DNA of 64,000 nt from Paracoccus yeei ATCC BAA-599 (GTDB lineage Bacteria; Pseudomonadota; Alphaproteobacteria; Rhodobacterales; Rhodobacteraceae), in contig NZ_JHWH01000022.1 of assembly GCF_000622145.1 (NCBI RefSeq), positions 1-64,000 on the forward strand, in the 5' to 3' direction. Positions 1 to 64,000 of this stretch are shown here, in pieces; position 1 is the stretch's first letter; each line of letters opens with the position of its first letter. The position numbers and the translations under genes were made by a program. Under the pieces are notes generated by a model. It saw nothing but the letters and a program-made list of their open reading frames with translations. It ran no database searches and was not told the origin of the DNA.

Positions 1-63
1 GGCCCCGTGAAGCTGAAACACATGCTTCGCAAGATCGAGCCCGATCGTGGTAATCTCCGACAT
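1..63 (-). CDS. IS110-family transposase, N-terminal fragment cut by the window edge
   Basis: Only the first 21 codons lie in the window. They read MSEITTIGLDLAKHVFQLHG and then A, which is the standard opening of IS110/IS1111-type DEDD transposases; the Asp of GLDLAK is the first acidic catalytic residue of the RuvC-like domain. The ATG lies at 61-63 on the minus strand, behind a purine-rich stretch. Whether the element is complete beyond the edge cannot be seen, and no terminal repeat was identified in the DNA upstream of the start. It helps mark the left end of the window as mobile DNA. Confidence 0.85.
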   Translation of the reverse strand, partial: MSEITTIGLDLAKHVFQLHGA

Positions 64-295
64 GACCTCTCCCCTCTGTGGATCGTCCCAGACCCACCCT
101 GGCACAGCGAAGCCGTCGGGGGGGCGGTCACATCATCAGAGCCCGTCCAAGGTAGAAAAAGATTGTTCGGTGTCCATGCTAGCCTCGCAGTCATCACGCC
201 GCATCAGGGCATTACACACGCGAGGAGGCAATCTAGCTTTTCAGCACCCCTGCTGCGGCTCCATAGACCCCGAGTGAGTCAACCTGCGGAGAATG

Positions 296-955
296 CTAGC
301 CCAGCCTCTCAAGGACCCTGGCGACCTGCGCGGGGTGCCATTCTCCGCCCCTTGCAGTCCCCACGCCGGCCTTGTTCAGCGCCTCTGCAATGGCCCTCAG
401 GGTCGCGCCTTGGGCCCGCATGGGTTCCACGATGTCCGCAACCTGCCTTGCCCGCTCCTGGGCGTTGCGCTGGATGGCTTTGTTCCGCTCGGCTGTCTTG
501 TCCCGGAGCCCCCCAAGCTTCGTTCCCCGCGCCTTGGTGGCCTCTAGGGCGGCCTTGGTGCGAAGCGAGATGAACTCCCGCTCCTGCTCGGCCAGGGCTG
601 CGTAGATGTGAAGCTGGAACTTGTCCGCGTAGGGCATGGACGCGACCCGCAGGCAGACCCTCTTGTCGTCCAGCAGGGAGGCGATGAAGGAGACCTTTCG
701 GCTTAGCCTGTCGAGCTTCGAGACGAGGAGTTCAGAGCCGGGCATGGCGCGGACCAGGGCGAGAGCTGCGGCCAGTTGGGGGCGGTCATCGTCCTTGCCG
801 GTCTGGACGTCTCGGTGCTCGGCAATGATCTCATAGGGTTCCTCTGAGAAGCGCTCTAGGAAGATCGCAATGTCGCGCTTCTGGCCTTCCAAGCCGAGGC
901 CGCTTTTGCCCTGCTCGGCGGTGCTGACGCGGGTGTAGACCACATATCGTTTCAT
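296..955 (-). CDS. Small serine recombinase (resolvase/invertase family)
   Basis: A 219-residue site-specific recombinase. The N-terminal resolvase domain opens with VVYTRVSTAEQ, where the Ser of RVST is the family's nucleophile, and continues with a KLDRLSRK segment containing the conserved arginine-rich active-site helix. The C-terminal third (about 170-219) holds a helix-turn-helix-like segment, TLRAIAEALNKAGV, followed by a WHPAQVARVL tail typical of recombinases reading multiple short target sites. Length fits the small resolvases rather than the large serine integrases. It sits between an IS110 fragment and repeat-rich DNA, so it probably belongs to a mobile element. The substrate site is unknown; imperfect repeats at 1565-1773 are one candidate. 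Confidence 0.9.
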   Translation of the reverse strand: MKRYVVYTRVSTAEQGKSGLGLEGQKRDIAIFLERFSEEPYEIIAEHRDVQTGKDDDRPQLAAALALVRAMPGSELLVSKLDRLSRKVSFIASLLDDKRVCLRVASMPYADKFQLHIYAALAEQEREFISLRTKAALEATKARGTKLGGLRDKTAERNKAIQRNAQERARQVADIVEPMRAQGATLRAIAEALNKAGVGTARGGEWHPAQVARVLERLG

Positions 956-1112
956 GAGACAGATAAGCTCTCGCTGGTGAACAGATAGCCTTAGCCGGGG
1001 TCTGCTGGACCCGCGCCGCCTCGGGGTCGGTAGGACGGTCTATGGATAGAAATCCAGGGGTACCGAGCCAACACATTAGTCAGCATTACTGACCTATTGA
1101 AAAAGGGGCCTG

Positions 1113-1202
1113 TCAGTAGGGCGGTCGCATCCAAAGGGCCAACATGCCCACGAGGAACCAGATAGCGACGATGCCCCAGCCGATCATTTGCGGAAGTTCC
1201 AT
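1113..1202 (-). CDS. Possible 29-residue single-span membrane peptide
   Basis: A short frame encodes MELPQMIGWGIVAIWFLVGM and then LALWMRPPY before a stop. The centre is one continuous hydrophobic stretch long enough for a transmembrane helix, and the basic residue is near the C-terminus. A good ribosome-binding site, GAGGGGAGAAG, sits just upstream of the ATG. I do not recognise a family. The upstream DNA carries two copies of CCGTTTCAAA, at 1247-1256 and 1272-1281, which could be an operator. The call rests on the ribosome-binding site and the hydrophobic profile only. Confidence 0.45.
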   Translation of the reverse strand: MELPQMIGWGIVAIWFLVGMLALWMRPPY

Positions 1203-1564
1203 GCTTCTTCTCCCCTCAAAAGCCCTTTGGTTACAGCCTGATAGACCGTTTCAAAGCCCTGCATACGCCATTCCGTTTCAAATGTCAACGTTGGTTGTGG
1301 ATGTTACATGGCAATGCGGCCGGCTCTTCTGCGCCGGTGCATCCCAGGCGAAGCCCAGGCCAAAGGCAGCGGATGGTCGGGCGCGGTAGCCATTCTGTGG
1401 GCGCAGGGGCGATGCGCGGGAGCCATAACCGCGCGGGGGCACGGGGGGTGCGCGGGGTTCAATCCTGTCGAGGGTGGGACCTCGGATTTTTCCACCAAAT
1501 ATCCGCAAGACCCCTTGATGGCGACGAGGCGCAGCCGAGGAGCTGTCAAGGGGTGGACGAAGAT

Positions 1565-1659
1565 CCTCATAACATTGAACAGCCTAATGAGGTTCCTGGG
1601 AGGGAGGGGGTCGGTGGGAGGGACCCCTTGAGGACCCTACCTCATGACATTGAACAGCC
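1565..1659 (+). repeat. Two copies of CCTCATRACATTGAACAGCC
   Basis: Copies at 1565-1584 and 1640-1659 differ at one base of twenty and start 75 bases apart. Each is preceded at variable distance by a GACCCCTTGA or a related sequence. No coding explanation was found. Confidence 0.75.
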
Positions 1660-1692
1660 CTACTATACCCCTGTGTGTATCTTTCAGGGATC

Positions 1693-1773
1693 GTAGGGGC
1701 TATGGTAGGGGGTAATTAGATCTCCCCCTCCCCACCCCATGTGAACCCTGGTAGGAGCTATGGTAAGGAGTAA
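1693..1773 (+). repeat. Two copies of a 23-base motif beginning GTAGGRGCTATGGTA
   Basis: Copies at 1693-1715 and 1751-1773 match at 20 of 23 positions and start 58 bases apart. A diverged inverted copy, CCCTACTATACCCC, lies just left at 1658-1671 and can pair imperfectly with the first direct copy. The arrangement resembles a protein-binding array. Confidence 0.7.
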
Positions 1774-2186
1774 CAGAAGCCTTTCCATCTCCCCCGCCCG
1801 TCCAGCCGGAACAACCACTCCCAACCAGCCACCCTCTTCACAGAGGCCGTAGAGACACCAGGAGCGCCTTCCTGCCATCCTCCGCCCCAGCCCACGACAA
1901 CCACCAGACGCCCGCTCAGTGGCCCTCCTAGCGCCTCTCGGGCCATTCCCAAGCCTAACCAGAGGCCCTTATGGGCTCGCATGTGATTTTCTATCGGGAC
2001 CCTAACGAGAGCCGGGGTGTGTTCCGAGTGCGTAACCAGCGGCAGAACGCGGACGGGAACCTCTAGGAGGCCCGAGAGGGGCACCCCTGCGCTTTCATGG
2101 GGGGAGAGCACTGGGAACGCTGAGAAGGCCGCTACAAGCCCCTGTCAGCGCGTCTGGAGAACCGTCCTTGTGACTACGCACAAAAA

Positions 2187-3056
2187 TCAGCATCGGCCGA
2201 TTATCTCTACGACTTGCACCCCTAAGCTGTTTTTCAGAGAGCATAGATTCTTCGGGAACGCTTTCCCCACAACCAATAACACTTCAATGGAATGCTGCGT
2301 CCCATTGAAGCCGCGTTCCGCCTCCATCACCGCACGATATTTCACGCATTGAAACAGTCCGCGCGTTAGGTCTACCTCATTGGAAATCTTTGACTTGACT
2401 TCTATTGCAACATGTCGCTTGTGGGTGCGAAATAGGATATCGAGCCTGTCTCCAGACGGTAGCGGAGCCTCTATCGCCCCTAGGCCAAAGCTGTGGGGCA
2501 GTCCAACAACACCAGGGTTTGTCGCCACATACTCCTTTAGTCTGCGGTGCTCCTCGCCTTCGCCACCGCCAGCGCTGTTACCAGTTTTGGCTCGTTCTAT
2601 GATACTCGCTGCACCTATCGTGACGGGGGTAAGATCGCAGCTCTTCAGCACATCGAACCAGTAAGGATACGCATAGATCTCGTGCCAATAGGCATCAAGA
2701 TATGCCCGCCTTTCAGCCAGAGATAACCGTTGATACTCCTTCATTCTCTTTGCCAAGAAACCGTCAAAGCCTTCCCCAGGAAGCCGACTGCGCTGGTTTA
2801 TTACGAGTGATTGAATATGAGGAATTTCACCCCAATCGGAATCCTCAGACAGTTCATTTAGCGTGACACCGACACTACCCAAAACATGATTCAGGTTTCG
2901 CGGGTTTGACATTCCAAGTTCGTCGGCCAGCGCTTCGTAGAATATAGGCTCACGGGATCGGGCCTGACGCACAAGTATTGGCAAGGCTTTCCTCGCGCGA
3001 ACCTGATATAATTTATTACCGAACATATTCTCGGTTTGCATCGCTGTCTCGGCCAT
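2187..3056 (-). CDS. Uncharacterised protein with PD-(D/E)XK nuclease-like core and N-terminal helical DNA-binding-like region
   Basis: The frame could start further upstream, but the ATG at 3056 has a GAGG ribosome-binding site eight bases away and gives 289 residues. Residues about 20-100 (KALPILVRQA, then EALADELGMSNPRNLNHVLG) look like a helix-turn-helix or winged-helix region. Residues about 165-225 carry a run typical of PD-(D/E)XK folds: acidic E169/E170 in a helix, D203 and D206 in SGDRLDILF, then E219-V-K221 in VAIEVKS. D206, E219 and K221 would be the catalytic set. GC content is clearly lower than that of its neighbours, suggesting transfer. It is monocistronic, without a visible methylase or toxin partner. 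A restriction or defence role is possible, but its function is unknown. Confidence 0.75.
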   Translation of the reverse strand: MAETAMQTENMFGNKLYQVRARKALPILVRQARSREPIFYEALADELGMSNPRNLNHVLGSVGVTLNELSEDSDWGEIPHIQSLVINQRSRLPGEGFDGFLAKRMKEYQRLSLAERRAYLDAYWHEIYAYPYWFDVLKSCDLTPVTIGAASIIERAKTGNSAGGGEGEEHRRLKEYVATNPGVVGLPHSFGLGAIEAPLPSGDRLDILFRTHKRHVAIEVKSKISNEVDLTRGLFQCVKYRAVMEAERGFNGTQHSIEVLLVVGKAFPKNLCSLKNSLGVQVVEIIGRC

Positions 3057-3395
3057 TTTGCATCCTCGCGTTTGGTATTCTGTAATACCGCGCCACCTCT
3101 CAACGGTGACTGACAGTTCGCATAGGAAACAGCGGGGCCGCCCGCAATGGCGCAACTGAGATTCCGCCCCGCAGTTGCTCGCATGACCCGCTCAGGAGCC
3201 TACACACAACACTTACACACAGCCCTTGCAAAACGCCAAAAATTATTCAATAAAAACAAGATATAACAACGCCGTCCGTCGAGTTCAATCCTCTCTCACA
3301 GCACCATCCCTTCCCCATTCAGCCGTCCGGCCTTATAACGCTTCATCCCGCCGGTCCGGCCAGCGGGACGCATTGCGCTCGGACGTCAGGAAAAC
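3057..3395. other. Gap between the nuclease-like gene and the decayed lipoprotein gene
   Basis: No gene was found in these 339 bases. They contain the palindrome at 3074-3089, an AT-rich patch at about 3190-3275, and at 3279-3306 a sequence laid out like a tRNA T-loop and acceptor end. GC content rises sharply after about 3310, so the edge of the accessory patch probably lies here. Confidence 0.55.
3074..3089. promoter_or_regulatory. Palindrome GGTATT-N4-AATACC upstream of the nuclease-like gene
   Basis: A perfect 6-4-6 inverted repeat centred about 25 bases upstream of the start codon of the gene at 2187-3056. The position would suit a repressor site overlapping the promoter or transcription start. 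No matching repressor is visible beside it; the gene's own N-terminal DNA-binding-like region makes autoregulation possible. Confidence 0.5.
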
Positions 3396-3778
3396 CTAGC
3401 GTCGGCACTCCAGCTGGACTTTTACCGAATTGGGGACCAGTTCCAGCATGGCGCCCGTACCGGCATCCACCCCGGCGCCGATGATGCCGCCGACCAGGAC
3501 GTTGCCCGCCATTGCTGCCCCGCCGCCGCCCGACACGCGGTTCGTCACATGCACATTGACAGGCTTGCAACCTTCCTTGCTGACCACGAGATTCGCTCGG
3601 ACTTTCGCGGCAGCTTGAAGCTGCAGGGTGTGCCGTCGCAGCTTTGCCCGTTGCTCAGCTTGACCTGAGCCGCCTGGGGCGTGGATTCCACCACGAGCAC
3701 GTCATTCGTGCCGCGGGTAATGGTGGCGCAGCCAGCCAATGAAAGGGCCGCCATCACGACCGAAAAACGAAAGATCAT
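3396..3778 (-). pseudogene. Small lipoprotein gene with a one-base frameshift
   Basis: The first part starts at the ATG at 3778, eight bases behind AGGAGG, and encodes a lipoprotein signal with lipobox LAGC (MIFRFSVVMAALSLAGCATI), then a PEGA-like stretch ending CSFKLPRKSE. The natural continuation, ANLVVSKEGCKPVNVHV through SGGGGAAMAGNVLVGGIIGAG to a stop at 3396, is in another frame. Adding one base near 3594-3598 would join them into about 130 residues, the form seen in related glycine-rich lipoproteins. As written the protein is disrupted. A true mutation and a sequencing error are equally compatible with the data. Confidence 0.75.
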
Positions 3779-3967
3779 CTCAATCACCTCCTGAATGCAG
3801 CCGTTATGGCACCGGCCCCAGCCGAGGAAAACTATTTAAGATGTTGAATTAAATGAAATATTATATAAAGTTCCAGCGTTAAGGATTAATGCGCACCGCC
3901 CGTCAGGAACTTCGCCCTGCTGCCGGGCGTTTGGCCGACAACACATGGATCAGGAAAGGGCGAACCC

Positions 3968-4045
3968 ATGAAAGGCATCGTTGCCTGGCTGCTCGGCGTG
4001 CCGATCGTCGTCATCATTCTGTTTTATCTGACGGGTATTTTCTGA
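3968..4045 (+). CDS. 25-residue membrane microprotein
   Basis: Frame MKGIVAWLLGVPIVVIILFY and then LTGIF, with one hydrophobic span and an N-terminal lysine. An AGGAAAGGG ribosome-binding site lies shortly upstream of the ATG. Tiny hydrophobic peptides of this kind occur in many alphaproteobacteria, but I cannot name a function. A GC-rich hairpin follows 30 bases after the stop codon, consistent with a short monocistronic transcript. Confidence 0.6.
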   Translation: MKGIVAWLLGVPIVVIILFYLTGIF

Positions 4046-4076
4046 CCTACGATGTCCCCCATCGGAATGCGACTGC

Positions 4077-4098
4077 GCCCGGCGACCTGTCGCCGGGC
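4077..4098 (+). terminator. Hairpin after the 25-residue gene
   Basis: GCCCGGCGAC (4077-4086) pairs perfectly with GTCGCCGGGC (4089-4098) and is followed by GTTTC. The T tract is weak, so termination efficiency is uncertain. Confidence 0.5.
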
Positions 4099-4193
4099 GT
4101 TTCGCATGTCGGGCAGGCCATTGAACGCGGCGGCCGGCTTTGGCATGACGGCCCTGCCCCGGCATCCGCCGGCCAAACCCCGAAAGGATTCCC

Positions 4194-4544
4194 ATGTCCC
4201 AGATCGAACGCATCGGCACCGGCCCCCGCATGAGCGAGGCCGTCATCCACAACGGCACCATCTATCTGGCCGGCCAGATCGCCAATCCGGGCGCTTCGGT
4301 GACGGAACAGACCCGCGGCGCCCTGGCCGAAGTCGACCGGCTGCTGGCCGAATGCGGTTCGGACAAGACGCGCATCCTGTCGACCCAGATCTGGCTGGCC
4401 GACATGTCCACCTTTGCGGAAATGAATGCCGTCTGGGACGAATGGGTGCCCCAAGGCCATACGCCGGCACGCGCGACGGGCGAATCGAAGCTGGCGACGC
4501 CCGACTACAAGGTCGAAATCATCGTGGTCGCGGCGCAGAAGTAA
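4194..4544 (+). CDS. ridA: RidA family protein (reactive enamine/imine deaminase)
   Basis: A 116-residue protein of the RidA/YjgF/UK114 family, which hydrolyses 2-aminoacrylate and related imines released by PLP enzymes in the cytoplasm. The conserved core is visible: YLAGQIANPG near residues 24-33, a TRGALAEVDRLLAECG helix, and PARA with Arg93, equivalent to the catalytic arginine. The length is slightly below the usual 125-130. AAGGA lies upstream of the ATG. Its 3' end overlaps the 3' end of the convergent lpxB gene by 26 bases. The subfamily was not determined. Confidence 0.9.
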   Translation: MSQIERIGTGPRMSEAVIHNGTIYLAGQIANPGASVTEQTRGALAEVDRLLAECGSDKTRILSTQIWLADMSTFAEMNAVWDEWVPQGHTPARATGESKLATPDYKVEIIVVAAQK

Positions 4545-5679
4545 CCGCCGCCATGACCGAACGCGCGGCGCGCAGGCCAGGGGCCTCGCCGCCGCGCCCC
4601 AGGCGCTGCATGGTCAAGGCCATCGCCGCATGCTGCGCCTGCCTCGCCTCGGGATTTTCCAGCAGATCGAACAGCGCCTGCGACAGCAGGCCGGGAAGGC
4701 AGCGGCGGCCCAGATATTCCGGCACGGCGCGGGTTTCGCTGACCAGGTTCACCAGCGTCACCGTATCGGTCTTCAGCAACAACCCGATCAGCAGGCGGCT
4801 CAGCGGCGCCACGTCATAGCCGATCACCATCGGCACGTCGTTCGCCGCAAGATCCAGGCTGACCGTGCCCGAGGCCGCCAGCGCCAGGTCGGCTGCGGCA
4901 AAGGCCGCGCGCCGCGCCTCGCCCTCGACCACCACGGGGGCCGAGGGCCAGCGCCGGGCCATGTCCCGCACCAGTTGCGAAACGCCCCTGACGGTCGGCA
5001 GAACGACCCGCACCTCGGGCACGCGGTCGCGCAGTCGAATCAGCGCCTCGTCGAACCGGGGGCCCAGCCGGCCCACCTCGCCCCGGCGCGACCCGGGCAG
5101 GCACAGCAGCAAGGGCGCATCGGGGGCGATGCCATGGGCGTCGCGAAAGGCCGCCGCCTCGGCGGGGCCGGCCACGGGTTCGACCGCGATGGGATGACCG
5201 ACGAAATCGCAGCTCATCCCAGCCGCCTGCATGTAAGGTGGCTCGAAGGGCAGGATGGCCAGCACATGGTCGATGACGCGGGCCATCTTCTTCGCCCGCC
5301 CGGCCCGCCAGGCCCAGACCGAGGGCGCGACGTAATGGATCGTGCGCAGATCCGGGCACAGGGCCCGCGCCTCGGCGACGACCCGCAGGCAGAAATCGGG
5401 GCTGTCGATGGTGATCAGCGCGTCGGGCCGCGCATCGGCCACGGCCTGCGCGGTCTGCCGAATGCGGGCCTTGAGCTGGCGGTATTTCGGCAGCACCTCG
5501 ACGATGCCCATGACCGACAGTTCCTCCATCGGGAACAGGCTGGCGAGCCCTTGGGCCGCCATCGCCGGGCCGCCCACGCCCAGAAACTCTGCCATTGGAT
5601 CAAGGCTTTTCAGCCCCGCCATCAAGGGACCGCCCAGATTGTCACCCGAAGGCTCGCCCGCGATCAGGAAGAATTTCAT
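4519..5679 (-). CDS. lpxB: Lipid-A-disaccharide synthase LpxB
   Basis: A 386-residue glycosyltransferase that condenses UDP-2,3-diacylglucosamine with 2,3-diacylglucosamine-1-phosphate at the inner membrane during lipid A synthesis. The family start FLIAGEPSGDNLGG is intact, as are TIDSPDFCLRV, HYVAPSVWAWR and LPGSRRGEV, and the length is normal. It is the last gene of the fabZ-lpxA-lpxI-lpxB series, but an 85-base gap containing a large inverted repeat separates it from lpxI. Its expression may therefore depend on read-through or on its own promoter. Its stop codon lies inside the end of the convergent ridA. Confidence 0.97.
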   Translation of the reverse strand: MKFFLIAGEPSGDNLGGPLMAGLKSLDPMAEFLGVGGPAMAAQGLASLFPMEELSVMGIVEVLPKYRQLKARIRQTAQAVADARPDALITIDSPDFCLRVVAEARALCPDLRTIHYVAPSVWAWRAGRAKKMARVIDHVLAILPFEPPYMQAAGMSCDFVGHPIAVEPVAGPAEAAAFRDAHGIAPDAPLLLCLPGSRRGEVGRLGPRFDEALIRLRDRVPEVRVVLPTVRGVSQLVRDMARRWPSAPVVVEGEARRAAFAAADLALAASGTVSLDLAANDVPMVIGYDVAPLSRLLIGLLLKTDTVTLVNLVSETRAVPEYLGRRCLPGLLSQALFDLLENPEARQAQHAAMALTMQRLGRGGEAPGLRAARSVMAAVTSAPRPR

Positions 5680-5709
5680 GACATGGCTCCGGACGCGCGG
5701 CCCGGAGAT

Positions 5710-5762
5710 GGGTATTTGAAAAACGGTGAGACCATAGGGTTTTCACTGTTTTCCAAATACCC
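5710..5762. terminator. Inverted repeat capped by GGGTATTTG between lpxI and lpxB
   Basis: Left arm 5710-5731 (GGGTATTTGAAAAACGGTGA and on) matches the complement of right arm 5741-5762 at 19 of 22 positions around a nine-base loop. The AT-rich inner stem and GGG/CCC ends resemble the element at 36533-36585. It is probably a bidirectional terminator or an RNA-processing hairpin. Confidence 0.7.
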
Positions 5763-5764
5763 GC

Positions 5765-6562
5765 TCACGGCCGCGACCACAGGAACAGGCCCGCCTGTTC
5801 AGCGCGGGCGATGGCGTCTTCCCGATCCAGCAGGATGACGCTGCCGGCCTGCCAGGCGATGCCGCCCAGGCCCGCCTCGGCGGCTTGGCGCACGGTGTCG
5901 GGACCGATGGTCGGCAAGTCGATGCGGCGGTCCTGACCGGGCTTCGGCGCCTTGTAGAGCACCCCGCGCGGCCCCTTCGGATCGGGCTTGAGACCGGCGT
6001 GGAGCCGCACGAAGTCCAGCATCGCCTGGGTGCCCGGCAGCGCCTCGACCGCCAGGCACAAGCCTTGCGCCACCACCGCGCCCTGCCCGATGTCAAGCGC
6101 GCCAAGGCCCTGGACGATCTCGGCGGCGCGGGCGGCATCCTTCTGGTCGCGGGGCGTCGGTTCGCCTGCCAGAACGCCGGCACCGGGAACCAGCCCAGGC
6201 AGGATCTGGTCGACCGAGGCGATGGCGATCCCGGCCTCTTCGAAGACATCAAGCACCGCGCGCAGGGCGGCATCGTCGCCCGACTGCATGCCCATCAGGA
6301 TGCGCGGGACGATGGCCATGGTGCGCGGGTCGAACAGGTCGGGCTCGATCCGGGGGCGGCGGATGGCCCCGGCGAAGACCGCCCGAGTCACGCCCTGTTC
6401 GGCCAGTTCGTCCAGAAAGGGCACCAGCCGCTCCAGCCGGAACGGCTTGGCCTCGACCTGGGGGTGCAGATGGTCCAGCGCATAGACCAGCGGCCGGTCC
6501 AGCGCAGCGGCGATGGCGGGGGCAAGGCTGCCCTCGCCCGCGATCAGGGCGGTGCGGCTCAT
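5765..6562 (-). CDS. lpxI: UDP-2,3-diacylglucosamine pyrophosphatase LpxI
   Basis: A 265-residue DUF1009-family enzyme that hydrolyses UDP-2,3-diacylglucosamine to 2,3-diacylglucosamine-1-phosphate. It replaces LpxH in alphaproteobacteria. Visible family segments are the N-terminal LIAGEGSLAPAIAAAL, the central AGAIRRPRIEP and the C-terminal IDLPTIGPDTV. Length is normal. It lies ten bases after lpxA on the same strand, which fits cotranscription, and supplies the substrate of LpxB encoded next. Confidence 0.95.
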   Translation of the reverse strand: MSRTALIAGEGSLAPAIAAALDRPLVYALDHLHPQVEAKPFRLERLVPFLDELAEQGVTRAVFAGAIRRPRIEPDLFDPRTMAIVPRILMGMQSGDDAALRAVLDVFEEAGIAIASVDQILPGLVPGAGVLAGEPTPRDQKDAARAAEIVQGLGALDIGQGAVVAQGLCLAVEALPGTQAMLDFVRLHAGLKPDPKGPRGVLYKAPKPGQDRRIDLPTIGPDTVRQAAEAGLGGIAWQAGSVILLDREDAIARAEQAGLFLWSRP

Positions 6563-6572
6563 GGACGGGCTC

Positions 6573-7358
6573 TCATGGATGGGGCGCCAGGAAGCTGCGG
6601 TCCGAGGGACCCAGGATGAAGTCCAGCACTTCCTGCACCATCGGCCCGTTCGGCCCCTCGGCCATGTGGCGGGCCGTGTCGCGGAAGCTGCCAGAGCCCA
6701 GCTTGCCCAGCATGTCGCGCAGCGCGTGGATTTCCTCCCGCGAGGCGCCGCGGCGCTTGAGGCCCACCAGGTTCAGCCCGTCCAGATGGCCGCGCGGGCC
6801 CTGCACCAGGCCAAAGGGAATCACGTCCGCCGTCACCATGCAGACCGCGCCGATCATCGCGCCGCGCCCGATGCGCACCCATTGGTGCACGCCCGAAAGC
6901 CCGCCCACGATCACGTCATCCTCGAGGTGGCAATGCCCGGCGACCGAAGCGTTGTTGACCAGGATCACGCGGTCGCCGATCTGGCAGTCATGGGCCACAT
7001 GGCTGCCCGCCATGAAAAGGCCGTCGTTCCCGATGCGGGTGACGCCGCCGCCGCCCTCGGTCCCGGGGTTCATGGTGACATATTCGCGGATGCGGTTGCG
7101 GGCGCCGATCTCCAGCCGGACCTTTTCACCGCGGAACTTCAGGTCCTGCGGCACCTCGCCGACCGAGGCAAAGGGAAACACCACCGTCTCGTCGCCGATG
7201 CTGGTGTCGCCGGAGATCACGACGTGCGATTTCAACACCACGCCGCGGCCGAGCTTCACCTCGGGACCGACGACGCAGAACGGGCCGATCTCGCAATCCT
7301 CGCCGATCACGGCGGCGGGGTCGACCACGGCCGAGGGGTGGACCCGGGGGTCAGCCAT
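6573..7358 (-). CDS. lpxA: UDP-N-acetylglucosamine acyltransferase LpxA
   Basis: The first enzyme of lipid A synthesis, transferring a 3-hydroxyacyl chain from ACP to UDP-GlcNAc in the cytoplasm. The 261 residues show hexapeptide repeats of a left-handed beta-helix ([20 protein letters not shown] and onward), followed by the helical C-terminal domain with [18 protein letters not shown]. The ATG at 7358 is preferred because it overlaps the end of fabZ by eight bases, as in translationally coupled lpx genes; a GTG three codons earlier is possible. The catalytic His lies in the [13 protein letters not shown] segment. Confidence 0.96.
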
Positions 7359-7842
7359 TGTCGCCACGGTTCAGCATGGCCATGACCTCGGCCTCGGCGG
7401 CAAGCTGGCCATTGACCATGGCGCGCCCCTCGAACTTCCAGATCTTGCCGCCGCCGCGCAGCGTGGTCATGTGCAGTTCCAGGACGTCGCCCGGCACCAC
7501 CTTCTGGCGGAAGCGGCACTTGTCGATGGACATGAAATAGGTGCCCATGCCCTTGCCGGCCAGATCCAGGCTGACGCCGACCAGGACGGCGGCGGCCTGG
7601 GCCATGGCCTCGATGATCAGCACGCCGGGCATGACGGGTTCCTGCGGGAAATGCCCCTCGAAATGCGGCTCGTTCGAGGTGACGTTCTTGACGCCCACGC
7701 AGCTTTTCATGGGCACGATGTCGCGGACCCGATCCACCAGCAGGAAGGGATAGCGATGCGGCAGGATCCGCTTGATCGCGGCCAGATCGACTTCGGTCGG
7801 CGGGATGTAGGCGGTCTCGGCGTCGTTCTGGGCGGCGGCCAT
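7351..7842 (-). CDS. fabZ: 3-hydroxyacyl-ACP dehydratase FabZ
   Basis: A 163-residue hot-dog-fold dehydratase of fatty acid synthesis that also sets hydroxyacyl supply for Lpx[12 protein letters not shown] precedes the active-site block [20 protein letters not shown], with the catalytic His and Glu in place. GAGGG lies upstream of the ATG. It is the first gene of the lpx series here. In related genomes bamA and lpxD usually lie directly upstream; here the upstream gene on the same strand is the last gene of a MoxR-type cluster, 62 bases away. Confidence 0.96.
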
Positions 7843-7904
7843 GCGGTCCCTCGTGAAATGGTTTCCATTTGCCTAGCAACGGGGCGCGGGCTTGGCAAGT
7901 TTGC

Positions 7905-10013
7905 CTATGCCGCCCGGCCCCTGCCCCAGCCGCGCCCCTCGGCCAGCCAACCGACCAGCGCCAGCCCCGCCACGATGCAAAGCCAGGCCCAGCCGGGCAG
8001 CAGGGGCCGATGCGTCACCCCCGACACCGAGGCGGCGCCACGCGGCGTGATGCCGATCCAGTCGCCGCCCACGCCCTGGCCATGCGCGGACCGCCCCTCG
8101 CGGACGGTGCGCAGGGTCGGAATCCCATCCGACAGGCGCAGGACGGCGCCCTGCGTCGCCTGGACCAGGGGCGCCACCACCCGGTCCGAAGCGACGGTTT
8201 CCTCGAACTCGCGGGGCGCGGCGGGGCCAAGCGCCAGGATGCGGGTGATCTCGCCCTCGGCCAGGCGGTAAAGCCCGGGGCCGGGCGCGGTCCAGCGCGC
8301 GGCGAAGCGGCCGGGGCCGGTCTGGGCCAGGGCGATCTCCTCGGTCCGGCCGTCGGGATAGGTGATGCGGACCGGCCCGACCTGCTCGGCCATGGTGCGG
8401 CGGGTGATCGTCACGCCAAGGCCGGCCGAGACATCGGCCAGCAGCGCCTCTTCCTCAAGCTCGGGTTCCTTCATCGACCAATGGGCGATGCGGCGCAGCA
8501 GTTCCAGCTGCGGCCCGCCCCCTTCGAAGCCGCGCCCCCACAGCCAGACCTGGTCCGAAGTCAGCAGCGCCACCCGGCCCTTGCCCACCCGGTTCAGGAT
8601 CAGCAGCGGCTGGTCCTCGGCCCCGGTCATCACCACCTGGGCGCGCGGGTCGGGGATCACCTGGGACATGCGCAGCCAGCGGCCCCAATGGCTGTCGCTG
8701 CCCTCGGCCGGCGCGCCGGTCAGGCCCGCCGTGACCGGATGGCGCCGGCCTTCGTCGGTCAGTTGCGGCAGGAACGGCTGATCATAGACCCGCCCGGTCG
8801 GCCGGCCCGGGATGATCGCCCCCATCGGCGACAGGTTCAGGCTTTCAACCGAGGACATCTCGGGCCCGGCCGAGACCAGGATGGCGCCGCCCTCTTCGAC
8901 ATAGCGGCGGATGTTGTCGTAGTATTGCGGCGTCAGGATGCCCCGCACCCGGTCCCGGTCGAAGATGATCAGGTCGAAATCGCGGATCCGCTCCATGAAC
9001 AGTTCCTGCGTGGGGAAGGCAATCAGCGACAGCTCGTCGACCGGCACGCCGTCCATCTTGTCCGGCGGCCGCAGGATGGTGAAGTGGATCAGGTCCACGT
9101 TCGCGTCCGACTTCAGCAGGTTGCGCCAGGTCCGCTCGCCCGCGTGCGGCTCTCCCGAGACCAGCAGCACGCGCAGCCGGTCGTGCACCCCCTGGATCTG
9201 GACGGCGGCGGCATTGTTGCGGTCGGTCAGTTCCGGCACGGCGCCCCCGGGCGCGTCGAAGCCGATCGAGACGACGTTCTGCCCCGCGTGCTCGGGCACC
9301 ACCGGCAGGTCCAGCGTCACGCCGGGCGGCAGCTCCAGGCTGCGGCTGTCCGCGCCGTCCAGCTGGATGCGCAGCCGGGCGGGGCTGGCGGCGACCTCGG
9401 GCGGGACAGCGCCCTGGTCCTCGACGCGCAGGCGGATGGTGACGGGCTGGCCGATCAGGCCAAAGGCCGGGGCTTCCTCGATCACCAGGCGGCGGTCCCA
9501 GTCGGCCGGCTGGCCGGTCGGCAGGACATGGACCGGCGCGGGCGCGGTGCCGGGCATCTGCGCCGCGTCATGGGCCAGCCCGTCCGTCACCGCGACGACG
9601 CCCGCCACGCGGGTCTGGGGTTCGGCCGCCAAGGCCTTGGCCAGCGCCGCGCCCAACAGGGTGCCGTCATCGTCGTCGCCCAGCGTGACGCGGCGGATCT
9701 CGGTGTTCGGCAGGGCCTCGATCTGGCGCGAAAGCGCCTGCACCGCCTGGTCGGACTGCTCGGCCCGGCCCGGCAGCGACTGGCTGGCGCTGCGGTCGTC
9801 CAGCAGGATGACGATGTCCGAAAGCGCCTGGCGCACCCCCGATTCCAGCGCGGGCCCAGCCAGCGCAAGCGCCGCAGCCAGCCCCGCGAGCCCGCGCCAG
9901 AACCAGCCGCGCAAGCCGCGCCACAGCGACCACAGCGCCACCAGCAGTCCCAGCGCAGCCACCGACGCAACCAGCGGCCAGGGCAGCAGCGGGTCAAAGC
10001 TCAGGCCCGTCAT
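7905..10013 (-). CDS. Large membrane protein with glutamine-amidotransferase-like region, last gene of the MoxR cluster
   Basis: A 702-residue protein with hydrophobic spans near the N-terminus (about 10-50) and one at the C-terminus (about 670-690), leaving a large periplasmic-type middle. That middle begins with a von Willebrand-like segment (LSDIVILLDDRSASQ) and continues into an amidotransferase-fold-like stretch (YVEEGGAILVSAGPEMSS). Proteins of this build regularly close MoxR-DUF58-BatA-DUF4159 clusters. The function is unknown; a role in envelope integrity or in metal-dependent complex assembly is inferred from the cluster. The start overlaps the DUF4159 stop as ATGA, indicating translational coupling. 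Confidence 0.8.
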   Translation of the reverse strand: MTGLSFDPLLPWPLVASVAALGLLVALWSLWRGLRGWFWRGLAGLAAALALAGPALESGVRQALSDIVILLDDRSASQSLPGRAEQSDQAVQALSRQIEALPNTEIRRVTLGDDDDGTLLGAALAKALAAEPQTRVAGVVAVTDGLAHDAAQMPGTAPAPVHVLPTGQPADWDRRLVIEEAPAFGLIGQPVTIRLRVEDQGAVPPEVAASPARLRIQLDGADSRSLELPPGVTLDLPVVPEHAGQNVVSIGFDAPGGAVPELTDRNNAAAVQIQGVHDRLRVLLVSGEPHAGERTWRNLLKSDANVDLIHFTILRPPDKMDGVPVDELSLIAFPTQELFMERIRDFDLIIFDRDRVRGILTPQYYDNIRRYVEEGGAILVSAGPEMSSVESLNLSPMGAIIPGRPTGRVYDQPFLPQLTDEGRRHPVTAGLTGAPAEGSDSHWGRWLRMSQVIPDPRAQVVMTGAEDQPLLILNRVGKGRVALLTSDQVWLWGRGFEGGGPQLELLRRIAHWSMKEPELEEEALLADVSAGLGVTITRRTMAEQVGPVRITYPDGRTEEIALAQTGPGRFAARWTAPGPGLYRLAEGEITRILALGPAAPREFEETVASDRVVAPLVQATQGAVLRLSDGIPTLRTVREGRSAHGQGVGGDWIGITPRGAASVSGVTHRPLLPGWAWLCIVAGLALVGWLAEGRGWGRGRAA

Positions 10014-10849
10014 TGGGTCACTTCCTCGGCGCGCAGCCGGTCAAGCAGGGCTGGCACATGCACCTGGTCGGATTTGTAGTTCCCGGTCAGCACATACATG
10101 ATCAGGTTGACGCCGAAGCGGTTCGCCATCTCGCGGTTCTCCTCGCCCTCGAACCCCGAGCCCATGCTGAACATCGGCAGGCCGTTCTGGTCGACGGCCC
10201 AGGCCTCGGCCCAGGCATTGCCGCCGATGATGACCGGAGAGACCCCGTCGTTGAGGTTGCGGAACGGCACGCCCTCGGCCGCCTCGGCGCCGGGGGGCGG
10301 GGCCTCGGCCCAGACGTCGCGCCCGCTGTAGCGGCCCGGGAAGTCCTGCAGCAGATAGAAGCTGCGGGTCAGCACATGGTCGGCCGGGATCGGCGCCAGC
10401 GGCGGGATGTCCAGGGGCGCCGCCAGCCGCTGCAGCGCGGCCGAACCGTCGGGCCCGCCCAGGCCAGCGATATCCCCGTCGCGGGTGTCGAACAGGATCA
10501 CGCCGCCCGATTTCAGGAAATGGTTCAGCCGCACATAGGCCTGCGGCGTGGGCGAGGGCTGGCTGTCCGTCACCGGCCAATACAGGAAGGTCAGCAGCGA
10601 CAGGTCGTCGCGGTCCAGGTCGATGCCGATGGGCTCGCCCGGTTCGACCGTGGTGCGCTGGGTCAGCACCTGCGAGACGCCGCGCAGCCCGGCTTCGGAG
10701 GCACGGTCCACATCGGCATCGCCCGTCACGACATAGGCCAGCGCGACCTCGTCCGCGGCGCGGATCAGGCGCGGGTCCGGGTCGTCCTGCGCAAGGGCAG
10801 GCCAGGACCAGGCCAGCAAGGCCACAAGGATCGGGATCAGGCGTTTCAT
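10010..10849 (-). CDS. DUF4159 protein with its own signal peptide
   Basis: A 279-residue protein whose N-terminus (MKRLIPILVALLAWSWPALA, then QDD) is a Sec signal peptide, so it is probably periplasmic. The DUF4159 domain follows directly: VALAYVVTGDADVDRASEAG, then TVEPGEPIGIDL and FLYWPV. In many relatives this domain is fused to the C-terminus of the preceding BatA-like protein; here it is separate. The ATG overlaps that gene's stop as ATGA. DUF4159 has no settled biochemical role. Preserved signal peptide and overlap argue for a functional gene rather than a broken fusion. Confidence 0.88.
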   Translation of the reverse strand: MKRLIPILVALLAWSWPALAQDDPDPRLIRAADEVALAYVVTGDADVDRASEAGLRGVSQVLTQRTTVEPGEPIGIDLDRDDLSLLTFLYWPVTDSQPSPTPQAYVRLNHFLKSGGVILFDTRDGDIAGLGGPDGSAALQRLAAPLDIPPLAPIPADHVLTRSFYLLQDFPGRYSGRDVWAEAPPPGAEAAEGVPFRNLNDGVSPVIIGGNAWAEAWAVDQNGLPMFSMGSGFEGEENREMANRFGVNLIMYVLTGNYKSDQVHVPALLDRLRAEEVTQ

Positions 10850-12786
10850 GCCAAAGCCTTTCCTGGGCCGCGGCCCCGCGCAAGCCAGGCGCTGCCCAGC
10901 GCATCCAGAGCCAGCAGCAGCACCGCCAGCGCGATCAGCCAGCCGCGCAGATCGACGCCGGGGGCCTGGGCCTGCGCCTCGACCATGGCGCCGGGCCAGT
11001 CGGCCGGGCCCTGGGCTGCGACCAGCGGTCCGCCCGCGTTCAGTGCGGCTACCCGTTCGCCCGCCCGGTACAGACCGGCGGGCGCGCCGGGCGCCGGGCC
11101 GCGCGCGAAATCGGCGCCCGCCACCGGCACCGGGTCCTGCGGGTCCCGCACCTGGCCGAAGCCATCCAGCACCTGCACCGGCGTCCAATAGGTGTCCGCC
11201 GAGGGATCGGGAGCGGCCGTCGCCCCCGACCCGGCACGGGCGCTTTGGACCAGGCGCTGCAGCATCTCGACGAACAGGCCCGACAGGGCGAGGTTCGACC
11301 ATTCCGCGTTGGCCGTGGTGTGAAACAGCACCACCTGCCCTTCGCCCAGGGGCGCGCGCGTGACCAGGGGCGTGCCGTCGGTCAGCGCGGCCAGCGTGCG
11401 CGGGGCCAGGTCGGGCGAGGGTTCGGGCAGAAGCTGCGCACGGACCAGCGCGTCGGCCGGAATCGCAAGACCCGCGAACGGCCCTTCGGGGGCGAAGGGG
11501 GCAAGGCCGCGCGGATCGCCCCAGCTCAGCGCGCCGCCGATGTCGCGCCCGCCCGCCCGCAGCCGGACGGGCAGCAGCGGCTCCTCGGCCAGCCGGTCGG
11601 ACGCGGCCATGCGCGGTCCGGCAAAGCGGATCAGCAGCCCGCCCTGGTCCACCCAGCCCTGCAGGGCCTCGGCCTCGGGCAGGCCGATCTGGTCGGCCAG
11701 CACGATCACGTCGGGCGCGGCCTGTAGCACATCCGCCGCGCCCCCTTCGATCAGGTCGGTCGAGGGGGCCAGCGCCCGGCGCAGGTAATGCATGGGCGAC
11801 AGCAACTGCTGGCCCTCGCGCGCGGCGCTGTCGCCGACCAGCGCGACCTTGCGCCGGCGCAGGGAATCGTCGGCCAGCACCACCGCCCCGGCCGCGCTCT
11901 GCCCGTCGATCTGAAAGCGGGTGATGCGGTTGCGCAGTTCGGAGGGCAGGTCGATGGGCACCAGCCGCTCTCCCGCCGCCGCCGCGACCGGGGCGGCCAG
12001 CGGCTTCAGCCGCGCCAACTCACGCGGCGCCCCCTGCGGGTCGACGCCATAGGCGATGACATCGGGTGCCGCGGTTCCGGTCGTACGCAGCCGCAGCGCG
12101 GGCCGGTCCCCCGGCACCGATTGCAGGGACAGGCGGGGGCCGTCGGGCGGTGCCACGGTGACCGCGCCCCGCGCCGCCAGGGCCGACAGCAGGGCGGCGC
12201 GGCCGGGATGGTCCAGACCGTCCGACAGCCACAGCACCGACAGGCCCGACGGCGCCTGCGACAGCAGCGCGTCAAGGTCCGAGGGATAGCGCGTCTCCCA
12301 TGGGGCGGGCTGGACGGCGCGCAGTTGCGCGGCCAGCTCGGATGCCGGCAGGAACGGCAGCGTGGCGCTGGCCCGGCCATCCGCGACCAGCAGCGCGGCC
12401 GGCTGGCCGTCGCGCGCGGCCCGGTCCACCGCCTGCAAGGCGCGTGTCTGGCGCTGCGGCCAGTCGGGCGCGGCGGCCCAGCCCGCGTCCAGGACGATCA
12501 GCAAAGGGCCCTGCCCCGCCGGATCGGGCGCCGGTTTCCAGACCGGGCCGGCAAAGCCCAGGATCAGCGCCGCGATCGCCAGCATGCGGATCAAGAGCAG
12601 CCACCAGGGGGTATGCCGTGCCACCGGGCGGGCATCGCGCAGGCCCAGCAGCAGCCGCGTGCCGGGAAAGCGCACCAGCCGGGGCGAGGGCGGCATCGCG
12701 CGCAGGATCAGCCACAGCACCGGCAGCGCGGCCAGCGCCGCCAGCAGCCAGGGCGTTGCGAAGCCAAGAGGACCCAGGACCAGCAT
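10846..12786 (-). CDS. BatA-like membrane protein (N-terminal double-transmembrane domain)
   Basis: A 646-residue protein starting with the BatA/aerotolerance-type segment (MLVLGPLGFATPWLLAALAA, then PVLWLILRA), a second membrane span near residues 55-75 (WWLLLIRMLAIAALILGFAG) and a von Willebrand-like region (PLLIVLDAGWAA). A last span (GWLIALAVLLLALDALG) lies just before the C-terminus. The start is the ATG at 12786, overlapping the DUF58 stop in TGATG. Such proteins are thought to act with MoxR ATPases in assembling or protecting envelope complexes; the target here is unknown. The DUF4159 domain often fused at the C-terminus is encoded by the next gene. Confidence 0.85.
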   Translation of the reverse strand: MLVLGPLGFATPWLLAALAALPVLWLILRAMPPSPRLVRFPGTRLLLGLRDARPVARHTPWWLLLIRMLAIAALILGFAGPVWKPAPDPAGQGPLLIVLDAGWAAAPDWPQRQTRALQAVDRAARDGQPAALLVADGRASATLPFLPASELAAQLRAVQPAPWETRYPSDLDALLSQAPSGLSVLWLSDGLDHPGRAALLSALAARGAVTVAPPDGPRLSLQSVPGDRPALRLRTTGTAAPDVIAYGVDPQGAPRELARLKPLAAPVAAAAGERLVPIDLPSELRNRITRFQIDGQSAAGAVVLADDSLRRRKVALVGDSAAREGQQLLSPMHYLRRALAPSTDLIEGGAADVLQAAPDVIVLADQIGLPEAEALQGWVDQGGLLIRFAGPRMAASDRLAEEPLLPVRLRAGGRDIGGALSWGDPRGLAPFAPEGPFAGLAIPADALVRAQLLPEPSPDLAPRTLAALTDGTPLVTRAPLGEGQVVLFHTTANAEWSNLALSGLFVEMLQRLVQSARAGSGATAAPDPSADTYWTPVQVLDGFGQVRDPQDPVPVAGADFARGPAPGAPAGLYRAGERVAALNAGGPLVAAQGPADWPGAMVEAQAQAPGVDLRGWLIALAVLLLALDALGSAWLARGRGPGKALA

Positions 12787-13651
12787 CAGCCCTCCAGCAC
12801 CGACCAGAGCCACAGAAGCGCCTGCGCGGGCGGCGCGGCGGTGTCATGTGTGCCGAAATGCCAGCCGGCGGTCCCGGCGGCGCGGGTCAGCGCGGCGCGC
12901 CGCTCGGCCAGTCGGGCCAGATAGGCGGCGCGCAGCCCCCCCGCATCGCGGGTGTCGTGCCTGAGCGCCCCCGAGGCCGAACGGAACAGCACCGCCCCGC
13001 CATAGGGAAAGGTCTCCTCGTCGGGGTCCAGCACCTGCAGCAGTGCGCCCCGGACGCCAAGACCGGCGGCCCGGTCCAGATAGGCCAGGATCGGCGCCGG
13101 GTCGCCCAGGAAATCGTCGATCAGCACGATGCGCTGGCCGGGGCGCAGCGCCTTGGCCGGGGGCGTGTCCTCGTCCGCGGGCAGGGGCGCGCGGGCGACC
13201 AATGCCTCGGCGATCCGGTCGGCCTGCATCCGGCCCGGGCGCGGCGGCTGGCCGGCCAGGGCCACGCGCTCGCCCCCCGCCAGCAGCCCCAAGGCCAGGG
13301 CAAGCGCCAGCAGGGCGGCGCGGTCGCGCTTGGCCGGCCGGTCGGCGCCGCCCGAGAAATCCATGCCGGCAGCGGCCGAAACCCACAACACCGCCGATTG
13401 CGCCACCTGTGCCTCGCGGTCGCGGACGAACTGGCCGTCCGAGCGCGCCGACCGGCGCCAGTCGATGCTGCGCGCGGTGTCGCCCTGGGTCGCGGGCCGG
13501 TATTGCCAGAAATCCTCGCCCGCGCCGGCGCGGCGCTGGCCATGCGCGCCGGCGGTTAGGCTGGCCGCCAGCCGTTCGGCCGACAGCATCAGCGCCGGCA
13601 GGGCGGCCGAGGCGGCCTCCGCCCCCGCGCGCAGCTGATCGGCCGAGGGGC

Positions 13652-13655
<4 letters not shown>
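12786..13655 (-). CDS. DUF58 domain protein
   Basis: A 289-residue protein with the DUF58 signature around residues 48-72 (DFWQYRPATQGDTARSIDWR, then RSAR) followed by a von Willebrand A-like domain. DUF58 proteins are nearly always paired with MoxR ATPases and are presumed partners of the chaperone. A GTG at 13655 overlaps the moxR stop as GTGA and is taken as the start because coding similarity begins there; upstream sequence in this frame is a shadow of moxR. No membrane span is evident, so it is probably cytoplasmic. Confidence 0.88.
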
Positions 13656-14653
<998 letters not shown>

Positions 14654-14715
14654 GACAACGCCTCTTTTCTGATCTAGGACAGCATAGGATGGGCGGCAAC
14701 GGGGCTCCACTGATA

Positions 14716-15261
14716 ATGGTTCGCAAGACTGACAATCCTGTGAGCGATGCGGCAGGGATCGCCGCGGCGGCCGGCCGTGCCTCGAAAAAGGGCCCGCCGC
14801 CGGTGCACCTGTGGGACCCGCCGTTCTGCGGGGATCTGGACATGGAGATCCGCGCCGACGGGACCTGGTTCTATCAGGGCAGCCCCATCGGGCGGCCGGC
14901 GATGGTGCGGCTGTTCGCCTCGATCCTGAAACGCGAGGGGGACGAGTATTTCCTGGTGACGCCCGTCGAAAAGGTGCGCATCCGCGTCGTGGACGCGCCC
15001 TTCGTAGCGGTGGATGCCGAGATCGGCCCGACGATCATATTCACCACCAATGTGGGCGACCAGGTGACCGCGGGTCCCGACAACGCCATCCAGATGCGTG
15101 GCACCCCCGAGGCGCCGCGTCCCTATGTCCACGTCCGGCGCGGGCTGTGGGCGCTGATTGATCGAAAGACATTTTATCGACTGGCCGATGTGGCCGCGCC
15201 CGATTCCCATGGGCGCATGATTCTGCACTCGGGTGGGGAAACCTTTCCGCTGGAGCCCTGA
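14716..15261 (+). CDS. DUF1285 domain protein
   Basis: An 181-residue conserved alphaproteobacterial protein. The DUF1285 core is clear: PPVHLWDPPFCGDLDMEIRA, then DGTWFYQGSPIGRPAMVRLF and EYFLVTPVEKVRIRVVDAPF. The family has no known biochemical role. The ATG at 14716 is preferred over one at 14689, which overlaps the divergent moxR promoter space; the choice is not certain because neither has a strong ribosome-binding site. The hyi gene follows one base after the stop codon. Confidence 0.88.
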   Translation: MVRKTDNPVSDAAGIAAAAGRASKKGPPPVHLWDPPFCGDLDMEIRADGTWFYQGSPIGRPAMVRLFASILKREGDEYFLVTPVEKVRIRVVDAPFVAVDAEIGPTIIFTTNVGDQVTAGPDNAIQMRGTPEAPRPYVHVRRGLWALIDRKTFYRLADVAAPDSHGRMILHSGGETFPLEP

Positions 15262-15262
15262 C

Positions 15263-16018
15263 ATGGCGCATTTTGCCGCAAACCTGACCTATCTGTTCAC
15301 CGAACTGCCGATGCAGCAGCGTTTCGCCGCTGCCCGCCGCGCCGGGTTCCAGGGGGTCGAGATCCTGTTTCCCTATGACCTGGCCGTCAAGGAACTGGTG
15401 CGGTGCGCCGAAGCCACGGGGCTGGAGTTCGTGCTGCTGAACTCGCCGCCGCCGAACTGGGCGGGGGGCCCGCGCGGCTTTGCGGCCGAGCCGGGCAACG
15501 AGGCGCGCTTTCGCAGCGACTTCGACCGCGCGATCCGCTATGCCCAGGCGCTGGACGTGCAGCACGTCCACATCATGGCCGGACGCGCCGAGGGCCCGCA
15601 GGCGCGCCGCACCATGATCGAGAACCTGAAATGGGCCGCCCGCCGCGCCCCCCGCGCCAGCCTGACGATCGAGCCGACCAACACCCAGGACATGCCCGGC
15701 TATTTCCTGAACGACTTCGACCTTGCCGCCGAGATCATCGCCGAGGTCGGCGCGCCGAACCTCGGGCTGCAATTCGACGCTTATCAGGCCCAGATGATCC
15801 ATGGCGATGTGCTGGACCTTTGGCGCCGGCTGGCGCCGATCACGCGCCATGTGCAGGTTGCGGGCTTTCCCGGCCGGCACGAGCCGCGCACCGGCGACAT
15901 CGACTTTGCCCGATTCTATCGGGCGCTGGACGAGGCCGGCTACGACGGCTGGATCGGCGCCGAATACACGCCCCTGACCTCGACCGAGGCCGGGCTGCGC
16001 TGGCTGCGCTCGGCCTAA
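15263..16018 (+). CDS. hyi: Hydroxypyruvate isomerase family protein
   Basis: A 251-residue TIM-barrel protein of the AP-endonuclease-2/xylose-isomerase-like group. The opening AHFAANLTYLFTELPMQQRF matches hydroxypyruvate isomerases, which interconvert hydroxypyruvate and tartronate semialdehyde. Probable metal ligands sit in IEPTNTQDMPGYF, LQFDAYQAQMIHGD, HVQVAGFPGRHEP and the final IGAEYTP. The start at 15263 comes one base after the DUF1285 stop, suggesting one transcript. The substrate is inferred from family resemblance; other sugar-acid isomerases look similar. Confidence 0.85.
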   Translation: MAHFAANLTYLFTELPMQQRFAAARRAGFQGVEILFPYDLAVKELVRCAEATGLEFVLLNSPPPNWAGGPRGFAAEPGNEARFRSDFDRAIRYAQALDVQHVHIMAGRAEGPQARRTMIENLKWAARRAPRASLTIEPTNTQDMPGYFLNDFDLAAEIIAEVGAPNLGLQFDAYQAQMIHGDVLDLWRRLAPITRHVQVAGFPGRHEPRTGDIDFARFYRALDEAGYDGWIGAEYTPLTSTEAGLRWLRSA

Positions 16019-18354
16019 TAGGCGGCGCTGCCGGTGCCCGCGGGAAGCGCGCCATGGGGCAGCCAGATGGTCCTGCTTCGGGTGGCGCGGCGCAGGAATT
16101 CGCGGCCCTGCGCCTCGGGCGCGGCCCAGTCGCGCGGCTCGGGCGCCCAGACGGGGATCAGGGTTTGCGCGGCGGCGCGCTCGGTCGCGGCCAGCCCCTC
16201 GCCCTGCCCCACATGCCAGATCGCGCCGACACCGTCATGGCCGGCCAGCGTCCGGGACAGATCCTCGCGCGGGCCGGTGACGATGTTGACGACACCCCCC
16301 GGCACGTCCGAACAGGCCAGCACCTGCGCCAGCGTCAGCGCCGCCATCGGCCGGTCCTGCGAGGGCACGGCAACCACCGCATTGCCCATCGCGATGGCAG
16401 GCAGGACCAGCGACAGAAGGCCCGCCAGCGGCGCGGCATTGGGCGCGATCACGCCCATCACGCCATGCGGATCGTGCTGGACGTGGCACAGATGGCCGGG
16501 CTTGGCCGAAACCGTAGCGCCGTCGAACTTGTCGGCGAACCCGGCATAGAAAAAGCAGCGCCGGATCGCGGCCTCGGTTTCCTCGAGCGTGGCGAAGCCC
16601 GCGAATTCGGACCGCCGCAGGGCCAGGTTCTCGGCCAGGAAATACAGCACCTGCGCCCGGCCGTGCCCGCCCAGGCCCTGCCATTTGCCCAATGCGCCCT
16701 GCGCCGCCTCGACGGCGTTGCGGATGTCCTTGCGCCCGCCCAGCGGGACCAGCTCGTCCTGCGCCAGATAGCTCGCGCCGCCGTCGGGTCGCTTTTGCGC
16801 GCCGCCGATATACAGCTTCACGGTGCGGTCGATGCCCCTTTCGTCATGCGCCAGCCCATCGGGCAGGGCCGACACCGGGGCAGGCGCGGGTTCCCGGGCG
16901 GGGCGAACCGGAGGGGCGGCCAGATAGTCCAGCATCCCTTCGCGCCCGCCTTCGCGGCCATAGCCGCTGTCGCGGATGCCGCCAAAGGGCGCGGCGGCGT
17001 CAAAGACGTTGGCGCAGTTCACCCAGACCACGCCGGCCTTGATCCGCGCGGCGATGTCGGTCGCGACCGTCGCGCTTTCCGACCAGACCGAGGCGGCCAG
17101 GCCATAGCGCGTGTTGTTGGCCAGATCGACCGCCTCGTCCGGTGTCCGAAAGGTCGAAAGCGTGGCGATGGGGCCAAAAATTTCCTCGACCATGCCGGGG
17201 TTGGCGGGGGCGATGTTGCGCAGATAGCCCGGCGCGATGACGCAGCCCTGCCCCGCCGCGCCGCCGACCAGCTCCGCGCCCTCGGCCCGGGCGCGGGCCA
17301 GGATGGCAAGGATGCGGTCCCGCTGCACCGGATGGACGATGGCGCCGACATCGGTGGACTTGTCCAGCGGCGGGCCGACCCGCAGCCTGTCCATGCGGGC
17401 GCGAAGCAGCGCCTCGAACCGTTCGGCCACGCTTTCGGCGACCAGGATGCGCGAACCGGCGCAGCAGACCTGGCCCTGGTTGAACCAGACCCCGTCCACG
17501 ACGCCCTCGACCGCCGCATCCAGGTCGGCGTCCTCCAGCACCACGAAGGGCGATTTGCCGCCCAGTTCCAGCGTCAGCCGCTTGCCCGAGCCGGCGACGT
17601 CTGCGGCGATGGCGCGGCCGACCTCGGTCGAGCCGGTGAAGGCGATCTTGTCCACCGCCGCCCTGACCAGCGCCTGGCCGGTGCCGCCGTCGCCGATGAC
17701 GATGTTCACGACGCCGGCGGGCAGGCCGACATGGGCGCAGATCTCGGCAAAGGCCAGCGCGGTCAGGGGCGTATATTCGGCGGGCTTCAAGACCACGGTA
17801 TTGCCGGCGGCCAGCGCGGGCGCGACCTTCCAGGCCAGCATCAGCAGCGGAAAGTTCCACGGGATGATCTGGCCGCAGACACCGAGCGCGCGGTGGCCGG
17901 GAAACTCGGTCTCGGCGATCTCGGCCCAGCCGGCGTGATGATAAAAATGGCGCACGACCAAGGGCAGGTCGATGTCGCGGCTTTCCCGGATCGGCTTGCC
18001 GTTGTCCAGCGTTTCCAGCACCGCCAGAAACCGCTCGCGCTTCTGGATGGTGCGGGCGATGGCATACAGGAACCGCGCCCGGTCATGGCCCGGCATGGCG
18101 CCCCAACCCCGCTGCGCCCGGCGCGCGGCGCGCACGGCCTTGGCGACGTCGCGGCCCGTTCCCTGCGTGACGCGGGCCAGTTCCTCCCCCGTCGCGGGAT
18201 CGCTTGTGACGAAGGCCTCGCCCGGGCGGGTGAAGCGGCCAGCGATGAAATGGCCAAAGGTGCCGCGCTCGCGCAGCCAGTCGCGGACGGCCGAGGCATC
18301 CTCGGGGGCGGGGCCGTATTCCATGCTTTCCATGATGTCAGAGACTTTCGGCAT
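16015..18354 (-). CDS. Aldehyde dehydrogenase with a second, incomplete dehydrogenase module
   Basis: A 779-residue protein. The first 480 residues are a complete NAD(P)-dependent aldehyde dehydrogenase: cofactor segment IIPWNFPLLMLAWKVAPALA, general base in LTLELGGKSPFVV and catalytic Cys in FNQGQVCCAGSR. From about residue 515 a second dehydrogenase cofactor half begins (LYIGGAQKRPDGG, IAPNAAPLAGLLSLVLPAIA, GGVVNIVTGPREDL), but the protein stops before a second catalytic cysteine region. The start at 18354 lies one base after the deoC stop. DeoC releases acetaldehyde, so oxidation to acetate is the likely role. The duplicated half is probably structural. Confidence 0.9.
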   Translation of the reverse strand: MPKVSDIMESMEYGPAPEDASAVRDWLRERGTFGHFIAGRFTRPGEAFVTSDPATGEELARVTQGTGRDVAKAVRAARRAQRGWGAMPGHDRARFLYAIARTIQKRERFLAVLETLDNGKPIRESRDIDLPLVVRHFYHHAGWAEIAETEFPGHRALGVCGQIIPWNFPLLMLAWKVAPALAAGNTVVLKPAEYTPLTALAFAEICAHVGLPAGVVNIVIGDGGTGQALVRAAVDKIAFTGSTEVGRAIAADVAGSGKRLTLELGGKSPFVVLEDADLDAAVEGVVDGVWFNQGQVCCAGSRILVAESVAERFEALLRARMDRLRVGPPLDKSTDVGAIVHPVQRDRILAILARARAEGAELVGGAAGQGCVIAPGYLRNIAPANPGMVEEIFGPIATLSTFRTPDEAVDLANNTRYGLAASVWSESATVATDIAARIKAGVVWVNCANVFDAAAPFGGIRDSGYGREGGREGMLDYLAAPPVRPAREPAPAPVSALPDGLAHDERGIDRTVKLYIGGAQKRPDGGASYLAQDELVPLGGRKDIRNAVEAAQGALGKWQGLGGHGRAQVLYFLAENLALRRSEFAGFATLEETEAAIRRCFFYAGFADKFDGATVSAKPGHLCHVQHDPHGVMGVIAPNAAPLAGLLSLVLPAIAMGNAVVAVPSQDRPMAALTLAQVLACSDVPGGVVNIVTGPREDLSRTLAGHDGVGAIWHVGQGEGLAATERAAAQTLIPVWAPEPRDWAAPEAQGREFLRRATRSRTIWLPHGALPAGTGSAAY

Positions 18355-18355
18355 C

Positions 18356-19303
18356 TTATCCTGCGGCCAGGCGATGGGACGCGGCATAGCGCCCGGTGAC
18401 GTGATGGGAAATCTGGCGCTCGATATCGGCCAGAAGCGAGGATGCGCCGATGCGGAACAGATCGGGGCGCAACCAGTCGCGGCCCAGTTCCTCGGCCATC
18501 AGCACCTGCCAGTTCAACGCGTCCCTGGCCGTCCGCAACCCGCCGGCGGGCTTGAAGCCCACGGCAACGCCGGTCGCGTCGCGATAGTCGCGGATCGCGC
18601 GCAGCATGACCAGGCTGACCGGCAGCGTGGCGTTCACCGGCTCTTTCCCGGTCGAGGTCTTGATGAAATCGGCGCCCGCCTGCATGGCGACATGGCTGGC
18701 GCGGGCCACCGTGGTCAGGGACTTGAGTTCCCCGGTCGCTAGGATCGCCTTCATCAGCGCGGGCCCGCAGGCTTCGCGCATGGCGCAAAGCTCGTCGTAA
18801 AGCGCCGACCATTCGCCGCGCAGGGCAAGGCCGCGCGAAATGACGATGTCGATTTCGTCGGCGCCCATGTCCAGCGCATAACGGATCTCGGCCAGGCGCA
18901 GGTCCAGCGGCATCAGCCCGGCCGGAAAGCCGGTCGCGACCGACGCCACCGGGATGGCCGCGCCCTGCAGCGCGCGCTTTGCCGCCGCGACCATGGTGGG
19001 ATAGACGCAGACCGCGCCGGTCGTCAGCCTGCCGACGCCAAGCGCCTTAAGCTGCCCCGCGTCGACGGGCTGGCGCGCCTTGGCGCAAAGCCGCGCCACG
19101 CGGTCGGGGGTGTCGTCGCCCGACAGCGTCGTCAGGTCGATGCAGCGCACCGCATTCAACAGCCAGGCCGCCTGCCAGTCGCCCTTGAGACTGCGCCGCG
19201 CGGTCAGGGTCGCGGCACGACGCTCGGCCGCCGGGGTGTTGACGGCGATCCGGGCAAAGGCCTCGGGACGGAACGGGGTGCCGGGGTTGCGTCCTTCGGC
19301 CAT
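18356..19303 (-). CDS. deoC: Deoxyribose-phosphate aldolase DeoC
   Basis: A 315-residue class I aldolase that splits 2-deoxyribose-5-phosphate into acetaldehyde and glyceraldehyde-3-phosphate in deoxynucleoside salvage. The Schiff-base lysine lies in QAGADFIKTSTGKEPVNATL; GADEIDIVISRG and GFKPAGGLR are also conserved. The N-terminus is longer than in the E. coli enzyme, as usual in alphaproteobacteria. The start at 19303 is two bases after the stop of the DUF1523 gene. The aldehyde dehydrogenase gene that follows would consume the acetaldehyde product. Confidence 0.95.
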   Translation of the reverse strand: MAEGRNPGTPFRPEAFARIAVNTPAAERRAATLTARRSLKGDWQAAWLLNAVRCIDLTTLSGDDTPDRVARLCAKARQPVDAGQLKALGVGRLTTGAVCVYPTMVAAAKRALQGAAIPVASVATGFPAGLMPLDLRLAEIRYALDMGADEIDIVISRGLALRGEWSALYDELCAMREACGPALMKAILATGELKSLTTVARASHVAMQAGADFIKTSTGKEPVNATLPVSLVMLRAIRDYRDATGVAVGFKPAGGLRTARDALNWQVLMAEELGRDWLRPDLFRIGASSLLADIERQISHHVTGRYAASHRLAAG

Positions 19304-19305
19304 GC

Positions 19306-19923
19306 CTAGCGCCTGTTCCACCAGCGCGACAGCCGCCCCCGCGCCCTGTCCCCCGCCGCGTCGGCCGAGGCCAGCGCCGGATCGATGCTGCGTTCGCGGA
19401 ACTGGTTCCACATCCGCCAGATCAGCGCCAGCAGCGCCCCCAGCACCAGCAGGATCAGCACCGCGGGCCAGTTGAAGGGCCGCACGTCGGGCCCCGCGAC
19501 CGGCCGGATCGAGATCGCATTGGGATAGATCGACAGCCACGACACCCGCCAGCCGTACGAGGTGACGCTGACCCATTGCGGATCGGCCGAGGTCGACCGC
19601 AGGTCCGTCGCCCGCGCATGCAGGTTCGAACTGTCGTATTTGAAATAGGGCGGCCAGATCCAGCCAGTGTCCTCGTTGCGATAGACATAGGGCCGTCCGC
19701 TGGGGCGCACCGTGTCGATGAAGCGCACGTCGCGCTGGCCCTGGGCGTTCTGCACGGTGCCGGTGTCGGGCGAGGCATAGAAGATGCGGTTCGCGCCGAT
19801 GTCGGTCAGCCGGTTGTAGGTGTTGGTGATGCGCACCGTCTGCCGCGACGGCAGGGCATAATCCAGAAACAGGAATACGGCGATGCCGAACAGCACCCCC
19901 AGGACGGTCAGGAACCAGCGCAT
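19306..19923 (-). CDS. DUF1523 family membrane protein
   Basis: A 205-residue Rhodobacteraceae protein. It has an N-terminal span (WFLTVLGVLFGIAVFLFLDY), a periplasmic-type domain with RIFYASPDTGTVQNAQGQRD and ENDTGWIWPPY-like text (read as RNEDTGWIWPPYFKYDSSNL), and a second span near 150-170 (WPAVLILLVLGALLALIWRM). DUF1523 has no assigned function. GAGGGGG precedes the ATG. It lies ten bases after a small membrane gene and two bases before deoC, so all four genes down to the aldehyde dehydrogenase are probably cotranscribed. Confidence 0.9.
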   Translation of the reverse strand: MRWFLTVLGVLFGIAVFLFLDYALPSRQTVRITNTYNRLTDIGANRIFYASPDTGTVQNAQGQRDVRFIDTVRPSGRPYVYRNEDTGWIWPPYFKYDSSNLHARATDLRSTSADPQWVSVTSYGWRVSWLSIYPNAISIRPVAGPDVRPFNWPAVLILLVLGALLALIWRMWNQFRERSIDPALASADAAGDRARGRLSRWWNRR

Positions 19924-19933
19924 CGGCGCCCCC

Positions 19934-20215
19934 TCAGTTGTAGTTCACAAGGACGATGATCGCCGCAATCGCGACCACCGGCAACACCAGCACCAGAAGC
20001 GCAAGCCGGGCGCGCAGCGTTCGGCGAAAGCCGATCATGGAACGCCGCACGAATTCGCGCCGTTCCGGGGAATCGCCCGCGCGATCCGGGTGGCGGCGGT
20101 CCCATTCCTCTTCCAGCGCCTCGCCCCGCGTGCTGCGCAGATAGGCCGTCAGCAGCGCATAGAAGATCAGCTCGATGACCAGCACCATGCCGATCAGGCG
20201 CAAAAAGGCAAACAT
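19934..20215 (-). CDS. Small membrane protein upstream of the DUF1523 gene
   Basis: A 93-residue protein with one span at each end (MFAFLRLIGMVLVIELIFYA and LALLVLVLPVVAIAAIIVLV) and a charged middle (GEALEEEWDRRHPDRAGDSP). I do not recognise a named family. The start at 20215 is the first ATG after which the sequence turns coding-like; a weak GGAG lies upstream. The gap to the divergent FtsB-like gene is 129 bases and must carry both promoters. Its tight linkage to the DUF1523 gene suggests a shared envelope role, which is inference. Confidence 0.75.
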   Translation of the reverse strand: MFAFLRLIGMVLVIELIFYALLTAYLRSTRGEALEEEWDRRHPDRAGDSPERREFVRRSMIGFRRTLRARLALLVLVLPVVAIAAIIVLVNYN

Positions 20216-20344
20216 TTCCGCGGTGCTCCCCGGTGGTTCTGGCGCATGGAAGGCCGGACGCGCGCCGCTGTCAATCGCTGCCGTCGGGGATTTTCCCGGC
20301 CCGGCGGCTGTGGCATGATCGCCCGAAACCAAGCGAGCCGCCCC

Positions 20345-20638
20345 ATGTCCGAACGCCTTTCCATCAGCGCCCTGGTGTTTTTCGTCATCATGGCGCTGCT
20401 GGGCGCCTATTTCGCCTTTGCGGCCGTGCAGGGGCCCTCGGGGGTGCTGCGGCGCGAACAGCTGCGCGCCGACACCCGCGAACTGGTCGCCCAACGCGAC
20501 AAGCTGCAGGCCGAGGTGGACCGCATGCGCAACCTGACGCGCCGGCTGTCGGACGAATACCTGGACCTGGACCTGCTGGACGAACGCGCCCGCGACGTGC
20601 TGGGCTATATCCGGCCCGACGAAATCATCGTCCGCTAG
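20345..20638 (+). CDS. FtsB/DivIC-like septum formation initiator
   Basis: A 97-residue bitopic membrane protein: a short cytoplasmic tail, one span (ISALVFFVIMALLGAYFAFA), then a coiled coil (REQLRADTRELVAQRDKLQA and on) ending in DERARDVLGYIRPDEIIV. This layout matches the FtsB/DivIC family, which links early and late divisome proteins. The gene directly precedes pdhA, a common position for it in alphaproteobacteria. The start is the ATG at 20345. Confidence 0.9.
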   Translation: MSERLSISALVFFVIMALLGAYFAFAAVQGPSGVLRREQLRADTRELVAQRDKLQAEVDRMRNLTRRLSDEYLDLDLLDERARDVLGYIRPDEIIVR

Positions 20639-20688
20639 GGGCCTCGGGCGGCGCCCTGCCCAATTTCCGCGCGCCCGCAGATCGCAGG

Positions 20689-20736
20689 TTTACATTTCCG
20701 CGAACTCCGTCCTAGAAGTAGTTTAACGCTGAACTA
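20689..20736 (+). promoter_or_regulatory. Possible pdhA promoter with inverted repeat
   Basis: TTTACA at 20689-20694 and TAGAAG at 20713-20718 could be a weak -35/-10 pair with an 18-base gap. The overlapping 18-base sequence TAGTTTAACGCTGAACTA (20719-20736) is palindromic at 7 of 9 paired positions and would sit at the transcription start, where a repressor could act. No regulator gene is adjacent. Confidence 0.4.
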
Positions 20737-20761
20737 TTCCTGTGCCAAGGAGGGGGCCCGC

Positions 20762-21793
20762 ATGGTCAGAAAGCCAGCAGCCAAGGAAAGCACGTCCAAC
20801 GTCTCGCGCGACGAGCTTTTGAAATACTACCGCGACATGCTTCTGATCCGTCGATTCGAGGAAAAGGCCGGCCAGCTTTACGGCATGGGCCTGATCGGCG
20901 GCTTCTGCCACCTGTACATCGGCCAGGAAGCCGTGGTCGTGGGCCTGGAGGCCTGCGCCAAGGACGGCGACAAGCGCATCACCAGCTATCGCGACCATGG
21001 CCACATGCTGGCCTGCGGCATGGACGCCAAGGGCGTCATGGCCGAACTGACCGGCCGCGAGGGCGGATATTCCAAGGGCAAGGGCGGCAGCATGCACATG
21101 TTCAGCCGCGAAAAGCATTTCTACGGCGGTCACGGCATCGTCGCGGCGCAGGTGCCGCTGGGCGCGGGCCTGGCCTTCGCCGACAAGTACCTTGGCAACG
21201 ACAACGTCACCTTCACCTATTTCGGCGACGGCGCGGCCAACCAGGGCCAAGTCTACGAGACCTACAACATGGCCGAGCTGTGGTCCCTGCCGGTGGTTTT
21301 CGTGATCGAGAACAACCAGTACGCCATGGGCACCTCGATGTCGCGCTCGACCAAGTCGACGACGCTTTACGGCCGGGGCGAAGCCTTCGGCATCGCGGGC
21401 GAACGGGTGGACGGCATGGACGTGCTGGCCGTCAAGGCCGCCGGCGAAAAGGCCGTGGCCCACTGCCGCGCGGGCAAGGGCCCCTATATCCTGGAAGTGA
21501 TGACCTATCGCTATCGCGGGCATTCGATGTCGGACCCGGCGAAATACCGCACCCGCGAGGAAGTCCAGAAGATGCGCGACGAACGCGACGCCATCGAACA
21601 CGTGCGCGACCTGCTGCTGACCGGCAGCCACGCCTCCGAGGACGACCTGAAGGCGATCGACAAGGAAATCAAGGATATCGTCAACGAATCCGCCGAGTTC
21701 GCCAAGGAAAGCCCGGAACCCGCGCTGGATCAGCTGTGGACCGACATCTATGCCGAAGACCTGCCGCAAGGCTCGGCCACCGAGAACGCCTGA
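20762..21793 (+). CDS. pdhA: Pyruvate dehydrogenase E1 component, alpha subunit
   Basis: A 343-residue thiamine-diphosphate subunit that decarboxylates pyruvate together with PdhB and passes the acetyl group to PdhC. The cofactor motif starts at GDGAANQGQ (residues 155-163) and ends with FVIENNQYAMGT. The phosphorylation-loop region RYRGHSMSDPAKYRT is conserved. The AAGGAGGGGG ribosome-binding site is very strong, in keeping with high expression. It is the first gene of pdhA-pdhB-pdhC, with a 15-base gap to pdhB. Confidence 0.97.
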   Translation: MVRKPAAKESTSNVSRDELLKYYRDMLLIRRFEEKAGQLYGMGLIGGFCHLYIGQEAVVVGLEACAKDGDKRITSYRDHGHMLACGMDAKGVMAELTGREGGYSKGKGGSMHMFSREKHFYGGHGIVAAQVPLGAGLAFADKYLGNDNVTFTYFGDGAANQGQVYETYNMAELWSLPVVFVIENNQYAMGTSMSRSTKSTTLYGRGEAFGIAGERVDGMDVLAVKAAGEKAVAHCRAGKGPYILEVMTYRYRGHSMSDPAKYRTREEVQKMRDERDAIEHVRDLLLTGSHASEDDLKAIDKEIKDIVNESAEFAKESPEPALDQLWTDIYAEDLPQGSATENA

Positions 21794-21808
21794 GGGAGGG
21801 GAACAACA

Positions 21809-23179
21809 ATGGCAACCGAAATCCTGATGCCCGCCCTGTCGCCGACCATGGAGGAAGGCACGCTGGCGAAATGGCTGAAGAAGGAAGGCGATGCGGTCAA
21901 GGCCGGCGACATCATCGCCGAGATCGAGACCGACAAGGCCACGATGGAGTTCGAGGCCGTGGATGAAGGCATCCTGGGCAAGATCCTGATCGGCGAAGGC
22001 AGCCAGGGGGTCAAGGTGAACACCCCCATCGCGGTTCTGGTCGAGGAAGGCGAATCCGTAAGCGACGTGCAGGCCGAGGCGCCCAAAGCCGAAGCCGCCC
22101 CCGCCGAGGCGAAGTCCGAAGCCCCCGCGCAATCCGCCGTCGAAACCGTCAAGACGCCTGAGCCCGACCGCAGCCCCGACTGGCCGGAAGGCACCAGGAT
22201 GAAGTCCATGACGGTGCGGGAAGCCCTGCGCGAGGCCATGGCCGAGGAGATGGAACGCGACGACACCGTGTTCCTGATGGGCGAGGAGGTCGGCGAATAC
22301 CAGGGCGCCTACAAGATCAGCCAGGGCCTTCTGGACAAGTTCGGCCCGCGCCGCGTCGTCGACACCCCGATCAGCGAGATCGGCTTTGCCGGCATCGGCA
22401 CCGGCGCCGCGCTGGCCGGGCTGCGCCCCATCGTCGAGTTCATGACCTTCAACTTCGCGATGCAGGCCATCGACCACATCATCAACTCGGCCGCCAAGAC
22501 GCTGTACATGTCCGGCGGCCAGATGGGCTGTCCCATCGTGTTCCGCGGCCCGAACGGCGCCGCCGCCCGCGTGGGCGCCCAGCACAGCCAGGATTACGCC
22601 GCCTGGTATGCCCAGATCCCCGGCCTCAAGGTGGTGATGCCCTATTCGGCGGCCGATGCCAAAGGCCTGCTGAAACAGGCGATCCGAGACCCGAACCCGG
22701 TGATCTTCCTGGAAAACGAGATCCTCTACGGCCGCTCGTTCGAGGTGCCGGACCTGCCGGACTTCACCATCCCCTTCGGCAAGGCGCGCATCGCGCGGAC
22801 CGGCAAGGACGTGACCATCGTCAGCTTCGGCATCGGCATGGCCCATGCGCTGGAAGCCGCCGACAAGCTGGCCGAGGACGGGATCGAGGCCGAGGTGATC
22901 GACCTGCGGACCCTGCGCCCGCTGGACTATGGCACCATCCTTGAATCGGTCAAGAAGACCAACCGCTGCGTGACGGTCGAGGAAGGCTTCCCCGTGGGCG
23001 CCATCGGCAACCACCTGTCGGCCTATATCATGGAAAACGCCTTCGATTATCTCGACGCGCCGGTCATCAACTGCACCGGCAAGGACGTGCCCATGCCCTA
23101 TGCCGCGAACCTGGAAAAGCTTGCGCTGGTCACCGCCGACGAGGTGGTGCAGGCCGTCAAAAAAGTCACCTACAAGTAA
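21809..23179 (+). CDS. pdhB: Pyruvate dehydrogenase E1 beta subunit with N-terminal lipoyl domain
   Basis: A 456-residue protein. Residues 1-78 form a lipoyl domain ([11 protein letters not shown], lipoyl lysine K43). After a linker rich in Ala, Pro and Glu (about 90-135) comes the E1-beta transketolase fold ([20 protein letters not shown], then [11 protein letters not shown]). A lipoyl domain on E1 beta is characteristic of alphaproteobacterial complexes. Its first 50 residues are almost identical to those of PdhC, so the two lipoyl domains probably arose by duplication or are kept alike by gene conversion. It lies 12 bases before pdhC. Confidence 0.97.
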
Positions 23180-23191
23180 GGGGTTATCAAG

Positions 23192-24562
<1,371 letters not shown>

Positions 24563-24586
24563 ACGGGCGGAAACCCGGACCAATCG

Positions 24587-24612
24587 AAAGGGGCGCCGCG
24601 GCGCCCCTTTTT
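24587..24612 (+). terminator. Rho-independent terminator of the pdh operon
   Basis: AAAGGGGCGCC (24587-24597) pairs with GGCGCCCCTTT (24600-24610), and the T run continues through 24612. The stem is long and perfect, just after pdhC. Confidence 0.9.
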
Positions 24613-24617
24613 GGTTT

Positions 24618-24669
24618 CCTTGTTGTCGAAATACCCCGCAGGGGGTCCGGGGGACGCGAAGTCCCCCGG
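24618..24669 (-). terminator. Half element TTCCTTGTTG..AAATACCC and GC-rich hairpin after the DJ-1 gene
   Basis: A hairpin with perfect nine-base arms, CCGGGGGAC (24647-24655) and GTCCCCCGG (24661-24669), lies just past the end of the minus-strand DJ-1 gene. Next to it, 24618-24638 resembles one arm of the GGGTATTT-capped element at 36533-36585. Together they probably end transcription from the right. Confidence 0.55.
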
Positions 24670-24685
24670 GGCCGCGAGACGCAAT

Positions 24686-25204
24686 TCAGCCCAGGGCCTC
24701 CTCGATGGCGCCGACAAAGGCATCCAGGTCGTCCGGGTTGCGGCTGGTGATGATGCCGCCGTCCACCACGACCTTCTCGTCGACCACCTCGGCGCCGGCG
24801 TTCTTCATGTCGGTACGGATCGAGCCATAGCTGGTCAACCGTCGGCCCTTGGCAAGCCCGGCCTCGGCCAGCAGCCAGGGGGCGTGGCAGATTGCGGCCA
24901 CGGGCTTGCCGGCCGCGGCAAAGTCGCGGATCAGCGCGATGGCCTTGTCGTCCTGGCGCAGCGTATCGGGGTTGATGACGCCGCCCGGCAGGACCAGCAC
25001 GTCGTAATCCCCCGCGCGCGCGTCCGCGATGGCAAGCCCGGCCTCGACCGTCTTGCCCCAGTCCTTCTTGTCCCAGGCCTTGATCGGTCCCGCCTCGGGC
25101 GCGGCGATATCGACGCGGTGGCCGGCCTCGCGCAGCTTTTCCAGGGGCACGAACAGTTCCGACTGCTCGAACCCGTCCGACGCCATGATAAGAACATCTG
25201 CCAT
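24686..25204 (-). CDS. DJ-1/PfpI family protein
   Basis: A 172-residue type-1 glutamine-amidotransferase-like protein. The nucleophile elbow AAICHAPWLL places Cys106 and His107, and Glu13 lies in DGFEQSE, the PfpI/YhbO-type arrangement. Members act in stress protection, variously reported as deglycases, chaperones or proteases; the activity here cannot be decided. It is single, transcribed towards the pdh operon, and separated from the RND permease gene by 63 bases on the same strand. Confidence 0.9.
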   Translation of the reverse strand: MADVLIMASDGFEQSELFVPLEKLREAGHRVDIAAPEAGPIKAWDKKDWGKTVEAGLAIADARAGDYDVLVLPGGVINPDTLRQDDKAIALIRDFAAAGKPVAAICHAPWLLAEAGLAKGRRLTSYGSIRTDMKNAGAEVVDEKVVVDGGIITSRNPDDLDAFVGAIEEALG

Positions 25205-25267
25205 GAGGCATCTCCGTTCAGGTGATAGGGATGGCCTACCAATGTTTCGCCCCGCGCGCGGGTTCCG

Positions 25268-28200
25268 CTATTCCGCCGGGTCGGACGCGGCGTTCAGGCC
25301 GATGCGGCGCGCCAGCCAGCGCCCGGCCCGCACCTGTCCCCCATGGATCAGCGAGAACAGCGAGGGCACGAACAGCAGAGACAGCAGCGTCGACAGCAAA
25401 AGCCCGCCGATCACCGCGATGGCCATGGGGGCACTGAACTCGGCCCCCTCGCCCCGCCCCAGCGCCGAGGGCACCATGCCCGCCGTCATGGCGATGGTCG
25501 TCATCACGATGGGACGCGCCCGCTTGTGGACCGCGTCCAGGATCGCGGCGCGCTTCTCGACGCCCCGGTCGATGCCGCTCAGCGCGAATTCGACCAGCAT
25601 GATCGCGTTCTTGGTCACGATCCCCATCAGCATCAGGAACCCGATCACCACCGCCATGCTGATCGAATTGCCGGTCAGGAACAGCGCCAGGATCGCCCCC
25701 CCGATCGCCAGCGGCAGCGACATCAGGATCGAGACCGGAACGACAAAGCTGTGGAACAGCAGCACCAGCACCACATAGGTCAGCATCACCCCCGATATCA
25801 TGGCGACGGCAAAGGCCTCGAACACCTCGGCCATGATCTCGGCGTCGCCCGAGGGCTGGATGCGGGTGCCGGGCGGCAGGTCCACCGTCTTCTGCAACTC
25901 GGCCACCTGGGCGTTCACCGGCCCCAGCAGGGCGCCGTCCACCAGGTTCGCCGACACTTTGGTCTGGTAACGCCGGTCATAGCGTTCGATCTGGGTGGCC
26001 CCGGCCGACAGGGACACGTCGGCCACCGCCTCCAGCGGGACCGGCCCGGCGGAGCTGGGCACCCGCAGGTCGCGCAGGCTCATCAGGTCGCGCCGCGCCG
26101 CATGGTTCAGGCGGACCATGATGGGGATCTGCTCGGTGCCCGTATTGAACTTGGCCAGGTTCGATTCCGTATCGCCCAGGGTCGCCACGCGCAGCGTGGT
26201 CGCAAGCGCGCTGGCCGTCACGCCCAGTTCCGCCGCCACGCCGTCGCGCGGATGGATGCGGATCTCGGGGCGCTGCAGCGCGGCCGAGGATGTGACTCCC
26301 TCCAGGCTCGGCAGGGTCTTCATCGCGGCCATCAGCCGCTCGGCGGCCTCCGTCGCCGCCGCCTCGGTCTCGCCCAGGACCGAGATTTCCAGGTCGCTCG
26401 CCCCGGCCTCGTTCTGGAAGTTGATCCGCAGGTCGGGCATCTCGGCCAGGTCGTGCTTCAGCGCATCCTCGATCTGGAAGCTCGAGCGTTCGCGGCTGTC
26501 CTTGGGGCCATAGTTCACCATGATCTTGGCGTCGGTCACGTCGCCGTCGCCGCCGTTCACGAAGACCGCCCGCACCTCGGGCTCCTGGGCGATCCGGGCC
26601 GAGACGCGGCGCGCGGCATCCTCGGTCTCGGCGATGGTGGAACCGGGCGGCGTCTCGACCGTGATCTGGCTGCGGCCCACGTCCTGGGCCGGGATGAATT
26701 CGGTCGGCAGCAGGGTCGCCGACCAGATCGAGGCGGCAAAGACCCCCAGGCCCAGGACCAGCGTCACCCCGCGATGCGCCAGGGTCCAGTCCAGCACCCG
26801 CATCAGGGCGCGCAGAAGCAGGCCGTCGCGCTCCTCCGCCGCGTGATGGCCGGTGCGGCGCAGCAGATAGGCCGCCATCATCGGCGTGACCAGCCGCGCC
26901 ACCAGCAGCGAGAACAGGACCGACACCGCGACCGTCAACCCGAACTGCTTGAAATACTGCCCCGGGATCCCGCCCATGAAGCTGACCGGCGCAAAGACCG
27001 CGACGATGGAAAAGCTGATCGCGATGACGGTCAGGCCGATCTCGTTCGCGGCCTCCATGCTGGCCTCGTAGGGGGGTGTGCCCATGGTGATGTGGCGCAC
27101 GATGTTCTCGATCTCGACGATGGCGTCGTCGACCAGGATGCCGGTGACCAGGGTGATCGCCAGCAGGCTGATGCCGTTCAGCGTGAAGCCCAGCCAGTGC
27201 ATGACAAAGAAGGTCGGTATGATCGACAGGGGCAGCGCCACCGCCGCGATGACGGTCGCGCGCCAGTTCCGCAGGAACAGGAAAACGACGATCACGGCCA
27301 GCGCCGCGCCTTCGTACAGCGTCTCCATCGCGCGGTGATAGCTGGCGGCGGTGTGGGTGGTGGCGTCGTCGATCAGCTCGATCCGTGTGCCGGGGTGGCG
27401 GGCCTCGATCTCGGCCACGCGGGCCTTGGTGCCGTCCCCGGCCACCAGGTCGGATTCGCCCGTGCCGCGAAAGACGCCGAAGGCCACGACCGGACGCCCG
27501 TCCAGCAGGGCAAAGCTGCGCTCTTCGCTGGGGCCTTCGCTGACCTGGCCCAGCTGGTCCAGCCGCACCGTGCGGCCGCCACCGATCAGGATGGGCGTGG
27601 CGGCAAGCCGCGCCACGTCCTCTGCCCCGCCAAGCGCGCGGATGGAATATTCGGTGCCGGCCAGGTCGCCGCGCCCGCCGCCCATGTCGATGTTCTTGGC
27701 CCGCAACTGGTCCGAGACCTCGGCCGCGGTCAGCCCCATGGCCTGCACCCGGCCTGGGTCCAGCTCGACATTGACCTGCCGGTCGGCGCCGCCGATGCGG
27801 GTGATGCTGGCGACCCCCGGCACGGTGGTCAGGTCGCGCGCCACCACGTCGTCGACGAATTGCGACAGCTGCTCCATCGACTGGCCGGGGTTGCTGACGG
27901 CATAGGTCAGGATCGCCATGCCGCTGACGTCGATGCGCTTGACCAGCGGCTCCACGATGGATTCGGGCAGGTCGGCGCGGACATTGGCCACCGCGTCCTT
28001 GACGTCGTTCACCGCGCGGTCGGTGTTCGTCTCAAGCTCGAACTCGACATAGAGATGCGCCGCGCTGTCGGTCGCGGCCGAGGTGATGTGCCGCACCCCG
28101 GTGATCGAGGCCAGCGAATCCTCGATCGGCTGGATGACCTGCCGCACCAGTTCCGAAGGCGCCGCACCGGGCTGGCTGACCGTGACCTGCACCAGCGGCA

Positions 28201-28324
28201 GGTCGATGTTCGGCATCGCCGTGACCGCCAGCCTGTTGAAGCTGTAAAGCCCCACCAGCAGCAGCACCAGAAAGATCGCGATGGGCGGCACCGGGTGGCG
28301 GATCGACAGGGCGGAAAAGTTCAT
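25268..28324 (-). CDS. RND efflux transporter, inner-membrane permease
   Basis: A 1018-residue proton-driven pump of the hydrophobe/amphiphile efflux (AcrB/MexB-like) family. It shows the initial span (HPVPPIAIFLVLLLVGLYSF), a first periplasmic loop starting PNIDLPLVQVTVSQPGAAPS, the central span cluster with GILVDDAIVEIENIVRHI (proton-relay acidic residues), and the mirrored second half ending in TLLSLLFVPSLFSLIHGG. Length is normal. The ATG overlaps the stop of the adaptor gene by four bases, so they form one unit. The cargo is unknown. No outer-membrane channel gene is adjacent. Confidence 0.95.
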   Translation of the reverse strand: MNFSALSIRHPVPPIAIFLVLLLVGLYSFNRLAVTAMPNIDLPLVQVTVSQPGAAPSELVRQVIQPIEDSLASITGVRHITSAATDSAAHLYVEFELETNTDRAVNDVKDAVANVRADLPESIVEPLVKRIDVSGMAILTYAVSNPGQSMEQLSQFVDDVVARDLTTVPGVASITRIGGADRQVNVELDPGRVQAMGLTAAEVSDQLRAKNIDMGGGRGDLAGTEYSIRALGGAEDVARLAATPILIGGGRTVRLDQLGQVSEGPSEERSFALLDGRPVVAFGVFRGTGESDLVAGDGTKARVAEIEARHPGTRIELIDDATTHTAASYHRAMETLYEGAALAVIVVFLFLRNWRATVIAAVALPLSIIPTFFVMHWLGFTLNGISLLAITLVTGILVDDAIVEIENIVRHITMGTPPYEASMEAANEIGLTVIAISFSIVAVFAPVSFMGGIPGQYFKQFGLTVAVSVLFSLLVARLVTPMMAAYLLRRTGHHAAEERDGLLLRALMRVLDWTLAHRGVTLVLGLGVFAASIWSATLLPTEFIPAQDVGRSQITVETPPGSTIAETEDAARRVSARIAQEPEVRAVFVNGGDGDVTDAKIMVNYGPKDSRERSSFQIEDALKHDLAEMPDLRINFQNEAGASDLEISVLGETEAAATEAAERLMAAMKTLPSLEGVTSSAALQRPEIRIHPRDGVAAELGVTASALATTLRVATLGDTESNLAKFNTGTEQIPIMVRLNHAARRDLMSLRDLRVPSSAGPVPLEAVADVSLSAGATQIERYDRRYQTKVSANLVDGALLGPVNAQVAELQKTVDLPPGTRIQPSGDAEIMAEVFEAFAVAMISGVMLTYVVLVLLFHSFVVPVSILMSLPLAIGGAILALFLTGNSISMAVVIGFLMLMGIVTKNAIMLVEFALSGIDRGVEKRAAILDAVHKRARPIVMTTIAMTAGMVPSALGRGEGAEFSAPMAIAVIGGLLLSTLLSLLFVPSLFSLIHGGQVRAGRWLARRIGLNAASDPAE

Positions 28325-29493
28325 GGCTGCGACCCCGGCGCCGCGCGGACCGGATCGCCCGTGCGAAAGAACGCGCCGGCGCGGGCGATGACCTGCTCGC
28401 CCGCCTCGAGCCCCTCCAGGATCTCGCGCCGGTCCTGCCAGACAAGGCCCGCGCGGACCGGGCGGGTTTCCACGACGCCGTTCCGCACGACCTGCACCCG
28501 CTCGCCCCTCTCGTCGGCGAGCACCGCCGACAGCGGCACGGTCAGCGCCTCGCGCCGGTCGGTGACGATCCAGCCGCTGGCGAACAGGCCCAGCCGCAGG
28601 CCCGGCGCAGGGTCGAGCGCAATGCGCGCCTGCCCCAGCCGCGTCGCGGGATCGACCCGCGCCGGCACCAGCCGCACCCGGCCCGCCACATCGCCCAGGC
28701 CCGAGACCCGGATCTCGGCCGGATCGCCGGGCTTGACCTGCCCCAGCGCGGTTTCGATCACATCGGCCGCCAACTCGATCTCGCCCCGCGCGACCAGCTG
28801 GAACATGGGTTCGCCAGCCGAGCCGGACAGCGCGCCGATCTCGGCATTGCGGGCGACGACGATGCCATCCACCGGGGCGGTGATCCGGGCGTGGCCCAGG
28901 TTCAACGCCGCGATCCTTTGGGCCGCCCTGGCCTGGGCCACGGCGGCGCGCGCCACCCCCAGCCCTTCGCGGGCCGAGGCCAGCGCCGCGGCGGCCGAGG
29001 CCTCGGTCGCAATGGCCTGGTCCAGCACCGCCTGGCTGGCGCTGCCGCTTTCGCGCAGGCTGCGGGTGCGCTGCAGGATGGCGGCGGCTTCGGTCAGCGC
29101 CGCCTCGGCGCTGGCGATCTGGCTTTCGGCCTGGCGCTCGGCCGCGGTGGCGCGGGCATGTTCGGCATCGGCCTGGGCAAGCTGCGCGCTCAGCGCCGCA
29201 TCGTCCAGACGCGCCAGCACATCGCCCGCCTTGACGCGGTCCCCGACCTCGGCCCGCAGTTCCCGGATCTCGTAGCCCGCGACATTGGCATGGACCTGCA
29301 CCGGGTCGCGCGCGACAAGCGAGCCCGTGACCGGCACCCGGACCTCGATGGTGCTTCGCGCGACCGGGGCGAGGGAGACGACCGGCGCCTCCTGCCGCAG
29401 GACGGCGGCATCGGCCTCTTGCGCCCGAACCGGACCCGGCGGGGCGGCCAGCATCAGGGCCAGCAGCATTCCAATCCTGCCGAACCCGGCCAT
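28321..29493 (-). CDS. RND efflux periplasmic adaptor (membrane fusion protein)
   Basis: A 390-residue adaptor linking the permease to an outer-membrane channel. A signal peptide (GMLLALMLAAPPGPVRAQ) is followed by a biotinyl-lipoyl-like segment (VEVRVPVTGSL type text, read EVRVPVTGSLVARDPVQVHA), a long Ala-rich coiled-coil hairpin at about 90-190, the returning lipoyl half (ARITAPVDGIVVARNAEIGA) and the beta-barrel domain. There is no lipobox, so it is probably a soluble periplasmic protein. It overlaps the permease gene as ATGA and lies 62 bases after mipZ on the same strand. Confidence 0.93.
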   Translation of the reverse strand: MAGFGRIGMLLALMLAAPPGPVRAQEADAAVLRQEAPVVSLAPVARSTIEVRVPVTGSLVARDPVQVHANVAGYEIRELRAEVGDRVKAGDVLARLDDAALSAQLAQADAEHARATAAERQAESQIASAEAALTEAAAILQRTRSLRESGSASQAVLDQAIATEASAAAALASAREGLGVARAAVAQARAAQRIAALNLGHARITAPVDGIVVARNAEIGALSGSAGEPMFQLVARGEIELAADVIETALGQVKPGDPAEIRVSGLGDVAGRVRLVPARVDPATRLGQARIALDPAPGLRLGLFASGWIVTDRREALTVPLSAVLADERGERVQVVRNGVVETRPVRAGLVWQDRREILEGLEAGEQVIARAGAFFRTGDPVRAAPGSQP

Positions 29494-29555
29494 CCCGCTC
29501 TCCCCTTCTGCGACTGCCCTTAGATAGGCTGGCAGGGCGGCAGCAACAATCCCGG

Positions 29556-30329
29556 CTAGAAGGCCACGCTGACCCCCGGCAAACGCAATTCCGCGATCAG
29601 TTCGCGCAATTCCTGCCGGGCGGCGATATTGGACATGGAAAGCTGCTCGGTCCCGATGTCGCGCAGGTCCAGCAGGGTCAGGCCGCGCGGGAACAGTTCG
29701 CGAAAGATCACCCGCTCCGAAAAGCCCGGCGCCACACGAAAGCCGATGCGTTTCGACAGCGTCTCCAGCGCGCCGCCGACCTTGCGCTTGTTGTGCATGG
29801 CCTGGGTGCCCAGCCGGTTCCTCAGCACCAGCCAGTCGATCGGCCCCGCCCCGGCCTGTCCGCGCAGCTGCCGCGCGCCCCAGACCATCTCGGCATAGAT
29901 CGAGGGGCCCAGTACCTTGCCTTCGGGCGACATGCGCGCCAGCAGGTCGAAGTCGATGAAGCTGTCGTTCATCGGCGTGATCAGCGTATCGGCCAGGCTG
30001 TGCGCCATCTGGCTAAGCCGCGTGTGCGAACCGGGGCAGTCCAGCAGGATGAAATCGCAATCGGGCTCAAGCGCGGCGACGGCGTGGGACAGCGGGTCCG
30101 GGCCCTCGGGCTCCAGCGCGCCCAGCCGCGGCGTCGGCAGGTCCAGCCCTGCGTCCTTCAGGAAATGCAGGCGGTTTTCCAGATAGCGGGCAAAGCTGCG
30201 CTGGCGCACGTCCAGGTCCAAGGCACCCACCCGATGCCCCATCCGCGCCAGCGCCGTCGCCACATGCATCGAGGTGGTGGACTTGCCCGAGCCGCCCTTT
30301 TCGTTCCCGACGACGATGATATGCGCCAT
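29556..30329 (-). CDS. mipZ: Division-plane positioning ATPase MipZ
   Basis: A 257-residue ParA-type ATPase. MipZ of alphaproteobacteria forms a gradient from the poles and blocks FtsZ assembly away from midcell. The deviant Walker A motif GNEKGGSGKST is at residues 8-18, switch text ALDLDVRQRSFARYLENR is in place, and FILLDCPGSHT is the Walker B region; length and the C-terminal FRELFPRGLTLLDL are typical. The upstream leader contains a perfect hairpin, CCGCGCTT-GAA-AAGCGCGG (30381-30399). It is divergent from a set of small genes, with a palindrome between them. Confidence 0.95.
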   Translation of the reverse strand: MAHIIVVGNEKGGSGKSTTSMHVATALARMGHRVGALDLDVRQRSFARYLENRLHFLKDAGLDLPTPRLGALEPEGPDPLSHAVAALEPDCDFILLDCPGSHTRLSQMAHSLADTLITPMNDSFIDFDLLARMSPEGKVLGPSIYAEMVWGARQLRGQAGAGPIDWLVLRNRLGTQAMHNKRKVGGALETLSKRIGFRVAPGFSERVIFRELFPRGLTLLDLRDIGTEQLSMSNIAARQELRELIAELRLPGVSVAF

Positions 30330-30471
30330 GAATCCCCCCGTGTCCTGCGGTTTGCCCGGGCAGGACCATAGGGCCGGGCACCGCGCTTGAAAAGCGCGGG
30401 ATTCGCCGCTGCATGACCCGCGCGCTTCCCGCCAACAAGCGGCCTTCCGATGTCAAGCTGATGATTTTCAA

Positions 30472-30486
30472 CGTGATTATATCACG
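30472..30486. promoter_or_regulatory. Palindrome CGTGAT-TAT-ATCACG
   Basis: A perfect 6-3-6 inverted repeat in an AT-rich patch between divergent mipZ and the small genes at 30585. TTGAAA at 30509-30514 and TTATAT at 30534-30539 might be a weak promoter to its right, with a long 19-base gap. The three-base centre differs from the four-base centre of FNR boxes, so the binding protein is not identified. Confidence 0.45.
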
Positions 30487-30584
30487 ACAATCGCAATAGA
30501 TTTTTCTCTTGAAAAAGACGATCAACCATGTCGTTATATAGCTGTCAGGACCGTCCCACGGTCATCGCTGGAAAGGAGCCAAGG

Positions 30585-30832
30585 ATGTCCATGCTGAACC
30601 ATCTGTCGGCCTTGGCCGACCGCGCCATCCGGGCCACGACGCCCTTTTCGCCGCGCTACAGCGTGGCGTGATCGACCGACGCACGGGCAGGCCCCATACC
30701 ATCTCGGGGATTCCGCTGGTGGTGATGACAGCCGAGCCCGTCACCGCGTCCCACGAATTGATGCGCAACCGCGACCCGGGGGTGTGGGACATCTTCATCG
30801 AACGCATGGACCGCAACGGAGCCATCCAGTGA
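30585..30832 (+). pseudogene. Small unknown gene, apparently frameshifted in a TTTT run
   Basis: An excellent AAGGAG site precedes the ATG at 30585, but that frame gives only 28 residues (MSMLNHLSALADRAIRATTP, then FSPRYSVA) and ends at 30671. From the TTTT at about 30644 the minus-one frame continues smoothly as FAALQRGVIDRRTGRPHTIS to a stop at 30832. One extra T would make an 82-residue protein. Alternatively, a GTG at 30668 overlaps the first stop as GTGA and starts a separate 54-residue peptide. I cannot exclude ribosomal frameshifting, but the run is a poor slippery site. The family is not recognised. Confidence 0.5.
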
Positions 30833-31053
30833 TCCGCTTTCCCCTGATCCCTCGCAGCCAGCCCGCCGCGCCCGTCTATGCCACCATCGCGCTGTCGGCC
30901 CATCGCAGCGCCCAGGGGCCGGTCCTGCGCAGCTATCGCGACGGTCGCGTCGTGATCGATACCGGTCGGGGCCACCTGACCGGCAGGCCCCTGGCCAGTG
31001 AAGCGCCCGAGCTTCCGGTCTGGACGCCCCTTCTGTTCGTCGGCATGGTCTGA
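30829..31053 (+). CDS. Unknown 74-residue protein, GTG start
   Basis: The GTG at 30829 overlaps the preceding stop as GTGA, indicating translational coupling. The product begins MIRFPLIPRSQPAAPVYATI and contains VLRSYRDGRVVIDTGRGHLT; it has no membrane span or recognisable motif. Codon usage matches the surrounding core genes. It is followed by the convergent rpmE terminator. No function can be given. Confidence 0.55.
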   Translation: MIRFPLIPRSQPAAPVYATIALSAHRSAQGPVLRSYRDGRVVIDTGRGHLTGRPLASEAPELPVWTPLLFVGMV

Positions 31054-31123
31054 TCCCCGGCCAGCCGGGGGCCTGCACCCCTGCCCCGCCCGCAGCGCCC
31101 ACCCTGCGGAGCAGCCAAAGAAA

Positions 31124-31149
31124 AACGCCGCCCGGATCGGGGCGGCGTT
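31124..31149 (-). terminator. Terminator after rpmE
   Basis: AACGCCGCCC (31124-31133) pairs with GGGCGGCGTT (31140-31149). On the minus strand the stem is followed by TTT and CTTT, a typical intrinsic terminator closing the long translation operon. Confidence 0.85.
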
Positions 31150-31171
31150 CGCATTTTCGCGGGGGCGGTGC

Positions 31172-31393
31172 TTAGAAGCCCAGGCCCGCGTATTTGTTCT
31201 TGAACTTCGACACGCGGCCGCCGGTGTCCATCAGCTTGGCCGAGCCGCCGGTCCAGGCGGGGTGCACGGTCGGGTCGATGTCCAGCGTCATGGTGTCGCC
31301 TTCCTTGCCCCAGGTCGAACGCACCTGATAGGTCGTGCCGTCGGTCATCTTCACGGTGATGAAGTGATAGTCGGGATGGGTATCTGCTTTCAT
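31172..31393 (-). CDS. rpmE: 50S ribosomal protein L31
   Basis: A 73-residue ribosomal protein starting [20 protein letters not shown], with the L31 core [20 protein letters not shown]. The zinc-binding cysteines of the C+ form are absent, so it is a zinc-independent (C-) type. GAGGAG precedes the ATG. It is the last gene of the ffh-rpsP-trmD-rplS operon, 11 bases after rplS, and is followed by a strong terminator. Confidence 0.96.
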
Positions 31394-31404
31394 GGCGCGT
31401 CTCC

Positions 31405-31785
31405 TCAGGCCTTGGCTTCGGCTTTGGGCTTGTAGTTGGTGACTTCGGCGATACGGGCCGATTTGCCGCGGCGGTCGCGCAGGTAGTACAGCTTGGCGCG
31501 GCGGACACGGCCGCGGCGCACCACGGTGATCGAGTCGATGTTGGTCGAATACAGCGGGAAGACGCGCTCGACACCCTCGCCGAACGAGATCTTGCGCACG
31601 GTGAACGACGCACCGATGCCGCCGCCCTTGCGCGAGATGACCACGCCTTCGTAGTTCTGCACGCGGGTGCGGGTGCCTTCGGTCACTTTATAGCCGACGC
31701 GCACGGTGTCGCCGGCCTTGAAATCCGGGATTTCCTTGCCGAGCGAGGCGATCTGCTCGGCTTCCAGTTGGGCGATCAGGTTCAT
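31405..31785 (-). CDS. rplS: 50S ribosomal protein L19
   Basis: A 126-residue protein at the interface of the ribosomal subunits. It starts [20 protein letters not shown] and carries the family block [23 protein letters not shown] and the [20 protein letters not shown] end. A short lysine-alanine tail is extra. The ATG overlaps the trmD stop as ATGA, so the two are translationally coupled. The order rimM-trmD-rplS is the classical one. Confidence 0.97.
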
Positions 31786-32657
31786 CGCTTTGGTTCCTTC
31801 GGTTGCTCGCGGTAGTCCCGCGATTGGTCTGATGCGCCCGAGAGCTGTCGGTCCTTTGCCGGGTCCACGCGGGTTTCCCCGTATGCCCGCCACAGGTCGG
31901 GGCGGCGTTCCTTGGTCAGCCTTTCGGCCATGTCGCGCCGCCATGTGGCAATAGCCGCGTGATTGCCCGAGAGAAGCACTTCCGGGATCGCGCGGCCTTC
32001 CCAAAGGGCGGGCTTCGTATACTGGGGATGTTCAAGCAGGCCGTCGGAAAAGGATTCCTCGGCCAGCGATTCCTGATTCCCCAGCACGCGCGGTATAAGG
32101 CGAACCGTCGCGTCGATCAAGACCTGAGCGGCGAGTTCGCCCCCGGTCAGGACATAATCGCCGATGCTGATCTCCTCGACCGCATGGGCGTCCAGCACGC
32201 GCTGGTCCACACCCTCGAACCGGCCGCAGATCAGCGTCATGCCCGGGCCGTTCGCCAGGGCACGGGCGCGCGCCTGGGTAAAGGGCTTGCCGCGCGGCGA
32301 CAGGTAGATCACCGGCAGGCCGGGCCCCGCCTCGCGCAGGGCGGCGTCCATCACGTCGGGGCGGATCACCATGCCCGCGCCGCCGCCGGCGGGGGTGCCG
32401 TCGACGTTGCGGTGCCTGCCGATGCCGAAGGGGCGCAGGTCGGTGGTGCGCAGGTTCCACAGCCCCTCGGCCAGCGCCCGGCCGGTCAGGGACAGGCCCA
32501 GGACGCCCGGAAAAGCCTCGGGAAACAAGGTGATGACCTGGGCCGTCCAGGCGCCGCGCACCTGCGGCTCGGCCATCAGGTCGCGCGGTTGCAGACTGGC
32601 GCGGATCGACAGCCGGCCATGCGACTTGCCGCCGCCGGCGTTCGGCTGATCGGTCAT
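31782..32657 (-). CDS. trmD: tRNA (guanine-N1)-methyltransferase TrmD
   Basis: A 291-residue SPOUT-fold enzyme that makes m1G37 in tRNAs reading CNN codons. The knot region is visible in [20 protein letters not shown] and [20 protein letters not shown], and the SAM-loop residue pattern is intact. The ATG at 32657 overlaps the stop of the preceding membrane gene as ATGA; another ATG at 32576 starts closer to the conserved region ([16 protein letters not shown]) and would give a shorter product. The C-terminal tail after [11 protein letters not shown] is longer than usual. Confidence 0.96.
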
Positions 32658-32983
32658 GCCTGCCGCCGCAAGAGGTTCGCGCCGGTCGAGACCAGCGCCC
32701 CCAAGATCGCGCAGCCCACCGGCAGCGCCGCGTGCAGCGGACGCGGCGGCAGCAGCCCGCCCAGGTACCACGCACCCAGGCAAAGCGCGCCGCAGACCAG
32801 CAGCGCCCCGACCATCAGCCGGGGTTCGGGCGACAGGTTGCGGCCGGCCAGCAGCGGGATCAGCCCTGCCAACATGACCGGGGCAAAGACATAGGCGTTC
32901 GGATTGTCGCTGCCGGCCAGCCCCTGCAACAGGGGACCGGCCAGCATCAGCAGAAAGCCAAGCGCGAACAGGGCATTACGCAT
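32654..32983 (-). CDS. Unknown membrane protein between rimM and trmD
   Basis: A 109-residue protein with about four hydrophobic spans ([20 protein letters not shown], then [20 protein letters not shown] and two more). No family recognised. The ATG lies inside the last codons of rimM, and its stop overlaps the trmD start as ATGA, so it is an integral part of the operon. Genes of this kind at the position are seen in some Rhodobacteraceae; a link to translation is not established. Confidence 0.8.
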
Positions 32984-33485
32984 CGCCTTCCTCCTCGGGC
33001 GGGTCGGCGATGATGCGTCCGGCGGACAGGTCCACCGTCGGCACGAAGGCCCGGGTAAAGGGCAGCAGCAGCGGCTGCCGACGACCGGGACCCAGGATTT
33101 CCAGGATGTCGCCAGCCCCATGGTCATAGATCGCATGGACCTTGCCGATCGGCGCACCGCCGGTGTCGTAGACGGAAAGGCCAATCAGATCCGTATGATA
33201 GAACTCATCATCCGGCAGCGACGGCAGCCGGTCGCGATCCGCCCACAGGGTCACGCCCTTGAGCGCGTCGGCCGCCTCGCGCGTGTCGACGCCCGACAGC
33301 CGGGCGCCCAGCCCGCCCGTCACCGGCCGCGTCAGCCGCACGGTGAACGAACGTGTCCCGTCCTCGGACCAGAGCGGACCATAGGCAGCAATATCATTGG
33401 GTTGCGAGGTAAAGCTTTTCAGCCGCACCTCGCCCCGGACGCCAAAGGCGCCCGCGATCGCGCCGACACAGATCCGCTCGGGCAT
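32976..33485 (-). CDS. rimM: Ribosome maturation factor RimM
   Basis: A 169-residue assembly factor for the 30S head domain, acting with S19. The N-terminal barrel begins [20 protein letters not shown]; the PRC-barrel half holds [20 protein letters not shown] and ends [20 protein letters not shown]. Length is normal. It follows rpsP by three bases and overlaps the next gene by eight, consistent with a single transcript. Confidence 0.96.
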
Positions 33486-33488
33486 GGA

Positions 33489-33851
33489 TTATTCCGACGC
33501 GGCCTCGGTGCCGGCGGCCTCACGCGCGGCGCGCTTTTCGGCACGCTCTTTCGCAGCCTTGCCCGGCTCGCCTTTCTTGAGGTTCTTGCGCTCGGTTTTC
33601 TCTTTCACGCCAGCGGCTTCCAGGAAGCGGGCGACGCGGTCCGTGGGCTGCGCGCCCTGACCCAGCCAGTACTGGACGCGTTCCACGTCCATCTTGATGC
33701 GGTCTTCGGAATCCTTGGCCAGCAGCGGGTTGTAGGTGCCCAGCTTTTCCAGGAAGCGGCCGTCGCGCGGCATGCGCGAATCGGTCGCGACGATGGCGTA
33801 ATGCGGGCGCTTCTTGCTGCCGCCGCGGGCCAGACGGATTTTCATTGCCAT
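33489..33851 (-). CDS. rpsP: 30S ribosomal protein S16
   Basis: A 120-residue ribosomal protein beginning [20 protein letters not shown], with the conserved [14 protein letters not shown] and [13 protein letters not shown] segments. The C-terminal 35 residues form a Lys/Glu/Ala-rich extension common in alphaproteobacteria. GGAG lies seven bases before the ATG; a second ATG two codons in is possible. It follows the chorismate mutase gene after 49 bases. Confidence 0.97.
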
Positions 33852-33900
33852 TGGGTTTTCTCCTTTGAAATGGCGGTGTTAGCCGGGCTTGGCCCGGCTG

Positions 33901-34197
33901 TCAGGCTTGGAAGGTCTCGTGATGCCGGATCACTTCGGCAATCACGAAATTCAGGAATTTGCGCGCGAATTCCGGGTCGAGATCGGCCTCGCGCGCGAGG
34001 CGTTCCAGCCGCTCGATCTGGCTCGCCTCGCGGGCGGGATCGGACGGAGGAAGGTCGTGTTCGGCCTTGAGGCGGCCGACGTTCTGGGTGTGCTTGAAGC
34101 GCTCGGCCAGCGTATAGACCAGGATCGCGTCCAGACGGTCGATGCTGGCGCGGTGCTCTTTCAGAAGCTGCGCGGCGCGGGCGGCGTCATCCTTCAC
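33901..34197 (-). CDS. Chorismate mutase (AroQ type), GTG start
   Basis: A 98-residue all-helical mutase that converts chorismate to prephenate on the way to Phe and Tyr. The AroQ helices are clear: EHRASIDRLDAILVYTLAER, FKHTQNVGRLKAEHDLPPSD, then PAREASQIERLERLA and the closing FLNFVIAEVIRHH. Catalytic Arg and Lys positions lie in RLDAI and KHTQNVGRLK. The only suitable start is a GTG at 34197. An 11-base tandem repeat occupies the gap upstream. Its presence between ffh and rpsP is regular in this bacterial group. Confidence 0.92.
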   Translation of the reverse strand: MKDDAARAAQLLKEHRASIDRLDAILVYTLAERFKHTQNVGRLKAEHDLPPSDPAREASQIERLERLAREADLDPEFARKFLNFVIAEVIRHHETFQA

Positions 34198-34238
34198 GCG
34201 GAAAACTCCAAGCAGTTGATTTTCAAGAAAGCGGCTGT

Positions 34239-34282
34239 GCACCGCCCGTACACCGGGCGTACACCGGCCATGCACCGGGCGT
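34239..34282. repeat. Four tandem 11-base units, consensus RCACCGGGCGT
   Basis: Units at 34239, 34250, 34261 and 34272 read GCACCGCCCGT, ACACCGGGCGT, ACACCGGCCAT and GCACCGGGCGT. They fill the short gap between the GNAT stop and the GTG start of chorismate mutase, so copy-number change would alter the leader of a coupled gene. Confidence 0.8.
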
Positions 34283-34285
34283 CGC

Positions 34286-34816
34286 TCATGCGAAGGCCTC
34301 CGCCGGGTGGCGCCAGACGTCGCAGGGCTCGGCGCCGGGATGCGCGGCGGCGGCATCGCGCTCGGCCCCCAGCCGCCGGGCCAGCGCGGCCGAGCGGTCG
34401 TTGGCGGGCAGGATATAGCTGACGGCGGTGGTCCAGCCGAGGCTGCGGGCGGCAAAGTCGCGGGCGGCCAGCGCCGCCTCATGCGCGATGCCCCTGCCCT
34501 CGGCGGCGGCGTCCCACAGCGTCCAGCCGATCTCGGGCTCGGGCCAGCCGTCGGGAAACCAGGGCCCGATCCCGCCCAGCGCGGCACCGCTCGCGCGGTC
34601 GGTCACGGTGAACAGCCCATAGCCGCGCAGCACCCAATGGCCGATGATATGGCCGAAGGCGCGCCAGGCCAGGCCCGGCGCCAAGAGCGGCCCGCCGACC
34701 CAGACCGAGCGTTCGGATGCGGCAAAGTCACGCCAGACCGGCCAGTCGCCAGCCTGCGGCGCGCGCAGGACCAGACGCTCGGTCGTCAGCACAGGCGTGT
34801 CGGAAAGCGTGATCAC
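34286..34816 (-). CDS. GNAT family N-acetyltransferase
   Basis: A 176-residue acetyltransferase resembling the RimJ/RimL group. It has LTTERLVLRAPQAGDWPVW at the start, LFTVTDRASGAALGGIGPWF as the central strand, PEIGWTLWDAAAEGRGIAHE for the acetyl-CoA pyrophosphate loop, and ANDRSAALARRLGAERDA near the end. The GTG at 34816 starts immediately after the ffh stop codon, so it is read from the ffh transcript. The substrate is unknown; N-terminal protein acetylation is a reasonable guess only. Confidence 0.9.
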   Translation of the reverse strand: MITLSDTPVLTTERLVLRAPQAGDWPVWRDFAASERSVWVGGPLLAPGLAWRAFGHIIGHWVLRGYGLFTVTDRASGAALGGIGPWFPDGWPEPEIGWTLWDAAAEGRGIAHEAALAARDFAARSLGWTTAVSYILPANDRSAALARRLGAERDAAAAHPGAEPCDVWRHPAEAFA

Positions 34817-36313
34817 CTATTTCTTCCCGAACAGCCCGGAAAGCCCGCCGGGCAGGTTCATGCCGCCCAGCTGCCCGCCCAGGCCCTTGGGGTCCTGCAG
34901 CATCTTGGTCGCCTCGGCCATCTGGGCCGGATCGACATTGGCCATGTCGGGCAGGCCGCCACCCTTGCCGGCCATGGCGCGCATGGCCTGCTTCAGCATG
35001 CCGCCCTTGCCCATCTTGCCCAGCTTCTTCATCGTGTCGGCCATCTGCTTCTGCATCTTCAGAAGCTTGTTCAGCTCGGCCACGTCCATGCCGGCGCCGG
35101 CGGCGATCCGCTTCTTGCGGCTGGCCTGCAGCATGTCCGGGTTGGCGCGTTCCTTTTTCGTCATCGAGTTGATCAGCGCGATCTGGCGCTTCAGCGCCTT
35201 GTCGTCGAGCCCGGCCGATTCGGCCTGCTTGGCCATCTTGCCCATGCCGGGCATCATGCCCATGATCGACTGCATGCCGCCCATCTTGATCATCTGCTCA
35301 AGCTGGTTCTTCAGGTCGTTCATGTTGAACAGACCCTTCTGGAAGCGCTTCATCATGCGCTCGGCCTGCTCGACCTCCAGCACCTCCTGCGCCTTCTCGA
35401 CCAGGGCGACGATGTCGCCCATGCCGAGGATGCGGCCGGCGATGCGCTGCGCATCGAAGACCTCGAGGGCGTCCATCTTTTCGCCCAGGCCGACAAAGCG
35501 GATCGGCTTGCCGGTGACGGCCCGCATCGAGAGCGCCGCGCCCCCGCGCCCGTCGCCGTCCATCCGCGTCAGCACGACGCCTGTGACACCGACCTTGGCG
35601 TCGAATTCGCTGGCGACATTGACGGCGTCCTGGCCGGTCAGACCGTCGACGACCAGCAGCGTCTCGCGCGGGCTGGCCACGTCGCGGACCGCCTGGACCT
35701 CGTCCATCAGGACTTCGTCGATGTGCAGCCGACCGGCGGTGTCGAGCATGTAGACGTCATAGCCGCCCAGGGACGCCTGCTGCTTGGCGCGTTTCGCGAT
35801 CTGGACCGCATTCTCGCCCGGCACGATCGGCAGGGTGTCGACGCCAATCTGGCTGCCCAGGATCGCCAGCTGCTCCATCGCGGCCGGGCGGTTGGTGTCC
35901 AGGGACGCCATCAGCACGCGCTTCTTCTCGCGGTCCTTCAGGCGCTTGGCGAGCTTTGCCGTGGTGGTGGTCTTGCCCGAGCCCTGCAGCCCGACCATCA
36001 GGATCGGCGCCGGCGGGCTGTCGATGCGCAGCGCGTCGGGCGCGCCCTCGCCCTGCAGGACCTTGATCAGCTCGTCATGGACGATCTTGACGACCTGCTG
36101 GCCCGGCGTCACCGATTTCGTGACGGCCGCGCCGGTGGCCTTGGCGGTGACCGACTTCACGAAGCTGCGCGCCACGGGCAGGGACACGTCGGCCTCCAGC
36201 AGGGCGACGCGCACCTCGCGCATGGCGGCGGCGACGTCGTCCTCGGACAGCGCGCCCTGCTTGGTCAGCCGGTCGAAGACGCCTCCAAGGCGGTCGGACA
36301 GGTTTTCAAACAT
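34817..36313 (-). CDS. ffh: Signal recognition particle protein Ffh
   Basis: A 498-residue SRP54 GTPase that, with 4.5S RNA, brings nascent membrane proteins to FtsY. The order is N domain (MFENLSDRLGGVFDRLTKQG), G domain with P-loop LQGSGKTTTTAKLAKRL, VDTAGRLHIDEVLMDEV-type switch (read LDTAGRLHIDEVLM) and LTRMDGDGRGGAALS, then the Met-rich M domain (GMQSIMGMMPGMGKMAKQAE) ending in a Gly/Met tail. GGAGG precedes the ATG. It is the first gene of the operon and is read from a promoter with a structured leader. Confidence 0.97.
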   Translation of the reverse strand: MFENLSDRLGGVFDRLTKQGALSEDDVAAAMREVRVALLEADVSLPVARSFVKSVTAKATGAAVTKSVTPGQQVVKIVHDELIKVLQGEGAPDALRIDSPPAPILMVGLQGSGKTTTTAKLAKRLKDREKKRVLMASLDTNRPAAMEQLAILGSQIGVDTLPIVPGENAVQIAKRAKQQASLGGYDVYMLDTAGRLHIDEVLMDEVQAVRDVASPRETLLVVDGLTGQDAVNVASEFDAKVGVTGVVLTRMDGDGRGGAALSMRAVTGKPIRFVGLGEKMDALEVFDAQRIAGRILGMGDIVALVEKAQEVLEVEQAERMMKRFQKGLFNMNDLKNQLEQMIKMGGMQSIMGMMPGMGKMAKQAESAGLDDKALKRQIALINSMTKKERANPDMLQASRKKRIAAGAGMDVAELNKLLKMQKQMADTMKKLGKMGKGGMLKQAMRAMAGKGGGLPDMANVDPAQMAEATKMLQDPKGLGGQLGGMNLPGGLSGLFGKK

Positions 36314-36370
36314 CGGCGGCCCTCCAGTGGTTTGCCGTTTGCCCCGGAAGCGGGACGCGATAGGCAGAGA

Positions 36371-36456
36371 CGCCCCCGTGGGCGCAACGCGCTGACGGGG
36401 GGCGATCCCCGGCCGAGCCAGGGACCGGAAGGGCAGACCTTCCGGGAATCCGGGGA
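36371..36456 (-). promoter_or_regulatory. Structured 5' leader of ffh
   Basis: On the minus strand, CCCCGG at the predicted transcript start can pair with CCGGGG (outer eight-base stem 36405-36412 with 36450-36457), enclosing a perfect inner hairpin of CCGGAAGG and CCTTCCGG (36425-36432 with 36438-36445). A second hairpin pairs 36371-36379 with 36395-36404. No known riboswitch class was recognised. It may regulate ffh expression. Confidence 0.55.
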
Positions 36457-36485
36457 TGCATAGTCCAGATGGCGGCGCGAGTCAA
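36457..36485 (-). promoter_or_regulatory. Sigma70-type promoter of the ffh operon
   Basis: On the minus strand TTGACT (36480-36485) and TATGCA (36457-36462) are separated by exactly 17 bases. Transcription would start near 36450, about 137 bases upstream of the ffh ATG. It is the clearest housekeeping promoter in the window. Confidence 0.7.
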
Positions 36486-36532
36486 CCGGACGCGCCCCGC
36501 CCCGACGTCCCGCCTGGCCAGCGGTCGCGACC

Positions 36533-36585
36533 GGGTATTTCAGCAACAAGGAAACGCCAGGGTCTTCCTTGTTGCCCAAATACCC
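36533..36585. terminator. Inverted repeat capped by GGGTATTT between ecm and ffh
   Basis: Left arm 36533-36553 (GGGTATTTCAGCAACAAGGA and on) matches the complement of right arm 36565-36585 at 19 of 21 positions, with an 11-base loop. It lies just past the ecm stop and upstream of the ffh promoter, where it would insulate the two units. Confidence 0.75.
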
Positions 36586-36605
36586 ATGCGGCGCCCGCCA
36601 CGGGC

Positions 36606-38564
36606 TCAGGCGGCTGCCTCCTTGGGCGCGACCAGGGCCACGATGTCCATCATGATGCGGTTCAGTTCGAAGTCCTTGGGGGTATAGACGCGGGCCACGC
36701 CCATGGCGCGCAGCCGGGCGGCGTCGTCGTCGGGGATGATGCCGCCGACGACCACCGGCACCTGCGCCAGCCCCGCCGCGCGCATCCGCTCCATCAGGTC
36801 CTCGATCAGCGGCAGGTGGCTGCCCGAGAGGATGGAGAGGCCGACGATATGGGCGTCCTCCTCGGCCGCGCGGGCGACGATCTGCTCGGGCGTCAGGCGG
36901 ATGCCTTCATAGGTGATGTCCATGCCGCAATCGCGGGCGCGGAAGGCGATCTGCTCGGCGCCGTTCGAATGGCCGTCGAGGCCCGGCTTGCCGACCAGGA
37001 ACTTGAGCCGCCGGCCCAGGCGATGGCTGACCGCATCCACCGCCTCGCGGATCGGCTCGAGCCCCTCGGTGCGGTTCGAGGGCGATTGCGACACGCCCGT
37101 GGGCCCGCGGTATTCGCCGTGGACCTCGCGCATGACCTGGGCCCATTCGCCGGTCGTGGCCCCGGCCTTGGCGGCGGCGATGGAAAAGGGCATCACGTTC
37201 TGGCCCCTCTGCGCGGCATCGCGCAGCGCGGCGAGGGCGGCACGGGCGGCCGTCTCGTCGCGGGCTTGCCGCCAGGCCTGCAGCCGGGCGATCTGGTCCT
37301 GTTCCACCGCCGGATCGACGACCATGATGCCGCCGTCGCCCGCGGTCAGCGGCGAGGGCTCGCCCTGCTGCCAGCGGTTGACGCCCACGACCACCGTCTC
37401 GTTCGCCTCGATCCGGTTCAGCCGCGCGGCGTTCGATTCGACCAGCCGCGACTTCATGTATTCGATGGCGGCGATGGCGCCGCCCATCTGGTCCAGCGTC
37501 GCCAGCTCTGACCGCGCACCCTCCTTCAGCTCCTCGACCTTGGCGGCGATGGCCGGATTGCCGTCGAAAAGATCGCCGTATTCCAGCAGGTCGGTCTCAT
37601 AGGCGACGATCTGCTGCATCCGCAGCGACCATTGCTGGTCCCAGGGCCGAGGCAGGCCCAGCGCCTCGTTCCAGGCCGGCAGCTGCACGGCGCGGGCGCG
37701 GGCGTTCTTGGACAGCACCACGGCCAGCATTTCCAAGAGGATGCGATAGACGTTGTTTTCCGGCTGCTGCTCGGTCAGGCCGAGGCTGTTCACCTGCACG
37801 CCGTAGCGGAAGCGGCGGAATTTCTCGTCCTCGATGGCGTAGCGGTCGCGGCAGATCTCGTCCCAGAGTTCGGTAAAGGCGCGCATCTTGCACAGTTCGG
37901 TCACGAAGCGGATGCCGGCGTTCACGAAGAAGCTGATGCGGCCGACCATAGCCGGGAAATCCTGCGCCTCGACCTTGGTTTTCAGATCGTCCAGCACGGC
38001 GATGCCGGTCGCCAGCGCATAGGCCAGTTCCTGTTCGGGCGTCGCGCCGGCTTCCTGCAGGTGATAGGAGCAGACGTTCATCGGGTTCCATTTGGGCAGG
38101 TTCCGTGCCGTATAGGCCGCGACGTCGGTAATCATCTTCAGCGAGGGCTTCGGCGGGCAGATATAGGTGCCGCGCGACAGGTATTCCTTGATGATGTCGT
38201 TCTGCACCGTGCCTTGCAGCTTGGTCACATCGGCGCCCTGCTCTTCGGCCACCGCGATGTAAAGCGACAGGAGCCACGGCGCGGTGGCGTTGATCGTCAT
38301 CGAGGTGTTCATCTGCTCGAGCGGGATCTGGTCGAACAGCGCCCGCATGTCGCCCAGGTGGCAGACCGGCACGCCGACCTTGCCGACCTCGCCCCGCGCC
38401 AGGACGTGGTCGCTGTCATAGCCGGTCTGGGTCGGCAGGTCGAAGGCCACCGACAGGCCCGTCTGCCCCTTGGCCAGGTTGGTGCGGTAGAGCGCGTTCG
38501 ATTTCTCGGCCGTCGAGTGCCCCGCATAGGTGCGGAACAGCCAGGGTTTGTCCTTCTGCGCCAC
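36606..38564 (-). CDS. ecm: Ethylmalonyl-CoA mutase (MeaA type)
   Basis: A 652-residue coenzyme-B12-dependent mutase that converts ethylmalonyl-CoA to methylsuccinyl-CoA in the ethylmalonyl-CoA pathway of acetate assimilation. The N-terminal WLFRTYAGHSTAEKSNALYR is typical of the MeaA/Ecm group rather than methylmalonyl-CoA mutase. The cobalamin-binding motif GLDGHSNGA (D530, H532) begins the C-terminal domain. The GTG at 38564 follows GCGAGG and gives the family length. Its upstream region shares a motif with that of ccr, located 19 kb away and catalysing an earlier step of the same pathway. Confidence 0.93.
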   Translation of the reverse strand: MAQKDKPWLFRTYAGHSTAEKSNALYRTNLAKGQTGLSVAFDLPTQTGYDSDHVLARGEVGKVGVPVCHLGDMRALFDQIPLEQMNTSMTINATAPWLLSLYIAVAEEQGADVTKLQGTVQNDIIKEYLSRGTYICPPKPSLKMITDVAAYTARNLPKWNPMNVCSYHLQEAGATPEQELAYALATGIAVLDDLKTKVEAQDFPAMVGRISFFVNAGIRFVTELCKMRAFTELWDEICRDRYAIEDEKFRRFRYGVQVNSLGLTEQQPENNVYRILLEMLAVVLSKNARARAVQLPAWNEALGLPRPWDQQWSLRMQQIVAYETDLLEYGDLFDGNPAIAAKVEELKEGARSELATLDQMGGAIAAIEYMKSRLVESNAARLNRIEANETVVVGVNRWQQGEPSPLTAGDGGIMVVDPAVEQDQIARLQAWRQARDETAARAALAALRDAAQRGQNVMPFSIAAAKAGATTGEWAQVMREVHGEYRGPTGVSQSPSNRTEGLEPIREAVDAVSHRLGRRLKFLVGKPGLDGHSNGAEQIAFRARDCGMDITYEGIRLTPEQIVARAAEEDAHIVGLSILSGSHLPLIEDLMERMRAAGLAQVPVVVGGIIPDDDAARLRAMGVARVYTPKDFELNRIMMDIVALVAPKEAAA

Positions 38565-38603
38565 GACATTGCCTCGCAACTTTATTACCACAGAGGAATG
38601 GGT

Positions 38604-38616
38604 AGCGTAACATTGC
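38604..38616 (-). promoter_or_regulatory. Motif GCAATGTTACGCT upstream of ecm, shared with ccr
   Basis: The minus-strand sequence GCAATGTTACGCT lies 40 bases before the ecm start and matches GCAATGTTGCGCT before ccr at 12 of 13 positions. TGGTAATAA 22 bases further on could be an extended -10 element, so the motif would sit near -35, a usual place for an activator. It may be a common pathway regulator site. Confidence 0.55.
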
Positions 38617-38743
38617 TGCGGCGTCAATTCGCCGCAACGCAGAAAATGGGCGGCGACCTCGGCTCCTGCAGGACGCGCTGTTCATGCGGCGGAGGCGAAA
38701 GGGCGCCCTGGCTGTCGGCGCCGCTCTCCCTCCGGGGCCCGCG

Positions 38744-40159
38744 TCATCCGTGGGGAATGACCTTGCCCGGGTTCATCAGGTCCTTGGGGTCCAGGGCCTG
38801 CTTCAGCGCGCGCATCAGGGCGAGCTTGCCGGCGGGGGCATGGCGGGCCAGCAGGTCGCGCTTGACCTGGCCGATACCGTATTCGGCGCTGAACGTGCCC
38901 TCCATCAGCGCGGCCAGGTCGTAGATCAGCGGCGAGACGCTTGCCTCGAGGGACCGCTTGAAGCCAGGCTGGTCCGACCCTGCCGGCGCCAGGATGTTGA
39001 AGTGGACATTGCCGTCGCCGACATGGCCATAGACCGAGAGAATCGCGTCCGGTGCCTCGCGCGCGACGATGGCCGAGGCCGCCTGGATGAATTCGGCCAG
39101 GCGCGAGCTTCGCACGGCGACATCGTGCTTGACCGAGCCGCCGTGATGCACCTCGGCCTCGGGGATGCTTTCGCGCAGGGTCCAGAACGCGGCGCGCTGC
39201 TGGCCGCTGGCGGCGATGGCGCCGTCGCTGACCAGCCCCTCCTCGAACAGCTGTTCAAGGAGTGCGCTTGCCGTATCTTCGAGGTTCAGGACCGGAGAGG
39301 CGGTCGCCGCCTCGAGCAGGACGTAATGCGGGCCTGGCGCCGACAGCGGGTGGCGCAGTTCCGGCCGGGCCGAGAGCAGCAGTTGCAGGGATCTGTCCGA
39401 GAGATACTCGAACGAGGTCACCATCTCGCCCGTCTGTTCCTGCGCCATGCCCAGGATGGTCGCCAGGCTGGCGATGTCCTGGATGGCCAGGAAGGCCGTC
39501 ACCGTCTGGCGCGGCTTGCGGGCCAGTTTCAGCGACACCGCGGTGATGATGCCCAGCGTGCCCTCGGCCCCCAGGAACAGCTGCTTCACGTCATAGCCCG
39601 CGTTGTTCTTGCGCAGGGGCGAAAGGTCGCTGAACAGGCTGCCGTCGGGCAGGACCACCTCGAGCCCCAGCACCAGGTCGCGCGCCATGCCGTATCGCAG
39701 CACCGACAGCCCGCCCGCATTGGTCGAGAGATTGCCGCCGATGCGGCAGGATTGCTGCGAGCCGAGCCCCAGCGGCATCAGCAGCCCGGCGTCGTCTGCG
39801 GCGTGCTGGATCTCGGCCAGAATCATGCCGGCCTCGGCGGTCAGCGACAGGTTGCCCGGATCCAGGTCGCGCAGGCGGTTCATCCGCTCGAGGCTGACGA
39901 GCAGGTCCTGGCCGCTGTCCGAGGGGGTGGCCGCCGCGCAATAGCCGGTGTTGCCGCCCTGCGGGACCAGGGCCACGCCCGCAGCCGCGCAGGCGCGGAC
40001 GATGCGCTGGACCTCGGCCGTGTCGCGGGGGCGCAGCAGCGCGGGCGTGCGTCCGGTATGCTGGCGGCGGAAATCGGTGGCATAGCCGGCGATGATGTCG
40101 GGATCGCGGGTGACGATCTCGGCCGGCAGCTGGGCCAGCACCTGTTCAATGGGTTGCAC
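38744..40159 (-). CDS. FAD-linked oxidase (GlcD/D-2-hydroxyglutarate dehydrogenase group)
   Basis: A 471-residue flavoprotein of the vanillyl-alcohol-oxidase fold. The FAD-binding segment VPQGGNTGYCAAATPSDSGQ and SCRIGGNLSTNAGGLSVLRY are typical, and the C-terminal catalytic region contains YGHVGDGNVHFNILAP and EYGIGQVKRD. Such enzymes oxidise D-2-hydroxyacids such as D-lactate, glycolate or D-2-hydroxyglutarate. The Lrp-type gene upstream on the same strand, 81 bases away, may control it. The substrate cannot be fixed from sequence. Confidence 0.92.
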   Translation of the reverse strand: MQPIEQVLAQLPAEIVTRDPDIIAGYATDFRRQHTGRTPALLRPRDTAEVQRIVRACAAAGVALVPQGGNTGYCAAATPSDSGQDLLVSLERMNRLRDLDPGNLSLTAEAGMILAEIQHAADDAGLLMPLGLGSQQSCRIGGNLSTNAGGLSVLRYGMARDLVLGLEVVLPDGSLFSDLSPLRKNNAGYDVKQLFLGAEGTLGIITAVSLKLARKPRQTVTAFLAIQDIASLATILGMAQEQTGEMVTSFEYLSDRSLQLLLSARPELRHPLSAPGPHYVLLEAATASPVLNLEDTASALLEQLFEEGLVSDGAIAASGQQRAAFWTLRESIPEAEVHHGGSVKHDVAVRSSRLAEFIQAASAIVAREAPDAILSVYGHVGDGNVHFNILAPAGSDQPGFKRSLEASVSPLIYDLAALMEGTFSAEYGIGQVKRDLLARHAPAGKLALMRALKQALDPKDLMNPGKVIPHG

Positions 40160-40240
40160 GATCTGGTTTCCTCGACTTGTCTTGCCACGACCGCGAAGGG
40201 CCGCCGCTGGGGGAAGGGTTCGCAGCGCCGTCGCCTTGGG

Positions 40241-40732
40241 TCAGGCGTCCTCGATCAGCGATGCGAGCGGCACCGATTCCAGGTCGATCACCGTTTTCAG
40301 GACCACATAGCTGAAGTATTTCTCGATGCCGATATCGCTCTCGAGCATGGCCTCCATCGTCGCCTGATAGCGGTCGATATTGCGCACCACGAATTTCAGA
40401 AGGTAATCATAGCCGCCGCTGACCAGGTGACATTCCTTCAGCGCGCTGCATCGGCGGATGCTGGATTCGAATTTCAGGAAATCCTCGCGCCGATGGTCGA
40501 GCAGGGTGACTTCGGTAAAGACGGTGATGTGTTCGACCAGCCTGGAAAGCTGGAGCCGGGCGTTATAGCCGACGATGTAACCCGCCTTTTCCAGCCGCTT
40601 GACGCGGGACAGGCAGGGGCTGGGCGATAGGCCGACCGCCTCCGCAAGGCGAAGGTTCGTCAGCCGGCCATTCCGTTGCAGCTGCGCCAGAATGTTGATG
40701 TCGATCCTGTCGAGTTTCGGCGTCGCGGCCAT
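40241..40732 (-). CDS. Lrp/AsnC family regulator (first copy)
   Basis: A 163-residue leucine-responsive-type regulator: N-terminal winged helix (DRIDINILAQLQRNGRLTNL, then SPSPCLSRVKRLEKAGYI) and a C-terminal RAM domain (KECHLVSGGYDYLLKFVVRN). The start at 40732 is the ATG before AATPKLDRID. Its upstream gap holds two palindromic elements that also occur before the LysR gene at 49164. It closely resembles the second Lrp gene at 41301-41795. Its target is probably the adjacent oxidase gene or the catabolic block. Confidence 0.93.
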   Translation of the reverse strand: MAATPKLDRIDINILAQLQRNGRLTNLRLAEAVGLSPSPCLSRVKRLEKAGYIVGYNARLQLSRLVEHITVFTEVTLLDHRREDFLKFESSIRRCSALKECHLVSGGYDYLLKFVVRNIDRYQATMEAMLESDIGIEKYFSYVVLKTVIDLESVPLASLIEDA

Positions 40733-40834
40733 GCGTGCGGGTTTTCCAATGCTTGAACCTGTCCCCGCGGCTGGTCGCCCGGGGACCCGGCAAGGGTCGG
40801 AGAAAACATAGCCCTGTTTCGGAGCGATCAAACC

Positions 40835-40872
40835 GACATGTTTTCATCGTGTCCATGACAGGATGTCATGGA
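40835..40872. promoter_or_regulatory. Operator A: GACATGTTTTCATCG plus ATGACA-GGA-TGTCAT
   Basis: Two adjacent inverted repeats lie upstream of the first Lrp gene: ATGTTTTCAT (40838-40847) and the perfect TCCATGACA-GGA-TGTCATGGA (40852-40872). The same pair, in the same order and spacing, occurs at 49032-49068. Confidence 0.6.
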
Positions 40873-40903
40873 CCTTCGATGCCGGTCGGCGCGCCGCTCC
40901 GGG

Positions 40904-41242
40904 CTAGAAGATTTCCGATCCGACAACGGCCCCGGCGTCGGGCTGAAGCAGCATGGTCCGGCCTTCGGCGTCGGGGGCGCCCATCACCAGGATTTCGGAT
41001 TTGAAGCCTGCGATGTTTCTTGGCGGCATGTTGACCACGCAGACGACCAGCCGGCCCAGAAGCTCGGCTTCGGAATAGTTCGTGATCTGCGCGCTTGACC
41101 AGCGTTCCCCGCCATCCCCGAAATCGACCCTGACCTTGTAGGAGGGATTGCGCGCGCGGGGAAAGGGCTGGACCTCGACGATCTTGCCCACGCGCATCTC
41201 GACCTTGGAAAGGTCGTCATAGGTGATTTCCGGTTTCAACAC
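40904..41242 (-). CDS. csaA: CsaA-like tRNA-binding protein
   Basis: A 112-residue protein with a single EMAP-type tRNA-binding OB fold: YDDLSKVEMRVGKIVEVQPF, then YKVRVDFGD, SSAQITNYSEAELLGRLVVC and VNMPPRNIAGFKSEILVMGA. The length and order match CsaA, which binds tRNA-like structures and was reported to have a secretion-related chaperone role in Bacillus. The GTG at 41242 is preferred because GGAGG stands seven bases upstream. It sits between two Lrp-type regulators, with no obvious connection to them. Confidence 0.9.
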   Translation of the reverse strand: MLKPEITYDDLSKVEMRVGKIVEVQPFPRARNPSYKVRVDFGDGGERWSSAQITNYSEAELLGRLVVCVVNMPPRNIAGFKSEILVMGAPDAEGRTMLLQPDAGAVVGSEIF

Positions 41243-41300
41243 TGTCGTCCTCCGTCCGGGCGCCCTGCGCCCCTGTTCCGTTTCCAGGCCCGAAGTCACA

Positions 41301-41795
41301 TCAGATATCCTTGCGCGTCAATGTCTTGATCGGGACATAGCCGCGGTCCAGCAGGGTCTGGATGACGATATAGCTGAAGTATTTCGAGACGCCGATGTTC
41401 TTTTCAAGAACGTCGGAAATGATGTCCTGATAGTGCAGCATGTTGCGCACCGTGAACTTGAGCAGATAATCGTACCCGCCGGAAATGAGGTGCATTTCCT
41501 GCAGATTGTCGATCTTGCGGATTTCCCGCTCGAACTTCTGGAAGTCGTCCTTGCGGTGGTCGGCCAGCGTCACCTCGGTAAAGATGATCACGCTTTCCGT
41601 CAGCTTGCCGATGTTGATCCGCGCGCGATAGCATTCGATGAAGCCGGCCTTCTCGAGCCGCTTCACCCGTTGCAGGCAGGGCGATGGCGACAGGCCGACC
41701 GCTTCGGCCAGCCTGACGTTGGTCATGCCGCTGTCGGCCTGGAGCTGCGCAAGAATGTTGATGTCGATCCGGTCCAGCTTTGGATTGTCAGCCAT
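41301..41795 (-). CDS. Lrp/AsnC family regulator (second copy)
   Basis: A 164-residue regulator with the winged helix DRIDINILAQLQADSGMTNV, SPSPCLQRVKRLEKAGFIEC and the RAM domain QEMHLISGGYDYLLKFTVRN. Its N-terminal recognition region is nearly identical to that of the first copy, so both may read similar sites while sensing different ligands through diverged C-terminal halves. It is 32 bases downstream of the HAD hydrolase gene on the same strand, suggesting it is made with the aminotransferase unit and regulates it. Confidence 0.94.
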   Translation of the reverse strand: MADNPKLDRIDINILAQLQADSGMTNVRLAEAVGLSPSPCLQRVKRLEKAGFIECYRARINIGKLTESVIIFTEVTLADHRKDDFQKFEREIRKIDNLQEMHLISGGYDYLLKFTVRNMLHYQDIISDVLEKNIGVSKYFSYIVIQTLLDRGYVPIKTLTRKDI

Positions 41796-41827
41796 GCAAA
41801 TCTTTCACCTCTTGCGCAGCGGCAGCA

Positions 41828-42550
41828 TCAGCCGCGCAGTTCCGCCTGGTGTGCTTTTACCAGATCGGCCATCGAGTTGAACTGGAAGTCATACTTGGGC
41901 ATTTCGCCCGGGTTCATGGTGGCGCCGAAGCCCTTCTGGTCGTGGCGGCGATAGATCCAGCAATTCGCAAGGCCGTATGCGTTGGCCGGTCCGTGGTCGT
42001 GGAACATGCTTTCGGCGGTGTGCAGCACATCGGATTTCTGCAGGCCCAGAGAAGCCAGCTTTTCCAGCATGTAGTCGAAGTTGCGCGGGGCGGGCTTGTA
42101 GCTGCCCACGTCCTCGGCCGTATAGCTGCCGTCGAAATCGACGCCGAGCTTCCTGTTCGAGGCGGCGAAGCTGTCGTTGTCGGTGTTGGTCAGCACGATC
42201 AGCTTGTAGTGCTTTTTCAGGTATTGCAGCGCGCCTTCGCTGTCGGGGAAGGCCGGCCATTTCTTGACCGACTCGCCGTATTCGACGCATTCCTCGCGGG
42301 TGAAGGGAACGCCCCATTCCTCGGCCAGGCGCTTGTAGACGATCTGCAGAAGCTCGCTGTATTTCTTGGCGGGCGTGTATTTCTGCTGGCTGGATTCGTG
42401 GCGGGCATGCGCCTCCAGGATCTCGTCGCGCGACAGGTCGCGGTCGACGCGGGCGGTCAGGCCCTTCAGGCCTTCGACCATGCCGCTTTCCCAGTCGATC
42501 AGCGTGCCGTAGACGTCGAAGGTCAGGGCCTTGAAATCGGTCAGTTTCAT
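41828..42550 (-). CDS. HAD hydrolase, haloacid-dehalogenase type II-like
   Basis: A 240-residue HAD-superfamily protein. The nucleophile Asp12 is in LTFDVYGTLIDWE, motif II in LIVLTNTDND, the motif III lysine in SYKPAPRNFDY, and motif IV acidic residues are near DVLHTAESMFHD. It resembles (S)-2-haloacid dehalogenases, but in an amine-catabolism setting a phosphatase or another C-X hydrolase is equally possible. It starts nine bases after the aminotransferase gene. A paralogue lies at 48250-48966. Confidence 0.9.
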   Translation of the reverse strand: MKLTDFKALTFDVYGTLIDWESGMVEGLKGLTARVDRDLSRDEILEAHARHESSQQKYTPAKKYSELLQIVYKRLAEEWGVPFTREECVEYGESVKKWPAFPDSEGALQYLKKHYKLIVLTNTDNDSFAASNRKLGVDFDGSYTAEDVGSYKPAPRNFDYMLEKLASLGLQKSDVLHTAESMFHDHGPANAYGLANCWIYRRHDQKGFGATMNPGEMPKYDFQFNSMADLVKAHQAELRG

Positions 42551-42559
42551 GAGGTTTCC

Positions 42560-43912
42560 TTACAGGTTGGTGACTTCGGCAAGGGTGGCGCCGACACGGG
42601 CGATCAGCAGGTCGATCTCGTCCTGCGAGATGCAGATCGGCGGGGCAAAGCCCAGGGTGCCGTCGTTGAAGGCGCGGAAGATGATGCCGTGGCGATAGCC
42701 GGCCTCGGCCAGGCGGGGGCCGATGCGGGCCTCGGCAGGGAATTTCGCCTTGGTCGCCTTGTCGCTGACCAGTTCGATCGCGCCCAGCAGGCCCTGGCTG
42801 CGGACATCCCCGACCAGCGGGTGATCCCGGAATTCGCGCAGCCGCTGGCCGAAATAGGCCCCGGCGCGGTGGGCGTTGTCGATCATGCCGCCGCGATAGA
42901 GCTTCAGCACCTCGAGCGCGACGGCGGCGCTGACCGGGTGGCCGGAATAGGTCAGCCCGTGGCCAAGCGCCGTGCCCTCGGGCGCCGCGTCGGCAATGAC
43001 CTGATAGACGCGATCCGCCATCAGCACCGCGCCCATCGGCGCATAGCCCGAGGTCAGGCCCTTGGCGATGGTGATGAAATCCGGGGTCAGCCCCTCGTGT
43101 TCGCAGGCCAGCATCGGGCCGGTGCGGCCAAAGCCGGTGATGACCTCGTCGACGATGAACAGGATGTCCAGTTCGCGGCAGGCCTCCTGCATGGCGCGGG
43201 CGAAGCCGGCAGGCGGCACGATCACGCCGCCCGAGCCCTGCACCGGCTCCATGATGAAGGCGGCGACGTTCTCGGCGCCCAGTTCGGCGACCTTGTCCCG
43301 AAGCGACTGCACGCAGGCCCGGATGATCGCATTGCCGTCGGGGCCGGCCGGGTGGCGATAGGGGTTGGGGGACGGGATATGGTGCTGCCAGGGGCCGGGC
43401 ACGTCGAAGCCCGTGTGGAACAGCGGCAGCGCGGTCAGCCCCGAGCCGGTGGTGGACGAGCCGTGATAGCCCGATTCCAGGGCGATGAAATGCTTTTTCG
43501 TCTGGCGGCCGCGCGCGTTCCAGAAATAGCGCACCAGACGGATCACCGAATCGACCGCGTCCGAGCCGCCCAGCGTGAAGAACACATGGTCCACCCCTTC
43601 GGGCGCCAGTTCGGCCAGTTCGGCGGCCAGCCGGATCGCCGGTTCGCTGCCGAAATGGAAATAGCCCGTGGCATAGGGCAGGCGCATCATCTGTTCGGCG
43701 GCCGCATCGACAATGCTTTTGTGCCCATAGCCCGCATTGACGCACCACAGCCCGGCGAACCCGTCAAGCAGTTGCCGCCCCTCGCTGTCGGTCAGGTAGC
43801 AGCCCTTCGCGGATTGAAGGACGGTGACGCCTTTCCGCTCGTGCTCTCGCAGCGAAACAACGGGGTGGATCAGATGGGCCCGGTCGAGGGCCTGGAGCGA
43901 ATTGGCGAGCAT
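42560..43912 (-). CDS. Class III (omega) aminotransferase
   Basis: A 450-residue PLP-dependent aminotransferase of the omega-amino acid:pyruvate or polyamine group. Markers are LLDGFAGLWCVNAGYGHKSI, the cofactor segment SDAVDSVIRLVRYFWNARGR, LDILFIVDEVITGFGRTG and the PLP lysine in ITIAKGLTSGYAPMGAV. The ATG at 43912 follows AAGGG. Its neighbours (PuuB-like oxidase, succinate-semialdehyde dehydrogenase) suggest putrescine, beta-alanine or GABA-type substrates; this is inference. A site with GCATGACAATT lies about 90 bases upstream. Confidence 0.92.
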   Translation of the reverse strand: MLANSLQALDRAHLIHPVVSLREHERKGVTVLQSAKGCYLTDSEGRQLLDGFAGLWCVNAGYGHKSIVDAAAEQMMRLPYATGYFHFGSEPAIRLAAELAELAPEGVDHVFFTLGGSDAVDSVIRLVRYFWNARGRQTKKHFIALESGYHGSSTTGSGLTALPLFHTGFDVPGPWQHHIPSPNPYRHPAGPDGNAIIRACVQSLRDKVAELGAENVAAFIMEPVQGSGGVIVPPAGFARAMQEACRELDILFIVDEVITGFGRTGPMLACEHEGLTPDFITIAKGLTSGYAPMGAVLMADRVYQVIADAAPEGTALGHGLTYSGHPVSAAVALEVLKLYRGGMIDNAHRAGAYFGQRLREFRDHPLVGDVRSQGLLGAIELVSDKATKAKFPAEARIGPRLAEAGYRHGIIFRAFNDGTLGFAPPICISQDEIDLLIARVGATLAEVTNL

Positions 43913-44000
43913 CGGATGTCCCTTCTTGCGCTGCGGATGTCCCGAGAAATAGCGGGGCGTCGGGGATGTTTTTCCCTTAATCGCCCCAAGTCCCGACATC

Positions 44001-44011
44001 GCATGACAATT
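44001..44011. promoter_or_regulatory. Operator-like half site GCATGACAATT upstream of the aminotransferase gene
   Basis: The 11-base sequence is identical to part of operator B (49050-49060) and its core ATGACAATT recurs in operator D (51574-51582). The right half of the palindrome is not conserved here, so the site would be weaker. Confidence 0.4.
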
Positions 44012-44035
44012 ACGCCCGCAATGCGGCAGGAAATG

Positions 44036-45013
44036 TCAGGGCAGCCGTGGACTTGCGCCCTGCGGGACCGACTCGCCGGAACGGGTGGGCGCCGCCCTGC
44101 CCTGCGCTGAACCGTCCCGCGCCGCCTGGACCTGAGCGCAGGTGCGTTTCCAGAGTTCCAGATAGGCGTCGCGGGTCATGTAGGCGGCGTGCGCGGTCAG
44201 GGTCACGTCGTCGCGGGCCAGCAGCGGGTCGTCGGGGGCCACCGGCTCGGCGTCGAACACGTCGGTCGCCAGATGGCCGACCTGGCCGCTGTCCAGGGCG
44301 GCGGTCAGCGCGGCGGGGTCGATCAGCTGCGACCGGGCGGTGTTGACCAGCAGAAAGCCCGGCGCAGGCAGGGCCAGCCGGGCCGCGTCCAGAAAGCCGC
44401 GCGTCGCCTGGTTCAGGGCCAGGTGCAGGGACACGACATCGGCGCCGCGCAGCGCCTCCTCCGGGTCCGGGCAATAATGCGGATGGTCCAGCGCGCTGCG
44501 GTTCCAGCCCGCGACCGTCATGCCGAAGGCGGCGCAGCGTTCGGCGAAGGCCCGCCCGATGCCGCCCAGACCCAGCACCGCCACCTTGCGGCCCGCCAGC
44601 TGCAGCCCGCCGCGCGGCTGCCAGAGGCCGGCGCGGATCTCGCGGTCCATCCGCGCGATGCGGCGCGCGCCCGCCATCATCAGGGCGAAGGCATGTTCCG
44701 CCACCGCGACCGAGCCGTAGCCCGGCGTGGTCAGCACCGCGACCCCGTGCCGGGCGGCCAGCGCGGCATCGACATAGGTCCCGGCCCCGGTGCCCATGAA
44801 GACGATGGCCCGCAGGCCCGGCGCCCGGGCAAAGACCGCATCCGGGATCACCGTATGTTCGACCATCAGCACCTGGGCGTCCTGCGCCATGGCCAGGATC
44901 GCGGCCGCGTCCGGGTCGCCGCGATGGATGCGCACGCCCGGCGGGACAGGGGCCGCGCCCGCGTCGAACAGCGCGGCCAGTTCCGGGGTGCAGTCGATGA
45001 ACCAGGCCTTCAT
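44036..45013 (-). CDS. D-isomer-specific 2-hydroxyacid dehydrogenase
   Basis: A 325-residue NAD(P)H-dependent dehydrogenase. The Rossmann motif is in VAVLGLGGIGRAFAERCAAF; the catalytic arginine in LLVNTARSQLIDPAAL, the Asp/Glu pair around TDVFDAEPV and the active-site His in LTAHAAYMT are present. The last 25 residues after the catalytic domain look unstructured. It is divergent from the FAD oxidoreductase at 45187, with 173 bases between. Glyoxylate, hydroxypyruvate or phosphoglycerate-like substrates are possible. Confidence 0.92.
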   Translation of the reverse strand: MKAWFIDCTPELAALFDAGAAPVPPGVRIHRGDPDAAAILAMAQDAQVLMVEHTVIPDAVFARAPGLRAIVFMGTGAGTYVDAALAARHGVAVLTTPGYGSVAVAEHAFALMMAGARRIARMDREIRAGLWQPRGGLQLAGRKVAVLGLGGIGRAFAERCAAFGMTVAGWNRSALDHPHYCPDPEEALRGADVVSLHLALNQATRGFLDAARLALPAPGFLLVNTARSQLIDPAALTAALDSGQVGHLATDVFDAEPVAPDDPLLARDDVTLTAHAAYMTRDAYLELWKRTCAQVQAARDGSAQGRAAPTRSGESVPQGASPRLP

Positions 45014-45186
45014 GCGTGATCTCCCCGCGCGTTTTCCCTTGTCCGTCCAGACTAGGCCAGTCCTGCGACAGATTCCGTCGACCTGATCCCCGCGCGCGAC
45101 AGCATGCGTCGCAAGTGCGGGAATGTTTGCTACAAAAACCCGCCGCCTTCGGCGTAAACCGGGCTGGCAACGGACAGGGGAACGAC

Positions 45187-46371
45187 ATGCCCAATACTGC
45201 GGATTTCATCGTGATCGGCGGCGGGATCGCCGGCGCTTCGGTGGCCTATGAGCTGCTGCCGCATGGCAGCGTGATCGTGCTGGAGCAGGAAAGCGCGCTC
45301 GGCTATCACTCGACCGGCCGTTCCGCCGCCGTCATGTCCGAGAACTACGGCCCCCGGCTGTGGAGCCGCCTGGTCAGCGCCACCCGCGGCTTTCTGGAAA
45401 ACCCGCCCGAAGGCTTTGCCACCGCGCCGCTGGTCACCGACCGGGGCGCGCTGTTCCTGGCCCAGGCGCATGAGACGGAGCAGCTTCAGGCGCAATACGA
45501 CGACCTGATCGCGCGCGGCGCCAGGGTCGAGCTGGTCGCGGCCGCCGATGCGCTGCGCTGGTGCGAGGTGCTGCGGGCCGAGAAATACGCCACCGCCATG
45601 TACGAGCCCGACTGCAAGGACGTGGACACGAACGAGCTGATGATGGGCTATCAGCGCGGCATCCGCGCGGCGGGCGGCGCGGTCGTGACCGGCGCGCGGG
45701 TGACCGCGATCCGCCGCGACGCGGGGGGCTGGCAGGTCGAGACGACCGCCGGCGCCTTCCAGGGCGGCGTGGTGGTGAACGCCGCCGGCGGCTGGGTGCA
45801 GCAGGTGGCCGAGATGGCGGGCCTGGGCTATCGCAACGTGGTGCCGTTCCGCCGCACCGCCGTCACCTTCGACGCGCCGGCGGGCAGCAACCTGCACCAT
45901 TGGCCGATGACCTTCGACGTGGCCGAGACCTTCTATTTCAAGCCCGAGGCGGGCAAGGTCATGGTCTCGCCCGTGGACATGGCCCGGTCCGAGCCCTGCG
46001 ACGCCCAGGCCGACGAGATGGAGGTCGCCATCGCCATCGACCGGATCGAGACCTTCACCACCATGACCGTGCCGCGCCTTTCGCACAAATGGGGCGGCCT
46101 GCGCACCTTCGCCCCCGACCACGAGCCGGTGATCGGCCCCGATCCGCAGGACGCGGGCTTCGTCTGGCTGGCCGGCCAGGGCGGCAACGGGGTCATGGCC
46201 AGCGCCGCCGCGGCGCGGCTTGCGGCCGCGCTGGCGGTGGGCGCCGGCATCCCCGCCGACATCGCCGCCCTGGGGATCACCGAAGACGCGATCTCGCCCG
46301 GCCGCGACTGCGTGCTGGCCAAAGACGACGTGCACGTCGGATCGGCCGAAGCAATCTACGGCGCAGAGTGA
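45187..46371 (+). CDS. FAD-dependent oxidoreductase, DAO (glycine/D-amino acid oxidase) family
   Basis: A 394-residue flavoprotein. The dinucleotide motif is at the N-terminus (ADFIVIGGGIAGASVAYELL), the flavin-contact segment is STGRSAAVMSENYGP, and the C-terminal FAD region is VWLAGQGGNGVMASAAAARL. The family oxidises secondary or D-amines such as sarcosine, D-amino acids or glycine. AGGGGA precedes the ATG at 45187. It is a single plus-strand gene with its own terminator. The substrate is uncertain. Confidence 0.92.
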   Translation: MPNTADFIVIGGGIAGASVAYELLPHGSVIVLEQESALGYHSTGRSAAVMSENYGPRLWSRLVSATRGFLENPPEGFATAPLVTDRGALFLAQAHETEQLQAQYDDLIARGARVELVAAADALRWCEVLRAEKYATAMYEPDCKDVDTNELMMGYQRGIRAAGGAVVTGARVTAIRRDAGGWQVETTAGAFQGGVVVNAAGGWVQQVAEMAGLGYRNVVPFRRTAVTFDAPAGSNLHHWPMTFDVAETFYFKPEAGKVMVSPVDMARSEPCDAQADEMEVAIAIDRIETFTTMTVPRLSHKWGGLRTFAPDHEPVIGPDPQDAGFVWLAGQGGNGVMASAAAARLAAALAVGAGIPADIAALGITEDAISPGRDCVLAKDDVHVGSAEAIYGAE

Positions 46372-46422
46372 AGCAGCGCAGGGGGTTCGTCCCCGGCGGT
46401 GTCTTCCGTCTGCAACAAGAAA

Positions 46423-46450
46423 GGCGGCGCTTGCGGCGCCGCCCTTTTTT
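46423..46450 (+). terminator. Terminator after the DAO-family gene
   Basis: GGCGGCGC (46423-46430) pairs with GCGCCGCC (46436-46443), and a run of six T follows at 46445-46450. It would also serve as a block to the convergent minus-strand genes. Confidence 0.85.
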
Positions 46451-46480
46451 GCTGTGCGGATTTCTGCTGTGCGGCGCGGC

Positions 46481-47785
46481 CTACCGGCCGATCGCGTCCA
46501 GGAACTGATACCATCCGGCGACCATGCGCACGGCGGGTTCGCGGACCCCGTACATCGGCACCTGCTTCAGCGGGGTCGCGGTAATCAGGCCCAGGTCCGG
46601 CTTTTCCCCGGCAACCACCGCCGCCACGTATTTCCCGATGGCCGAGGACATGGCGACGCCGGTGCCGTTGTAGCCCATGGCGTAGACCGTCTTGTCGTCC
46701 AGCCGGCCCAGATGCGGGATGCTGTCCAGCGTCAGCGCCACCAGCCCCGACCAGCGATGCGTGATCCGCTTGCCCTCAAGCTGCGGGAACTGCCGGAACA
46801 TCGCGCGGCGCAGCGCCTCGAAGGCGGATTCCGAATCCTCCTTGCCGAAGGCGCCGCGGCCGCCATACATCAGCCGGTTGTCGACCTTGCGGAACCAGCG
46901 CATCATGCGGCGCGTCTCGGCATAGCTGCGGCCTTCGGTGAACAGGCTGTCGGCCACCGACTGCTCCAGCGGCTCGCTGACGATCATGGCCGACCGGAAC
47001 GGCACGATGGCCTTGCGCACGCCCCCGGTCGCCGGGGTCAGTTCGTTATAGCCGTCGGTGCCGATGACCATCTGGCCCGCGTTGATGGTGCGTTTCGGCG
47101 TTTCCAGGATCACGCGGCCGCCCGACTGATGCGTCTTGAGCACCGGCGAGTTCTGATAGATCGAGACCCCGTCCCGCATCACCCCGTTCGCCATGCCGAA
47201 GACCAGGTTCAGCGGGTGCAGCGTGCCCCCGAACGAGGTCAGCATGCCGCCCACGAAATCGCGCGAGCTGGTTTCGGCATGGACCTCCTCGGCACTGACC
47301 AGCCGGTTGGTGGTGTCGCCCAGGTTGATGCGCATCCACTCGATCTCTTTTTCGATCTTGCGCATGTAGCTGTGCGTATGCGCGCACAAGAGCCAGCCGC
47401 CCTGGCGGTAATCGGCGGCCTCGATGCCGTAATCCTCGACCAGTTCGTTCAGATGCTCGACCGTCTCGCGGCCCAGGGCGTGCATCCGGCGCGCGGCCTC
47501 CAGCCCGTGGATGCGGGCGATCTCGGGATAGGTGATGCGGTATTTGGCGGAAACGACGCCGCCGTTGCGGCCGCTGCATCCCCAGCCGATGGCGTTGGCC
47601 TCCAGGATGGCGCAGGACAGCCCGCGTTTCGCCAGGTAGCGGGCGGTGGAGAGGCCCGTGAAGCCGCCGCCGATGATGGCGACATCGTACTGCCTGGACC
47701 CGCGCAGTTCGGGCGCCTGGGGCCGGTTGACGGCCGTGGCCTGCCAGAACGAGCGGACATCGGCAATCGGCAGGGATTGGGACAT
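46481..47785 (-). CDS. FAD-dependent oxidoreductase, PuuB-like
   Basis: A 434-residue DAO-family flavoprotein closest in style to gamma-glutamylputrescine oxidase: SFWQATAVNRPQAPELRGSR, then the FAD motif VAIIGGGFTGLSTARYLAKR and ANAIGWGCSGRNGGVVSAKY; the C-terminus has HRWSGLVALTLDSIPHLGRL and MGYNGTGVAMSSAIGKYVAA. Such enzymes release an aldehyde and H2O2 from secondary amines. The start at 47785 is the ATG before SQSLPIADV. The cupin gene lies 98 bases upstream on the same strand. No gamma-glutamylputrescine synthetase gene is in the window, so the substrate may be another amine. Confidence 0.9.
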   Translation of the reverse strand: MSQSLPIADVRSFWQATAVNRPQAPELRGSRQYDVAIIGGGFTGLSTARYLAKRGLSCAILEANAIGWGCSGRNGGVVSAKYRITYPEIARIHGLEAARRMHALGRETVEHLNELVEDYGIEAADYRQGGWLLCAHTHSYMRKIEKEIEWMRINLGDTTNRLVSAEEVHAETSSRDFVGGMLTSFGGTLHPLNLVFGMANGVMRDGVSIYQNSPVLKTHQSGGRVILETPKRTINAGQMVIGTDGYNELTPATGGVRKAIVPFRSAMIVSEPLEQSVADSLFTEGRSYAETRRMMRWFRKVDNRLMYGGRGAFGKEDSESAFEALRRAMFRQFPQLEGKRITHRWSGLVALTLDSIPHLGRLDDKTVYAMGYNGTGVAMSSAIGKYVAAVVAGEKPDLGLITATPLKQVPMYGVREPAVRMVAGWYQFLDAIGR

Positions 47786-47883
47786 GATCTGTCTTTCGTT
47801 TCCAGGGTTGAAATGACCGGCGCGGGCAAAGGGCAGATGCCCCTGCCCGCGCGGCTGGACTTGTCCGGGTCGGACCCAAGGCC

Positions 47884-48237
47884 CTAGGACACGATGACCC
47901 ACAGCTTGCGCACCGTCTCGATGGTGCGCCAGGTGCCGACGAAGCCGGGGCGCATGATGAAGGTGTCGCCCGCCGTCAGGCGCCGCGTCTCGCCGCCGTC
48001 CTCGGTCAGTTCGACCACGCCCGACAGGACGTGGCAGAACTCCCAGGTCTCGCCCTTGATCGAGCGGGTGGCGCCGGGGCTCGCTTCCCAGACGCCGCTG
48101 CGGATGCGGCCGCCGTCGACCACGTCCTGTTCCCAGGTCTTGTAGCGGGGATCGCCCTCGACCAACCGGTCGGGCGCGGCTTGCGACAGTTCGGGCGTGC
48201 CGAGGTTTTCCAGGTCGAACACGATCATCTGCGACAT
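47884..48237 (-). CDS. Cupin domain protein (DUF861/cupin_3 type)
   Basis: A 117-residue single-domain cupin with RSIKGETWEFCHVLSGVVEL and AGDTFIMRPGFVGTWRTIET, typical of the group often found beside amine-oxidising flavoproteins. Some relatives resemble (S)-ureidoglycine aminohydrolase, but only one cupin domain is present. Canonical histidine ligands are mostly lacking, so metal binding is doubtful. It is placed between the PuuB-like and HAD genes, 12 bases from the latter, and is presumably cotranscribed with both. Confidence 0.9.
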   Translation of the reverse strand: MSQMIVFDLENLGTPELSQAAPDRLVEGDPRYKTWEQDVVDGGRIRSGVWEASPGATRSIKGETWEFCHVLSGVVELTEDGGETRRLTAGDTFIMRPGFVGTWRTIETVRKLWVIVS

Positions 48238-48249
48238 GGCGAGGGCCTC

Positions 48250-48966
48250 TTACTTGCCGGCTTCGACGGCTTCGACCAGTTCGGCGATCGAGGCGAAGTG
48301 ATAGTCCGGCACCGCCGCGTCAGCGACCGCGGGCGAGCCGCCATAGCCTTCCAGACCCTTGCGCCGCTCGATCCAGGCGACCTGGATGCCCAGTTTCTTG
48401 GCCACGCGGATGTCGTGGAACTGGCTTTGCGCGACGTGTAGATAGTCCTTCAGGCGGAAGCCCAGGTGGCTGTTGCGGCCGCGGACATAGGAGAACACCT
48501 GCGGATCGGGCTTGCAGACCTCGACATCCTCGGCCGTCACCTTGTCGTCGAAGGGGTGATCCAGCGTGGCCGAGAACTGCTCATAGGCCCAGTTGTCGGC
48601 ATTGGTCAGCGCGACCAGGCGGAAGCGCTTGCGCAGCGCCTTCATGCCCTCGACCGCATCCGGGAAGGCCGGCCAGTCGGTCATCGACCGGCGCAGGCCG
48701 TCCAGGTGGTCGTCGTCGATCGGCAGGCCGTATTTGGTGGCGATGGTGCGATAGACCTCGGGCAGCATCCAGGTGAAGGGGATGCCGGGGGTCAGGTGGT
48801 GCTGTTCGTCCTCGGCATCAGCGAATTCGGTCAGGATCCTGGCGTCCTCGATCTCGACGCCGGCCTTGTCGAAGATCGGGCGGAAGAAGTTGATGACGCC
48901 GGCTTCGAAGTCGACAAGCGTGCCGACGACGTCGAAGGTCAGGATTTTGCGGTCGGTCAGGGCCAT
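48250..48966 (-). CDS. HAD hydrolase, haloacid-dehalogenase-like (second copy)
   Basis: A 238-residue HAD protein with nucleophile Asp12 in LTFDVVGTLVDFE, motif II in LVALTNADNWAYEQF and the motif III lysine in VEVCKPDPQVFSYV, followed by LHVAQSQFHDIRVAKKLGI. It parallels the HAD gene at 41828 in architecture, but the sequences differ clearly, so recent duplication is unlikely. It heads the HAD-cupin-PuuB-like set. The start lies opposite the LysR gene, with operator B in between. Confidence 0.9.
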   Translation of the reverse strand: MALTDRKILTFDVVGTLVDFEAGVINFFRPIFDKAGVEIEDARILTEFADAEDEQHHLTPGIPFTWMLPEVYRTIATKYGLPIDDDHLDGLRRSMTDWPAFPDAVEGMKALRKRFRLVALTNADNWAYEQFSATLDHPFDDKVTAEDVEVCKPDPQVFSYVRGRNSHLGFRLKDYLHVAQSQFHDIRVAKKLGIQVAWIERRKGLEGYGGSPAVADAAVPDYHFASIAELVEAVEAGK

Positions 48967-49031
48967 GGTGTCTCTCCCCCTAGGGCAACTGGATGGCGTC
49001 GGTTTAGCCCGGATCGCCCGATCTCCGAACT

Positions 49032-49068
49032 GACATGATTTCATCGACCGCATGACAATTTGGCATGG
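49032..49068. promoter_or_regulatory. Operator B: GACATGATTTCATCG plus ATGACAATTTGGCAT
   Basis: It aligns without gaps with operator A (28 of 37 positions by my count). It lies in the 197-base gap between the divergent HAD gene (48966) and LysR gene (49164), 66 and 96 bases from their starts. Both divergent units could be controlled from it. Confidence 0.6.
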
Positions 49069-49163
49069 CACTTTGCACGGCAGGCGGGTTATATGCGGCC
49101 GTCCCGACATGACGAAGGTGCCGAGCGTCCCGGCGACCACGCATTCCTGTCACAGGAGGCCGA

Positions 49164-50027
49164 ATGATGCGGTTGGACATCGAATCCCTGCGCGCCTTCA
49201 AGGCGGTGCTGGACCATGGCGGCGTGACCCGCGCGGCCAAGGCGCTGAACCTGACGCAGTCGGCGGTCAGCCACAAGATCACCCGGCTGGAAAGCCGGCT
49301 TGGCCGACCGATCCTGATGAAGGGCGAACACGGCATGGTGCCGACCTCGGACGGCCAGGGGCTGCTGCATTACGCCGAACGCCTGATCTCGCTGCATGAC
49401 GAGGCGGCGGCGCATTTCCAGTCTTCGGACCTGACCGGGCAGATCCGGCTGGGCGCGACCGAGGACGCCACCAGCGCGGAACTGGCCAAGGTGCTGGGCC
49501 GGTTCGGCCGCGTGCATCCCAACGTCTCGTTGTATGCGCGGGTGGCGCAAAGCCTGATGCTGAACTTCTGGCTGAGCACGGGCGAGATCGACATGGCGAT
49601 CCTGCAGACCTTCACCAAGGACATGGAGCCGGACGACATCGAGCTGTGGCGCGAGGACCTGATCTGGGTGCGCAGCGTCGATCACCCGCCGCAGCTGGGA
49701 GAAATCATTCCCTTCGTGTCCTTCGACAGCAATTCCTTCTACAAGCTGGCGGCGATGCGGCACCTGTCGGCGGTCGGGCGCACGTTGCGGGTGGTGCTGG
49801 AATGTCCGGGCAAGGAGGGCGTGCGCGCCGGCATCAAAAGCGGCTTCGGCATCGGCCTGCTGGGGCGCAGCAACCTTGAGGAGGGGCTGACCGAACTGCA
49901 TTCCGACCTGCCGGCGATGCCCTCGGTCTCGCATGTGCTGCGCAGTCGGGCGGCGCTGCCCTCGCGGCTGGAACGCAATTTCGCCGATGCCGTGCTTCTG
50001 GAAATGAAGCAGGACATCGGCAATTAG
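49164..50027 (+). CDS. LysR family transcriptional regulator
   Basis: A 287-residue regulator. The N-terminal winged helix is standard (LDIESLRAFKAVLDHGGVTR, then LNLTQSAVSHKITRLESRLG), followed by the effector domain from about residue 90 (GQIRLGATEDATSAELAKVL). It is divergent from the HAD-cupin-oxidase unit, the classical arrangement for a LysR activator of the neighbouring operon. Two ATG codons stand in tandem at 49164. A terminator follows directly and separates it from the convergent MFS gene. Confidence 0.94.
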   Translation: MMRLDIESLRAFKAVLDHGGVTRAAKALNLTQSAVSHKITRLESRLGRPILMKGEHGMVPTSDGQGLLHYAERLISLHDEAAAHFQSSDLTGQIRLGATEDATSAELAKVLGRFGRVHPNVSLYARVAQSLMLNFWLSTGEIDMAILQTFTKDMEPDDIELWREDLIWVRSVDHPPQLGEIIPFVSFDSNSFYKLAAMRHLSAVGRTLRVVLECPGKEGVRAGIKSGFGIGLLGRSNLEEGLTELHSDLPAMPSVSHVLRSRAALPSRLERNFADAVLLEMKQDIGN

Positions 50028-50034
50028 GATGGTT

Positions 50035-50070
50035 CGGCCGCGCCATGATGGCGCGGCGCGGCCGGTTTTT
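50035..50070 (+). terminator. Terminator after the LysR gene
   Basis: CGGCCGCGCC (50035-50044) pairs perfectly with GGCGCGGCCG (50055-50064), followed by five T at 50066-50070. An alternative hairpin, CCGCGCCA-TGA-TGGCGCGG, is also possible. Confidence 0.8.
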
Positions 50071-51376
50071 ATTGCAGTTGCGCGCGCTTGGTTTCCGGCG
50101 CCCAGACCAGAGACACCACCAGCCCCAGCAGCGGGAAGGCCGCCATGATAAGCAGCGTGGCGGAAACGCCATAGGCCTGCATCGTCACCGGCAGAAGATA
50201 GGTCGCGGCCGCTGCCGAAATGCGCGAGAATGCCGCGGCAAAGCCGACGCCGGTGGACCGAATGCGGGTCTCGAAAATCTCGGAGGGATAGACGAACTGC
50301 ATGTTGTTCGCGGCCGGGGCGATGAACATGTAGCCGGCAAACAGCGTCACGATCAGCCAGGTCGGCGCATCGGGCAGCAGGCCCAGCAAAAGCAGCACGG
50401 CAAACATGATGGCGAAGGTCCAGATCACGAAATGCCGGCGCGTCAGCCAATGCAGCAGCCAAAGCCCGAATACCGCGCCCACTATCTGCAAGCCGTTCAG
50501 GAGGATGTCGACGGTCACGCCGCTGTCGATGCCCAGCGACCGGAAAACCGGCATGGCGAAGGTGAAGATCGCAAAGAACGGACCGATCTGGCAGAACCAG
50601 AACAGGCCGGCATAAAGATGCGCGCGCCAGTTCTTGTGCCGGAACAGTTCCGCAGGCGAGGGATGGGATTGTTCGAGCGTCAGCGCCGGGATGGTATGGC
50701 CGGGGCCGAAATGGCGGCGCACGATCGCTTCGGCCTCGGCCTCGCGGCCGCGCGCCTTCAGCCACATCGGGCTTTCGGGCAGGCCCAGCCGCAACAGGAA
50801 GGTGATGCCGGCCGGAATGGCGCTGCTGGCCAGAAGCATCCGCCAATCGCTGCCATCGTACAAAATCCCCACGATAAAGGCGACGCTGAACCCGGCCTGC
50901 CAGGCCAGCGCGAAGCTGCCCAGCAGCACACCGCGCCCACGCCGGCGCGAGAATTCCGCCAGCACCGCCGTGCCCACGGCATATTCGACACCGATCGCCA
51001 GACCCAGCGCCAGGCGCAGCGCCACCAGCTGCCACATCTCCTGCACGAAATACTGCAGCACCGACAGGATGACGAATGCGGCCAGGTTCCAGGCAAAGAC
51101 CGGGCGGCGTCCATAGCGGTCGGCGAGATTGCCGAAGATCATCCCGCCGATAAAGACACCGATCAGGGCGCTGGCGGCGATCAGCCCCTGGTTCAGCCCC
51201 GACAGATGCAATTCAGCGCTGGCAAGCGTCAGCGAGGGGCCGATGATGCCCAGAACATATCCGTCCAGAACCGCGCCGCCCATGATGGCGGCCGCGGCCA
51301 TGACATGGATCTTCTTCAGCGGCGCCAGATCCAATGCAGATGGATCGGCGCCGTTCTGGCTTTCAGTCAGAATCAT
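50069..51376 (-). CDS. MFS transporter, sugar/aromatic-acid symporter type
   Basis: A 435-residue major facilitator with twelve predicted spans. The signature loop FGNLADRYGRRPVFAWNLAA (between spans 2 and 3) and the matching second-half text are conserved, as is LGLPESPMWLKARGREAEAE in the middle loop. The early DGYVLGIIGPSL segment points to the acid symporter or sugar-porter branches. GGGAGGAG lies just before the ATG at 51376. A probable operator palindrome is about 200 bases upstream. The substrate is unknown; an organic acid or amine of the local catabolic block is likely. Confidence 0.92.
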   Translation of the reverse strand: MILTESQNGADPSALDLAPLKKIHVMAAAAIMGGAVLDGYVLGIIGPSLTLASAELHLSGLNQGLIAASALIGVFIGGMIFGNLADRYGRRPVFAWNLAAFVILSVLQYFVQEMWQLVALRLALGLAIGVEYAVGTAVLAEFSRRRGRGVLLGSFALAWQAGFSVAFIVGILYDGSDWRMLLASSAIPAGITFLLRLGLPESPMWLKARGREAEAEAIVRRHFGPGHTIPALTLEQSHPSPAELFRHKNWRAHLYAGLFWFCQIGPFFAIFTFAMPVFRSLGIDSGVTVDILLNGLQIVGAVFGLWLLHWLTRRHFVIWTFAIMFAVLLLLGLLPDAPTWLIVTLFAGYMFIAPAANNMQFVYPSEIFETRIRSTGVGFAAAFSRISAAAATYLLPVTMQAYGVSATLLIMAAFPLLGLVVSLVWAPETKRAQLQ

Positions 51377-51708
51377 GAATCTCCTCCCAGAGATTGACAG
51401 GAATGCAGCCCATGGCTGGAAGCAGCCGTCGTTGCCGGGCAACCTCATCGCGGACGTGAGGGCGAAGGTGTGCAACCTGCTGCGTATCTTTCGAAGGATG
51501 CTGCGCCGGAGCGTTCCGGGCGCGCTGTCCCACGCGATGCGCAAGCCCTATCATTCCGGGAAGGCCCCGGCGAATGACAATTGGTCATCGAAACCATCGG
51601 GAATTTCGATCCCCCGGCCGCTTCGCGATACCTGTGAAAAAGCGGGCTCTGTCCATGCCGGGACGAGCCGCTGTTGTATCCAGTCGTGGTCCTGATTTTC
51701 GGCTTCAG
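51377..51708. other. Gap upstream of the MFS gene
   Basis: No gene was found in this stretch of just over 300 bases. It includes a possible operator at 51574-51588. An uninterrupted minus-strand frame runs across 51551-51769, but its product has no recognisable feature and no ribosome-binding site. Confidence 0.55.
51574..51588. promoter_or_regulatory. Operator D: ATGAC-AATTG-GTCAT
   Basis: A perfect 5-5-5 inverted repeat of the same type as operators A and B, 198 bases upstream of the MFS start codon. The first nine bases, ATGACAATT, are identical to those of operator B and of the half site at 44002. Confidence 0.5.
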
Positions 51709-51926
51709 TCAGCCGTGAAAATCGCCTGCGCGCCGCCGGTCGATCCGCGCGGAAAAGACGCCGGGCCAAGGGCCTTGGCTCAATCGCTCTGAAGACGCTC
51801 GTCCGGGATCGGCGGGGGGATTGATCCAGTCCGGCGCAAGGATGCCGTCGAAGGCATCGAGATCGGCACGGGCGAAGCCCTCGTAGAAGGCGATGACGAT
51901 GGCCGTGTTGGTCGGATCTCGGTCAT
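51709..51926 (-). pseudogene. Fragment of a SnoaL-like (NTF2-fold) gene
   Basis: The run TNTAIVIAFYEGFARADLDA followed by FDGILAPDWINPP matches the first helices of SnoaL-like polyketide-cyclase-related proteins. The obvious ATG at 51926 (MTEIR) is one base out of frame with it, and the matching text ends after about 45 residues, with the rest of the domain missing. It therefore appears both frameshifted and truncated. It lies just beyond the gabD stop codon. The assignment rests on a short segment. Confidence 0.4.
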
Positions 51927-51990
51927 GGAACGACCCGGCTTTGGTCCGGCCCCGCAACCCGGCAGGCGGCGGGGCAGGATACAGGGTGGC

Positions 51991-53463
51991 TTACAGCCCG
52001 CCGAAATGGAACGCCTTGGTTTCCAGGTATTCCTCGATCCCCTCCTGCGCGCCCTCGCGGCCCAGGCCTGAGGCCTTGACGCCGCCGAAGGGCGCCTCGG
52101 CATGGCTGACCGCGCCGGTGTTCAGGCCGACCAGCCCGGCCTCCAGCGCCTCGCCGAAGCGGAAGGCGCGGGCCATGTCGCGGGTGAAGAAATAGGCGGC
52201 CAGGCCGAAGGGCGTGCCATTGGCGATGGCCAGCGCCTCGTCCTCGGTCTCGAAGCGGAAGATCGGCGCGACCGGGCCGAAGGTCTCCTCCGAGGCCAGC
52301 TGCATCTCGGTCGTGGCGCCCACCAGCACGGTCGGGTCGGCGAACTGCTGCCCCAGCTCGCGTGTCGCGGTGGCGCGGGTTGCGCCCTTGGACAGCGCGT
52401 CGTCGATATGGGCGCCGATCTTGGCGATGGCGGCGGGGTTGATCATCGGGCCGATCTGGACCCCCGGTTCGGTGCCGGGGCCGACCTTCAGCGCATCGAC
52501 GCGGGCGGCCAGCGCCGCGACGAAGGCGTCGTGGATGCCCGATTGCACCAGGATGCGGTTCGCACAGACGCAGGTCTGCCCGCCGTTGCGGAACTTGCTG
52601 ACCATCGCGCCTTCGACTGCGGCATCCAGATCCGCGTCGTCGAAGACGATGAAGGGCGCGTTGCCGCCCAGTTCCAGCGACATCTTCTTCAGCGTCGGCG
52701 CGCATTGTTCCGCCAGCAGGGCGCCCACGCGGGTCGATCCGGTGAAGGACAGCTTGCGCACCACCGGGCTTGCGGTCAGCGCGCCGCCGATCGCCTCGGG
52801 CCGGCCGGTCAGGATGTTCAGCACGCCCGCCGGGATCCCCGCGCGTTCCGCCAGCACGCCAAGCGCCAGCGCCGAATAGGGGGTGAAGTCCGAGGGCTTG
52901 ATGACCATCGTGCAGCCGGCGGCCAGCCCCGGCGCGACCTTGCGGGTGATCATCGCATTGGGAAAGTTCCACGGCGTGACGATGGCGCAGACGCCGACCG
53001 GCTCTTTCATCGCAAAGATCTTCTTCCCCGGCACGGGCGAGGGGATGATCTTGCCGTTGATCCGCCGCGCCTCCTCGGCGAACCAGCGCACGAAGCTGGC
53101 GCCATACAGGATCTCGCCCCGCGCCTCGGCCAAGGGCTTGCCCTGTTCGCGGGTCAGGATCAGCGCCAGATCGTCGGCATGGTCCAGGATCAGCTGGTGC
53201 CAGGCCATCAGCAGGTCGGCGCGGTCGGCATGGGTGCGCGCCTTCCAGGCCTTCATCGCCGTTTCGGCGGCGGCGATGGCCCGCTGCGTCTCGGCCGCGG
53301 TGCAATCCGGCATCCGGCCCAGCACCGCGCCGGTGGCGGGGTCGAGCACCTCCATGTCGGCCCGCGCCAGCCATTCGCCGTCGATCAGCGCGGCTTCGCG
53401 GAACAGGTCGGGGTCCTTCAGCGCGGCCCGGATGTCGCGTGCGTTCGGGCTCATCTGGTTCAT
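51991..53463 (-). CDS. gabD: Succinate-semialdehyde dehydrogenase (NADP+)
   Basis: A 490-residue aldehyde dehydrogenase of the GabD group: VTPWNFPNAMITRKVAPGLA for the cofactor, the base in MSLELGGNAPFIVFDDADLD and the catalytic cysteine in GGQTCVCANRILVQ. It converts succinic semialdehyde to succinate, the usual exit of GABA, putrescine and related amines to the TCA cycle. The ATG overlaps the stop of the preceding dehydrogenase gene as ATGA. It is the likely final step for products of the aminotransferase at 42560. Confidence 0.92.
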   Translation of the reverse strand: MNQMSPNARDIRAALKDPDLFREAALIDGEWLARADMEVLDPATGAVLGRMPDCTAAETQRAIAAAETAMKAWKARTHADRADLLMAWHQLILDHADDLALILTREQGKPLAEARGEILYGASFVRWFAEEARRINGKIIPSPVPGKKIFAMKEPVGVCAIVTPWNFPNAMITRKVAPGLAAGCTMVIKPSDFTPYSALALGVLAERAGIPAGVLNILTGRPEAIGGALTASPVVRKLSFTGSTRVGALLAEQCAPTLKKMSLELGGNAPFIVFDDADLDAAVEGAMVSKFRNGGQTCVCANRILVQSGIHDAFVAALAARVDALKVGPGTEPGVQIGPMINPAAIAKIGAHIDDALSKGATRATATRELGQQFADPTVLVGATTEMQLASEETFGPVAPIFRFETEDEALAIANGTPFGLAAYFFTRDMARAFRFGEALEAGLVGLNTGAVSHAEAPFGGVKASGLGREGAQEGIEEYLETKAFHFGGL

Positions 53464-54512
53464 GCTTGCTCCTCCAGCGCGGCCAGGACTGCCGCCGTGA
53501 TTTGATCGGTGCCGTGCGTGCCGGGGCGGATGCCGATGCCCCTGGCGGTCGCGGATTGCACGGCGGCCAGCACCGCCTCGGCGGCGGCCTTCTCGCCCAG
53601 GTGCTCCAGCATCATCGCGCCCGACCAGATCGCGGCGATGGGGTTGGCGATGTTCTTGCCGGCGATGTCCGGGGCCGAGCCGTGCACCGGCTCGAACATC
53701 GAGGGACCGCTGCGGTCGGGACAGATATTGGCCGAGGCCGCAAAGCCCAAGCCCCCCTGGATCGCCGCGCCGAGGTCGGTCAGGATGTCGCCGAACAGGT
53801 TCGACGCCACCACCACGTCCAGATCCTGCGGCGCCATCACCATCTTGGCGGCCATCGCGTCGATATGCATGGGGCTGACGGTCACGTCGGGATATTCGGC
53901 GGCCAGTTCGCGCGTCACCTCGTCCCAGAACACCATCGAATATTTCTGCGCATTCGATTTCGTGACCGAGGTCAGGTGCTTCCTGCGCGCCCGCGCCTGC
54001 TCGAACCCGAAGCGCAGGATGCGCTCGACCCCCTTGCGGGTGAAGATCGCGGTTTCCACGGCGACCTCGTTGTCGCGGCCTTGGTGGACGCGGCCGCCGG
54101 CGCCGGAATATTCGCCCTCGGTGTTCTCGCGGATGCAGAGGATGTCGAAGCCTTCCGCCTTCAGCGGCCCCTCGACCCCCGGCAGCAGCCGGTGCGGGCG
54201 GATGTTGGCATATTGGTCGAAGGCCTTGCGGATCGGCAGCAGCAGACCGTGCAGCGACACCGAATCCGGCACCGTGGCCGGCCAGCCGACCGCACCCAGA
54301 AAGATCGCGTCAAAGGGCCGCAGCTGCTCGATCCCGTCCTCGGGCATCATCCGGCCGGTCGCGAGATAGGTCTCGCAGGACCAGCCGAAGCGGGTGGGCT
54401 CCAGCGTGAAGCCGAAGCGGGTGCCTGCGGCCGCCAGCACCTGCATCGTGGCCTCGGTCACATCGACGCCGATACCGTCGCCAGGGATCAGCGCAATCTT
54501 GTGGGCGGTCAT
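53460..54512 (-). CDS. Isocitrate/isopropylmalate dehydrogenase family, tartrate dehydrogenase type
   Basis: A 350-residue NAD-dependent beta-decarboxylating dehydrogenase. IALIPGDGIGVDVTEATMQV opens the fold; LCIRENTEGEYSGAGGRVHQ is the substrate-loop region and MFEPVHGSAPDIAGKNIANP the metal/cofactor end. The combination resembles tartrate/D-malate dehydrogenases more than LeuB. The start at 54512 is chosen because coding similarity begins there. It is the first gene of a two-gene unit with gabD, overlapping it by four bases. Confidence 0.9.
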   Translation of the reverse strand: MTAHKIALIPGDGIGVDVTEATMQVLAAAGTRFGFTLEPTRFGWSCETYLATGRMMPEDGIEQLRPFDAIFLGAVGWPATVPDSVSLHGLLLPIRKAFDQYANIRPHRLLPGVEGPLKAEGFDILCIRENTEGEYSGAGGRVHQGRDNEVAVETAIFTRKGVERILRFGFEQARARRKHLTSVTKSNAQKYSMVFWDEVTRELAAEYPDVTVSPMHIDAMAAKMVMAPQDLDVVVASNLFGDILTDLGAAIQGGLGFAASANICPDRSGPSMFEPVHGSAPDIAGKNIANPIAAIWSGAMMLEHLGEKAAAEAVLAAVQSATARGIGIRPGTHGTDQITAAVLAALEEQA

Positions 54513-54713
54513 CGGGTCTCCTGATGTCGTCGTGATTCTGGTATGCGGCCAGTCATGCCACCGCGCGGGTGGATTTAGGTTCCGAAGATGCGGCACCTCC
54601 GGCAGTTTTGAGCGGATAAGGCGCATCGGGCGGGATTTTGTGTCGCGGCACCGTCCGCGCCCAGGCGCAAACGCCCCTTTCCGACCCGCCATCGGCACCG
54701 TCAAGCCGATCCT

Positions 54714-55335
54714 TCAGGACGACAACCCCGGATCGGTACGCGCGCCTTGCGCCTTGGACCTGAACTGGCCGGGGGGCACACCGTAGATCCTTTTGAACAG
54801 GCGGGCAAAATGCGAAACGTTGTCGAAGCCCAGATCAAAGGCGATTTCCGTCAGCGGGAACCGCGACAGCGCCAGCAGCTGGCGCGCGCGGTCCAGCCTG
54901 AGCCGCTTGTGGATGGCGGCCGGGGTGTCGTGCAGCTGCGCCACGAACAGCCGTTCCAGCTGTCGCCGGGACAGGCCGACGCGGCGGGCCGGTTCGGCGA
55001 TCTGCAGGCTGCCGTCGCTGCTGTTCTCCATCGCGATCAGGGCCGCCTTCAGCCGGGGGTCGTCGCAGGCGATGGACAGGGGTTTGCGCACCTGCGTGCC
55101 CGAAGCGCGGCGCGCCTTGTCGATCTGAAGGATGTCCAGGGCCTTGCGTTCGGCGTGATGGCTGATGTGGCGGCGCACGATCTCGGCCGCCATGTCGGCC
55201 GCGCCGCTGCCGCCCGCGCAGGACCCGCGCCGCCCCTCAAGGGCGAAGAGGTGGCCGAACGCAGCCTGTGGTCCGGGAAACGCTGGCGAAAGGCGTCGCG
55301 GCAGATCCAGCTGACGCAGCTTTCGTGGTCCCCCG
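54714..55335 (-). pseudogene. GlxA-type AraC regulator, N-terminal domain lost
   Basis: The C-terminal AraC domain is well preserved (LQIAEPARRVGLSRRQLERL and LTEIAFDLGFDNVSHFARLF), and just before it the end of the DJ-1-like sensor domain remains (LEGRRGSCAGGSGAADMAAE). Further upstream the match (WICRDAFRQRFPDHR) continues only in another frame, then stops, so most of the sensor domain is deleted and a frameshift lies near 55278. A short product starting at 55193 could still be made. Complete relatives (GbdR type) control betaine, dimethylglycine or carnitine catabolism, fitting the broken gene beside it. Confidence 0.65.
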
Positions 55336-55444
55336 GTCGGTCCGCGCGGCGCCGTCGCCGGGTGTATGGTCGATGTCGCTCGCCGAGCTTCAAGACGGCG
55401 GCCCGCGCCCTGGCCTGACCGGCATCGTTCCCCGAGGATCATCC

Positions 55445-56144
55445 ATGCGCAAGTTTCCCGAAAAAGCAAACATCGTCATCGCCGGCCTGGGCGGCATCGT
55501 CGGCGCCTCGGTCGCCCATCACCTGATCGAGCGCGGCTGGACGATATCGTCGGCATCGACAACCTCGGCGATTCCCACCGACATCGGCTCGACCTCGCAT
55601 GGTGACGCCGGCCGAGATCAAGGCGAAATTCCCGCTGATCGAGGAAAGCATGATCCAGGGCGGGCTGTGGGACCCCGACGCGGGGCTGGTGGTGCCGCGG
55701 TCGCAGACCGTGGCCGGGCTGCTGGTGGAAAACGCCGAAAAGACCGGCCGGCTGCGCGCTTTCGCCAATACCCCGGCGCTGGAGCTGATCATCGAGGACG
55801 GCCATATCCGCGGCGTCGTCACACCGCGCGGCACGATCCGCGCCGATATCGTTATCGTCTTTACCGGCATCTGGGGGGCCAGACGGCGGCGCTGGCGGGG
55901 TCGGCATCCTGCCGATCCTCGACCCCGAAACCGGCGAGCCGCTGGTCGACAGCCTGGGCCGGCGGTCCTTCACCACCTCGATCGCCTATGGCCCCAGCAT
56001 GGGGCGCAACATCATGATGGCCTATCTGCCGCATGACTGCTGCCAGCCGGGCCGCACGCTGATGGTCGACTATTTCGCCGAAACCTATCCGGTCGAGGTG
56101 GCGGCGCGCTCTACGACCCCGAGCATCTGCGGCTGCGGTCCTGA
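55445..56144 (+). pseudogene. Dimethylglycine/sarcosine dehydrogenase-like gene with large internal deletions
   Basis: Three pieces of one large flavoprotein remain. The N-terminal FAD motif (NIVIAGLGGIVGASVAHHLI) is followed by short pieces in alternating frames (DIVGIDNLG, then IPTDIGSTSH). After a missing part comes the middle (TPAEIKAKFPLIEESMIQGG, then VVPRSQTVAG). After a much larger gap comes the aminomethyltransferase-like C-terminus (GPSMGRNIMMAYLPHD, YFAETYPVEVAA), then ALYDPEHLRLRS in another frame ending at 56144. Intact relatives have over 800 residues, so roughly two thirds has gone. It cannot encode an active enzyme. Confidence 0.85.
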
Positions 56145-56354
56145 GCCGGGGCACCGATTCCCCACGCAGTTCGTGTCGCGGCGGACGCCGGCCCGCGTCG
56201 AGGTCGCCGGAGCGCTGCGAAGCCCGGCCTTGTTTCCCAGCCTTATCAAGCGAAAGCCCAAGGTTTCACGGCATGGTGCGGCTGCGGCGCTGTTGCGGCG
56301 GGGGCCCTGATGCTAGCCTTGCCGCATGCGACGAACGACAGGCAGGAGACCGGC

Positions 56355-57245
56355 ATGATGACCCGCCGCAGCGCGCTTGCGGTGCTGACAAGCGCCCTGG
56401 CCACCCCGGCCCTGAGCCAGGCGCAGAAGGCCCCGGGCCTTGCGGATCTGGCCTATGCCCAGGCCTCGCCCCGCAACCGGCTGGACATCCACCGGCCCGA
56501 CGGGCGGGGGCCGTTCCCGGTGCTGCTGGACATCCATGGCGGCGGCTTTCTGACCGGGGACAAGCGCCAGCTGGCGGTGCCCCGGCAGGTGCTGCAGGCA
56601 GGCATCGCCGTGGCGCGGATGAATTACCGCCTGTCGAACCAGGCGCGCTGGCCCGCCCAGCACGAGGACGTGCTGGCGGCGGCGCATTTCCTGCAATCGC
56701 GCGCGGGGGAACTGGGGCTGGTGCCGGACCGGCTGGCGCTGGGCGGCCGCTCGGCCGGCGCCTTCCTGGCGGTCTCGGCGGCGCTGAGCATGGTGCAAGA
56801 GGGGAACGCCCCCGCCGCCGTGGTCGATTTCTACGGACCGATGGATTTCGGCAGCATGGACGCCGACATGGCCCGGCTGGGCAGGCCGGTCAAGCGCGCC
56901 CCGGCCGATTCGCCCGAAAGCGTGGAATCGCTGCTGGTCGGCTATGCGGTGGGCGAGCGCCGGCAGGAGGCGACCGCGATGGGCCCGGTCGGCCGCCTGG
57001 CCGCGCTGGCGGACGGGCTGCGCCTGCCGCCGCTGATGATCCGGCACGGGATGCGGGATTCGATCGTCTCGGTCCATCAGGCCGAGCATCTGCGCAACGC
57101 CTGGCGCCAGGTCGATCCGCGCGCCGAGATCGACTTTGCCCTGCTGGAGGGCGAGGGTCACGGCACCGGCGCCTTTGGCGGCGACCGGGTGCTGGGCGAT
57201 CTGGCGGGCTTCCTGACGCGGCACCTGCGCCGGGCGGACGGCTAG
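56355..57245 (+). CDS. Alpha/beta hydrolase (carboxylesterase-like) with signal peptide
   Basis: A 296-residue exported hydrolase. The N-terminus, MMTRRSALAVLTSALATPAL, resembles a short twin-arginine-type or Sec signal. The oxyanion-hole motif HGGG (61-64) and nucleophile elbow GRSAG (Ser133) place it near the hormone-sensitive lipase/BD-FAE group; Asp in RHGMRDSIVSV and His in GEGHGTG complete the triad. AGGAG lies upstream of the tandem ATG codons. It follows the decayed dehydrogenase locus, without an obvious partner. The substrate is unknown, probably an ester. Confidence 0.88.
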   Translation: MMTRRSALAVLTSALATPALSQAQKAPGLADLAYAQASPRNRLDIHRPDGRGPFPVLLDIHGGGFLTGDKRQLAVPRQVLQAGIAVARMNYRLSNQARWPAQHEDVLAAAHFLQSRAGELGLVPDRLALGGRSAGAFLAVSAALSMVQEGNAPAAVVDFYGPMDFGSMDADMARLGRPVKRAPADSPESVESLLVGYAVGERRQEATAMGPVGRLAALADGLRLPPLMIRHGMRDSIVSVHQAEHLRNAWRQVDPRAEIDFALLEGEGHGTGAFGGDRVLGDLAGFLTRHLRRADG

Positions 57246-57355
57246 GGCGCCGGACGGCGGCCGCGCCTGCCCGCGCCGCCTCTCGACGTTTCTGCGCCGC
57301 GGCTACAAAAGCACCGATGGGTCATATTATTGCGCACAACCGTCGCCAAACTGTT

Positions 57356-57368
57356 GCAATGTTGCGCT
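57356..57368 (+). promoter_or_regulatory. Motif GCAATGTTGCGCT upstream of ccr, shared with ecm
   Basis: It lies 65 bases before the ccr start. The local sequence repeats TGTTGC (57353-57358 and 57360-57365) and includes TTGCAA. The gene-distant ecm has the same motif at 38604-38616. It is a candidate site for a common activator of the ethylmalonyl-CoA pathway. Confidence 0.55.
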
Positions 57369-57432
57369 GCACCAGCTAACCATACTCTCATCGCAAGCCC
57401 GATTCTGCATCGCGGCAAGACAGGAGAAGCGG

Positions 57433-58722
57433 ATGGCCCTCGACGCACCGACCAGCATTGCACCCTACGATGCGCCGCAAAAGGATCTCTACGAGATCGG
57501 CGAGATGCCCCCCCTGGGCTACGTCCCCAAGCAGATGTACGCTTGGGCGATCCGGCGCGAACGCCATGGCGAACCCGACAAGGCCATGCAGATCGAAGTG
57601 GTGGAAACGCCCTCGATCGACAGCAACGAGGTGCTGGTCCTGGTGATGGCGGCGGGCGTCAACTACAACGGCATCTGGGCCGGGCTCGGCGTGCCGATCA
57701 GCCCCTTCGACGGCCATGGCGCGCCCTATCACATCGCGGGCTCGGACGCCTCGGGGATCGTCTGGGCGGTGGGCGACAAGGTCAAGAACTGGAAGGTCGG
57801 CGACGAGGTCGTCGTCCATTGCAACCAGGACGACGGAAACGACGAGGAATGCAACGGCGGCGACCCGATGTATTCGCCCAGCCAGCGCATCTGGGGCTAT
57901 GAGACGCCGGACGGCAGCTTCGCCCAGTTCACCCGCGTCCAGGCCCAGCAGCTGATGCGCCGTCCCCGCCACCTGACCTGGGAGGAATCGGCCTGCTATA
58001 CGCTGACGCTGGCCACCGCCTACCGGATGCTCTTCGGGCACGAGCCGCACGAACTGAAACCGGGCATGAACGTGCTGGTCTGGGGCGCCTCGGGGGGCCT
58101 CGGGTCCTATGCGATCCAGTTGGTGAACGCCGCCGGCGGCAATGCCATCGGCGTCATCAGCGAAGAGGACAAGCGCGACTTCGTCATGGGCCTGGGCGCG
58201 AAAGGCGTCATCAACCGCAAGGAGTTCAACTGCTGGGGCCAGCTGCCCAAGGTGAACACGCCCGAATACAAGGACTGGTTCAACGAGGTGCGCCGTTTCG
58301 GCAAGGCGATCTGGGACATCACCGGCAAGGGCAACAACGTCGACATCGTCTTTGAACATCCGGGCGAGGCGACCTTCCCGGTTTCGACCTTCGTCTGCAA
58401 GAAGGGCGGCATGGTGGTGATCTGCGCCGGCACCACCGGGTTCAACTGCACCTTCGACGTGCGCTACATGTGGATGCACCAGAAGCGCCTGCAAGGCAGC
58501 CACTTCGCCCACCTGAAGCAGGCCAGCGCCGCGAACAAGCTGATGCTGGAACGCCGGCTCGATCCCTGCATGTCCGAGGTGTTCCCCTGGGCCGAAATTC
58601 CCGCCGCGCACATGAAGATGTACAAGAACCAGCACAAGCCCGGCAACATGGCGGTGCTGGTCCAGTCCCCGGTGACGGGCCTGCGCACCTTCGAGGACGC
58701 GCTGGAGGCGGGACGGCGCTAA
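57433..58722 (+). CDS. ccr: Crotonyl-CoA carboxylase/reductase
   Basis: A 429-residue medium-chain dehydrogenase/reductase that reductively carboxylates crotonyl-CoA to ethylmalonyl-CoA with NADPH and CO2, the key step of the ethylmalonyl-CoA pathway. Family text is clear: ETPSIDSNEVLVLVMAAGVN, YNGIWAGLGVPISPFDGHG, the NADPH motif VLVWGASGGLGSYAIQLVNA and FEHPGEATFPVSTFVCKKGG, then GTTGFNCTFDVRYMWMHQKR. Length is typical. It is a single gene. The partner mutase ecm lies at 36606-38564; the epimerase and later enzymes are not in the window. Confidence 0.97.
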   Translation: MALDAPTSIAPYDAPQKDLYEIGEMPPLGYVPKQMYAWAIRRERHGEPDKAMQIEVVETPSIDSNEVLVLVMAAGVNYNGIWAGLGVPISPFDGHGAPYHIAGSDASGIVWAVGDKVKNWKVGDEVVVHCNQDDGNDEECNGGDPMYSPSQRIWGYETPDGSFAQFTRVQAQQLMRRPRHLTWEESACYTLTLATAYRMLFGHEPHELKPGMNVLVWGASGGLGSYAIQLVNAAGGNAIGVISEEDKRDFVMGLGAKGVINRKEFNCWGQLPKVNTPEYKDWFNEVRRFGKAIWDITGKGNNVDIVFEHPGEATFPVSTFVCKKGGMVVICAGTTGFNCTFDVRYMWMHQKRLQGSHFAHLKQASAANKLMLERRLDPCMSEVFPWAEIPAAHMKMYKNQHKPGNMAVLVQSPVTGLRTFEDALEAGRR

Positions 58723-58800
58723 GCCCTCCGGGCCGGCGGGCACCAGCCATCCCGCCGGCTGCCCGCCCCCCGTCATGGCCGCAGAACAGGCGGCGCCCTG

Positions 58801-59007
58801 TCAGGCCTCCTCGCCGCCCTCGCGCGCATAGCGGCATTTCCATTCCCGCACGCGCTCGCGCGGATGCGCGGCCACCCAGCGGGCCAGTTCGTTCTGGCCC
58901 TGCAACATGCAGGTGAACAACCCGTTCTGTTCGAAGAAAAGCAGGCTGTGGTCGTGGCAGACGCGCGGCTCGGCGATCAGGCAGGCGACGAAGAACAGCT
59001 CGATCAT
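58801..59007 (-). CDS. Small conserved-type protein of unknown function
   Basis: A 68-residue protein (MIELFFVACLIAEPRVCHDH, then SLLFFEQNGLFTCMLQGQNE) with an initial hydrophobic run and cysteines at three spaced positions, ending in a basic, Arg-rich segment. GGAGG stands before the ATG at 59007, which is preferred over one four codons upstream. I do not recognise a family. It is convergent with ccr after a 78-base gap. Confidence 0.7.
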   Translation of the reverse strand: MIELFFVACLIAEPRVCHDHSLLFFEQNGLFTCMLQGQNELARWVAAHPRERVREWKCRYAREGGEEA

Positions 59008-59070
59008 GGCTTCCTCCATGATGACGCATCCCTACGCGCAGGGCGGGGAAAAGTTGCACCCGGCCTGCGG

Positions 59071-59093
59071 TCTTCACCGTTTTCCCAATACCC
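59071..59093. repeat. Single arm of the GGGTATTT-capped element
   Basis: TCTTCACCGTTTTCCCAATA plus CCC resembles the right arm of the element at 5741-5762. No left arm is found nearby, so it is a solitary or decayed copy. Confidence 0.5.
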
Positions 59094-59195
59094 ATGCCGA
59101 CGCCGCCGACCGCCGCGACGGTTGCCGTTTCAGGTTGAAGCGCGCCGCCCTCCCGCGCTAAGCCGCGCGGGTGAACCACGGACACCGGGCGCATC

Positions 59196-59798
59196 ATGCT
59201 GATCTTCATCCAACCGCGGCTCGTGCTGCTGTCGATCCCCAAGACCGGGACGACCGCGCTGGAACAGGCGCTTGCGCCGCGGGCCGAGATCGCCTTCCGC
59301 GCCCGACCCGAGATCAAGCACCTGACCCACCGCCAGTACCTGAACCGGATCAAGCCGCTGCTCGCCCCCCTGCGGGGGCCGGAATTCGAAAGCATGGCCG
59401 TGGTGCGCGAACCGCTGGACTGGCTGCGCAGCTGGTATCGCTTTCGCCTGCGCGACGACCTGATCGGGCATGAAAACAGCACCGCCACGGTCAGCTTTGA
59501 CCGCTTCGTGCGCGACTACCTGTCCGAAGGGCGCCGCCCGGCCTATGCGCGTCTGGGTCGGCAGTCGGCCTTCCTGACCGACCACGACGACCGGCTCGCG
59601 GTCCGCCACGTCTATCGCTACGAGGCGATGGACCTCGCGCTCGACTTCCTGTCGGACCGGCTGGGCACACCCGTCACGCTGGAACGCGCCAATGCCTCCC
59701 CCCCGGCAACGACCGAGCTTTCCCCCGAGACCGAGGCCCTGGCCCGCAAGGCGCTGGCCCGGGAATACGAGGTCTGGCAGGCCGCCCGGCACATCTAG
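59196..59798 (+). CDS. Sulfotransferase-like P-loop protein
   Basis: A 200-residue protein with an N-terminal LVLLSIPKTGTTALEQAL segment, the 5'-phosphosulfate loop of PAPS-dependent sulfotransferases, and a VVREPLDWLRSWYRFRLRDD segment resembling the 3'-phosphate-binding part. It is shorter than most sulfotransferases. The acceptor is unknown; surface glycans or small metabolites are modified by related bacterial proteins. It ends close to the convergent Coq10/RatA gene. Confidence 0.8.
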   Translation: MLIFIQPRLVLLSIPKTGTTALEQALAPRAEIAFRARPEIKHLTHRQYLNRIKPLLAPLRGPEFESMAVVREPLDWLRSWYRFRLRDDLIGHENSTATVSFDRFVRDYLSEGRRPAYARLGRQSAFLTDHDDRLAVRHVYRYEAMDLALDFLSDRLGTPVTLERANASPPATTELSPETEALARKALAREYEVWQAARHI

Positions 59799-59805
59799 CC
59801 TGCGC

Positions 59806-60267
59806 TCAGGCGGCGCCGTAAAGCGCGCGGGCGCGGTCCTCGAAGGCGCGGACGATGCGCGTCATCGCCTCGCCGAAGACGACGCCGATCACCCTGCCGA
59901 GGATGGCGTTGCGAAACTCGAAGTCGACGAAGAAATCGACCTTGCAGCCCGTTTCCGGCGCAGGCAGGTCGGCAAAGCTCCAGCCGCTTTTCAGATAGCG
60001 GAACGGGCCGTCCAGATATTCGGTGTCGATGCGCTTGCGCTCGGGCCACAGCGTCACGCGCGAACCGAAGCGTTCGCGAAACACCTTGAAGCTGATGACC
60101 AGGTCGGCCTCGACCACCTCGCTGCCCTCTGGCCCGGGGGTGCGGGCGCGGATTCGGGCGGCGCTGTTCCAGGGCAGGAACTCGGGGTATCTTTCGATGT
60201 CGGCGACCAGCGCATACATCTGGTCGGCGGTATAGGGCAGGATGCGGCTGTCGCTGTGCTGAGGCAA
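59806..60267 (-). CDS. Coq10/RatA-like SRPBCC protein
   Basis: A 153-residue START-like lipid-binding protein. It has YTADQMYALVADIERYPEFL, then PWNSAARIRARTPG, DLVISFKVFRERFGSRVTLW and VDFFVDFEFRNAILGRVIGV, matching the Coq10 family needed for ubiquinone function; the same fold is called RatA in E. coli. With no toxin partner near, a quinone-related role is more likely. It is divergent from the small gene at 60313. Confidence 0.9.
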   Translation of the reverse strand: MPQHSDSRILPYTADQMYALVADIERYPEFLPWNSAARIRARTPGPEGSEVVEADLVISFKVFRERFGSRVTLWPERKRIDTEYLDGPFRYLKSGWSFADLPAPETGCKVDFFVDFEFRNAILGRVIGVVFGEAMTRIVRAFEDRARALYGAA

Positions 60268-60312
60268 GACGTGGTCCCGGGGCGATTTCCGTTTCGGGCA
60301 GCACTATAGGGT

Positions 60313-60510
60313 ATGGACCATATGAACAACCTCATCTGGCTGCTGCGGGCCTCCCGCTGGGCGCGGAACCCGCCCAGCGCCAAACGGGTCAAGCTGGTGC
60401 TTGCCGTGATCGCGGCCTGCGTCGCCATCGCGGGAATGCAGCATTTCGGCCTGTGGCCCGACTGGGCCATCATGGACCGGCCGCGCGGGATGCATCTGCA
60501 ACGGCCCTGA
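60313..60510 (+). CDS. Small single-span membrane protein of unknown function
   Basis: A 65-residue protein. MNNLIWLLRASRWARNPPSA and KRVKLVLAVIAACVAIAGMQ show a basic N-terminal helix followed by one membrane span, then a proline-rich tail. An ATG three codons later (60322) is an equally good start. The gene is convergent with the metallopeptidase gene. The family looks conserved in Rhodobacteraceae to my eye, but I cannot name it. Confidence 0.7.
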   Translation: MDHMNNLIWLLRASRWARNPPSAKRVKLVLAVIAACVAIAGMQHFGLWPDWAIMDRPRGMHLQRP

Positions 60511-60534
60511 CGATCGGGCGTAATGTGGGGGCCG

Positions 60535-61386
60535 CTACAGCCCCGCCGCCTTGAAGGTGTTGCACTGCGCCAGTTCGCCCGAGTTGAAGCCGCGGTCGAA
60601 CCATTCCTGCCGCTCGGCCGACGAGCCGTGGGTAAAGCTGTCGCGCATGGGCGCGCGGCCCGCCTTTTCCATCAGCCGGTCGTCGCCCACGGCGGCGGCG
60701 GCGTTCATCGCCTCCTCGATGTCGCCGGGCTGGAGGGTGCCGAACATCTCGTTTGCCTGGCGCGCCCAGATGCCGGCGAAGCAGTCGGCCTGCAACTCGG
60801 TCATGACCGAGATGCGGTTCGCGTCCGCCTGGCTGGATTGCTGGCGGGCCTGCATGGTCTGGCCCAGGATGCCCAGCTGGTTCTGGACATGGTGGCCGAC
60901 CTCGTGCGCGATGACATAGGCAAAGGCGAAATCGCCGCCCGCGTCCATCCGGGTCTGCATCGTCCGGAAGAAATCGGTGTCCAGATAGACCGTCCGGTCG
61001 TTCGGGCAATAGAACGGTCCCATCGCCGATTGCGCCGTGCCGCAGGCCGAACTGTCGATCCCCGAGAACATCACCAGCTGCGGCGCGACATAGTCGACGC
61101 CGGCCTGCGCCGGCAGGATGCTGGCCCAGACCTCCTCGGTATCGGCCAGCACGACGCTGACGAACTGGCCGACCTCCTGTTCCTCGGGGGTCAACTCGCG
61201 CGCCTCGCCAGGCTGGCCGCCATCGTCCATCGCCCCCACGATGGGCGAGATGTCGATGCCGAAGAAATAGCCCACCGCCAGGATCGCCAGCATGCCCACG
61301 ATGCCGACGCCGCCCGCGGCCCCCGCGCGTCCCATGCCGCGCCGGTCCTCGACGTTCCGGCTGCCCCGCCTGCCCCGCCATTCCAT
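60535..61386 (-). CDS. Neutral zinc metallopeptidase (YpfJ family)
   Basis: A 283-residue membrane-anchored metallopeptidase. It has an N-terminal span (GVGIVGMLAILAVGYFFGID), a zinc-binding HEVGH motif at residues 161-165 and a third-ligand region in MTELQADCFAGIWARQA. The CPNDRTVYLDTDFF segment is typical of the YpfJ family. GGGAGG precedes the ATG at 61386. The catalytic domain should lie in the periplasm. The protein substrate is unknown. Confidence 0.93.
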   Translation of the reverse strand: MEWRGRRGSRNVEDRRGMGRAGAAGGVGIVGMLAILAVGYFFGIDISPIVGAMDDGGQPGEARELTPEEQEVGQFVSVVLADTEEVWASILPAQAGVDYVAPQLVMFSGIDSSACGTAQSAMGPFYCPNDRTVYLDTDFFRTMQTRMDAGGDFAFAYVIAHEVGHHVQNQLGILGQTMQARQQSSQADANRISVMTELQADCFAGIWARQANEMFGTLQPGDIEEAMNAAAAVGDDRLMEKAGRAPMRDSFTHGSSAERQEWFDRGFNSGELAQCNTFKAAGL

Positions 61387-61516
61387 GATCCGCCCTCCCG
61401 CGTAACGGCCTGTCACGATGTGATAACGCGATTGCGCCATTCCGCAACCGTTTCGCGGCCTTGACAGTTCCGGCCCCCGCGTCCAGCAAAGCGACGCAGG
61501 CAAGCGGGGACGGGCG

Positions 61517-62113
61517 ATGTTCGACTGGGTGGTCTCGACGATCGAGGGCTGGGGCTATCTGGGGGTCTTCCTGCTGATGGTGGCCGAGAACATCTTTCCG
61601 CCGATCCCCTCCGAGGTCATCATGCCGCTGGCCGGGTTCCTGGCCGGTCGGGGCGACCTGTCTTTGGCCCTGACCATCCTGGTCGGCACGCTGGGTTCGG
61701 TCCTGGGCACGCTGGCCTGGTACTATCTGGGCCGCGCCATCGGCGAGGCGCGGCTGAAGCGTTTCGCCGCCCGCCACGGCCGGCTGCTGACGCTGGCGCC
61801 TTCGGACATCGACAATGCGCGGGACTGGTTCCAGCGCCACGGCGCGGCGGCGGTGTTCTTCGGCCGCATGATCCCGGCGATCCGCACGCTGATCTCGGTC
61901 CCGGCGGGGCTGTCGAACATGCCGTTCTGGCGCTTCCTGCTTTATACCGTCCTGGGCTCGGCGCTGTGGACGGGGGTGCTGACCGTCGCGGGGCTGGTGC
62001 TGCACGAAAACTATGCGCTGGTTGCCGATTACGTCGATCCGCTGTCCAAGCTGGTGATCGTGGCGGTGGTCGCGATCTATCTGTGGCGGGTGATCCGCTG
62101 GAAACCGCATTGA
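61517..62113 (+). CDS. DedA family membrane protein
   Basis: A 198-residue protein with about four to five spans. Family features are the first amphipathic part (GVFLLMVAENIFPPIPSEVI), LVGTLGSVLGTLAWYYLGRA and FFGRMIPAIRTLISVPAGLS, with conserved acidic and arginine residues. DedA proteins flip undecaprenyl phosphate or other lipids and support membrane homeostasis. It is eight bases upstream of dsbB and probably cotranscribed with it. Confidence 0.93.
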   Translation: MFDWVVSTIEGWGYLGVFLLMVAENIFPPIPSEVIMPLAGFLAGRGDLSLALTILVGTLGSVLGTLAWYYLGRAIGEARLKRFAARHGRLLTLAPSDIDNARDWFQRHGAAAVFFGRMIPAIRTLISVPAGLSNMPFWRFLLYTVLGSALWTGVLTVAGLVLHENYALVADYVDPLSKLVIVAVVAIYLWRVIRWKPH

Positions 62114-62121
62114 GGGCTGCG

Positions 62122-62607
62122 ATGACACCAAGACAGATGGGAATGGCCGCGGGCGCCGGTTCGGCGCTGTTGCTGGCGGCGGCTCTGGGATTCCAGGCGG
62201 CGGGCTATGCGCCCTGCGAGCTGTGCATCCTGCAGCGCTGGCCGCATCTGGCCGCCGCCGTGGCCGGCGCGCTGGTCGCGGTGCTGGGCTGGCGGCGCTG
62301 GCTGGCGGCGCTGGGGCTGGCCGCGGCGCTGGCGGCCTTCGGTCTGGCCGTCTATCACGCCGGGGTCGAGATGCAGCTTTGGGCCGGGCCGCAGCACTGT
62401 TCGGGGGGCGTGTCGAACCTGGCCGCCATGTCCACGCAGGACCTGCTGGCCGCGATCAACGCCGCGCCCGTCGTGCGCTGCGACCAGGTCGCCTGGAGCC
62501 TGTTCGGCATTTCGATGGCGGGCTGGAACGCGATCTGCTCGGCCGGGCTCGCCGCGCTGTGGCTGGCCTGCCTGCGCGGGCGCGACAGACAGCGCGGGCT
62601 GGCCTGA
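62122..62607 (+). CDS. dsbB: Disulfide bond formation protein B
   Basis: A 161-residue, four-span quinone reductase that re-oxidises DsbA. The first cysteine pair CELC is at residues 32-35 after span 1 (GYAPCELCILQRWPH), and the second pair is Cys93 (GPQHCSGGVS) and Cys120 (VVRCDQVAWSLFGISM). Length and placing are standard. It starts eight bases after the DedA gene. No dsbA gene is in the window. Confidence 0.94.
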   Translation: MTPRQMGMAAGAGSALLLAAALGFQAAGYAPCELCILQRWPHLAAAVAGALVAVLGWRRWLAALGLAAALAAFGLAVYHAGVEMQLWAGPQHCSGGVSNLAAMSTQDLLAAINAAPVVRCDQVAWSLFGISMAGWNAICSAGLAALWLACLRGRDRQRGLA

Positions 62608-62689
62608 ACGGGCTTTCCCGGCCCGGAAAGATTGCGCCGCCCGCTGGTATGGGATAGACCGCCTTTCAACAAGATGTTGAGGCGATCCT

Positions 62690-64000
62690 TTGGCTGATAC
62701 CCCCGAAAACGACGACGGTTCCGCAGAGAACGGGACGCCCGAGCGTGCCGTCATGCCCCATGACGGGCCGGTCATCGACATCGCGCGCGAAATGCGCTCG
62801 TCCTATCTCGATTACGCCATGTCGGTCATCGTCAGCCGGGCCATTCCCGACCTGCGCGACGGGCTGAAGCCGGTGCACCGGCGCATCCTGTTCGCCATGC
62901 ACGAAACCGGCAACACCCACGACAAGCCCTATCGCAAGTCGGCCCGCCCGGTCGGCGACGTCATGGGTAAGTATCACCCGCACGGCGACGCGGCGATCTA
63001 TGACGCGCTGGTGCGGATGGCGCAGGACTTTTCCATGTCCCTGCCCCTGCTGGACGGGCAGGGCAACTTCGGCTCGATGGACGGCGATTCCGCGGCGGCC
63101 ATGCGCTATACCGAGGTGCGGATGGACAAGCCCTCGGCCTACCTGCTGATGGACATCGACAAGGACACGGTCGAGTTCCAGGACAACTACGACGGCAAGG
63201 ACCGCGAGCCGACGGTGCTGCCGGCGCGCTTTCCGAACATGCTGGTCAACGGCGCGGGCGGCATCGCCGTGGGCATGGCGACGAACATCCCGCCCCACAA
63301 CCTGGGCGAGGTGATCGACGCCACGCTGGAACTGATCGCCAACCCCGATCTGCCGACCGAACGCCTGCTGGACATCATCCCGGGCCCGGACTTTCCGACC
63401 GGCGGCATCATCCTGGGCCGCTCGGGCGCGCGCAAGGCCTATCTGGAAGGGCGCGGGTCTGTCGTCATCCGCGCCAAGACCCGGATCGAGGAAGGCCGCA
63501 ACGGCCGCCAGATGATCGTCCTGGACGAGATCCCCTATCAGGTGAACAAGGCCACGCTGATCGAGAAGATCGCGGAACTCGCCAAGGAAAAGCGCATCGA
63601 GGGCATCGCCCATGTGCAGGACGAATCCGACCGCGTCGGCGTGCGGGTCGTCATCGAACTCAAGCGCGACGCCACGGCCGAGGTGGTGCTGAACCAGCTG
63701 TTCCGCTTTACCGCCATGCAGACCAGCTTCGGCTGCAACATGCTGGCGCTGAACGGCGGCCGGCCGGAACAGCTGGCGCTGCGCGACTTCCTGACCCATT
63801 TCATCGCCTTCCGCGAAGAGGTCGTGGCGCGGCGCACCGCCTATGAGCTGCGCCGCGCCCGCGAACGGGCGCATGTGCTGTGCGGCCTGGCGGTCGCGGT
63901 GTCGAACGTCGACGAGGTGGTGGCCACCATCCGGTCCTCGGCCGACACGGCCGAGGCGCGGGGGCGGCTGATGGAGCGGCGCTGGCCGGCGCATGAGATC
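62690..64000 (+). CDS. gyrA: DNA gyrase subunit A, 5' part, TTG start
   Basis: The first 437 codons of gyrase A, the breakage-reunion subunit, continuing past the right edge. [40 protein letters not shown] and [11 protein letters not shown] are standard; Tyr140 is the DNA-cleaving tyrosine. The frame has a stop at 62678-62680, and the only initiator before the conserved part, apart from a late ATG at codon 22, is the TTG at 62690, preceded by GAGG. The residue equivalent to E. coli Ser83 is Ala101. Confidence 0.97.

Follow-up and report, generated by a model that had tools for sequence, protein, structure and literature searches.

The DNA analysed here is a single stretch of 64 kb from a Paracoccus yeei genome (the window), which carries two genes of the ethylmalonyl-CoA pathway, a main acetate-assimilation route in many alphaproteobacteria. 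As the original prediction had it and as the translations bear out, ecm and ccr lie on opposite strands with 19 kb between them, and each is preceded by a short motif, GCAATGTTACGCT (38604-38616, minus strand) before ecm and GCAATGTTGCGCT (57356-57368, plus strand) before ccr, the two being identical at 12 of 13 bases. The gap from motif to start codon is 39 bases at ecm (GTG, 38564) and 64 bases at ccr (ATG, 57433). The hexamer TTGCAA, said to be contained in the ccr copy, stands at 57354-57359, where it overlaps the motif but is not wholly inside it. The features of the two promoters are given below, R2 being a sequence model of a pair of boxes that was built from ccr, ecm, mcd and mcl1 sites, including those of the same genome.

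36606..38564, minus strand: ecm, ethylmalonyl-CoA mutase, with a GTG start (from its translation; at E<=1e-200, 47 of the 61 genus genomes have a match).
38576..38588, minus strand: downstream box of the ecm operator (GTAATAAAGTTGC), near the start codon (found by the motif sampler, R2 and other-genus matrices).
38599..38604, minus strand: presumed ecm -10, TACCCA, 17 bp from the -35 (41 of 113 ecm promoters have the strict TTG-N3-N17-TA pattern here).
38607..38619, minus strand: upstream box of the ecm operator (GCAGCAATGTTAC), between -35 and -10, holding most of the predicted motif at 38604-38616.
38619-38575, minus strand: match of the R2 model at ecm (a site of the R2 training set).
38622..38627, minus strand: presumed ecm -35, TTGACG, within the conserved element GCRGCGAATTGA (motif sampling).
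38632..38642, minus strand: PhaR-like palindrome CTGCGTTGCGG, just upstream of the ecm -35 (YYGCN3GCRG pattern).
57321..57333, plus strand: box I, upstream, of the ccr operator (GTCATATTATTGC), conserved in ccr promoters and found by other-genus matrices.
57321-57366, plus strand: match of the R2 model at ccr (a site of the R2 training set).
57353..57365, plus strand: box II, downstream, of the ccr operator (GTTGCAATGTTGC), holding most of the predicted motif at 57356-57368.
57354..57359, plus strand: presumed ccr -35, TTGCAA, inside box II (a TTG-N3-N17-TA pattern stands at one constant distance from box II in 112 of 119 ccr promoters).
57377..57382, plus strand: presumed ccr -10, TAACCA, 17 bp from the -35 (sequence and TTG-N3-N17-TA pattern).
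57405..57415, plus strand: PhaR-like palindrome CTGCATCGCGG in the presumed ccr leader (YYGCN3GCRG pattern).
57433..58722, plus strand: ccr, crotonyl-CoA carboxylase/reductase (from its translation; its matches bear the annotation ccrA).

The motif taken literally does not extend to further pathway genes: throughout the 4.43-Mb genome, exact matches to GCAATGTTRCGCT are confined to the ccr and ecm sites. Six further sites occur at one mismatch, each lying in a stop-free frame of more than 80 codons and probably representing coding sequence, and the reversed pattern, used as a control in the same genome, has 3 sites at one mismatch or fewer. Within the 64-kb window, 8 sites with up to two mismatches were counted against 2.67 expected. 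The literal 13-mer was rejected as a marker of the regulon, being found at ccr and ecm only. The first alignment had paired the downstream box of ccr with the upstream box of ecm, and a second box lies 31-32 bp off in each promoter. The motif belongs to one of the two boxes that make up an operator, and the observation was correct but understated. Among all 31/32-bp pairs of the 64 kb, the two window sites come out on top with either of two matrices from other genera: ecm leads and ccr follows when only 59 ecm promoters supply the matrix, and ccr leads and ecm follows when only 64 ccr promoters do. The box-matrix scores of the two window sites are 32.1 (ccr) and 29.6 (ecm).

The operator consists of two AT-centred, roughly palindromic boxes of about 13 bp, placed 31 (sometimes 32) bp apart over the core promoter, and it precedes ccr and ecm in every member of the Rhodobacterales that was sampled; the pair and its spacing, how it is conserved, which genes carry it and how it overlaps presumed core promoters were all established computationally. 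Motif sampling was applied to 119 ccr and 113 ecm non-redundant upstream regions from Paracoccus and other Rhodobacterales. For ccr, the sampler returned TTGCAATGTTGCGC, with GACATAAAATTACA 32 or 33 bases upstream in 118 of 119 regions; for ecm, it returned the -35 element GCRGCGAATTGA and boxes at offsets 17 (68/113) and 48 (86/113), which are 31 bp apart. Compared in the same orientation, the four boxes (I and II of ccr, I and II of ecm) resemble one another with r 0.45-0.80 (column-permutation p 0.007 or less), and in reverse orientation r runs from -0.19 to 0.19; the register of this comparison set ecm box I 31 bp before ecm box II, a distance that the unconstrained sampler also gave. When the spacing was left free between 13 and 60 bp, the best pair stood at 31/32 bp in the ccr promoters of 52/55 Paracoccus and 62/64 other-genus sequences, and in the ecm promoters of 47/54 and 55/59, respectively, these promoters being training data and, as homologues, non-independent samples. 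The boxes are degenerate, and the spacing is 31 in some promoters and 32 in others.

The same arrangement was found at pathway genes beyond these two. With a matrix derived from ccr and ecm only and with free spacing, the best pair was exactly 31 bp apart in 24 of 31 mcd and 22 of 30 mcl1 sequences from Paracoccus, an outcome seen in about 2% of base shuffles, which kept base content though not dinucleotides, and in one of 84 control stretches (ScfR and epimerase loci). The check suggested with the original prediction, a search at the other genes of the pathway, succeeded at mcd and mcl1 in terms of the two-box pair, but the epimerase gene (epi) had no R2 match at E<=2 in any of 12 loci. At phaB, a 31-bp pair was best with free spacing in all four genomes where the gene was found, one of them the discovery genome, with scores of 25.2-26.0 beside a maximum of 21.8 for a null of random 280-bp windows; phaA had no pair in 4 genomes. 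One 20-kb stretch beside the genome's own mcd contained no phaB, nor did the corresponding stretch of G012. The operator is less clearly present at croR and mcl2 than at mcd, mcl1 and phaB. Four croR orthologues gave 31/32-bp pair scores of 17.3, 12.5 (own genome), 18.8 and -7.2, so that three of four, one of them from the discovery genome, exceed 9 and the one in G013 does not; with spacing left free, the best pair stood at 31/32 in only one of the four, and a distant MaoC protein (47% identity) had no pair. For mcl2, a score of 11.0 at 31 bp was obtained in G047 and an R2 match of 13.5 bits in G003, and the results were unconvincing in the own genome (best 6.5) and in G013 (-6.1). The assignments of mcd, mcl1, mcl2 and croR are putative and follow from the family to which each protein belongs, its length and its context; a gene list of P. 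denitrificans in PMC10370305 includes the names mcd, mcl1 and mcl2 and not croR.

Genome-wide scans addressed the specificity of the pair. R2 was run at E<=10 against 28 genomes with the pathway and 9 without, and 84 of the 94 matches in these 37 genomes lie upstream of one of the four genes ccr, ecm, mcd and mcl1 at a distance of no more than 200 bp, a figure to be read with the fact that own-genome matches arise by construction and that many of the 28 pathway genomes supplied training sites. By gene, matches were present in 20 (ccr), 19 (ecm), 22 (mcd) and 15 (mcl1) of the 28 pathway genomes. All 28 have at least one match. Of the nine genomes that lack the pathway, eight are free of matches, and a single match at E 1.5 was returned for the other. 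Among the ten outlying matches, three fall in the phaA-phaB intergenic region (G025), at mcl2 (G003) and at a 148-aa MaoC-type hydratase (G054), the last of which we take to be croR; two lie just upstream of Lrp/AsnC genes (G019, G054), and five have no evident link (G048, G056, G060, G053, G033). The two matches at Lrp/AsnC genes (loci L282 and L283) are the two best R2 matches outside pathway genes, and the two genes differ, one standing beside an apparent alanine dehydrogenase and the other near an apparent thioredoxin reductase, as judged by eye. A more restricted model, R1, built from ccr and ecm only, recovered nothing but ccr and ecm in the own genome at E<=10. In 64 loci (676 kb) of other genera, all 46 R2 matches at E<=1 lie no more than 200 bp upstream of ccr or ecm; with default filters at this threshold, R2 reaches 27 of 64 ccr and 16 of 61 ecm promoters there, the remainder scoring below the cut-off. 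In P. denitrificans HAMBI_2443, R2 gave 25.7 bits at ecm, 16.3 at ccr and 18.5 at mcd, the identity of these genes having been confirmed.

The distance between the two genes of the window is unusual for the genus. ccr, ecm, mcd and mcl1 were searched in 61 genus genomes, and ecm and mcd occur in the same 47, mcl1 in 48, one of these (G018) only by virtue of a paralogue of 58% identity. ecm and ccr stand as divergent neighbours within 2.6 kb in 40 of the 47 genomes, and within about 330 bp in 22, while a distance of 19-20 kb separates them in the window genome and in its conspecific. Because the two genes are adjacent and divergent in most genomes with the pathway, the 19-kb gap is most likely derived, each gene having apparently kept its own promoter and operator. 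One genome (G007) has an orphan ccr (C1:652821-654095, 84% identity), with no matches to ecm, mcd or mcl1 at the cut-offs, and in a genome of the same species (G038, locus L234) the mcd match is limited to residues 1-512 and interrupted by two in-frame TGA codons, representing a pseudogene or an assembly error. As regards neighbouring genes, an Lrp/AsnC-family gene lies in the window at 40241-40831 (minus strand), two genes upstream of ecm and behind a GlcD-like FAD oxidase gene (38744-40159). In Ruegeria sp. TM1040 (L295), the gene after ccr is of the LuxR type, and a protein cluster that looks LuxR-like by eye recurs near ccr in 30 of 80 loci. Recurrent neighbours in these 80 ccr/ecm loci, also inspected by eye, included no obvious regulator candidate, and no regulator was recognised by eye in the phaAB neighbourhood among the genes of 3 of five 20-kb stretches.

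With respect to the promoters, the pattern TTG-N3-N17-TA stands at a fixed offset from the downstream box, and this offset differs from gene to gene. The pattern lies inside the box at ccr (112/119), runs over the right end of the box at mcd (29/29), and precedes the box by 40 bases at ecm (41/113, strict pattern) and by 46 bases at mcl1 (24/29), the mcd and mcl1 counts referring to the 29 of 33 sequences each with a pair score above 9. Expressed relative to box II, the -35 lies at 0 for ccr, +8 for mcd, -40 for ecm and -46 for mcl1. What the boxes overlie is thus the -35, the spacer, the -10 or the presumed start of the transcript, and their geometry would be that of repression.

Taken as a whole, the site is a real and conserved operator of the ethylmalonyl-CoA regulon, of which the original finding is one part. 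We consider it likely, with a probability of about 0.8, that each motif is one half of a conserved operator serving a single transcription factor dedicated to this pathway, and the operator probably marks the pathway's master regulator. We infer a common regulator that would act by repression and be released by a metabolite of acetate assimilation, a single mode of action being an assumption here, as the position of the boxes relative to the promoter varies by gene. A multimeric regulator would bind both boxes, which are about three helical turns apart, and cover the promoter; ccr, ecm, mcd and mcl1 would be held low until acetate is used, and phaB would also be controlled in some species, as perhaps would croR and mcl2.

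A second element accompanies the box pair at ccr and ecm. The palindrome YYGCN3GCRG occurs in 118 of 119 ccr, 110 of 113 ecm, 15 of 33 mcd and 4 of 33 mcl1 promoters, and in 8.6% of 3000 random windows; its strict form CTGCN3GCAG occurs in 20 of 119 ccr and 6 of 113 ecm promoters and in 0.6% of random windows. According to PMC12542648, the published PhaR site of R. sphaeroides is CTGCNNNGCAG, and the sites of S. meliloti have the core YGCRNYGCR; the terms ethylmalonyl and crotonyl-CoA are absent from the main text of that paper. The pattern suggests that PhaR may control ccr and ecm.

The family of the regulator can be approached through the form of its sites. Among known families, Lrp/AsnC appears to fit the operator geometry best, an assignment by analogy that we put forward tentatively; the outlying matches at Lrp/AsnC genes (2/10) are suggestive only as a hint of such a regulator. 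TetR- or MarR-type dimers and an atypical ScfR protein are the alternatives to it. In its fullest form, the proposal would be that a single dedicated Lrp/AsnC-like repressor, present throughout the Rhodobacterales that have the pathway, wraps the 31-bp tandem palindromes over the promoters of the pathway, with acetoacetyl-CoA reductase as the first step covered and malyl-CoA lyase as the last, that it responds to a metabolite of the pathway, and that PhaR, the PHB sensor, acts alongside it. We regard this complete scheme as rather doubtful; if it were true, a regulon of scattered genes would change over as one between storing carbon and assimilating acetate.

On another reading, each palindrome would be occupied by one dimer of the TetR or MarR type, possibly a relative of CcrR, with two dimers to a promoter, and a 13-bp inverted repeat suits dimers of these families. 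CcrR is reportedly a TetR-type activator of ccr in Methylobacterium extorquens that binds a palindrome, but it is said to control ccr only, from far upstream. A fixed 31-bp tandem is unusual for independent dimers, and R2 has no match at E 0.5 or better in the ccr loci of three plasmids, two from Methylobacterium and one from Bradyrhizobium. We consider this explanation unlikely.

The original prediction had named RamB as the binder of a shared regulatory site of the pathway, and in a wider form this reading holds that RamB or another ScfR-family regulator binds the boxes and represses the pathway directly. The shared site has stood, in that the pair recurs at mcd and mcl1, but RamB has not, as its published site does not match. 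According to PMC10370305, RamB, a class 2 ScfR protein, activates the glyoxylate-cycle operon of Paracoccus denitrificans, and its site likewise has two boxes (14 bp by oligonucleotide arithmetic) with 18 bp between them, equivalent to 32 bp from start to start. Scored with the box matrix at 31/32 bp, however, that site reaches -2.4 forward and 2.8 in reverse, where the window sites reach 32.1 and 29.6. In addition, PF09856 (ScfR) has no match in G013 (2 contigs, 99% complete) or in G037, two genomes whose ccr boxes score 30.1 and 30.4. At the other promoters of G013, the best pair at ecm is spaced 29 bp, mcd reaches only 6.4, and mcl1 scores 15.6 at 31 bp; in G037, the best ecm pair is at 34 bp, mcd scores 14.0 at 31, and the best mcl1 pair is at 22. 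Deletion of the homologues of PccR and MccR left expression in the reporter strains unchanged, again according to PMC10370305, in which Kremer et al. 2023 call the mechanism that up-regulates the ethylmalonyl-CoA pathway "enigmatic". Because the published site mismatches and the boxes persist in two genomes where no ScfR protein was detected, a RamB or ScfR binder is disfavoured, and we judge it improbable. Finally, that the similarity amounts to shared core-promoter hexamers only is hardly credible. In its favour, the -35 hexamer of ccr falls within box II, and presumed promoter elements share positions with the boxes; against it, the predicted ecm motif lies mostly in the spacer rather than at the -35, genomes without the pathway have almost no R2 matches, and the boxes are not the hexamers because their offsets from these differ between genes.

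A dedicated operator of the pathway, as favoured here, bears on several matters. The pathway genes are scattered, and the operator would explain how their co-regulation can be kept after they have moved apart; it also ties the regulator to genes already seen to rise together. With operator and gene set defined, the regulator becomes findable by a simple DNA pull-down, and strain engineering for C1 and C2 feedstocks is a possible use. Among the literature matches listed, titles and the beginnings of abstracts described no operator or regulator of the whole pathway in Rhodobacterales; a two-site operator is of a known kind, while this regulon and its site were not met among those matches.

Comparison with known systems places the operator among several that it partly resembles. 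The CcrR system shares a palindrome upstream of ccr and the regulation of the ethylmalonyl-CoA pathway, but reportedly concerns an activator of ccr only. The RamB operator, as described in PMC10370305, is alike in having two near-identical boxes about 32 bp apart, in serving acetate metabolism and in belonging to the same genus; it is unlike in its boxes, TGACAAACCTTACA and TGACAATACTGACT (oligo 46), which do not match, and in its genes, which are different. With PhaR/AniA, the PHB-sensing regulator, the likeness lies in the YYGCN3GCRG element at ccr and ecm, which resembles the published PhaR sites in PMC12542648, but this element is separate from the 31-bp box pair. For Lrp/AsnC regulators, PMC2995911 and PMC10201364 describe degenerate semi-palindromes of 13-15 bp with an AT-rich centre, several per target, spaced centre to centre at two or three helical turns. 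The operator described here is likened to them by its site geometry: it too has AT-centred semi-palindromes of 13-15 bp, many of them imperfect, such as GCAATGATATTGC at phaB (by inspection), and its spacing of 31 bp corresponds to a helical-turn alignment.
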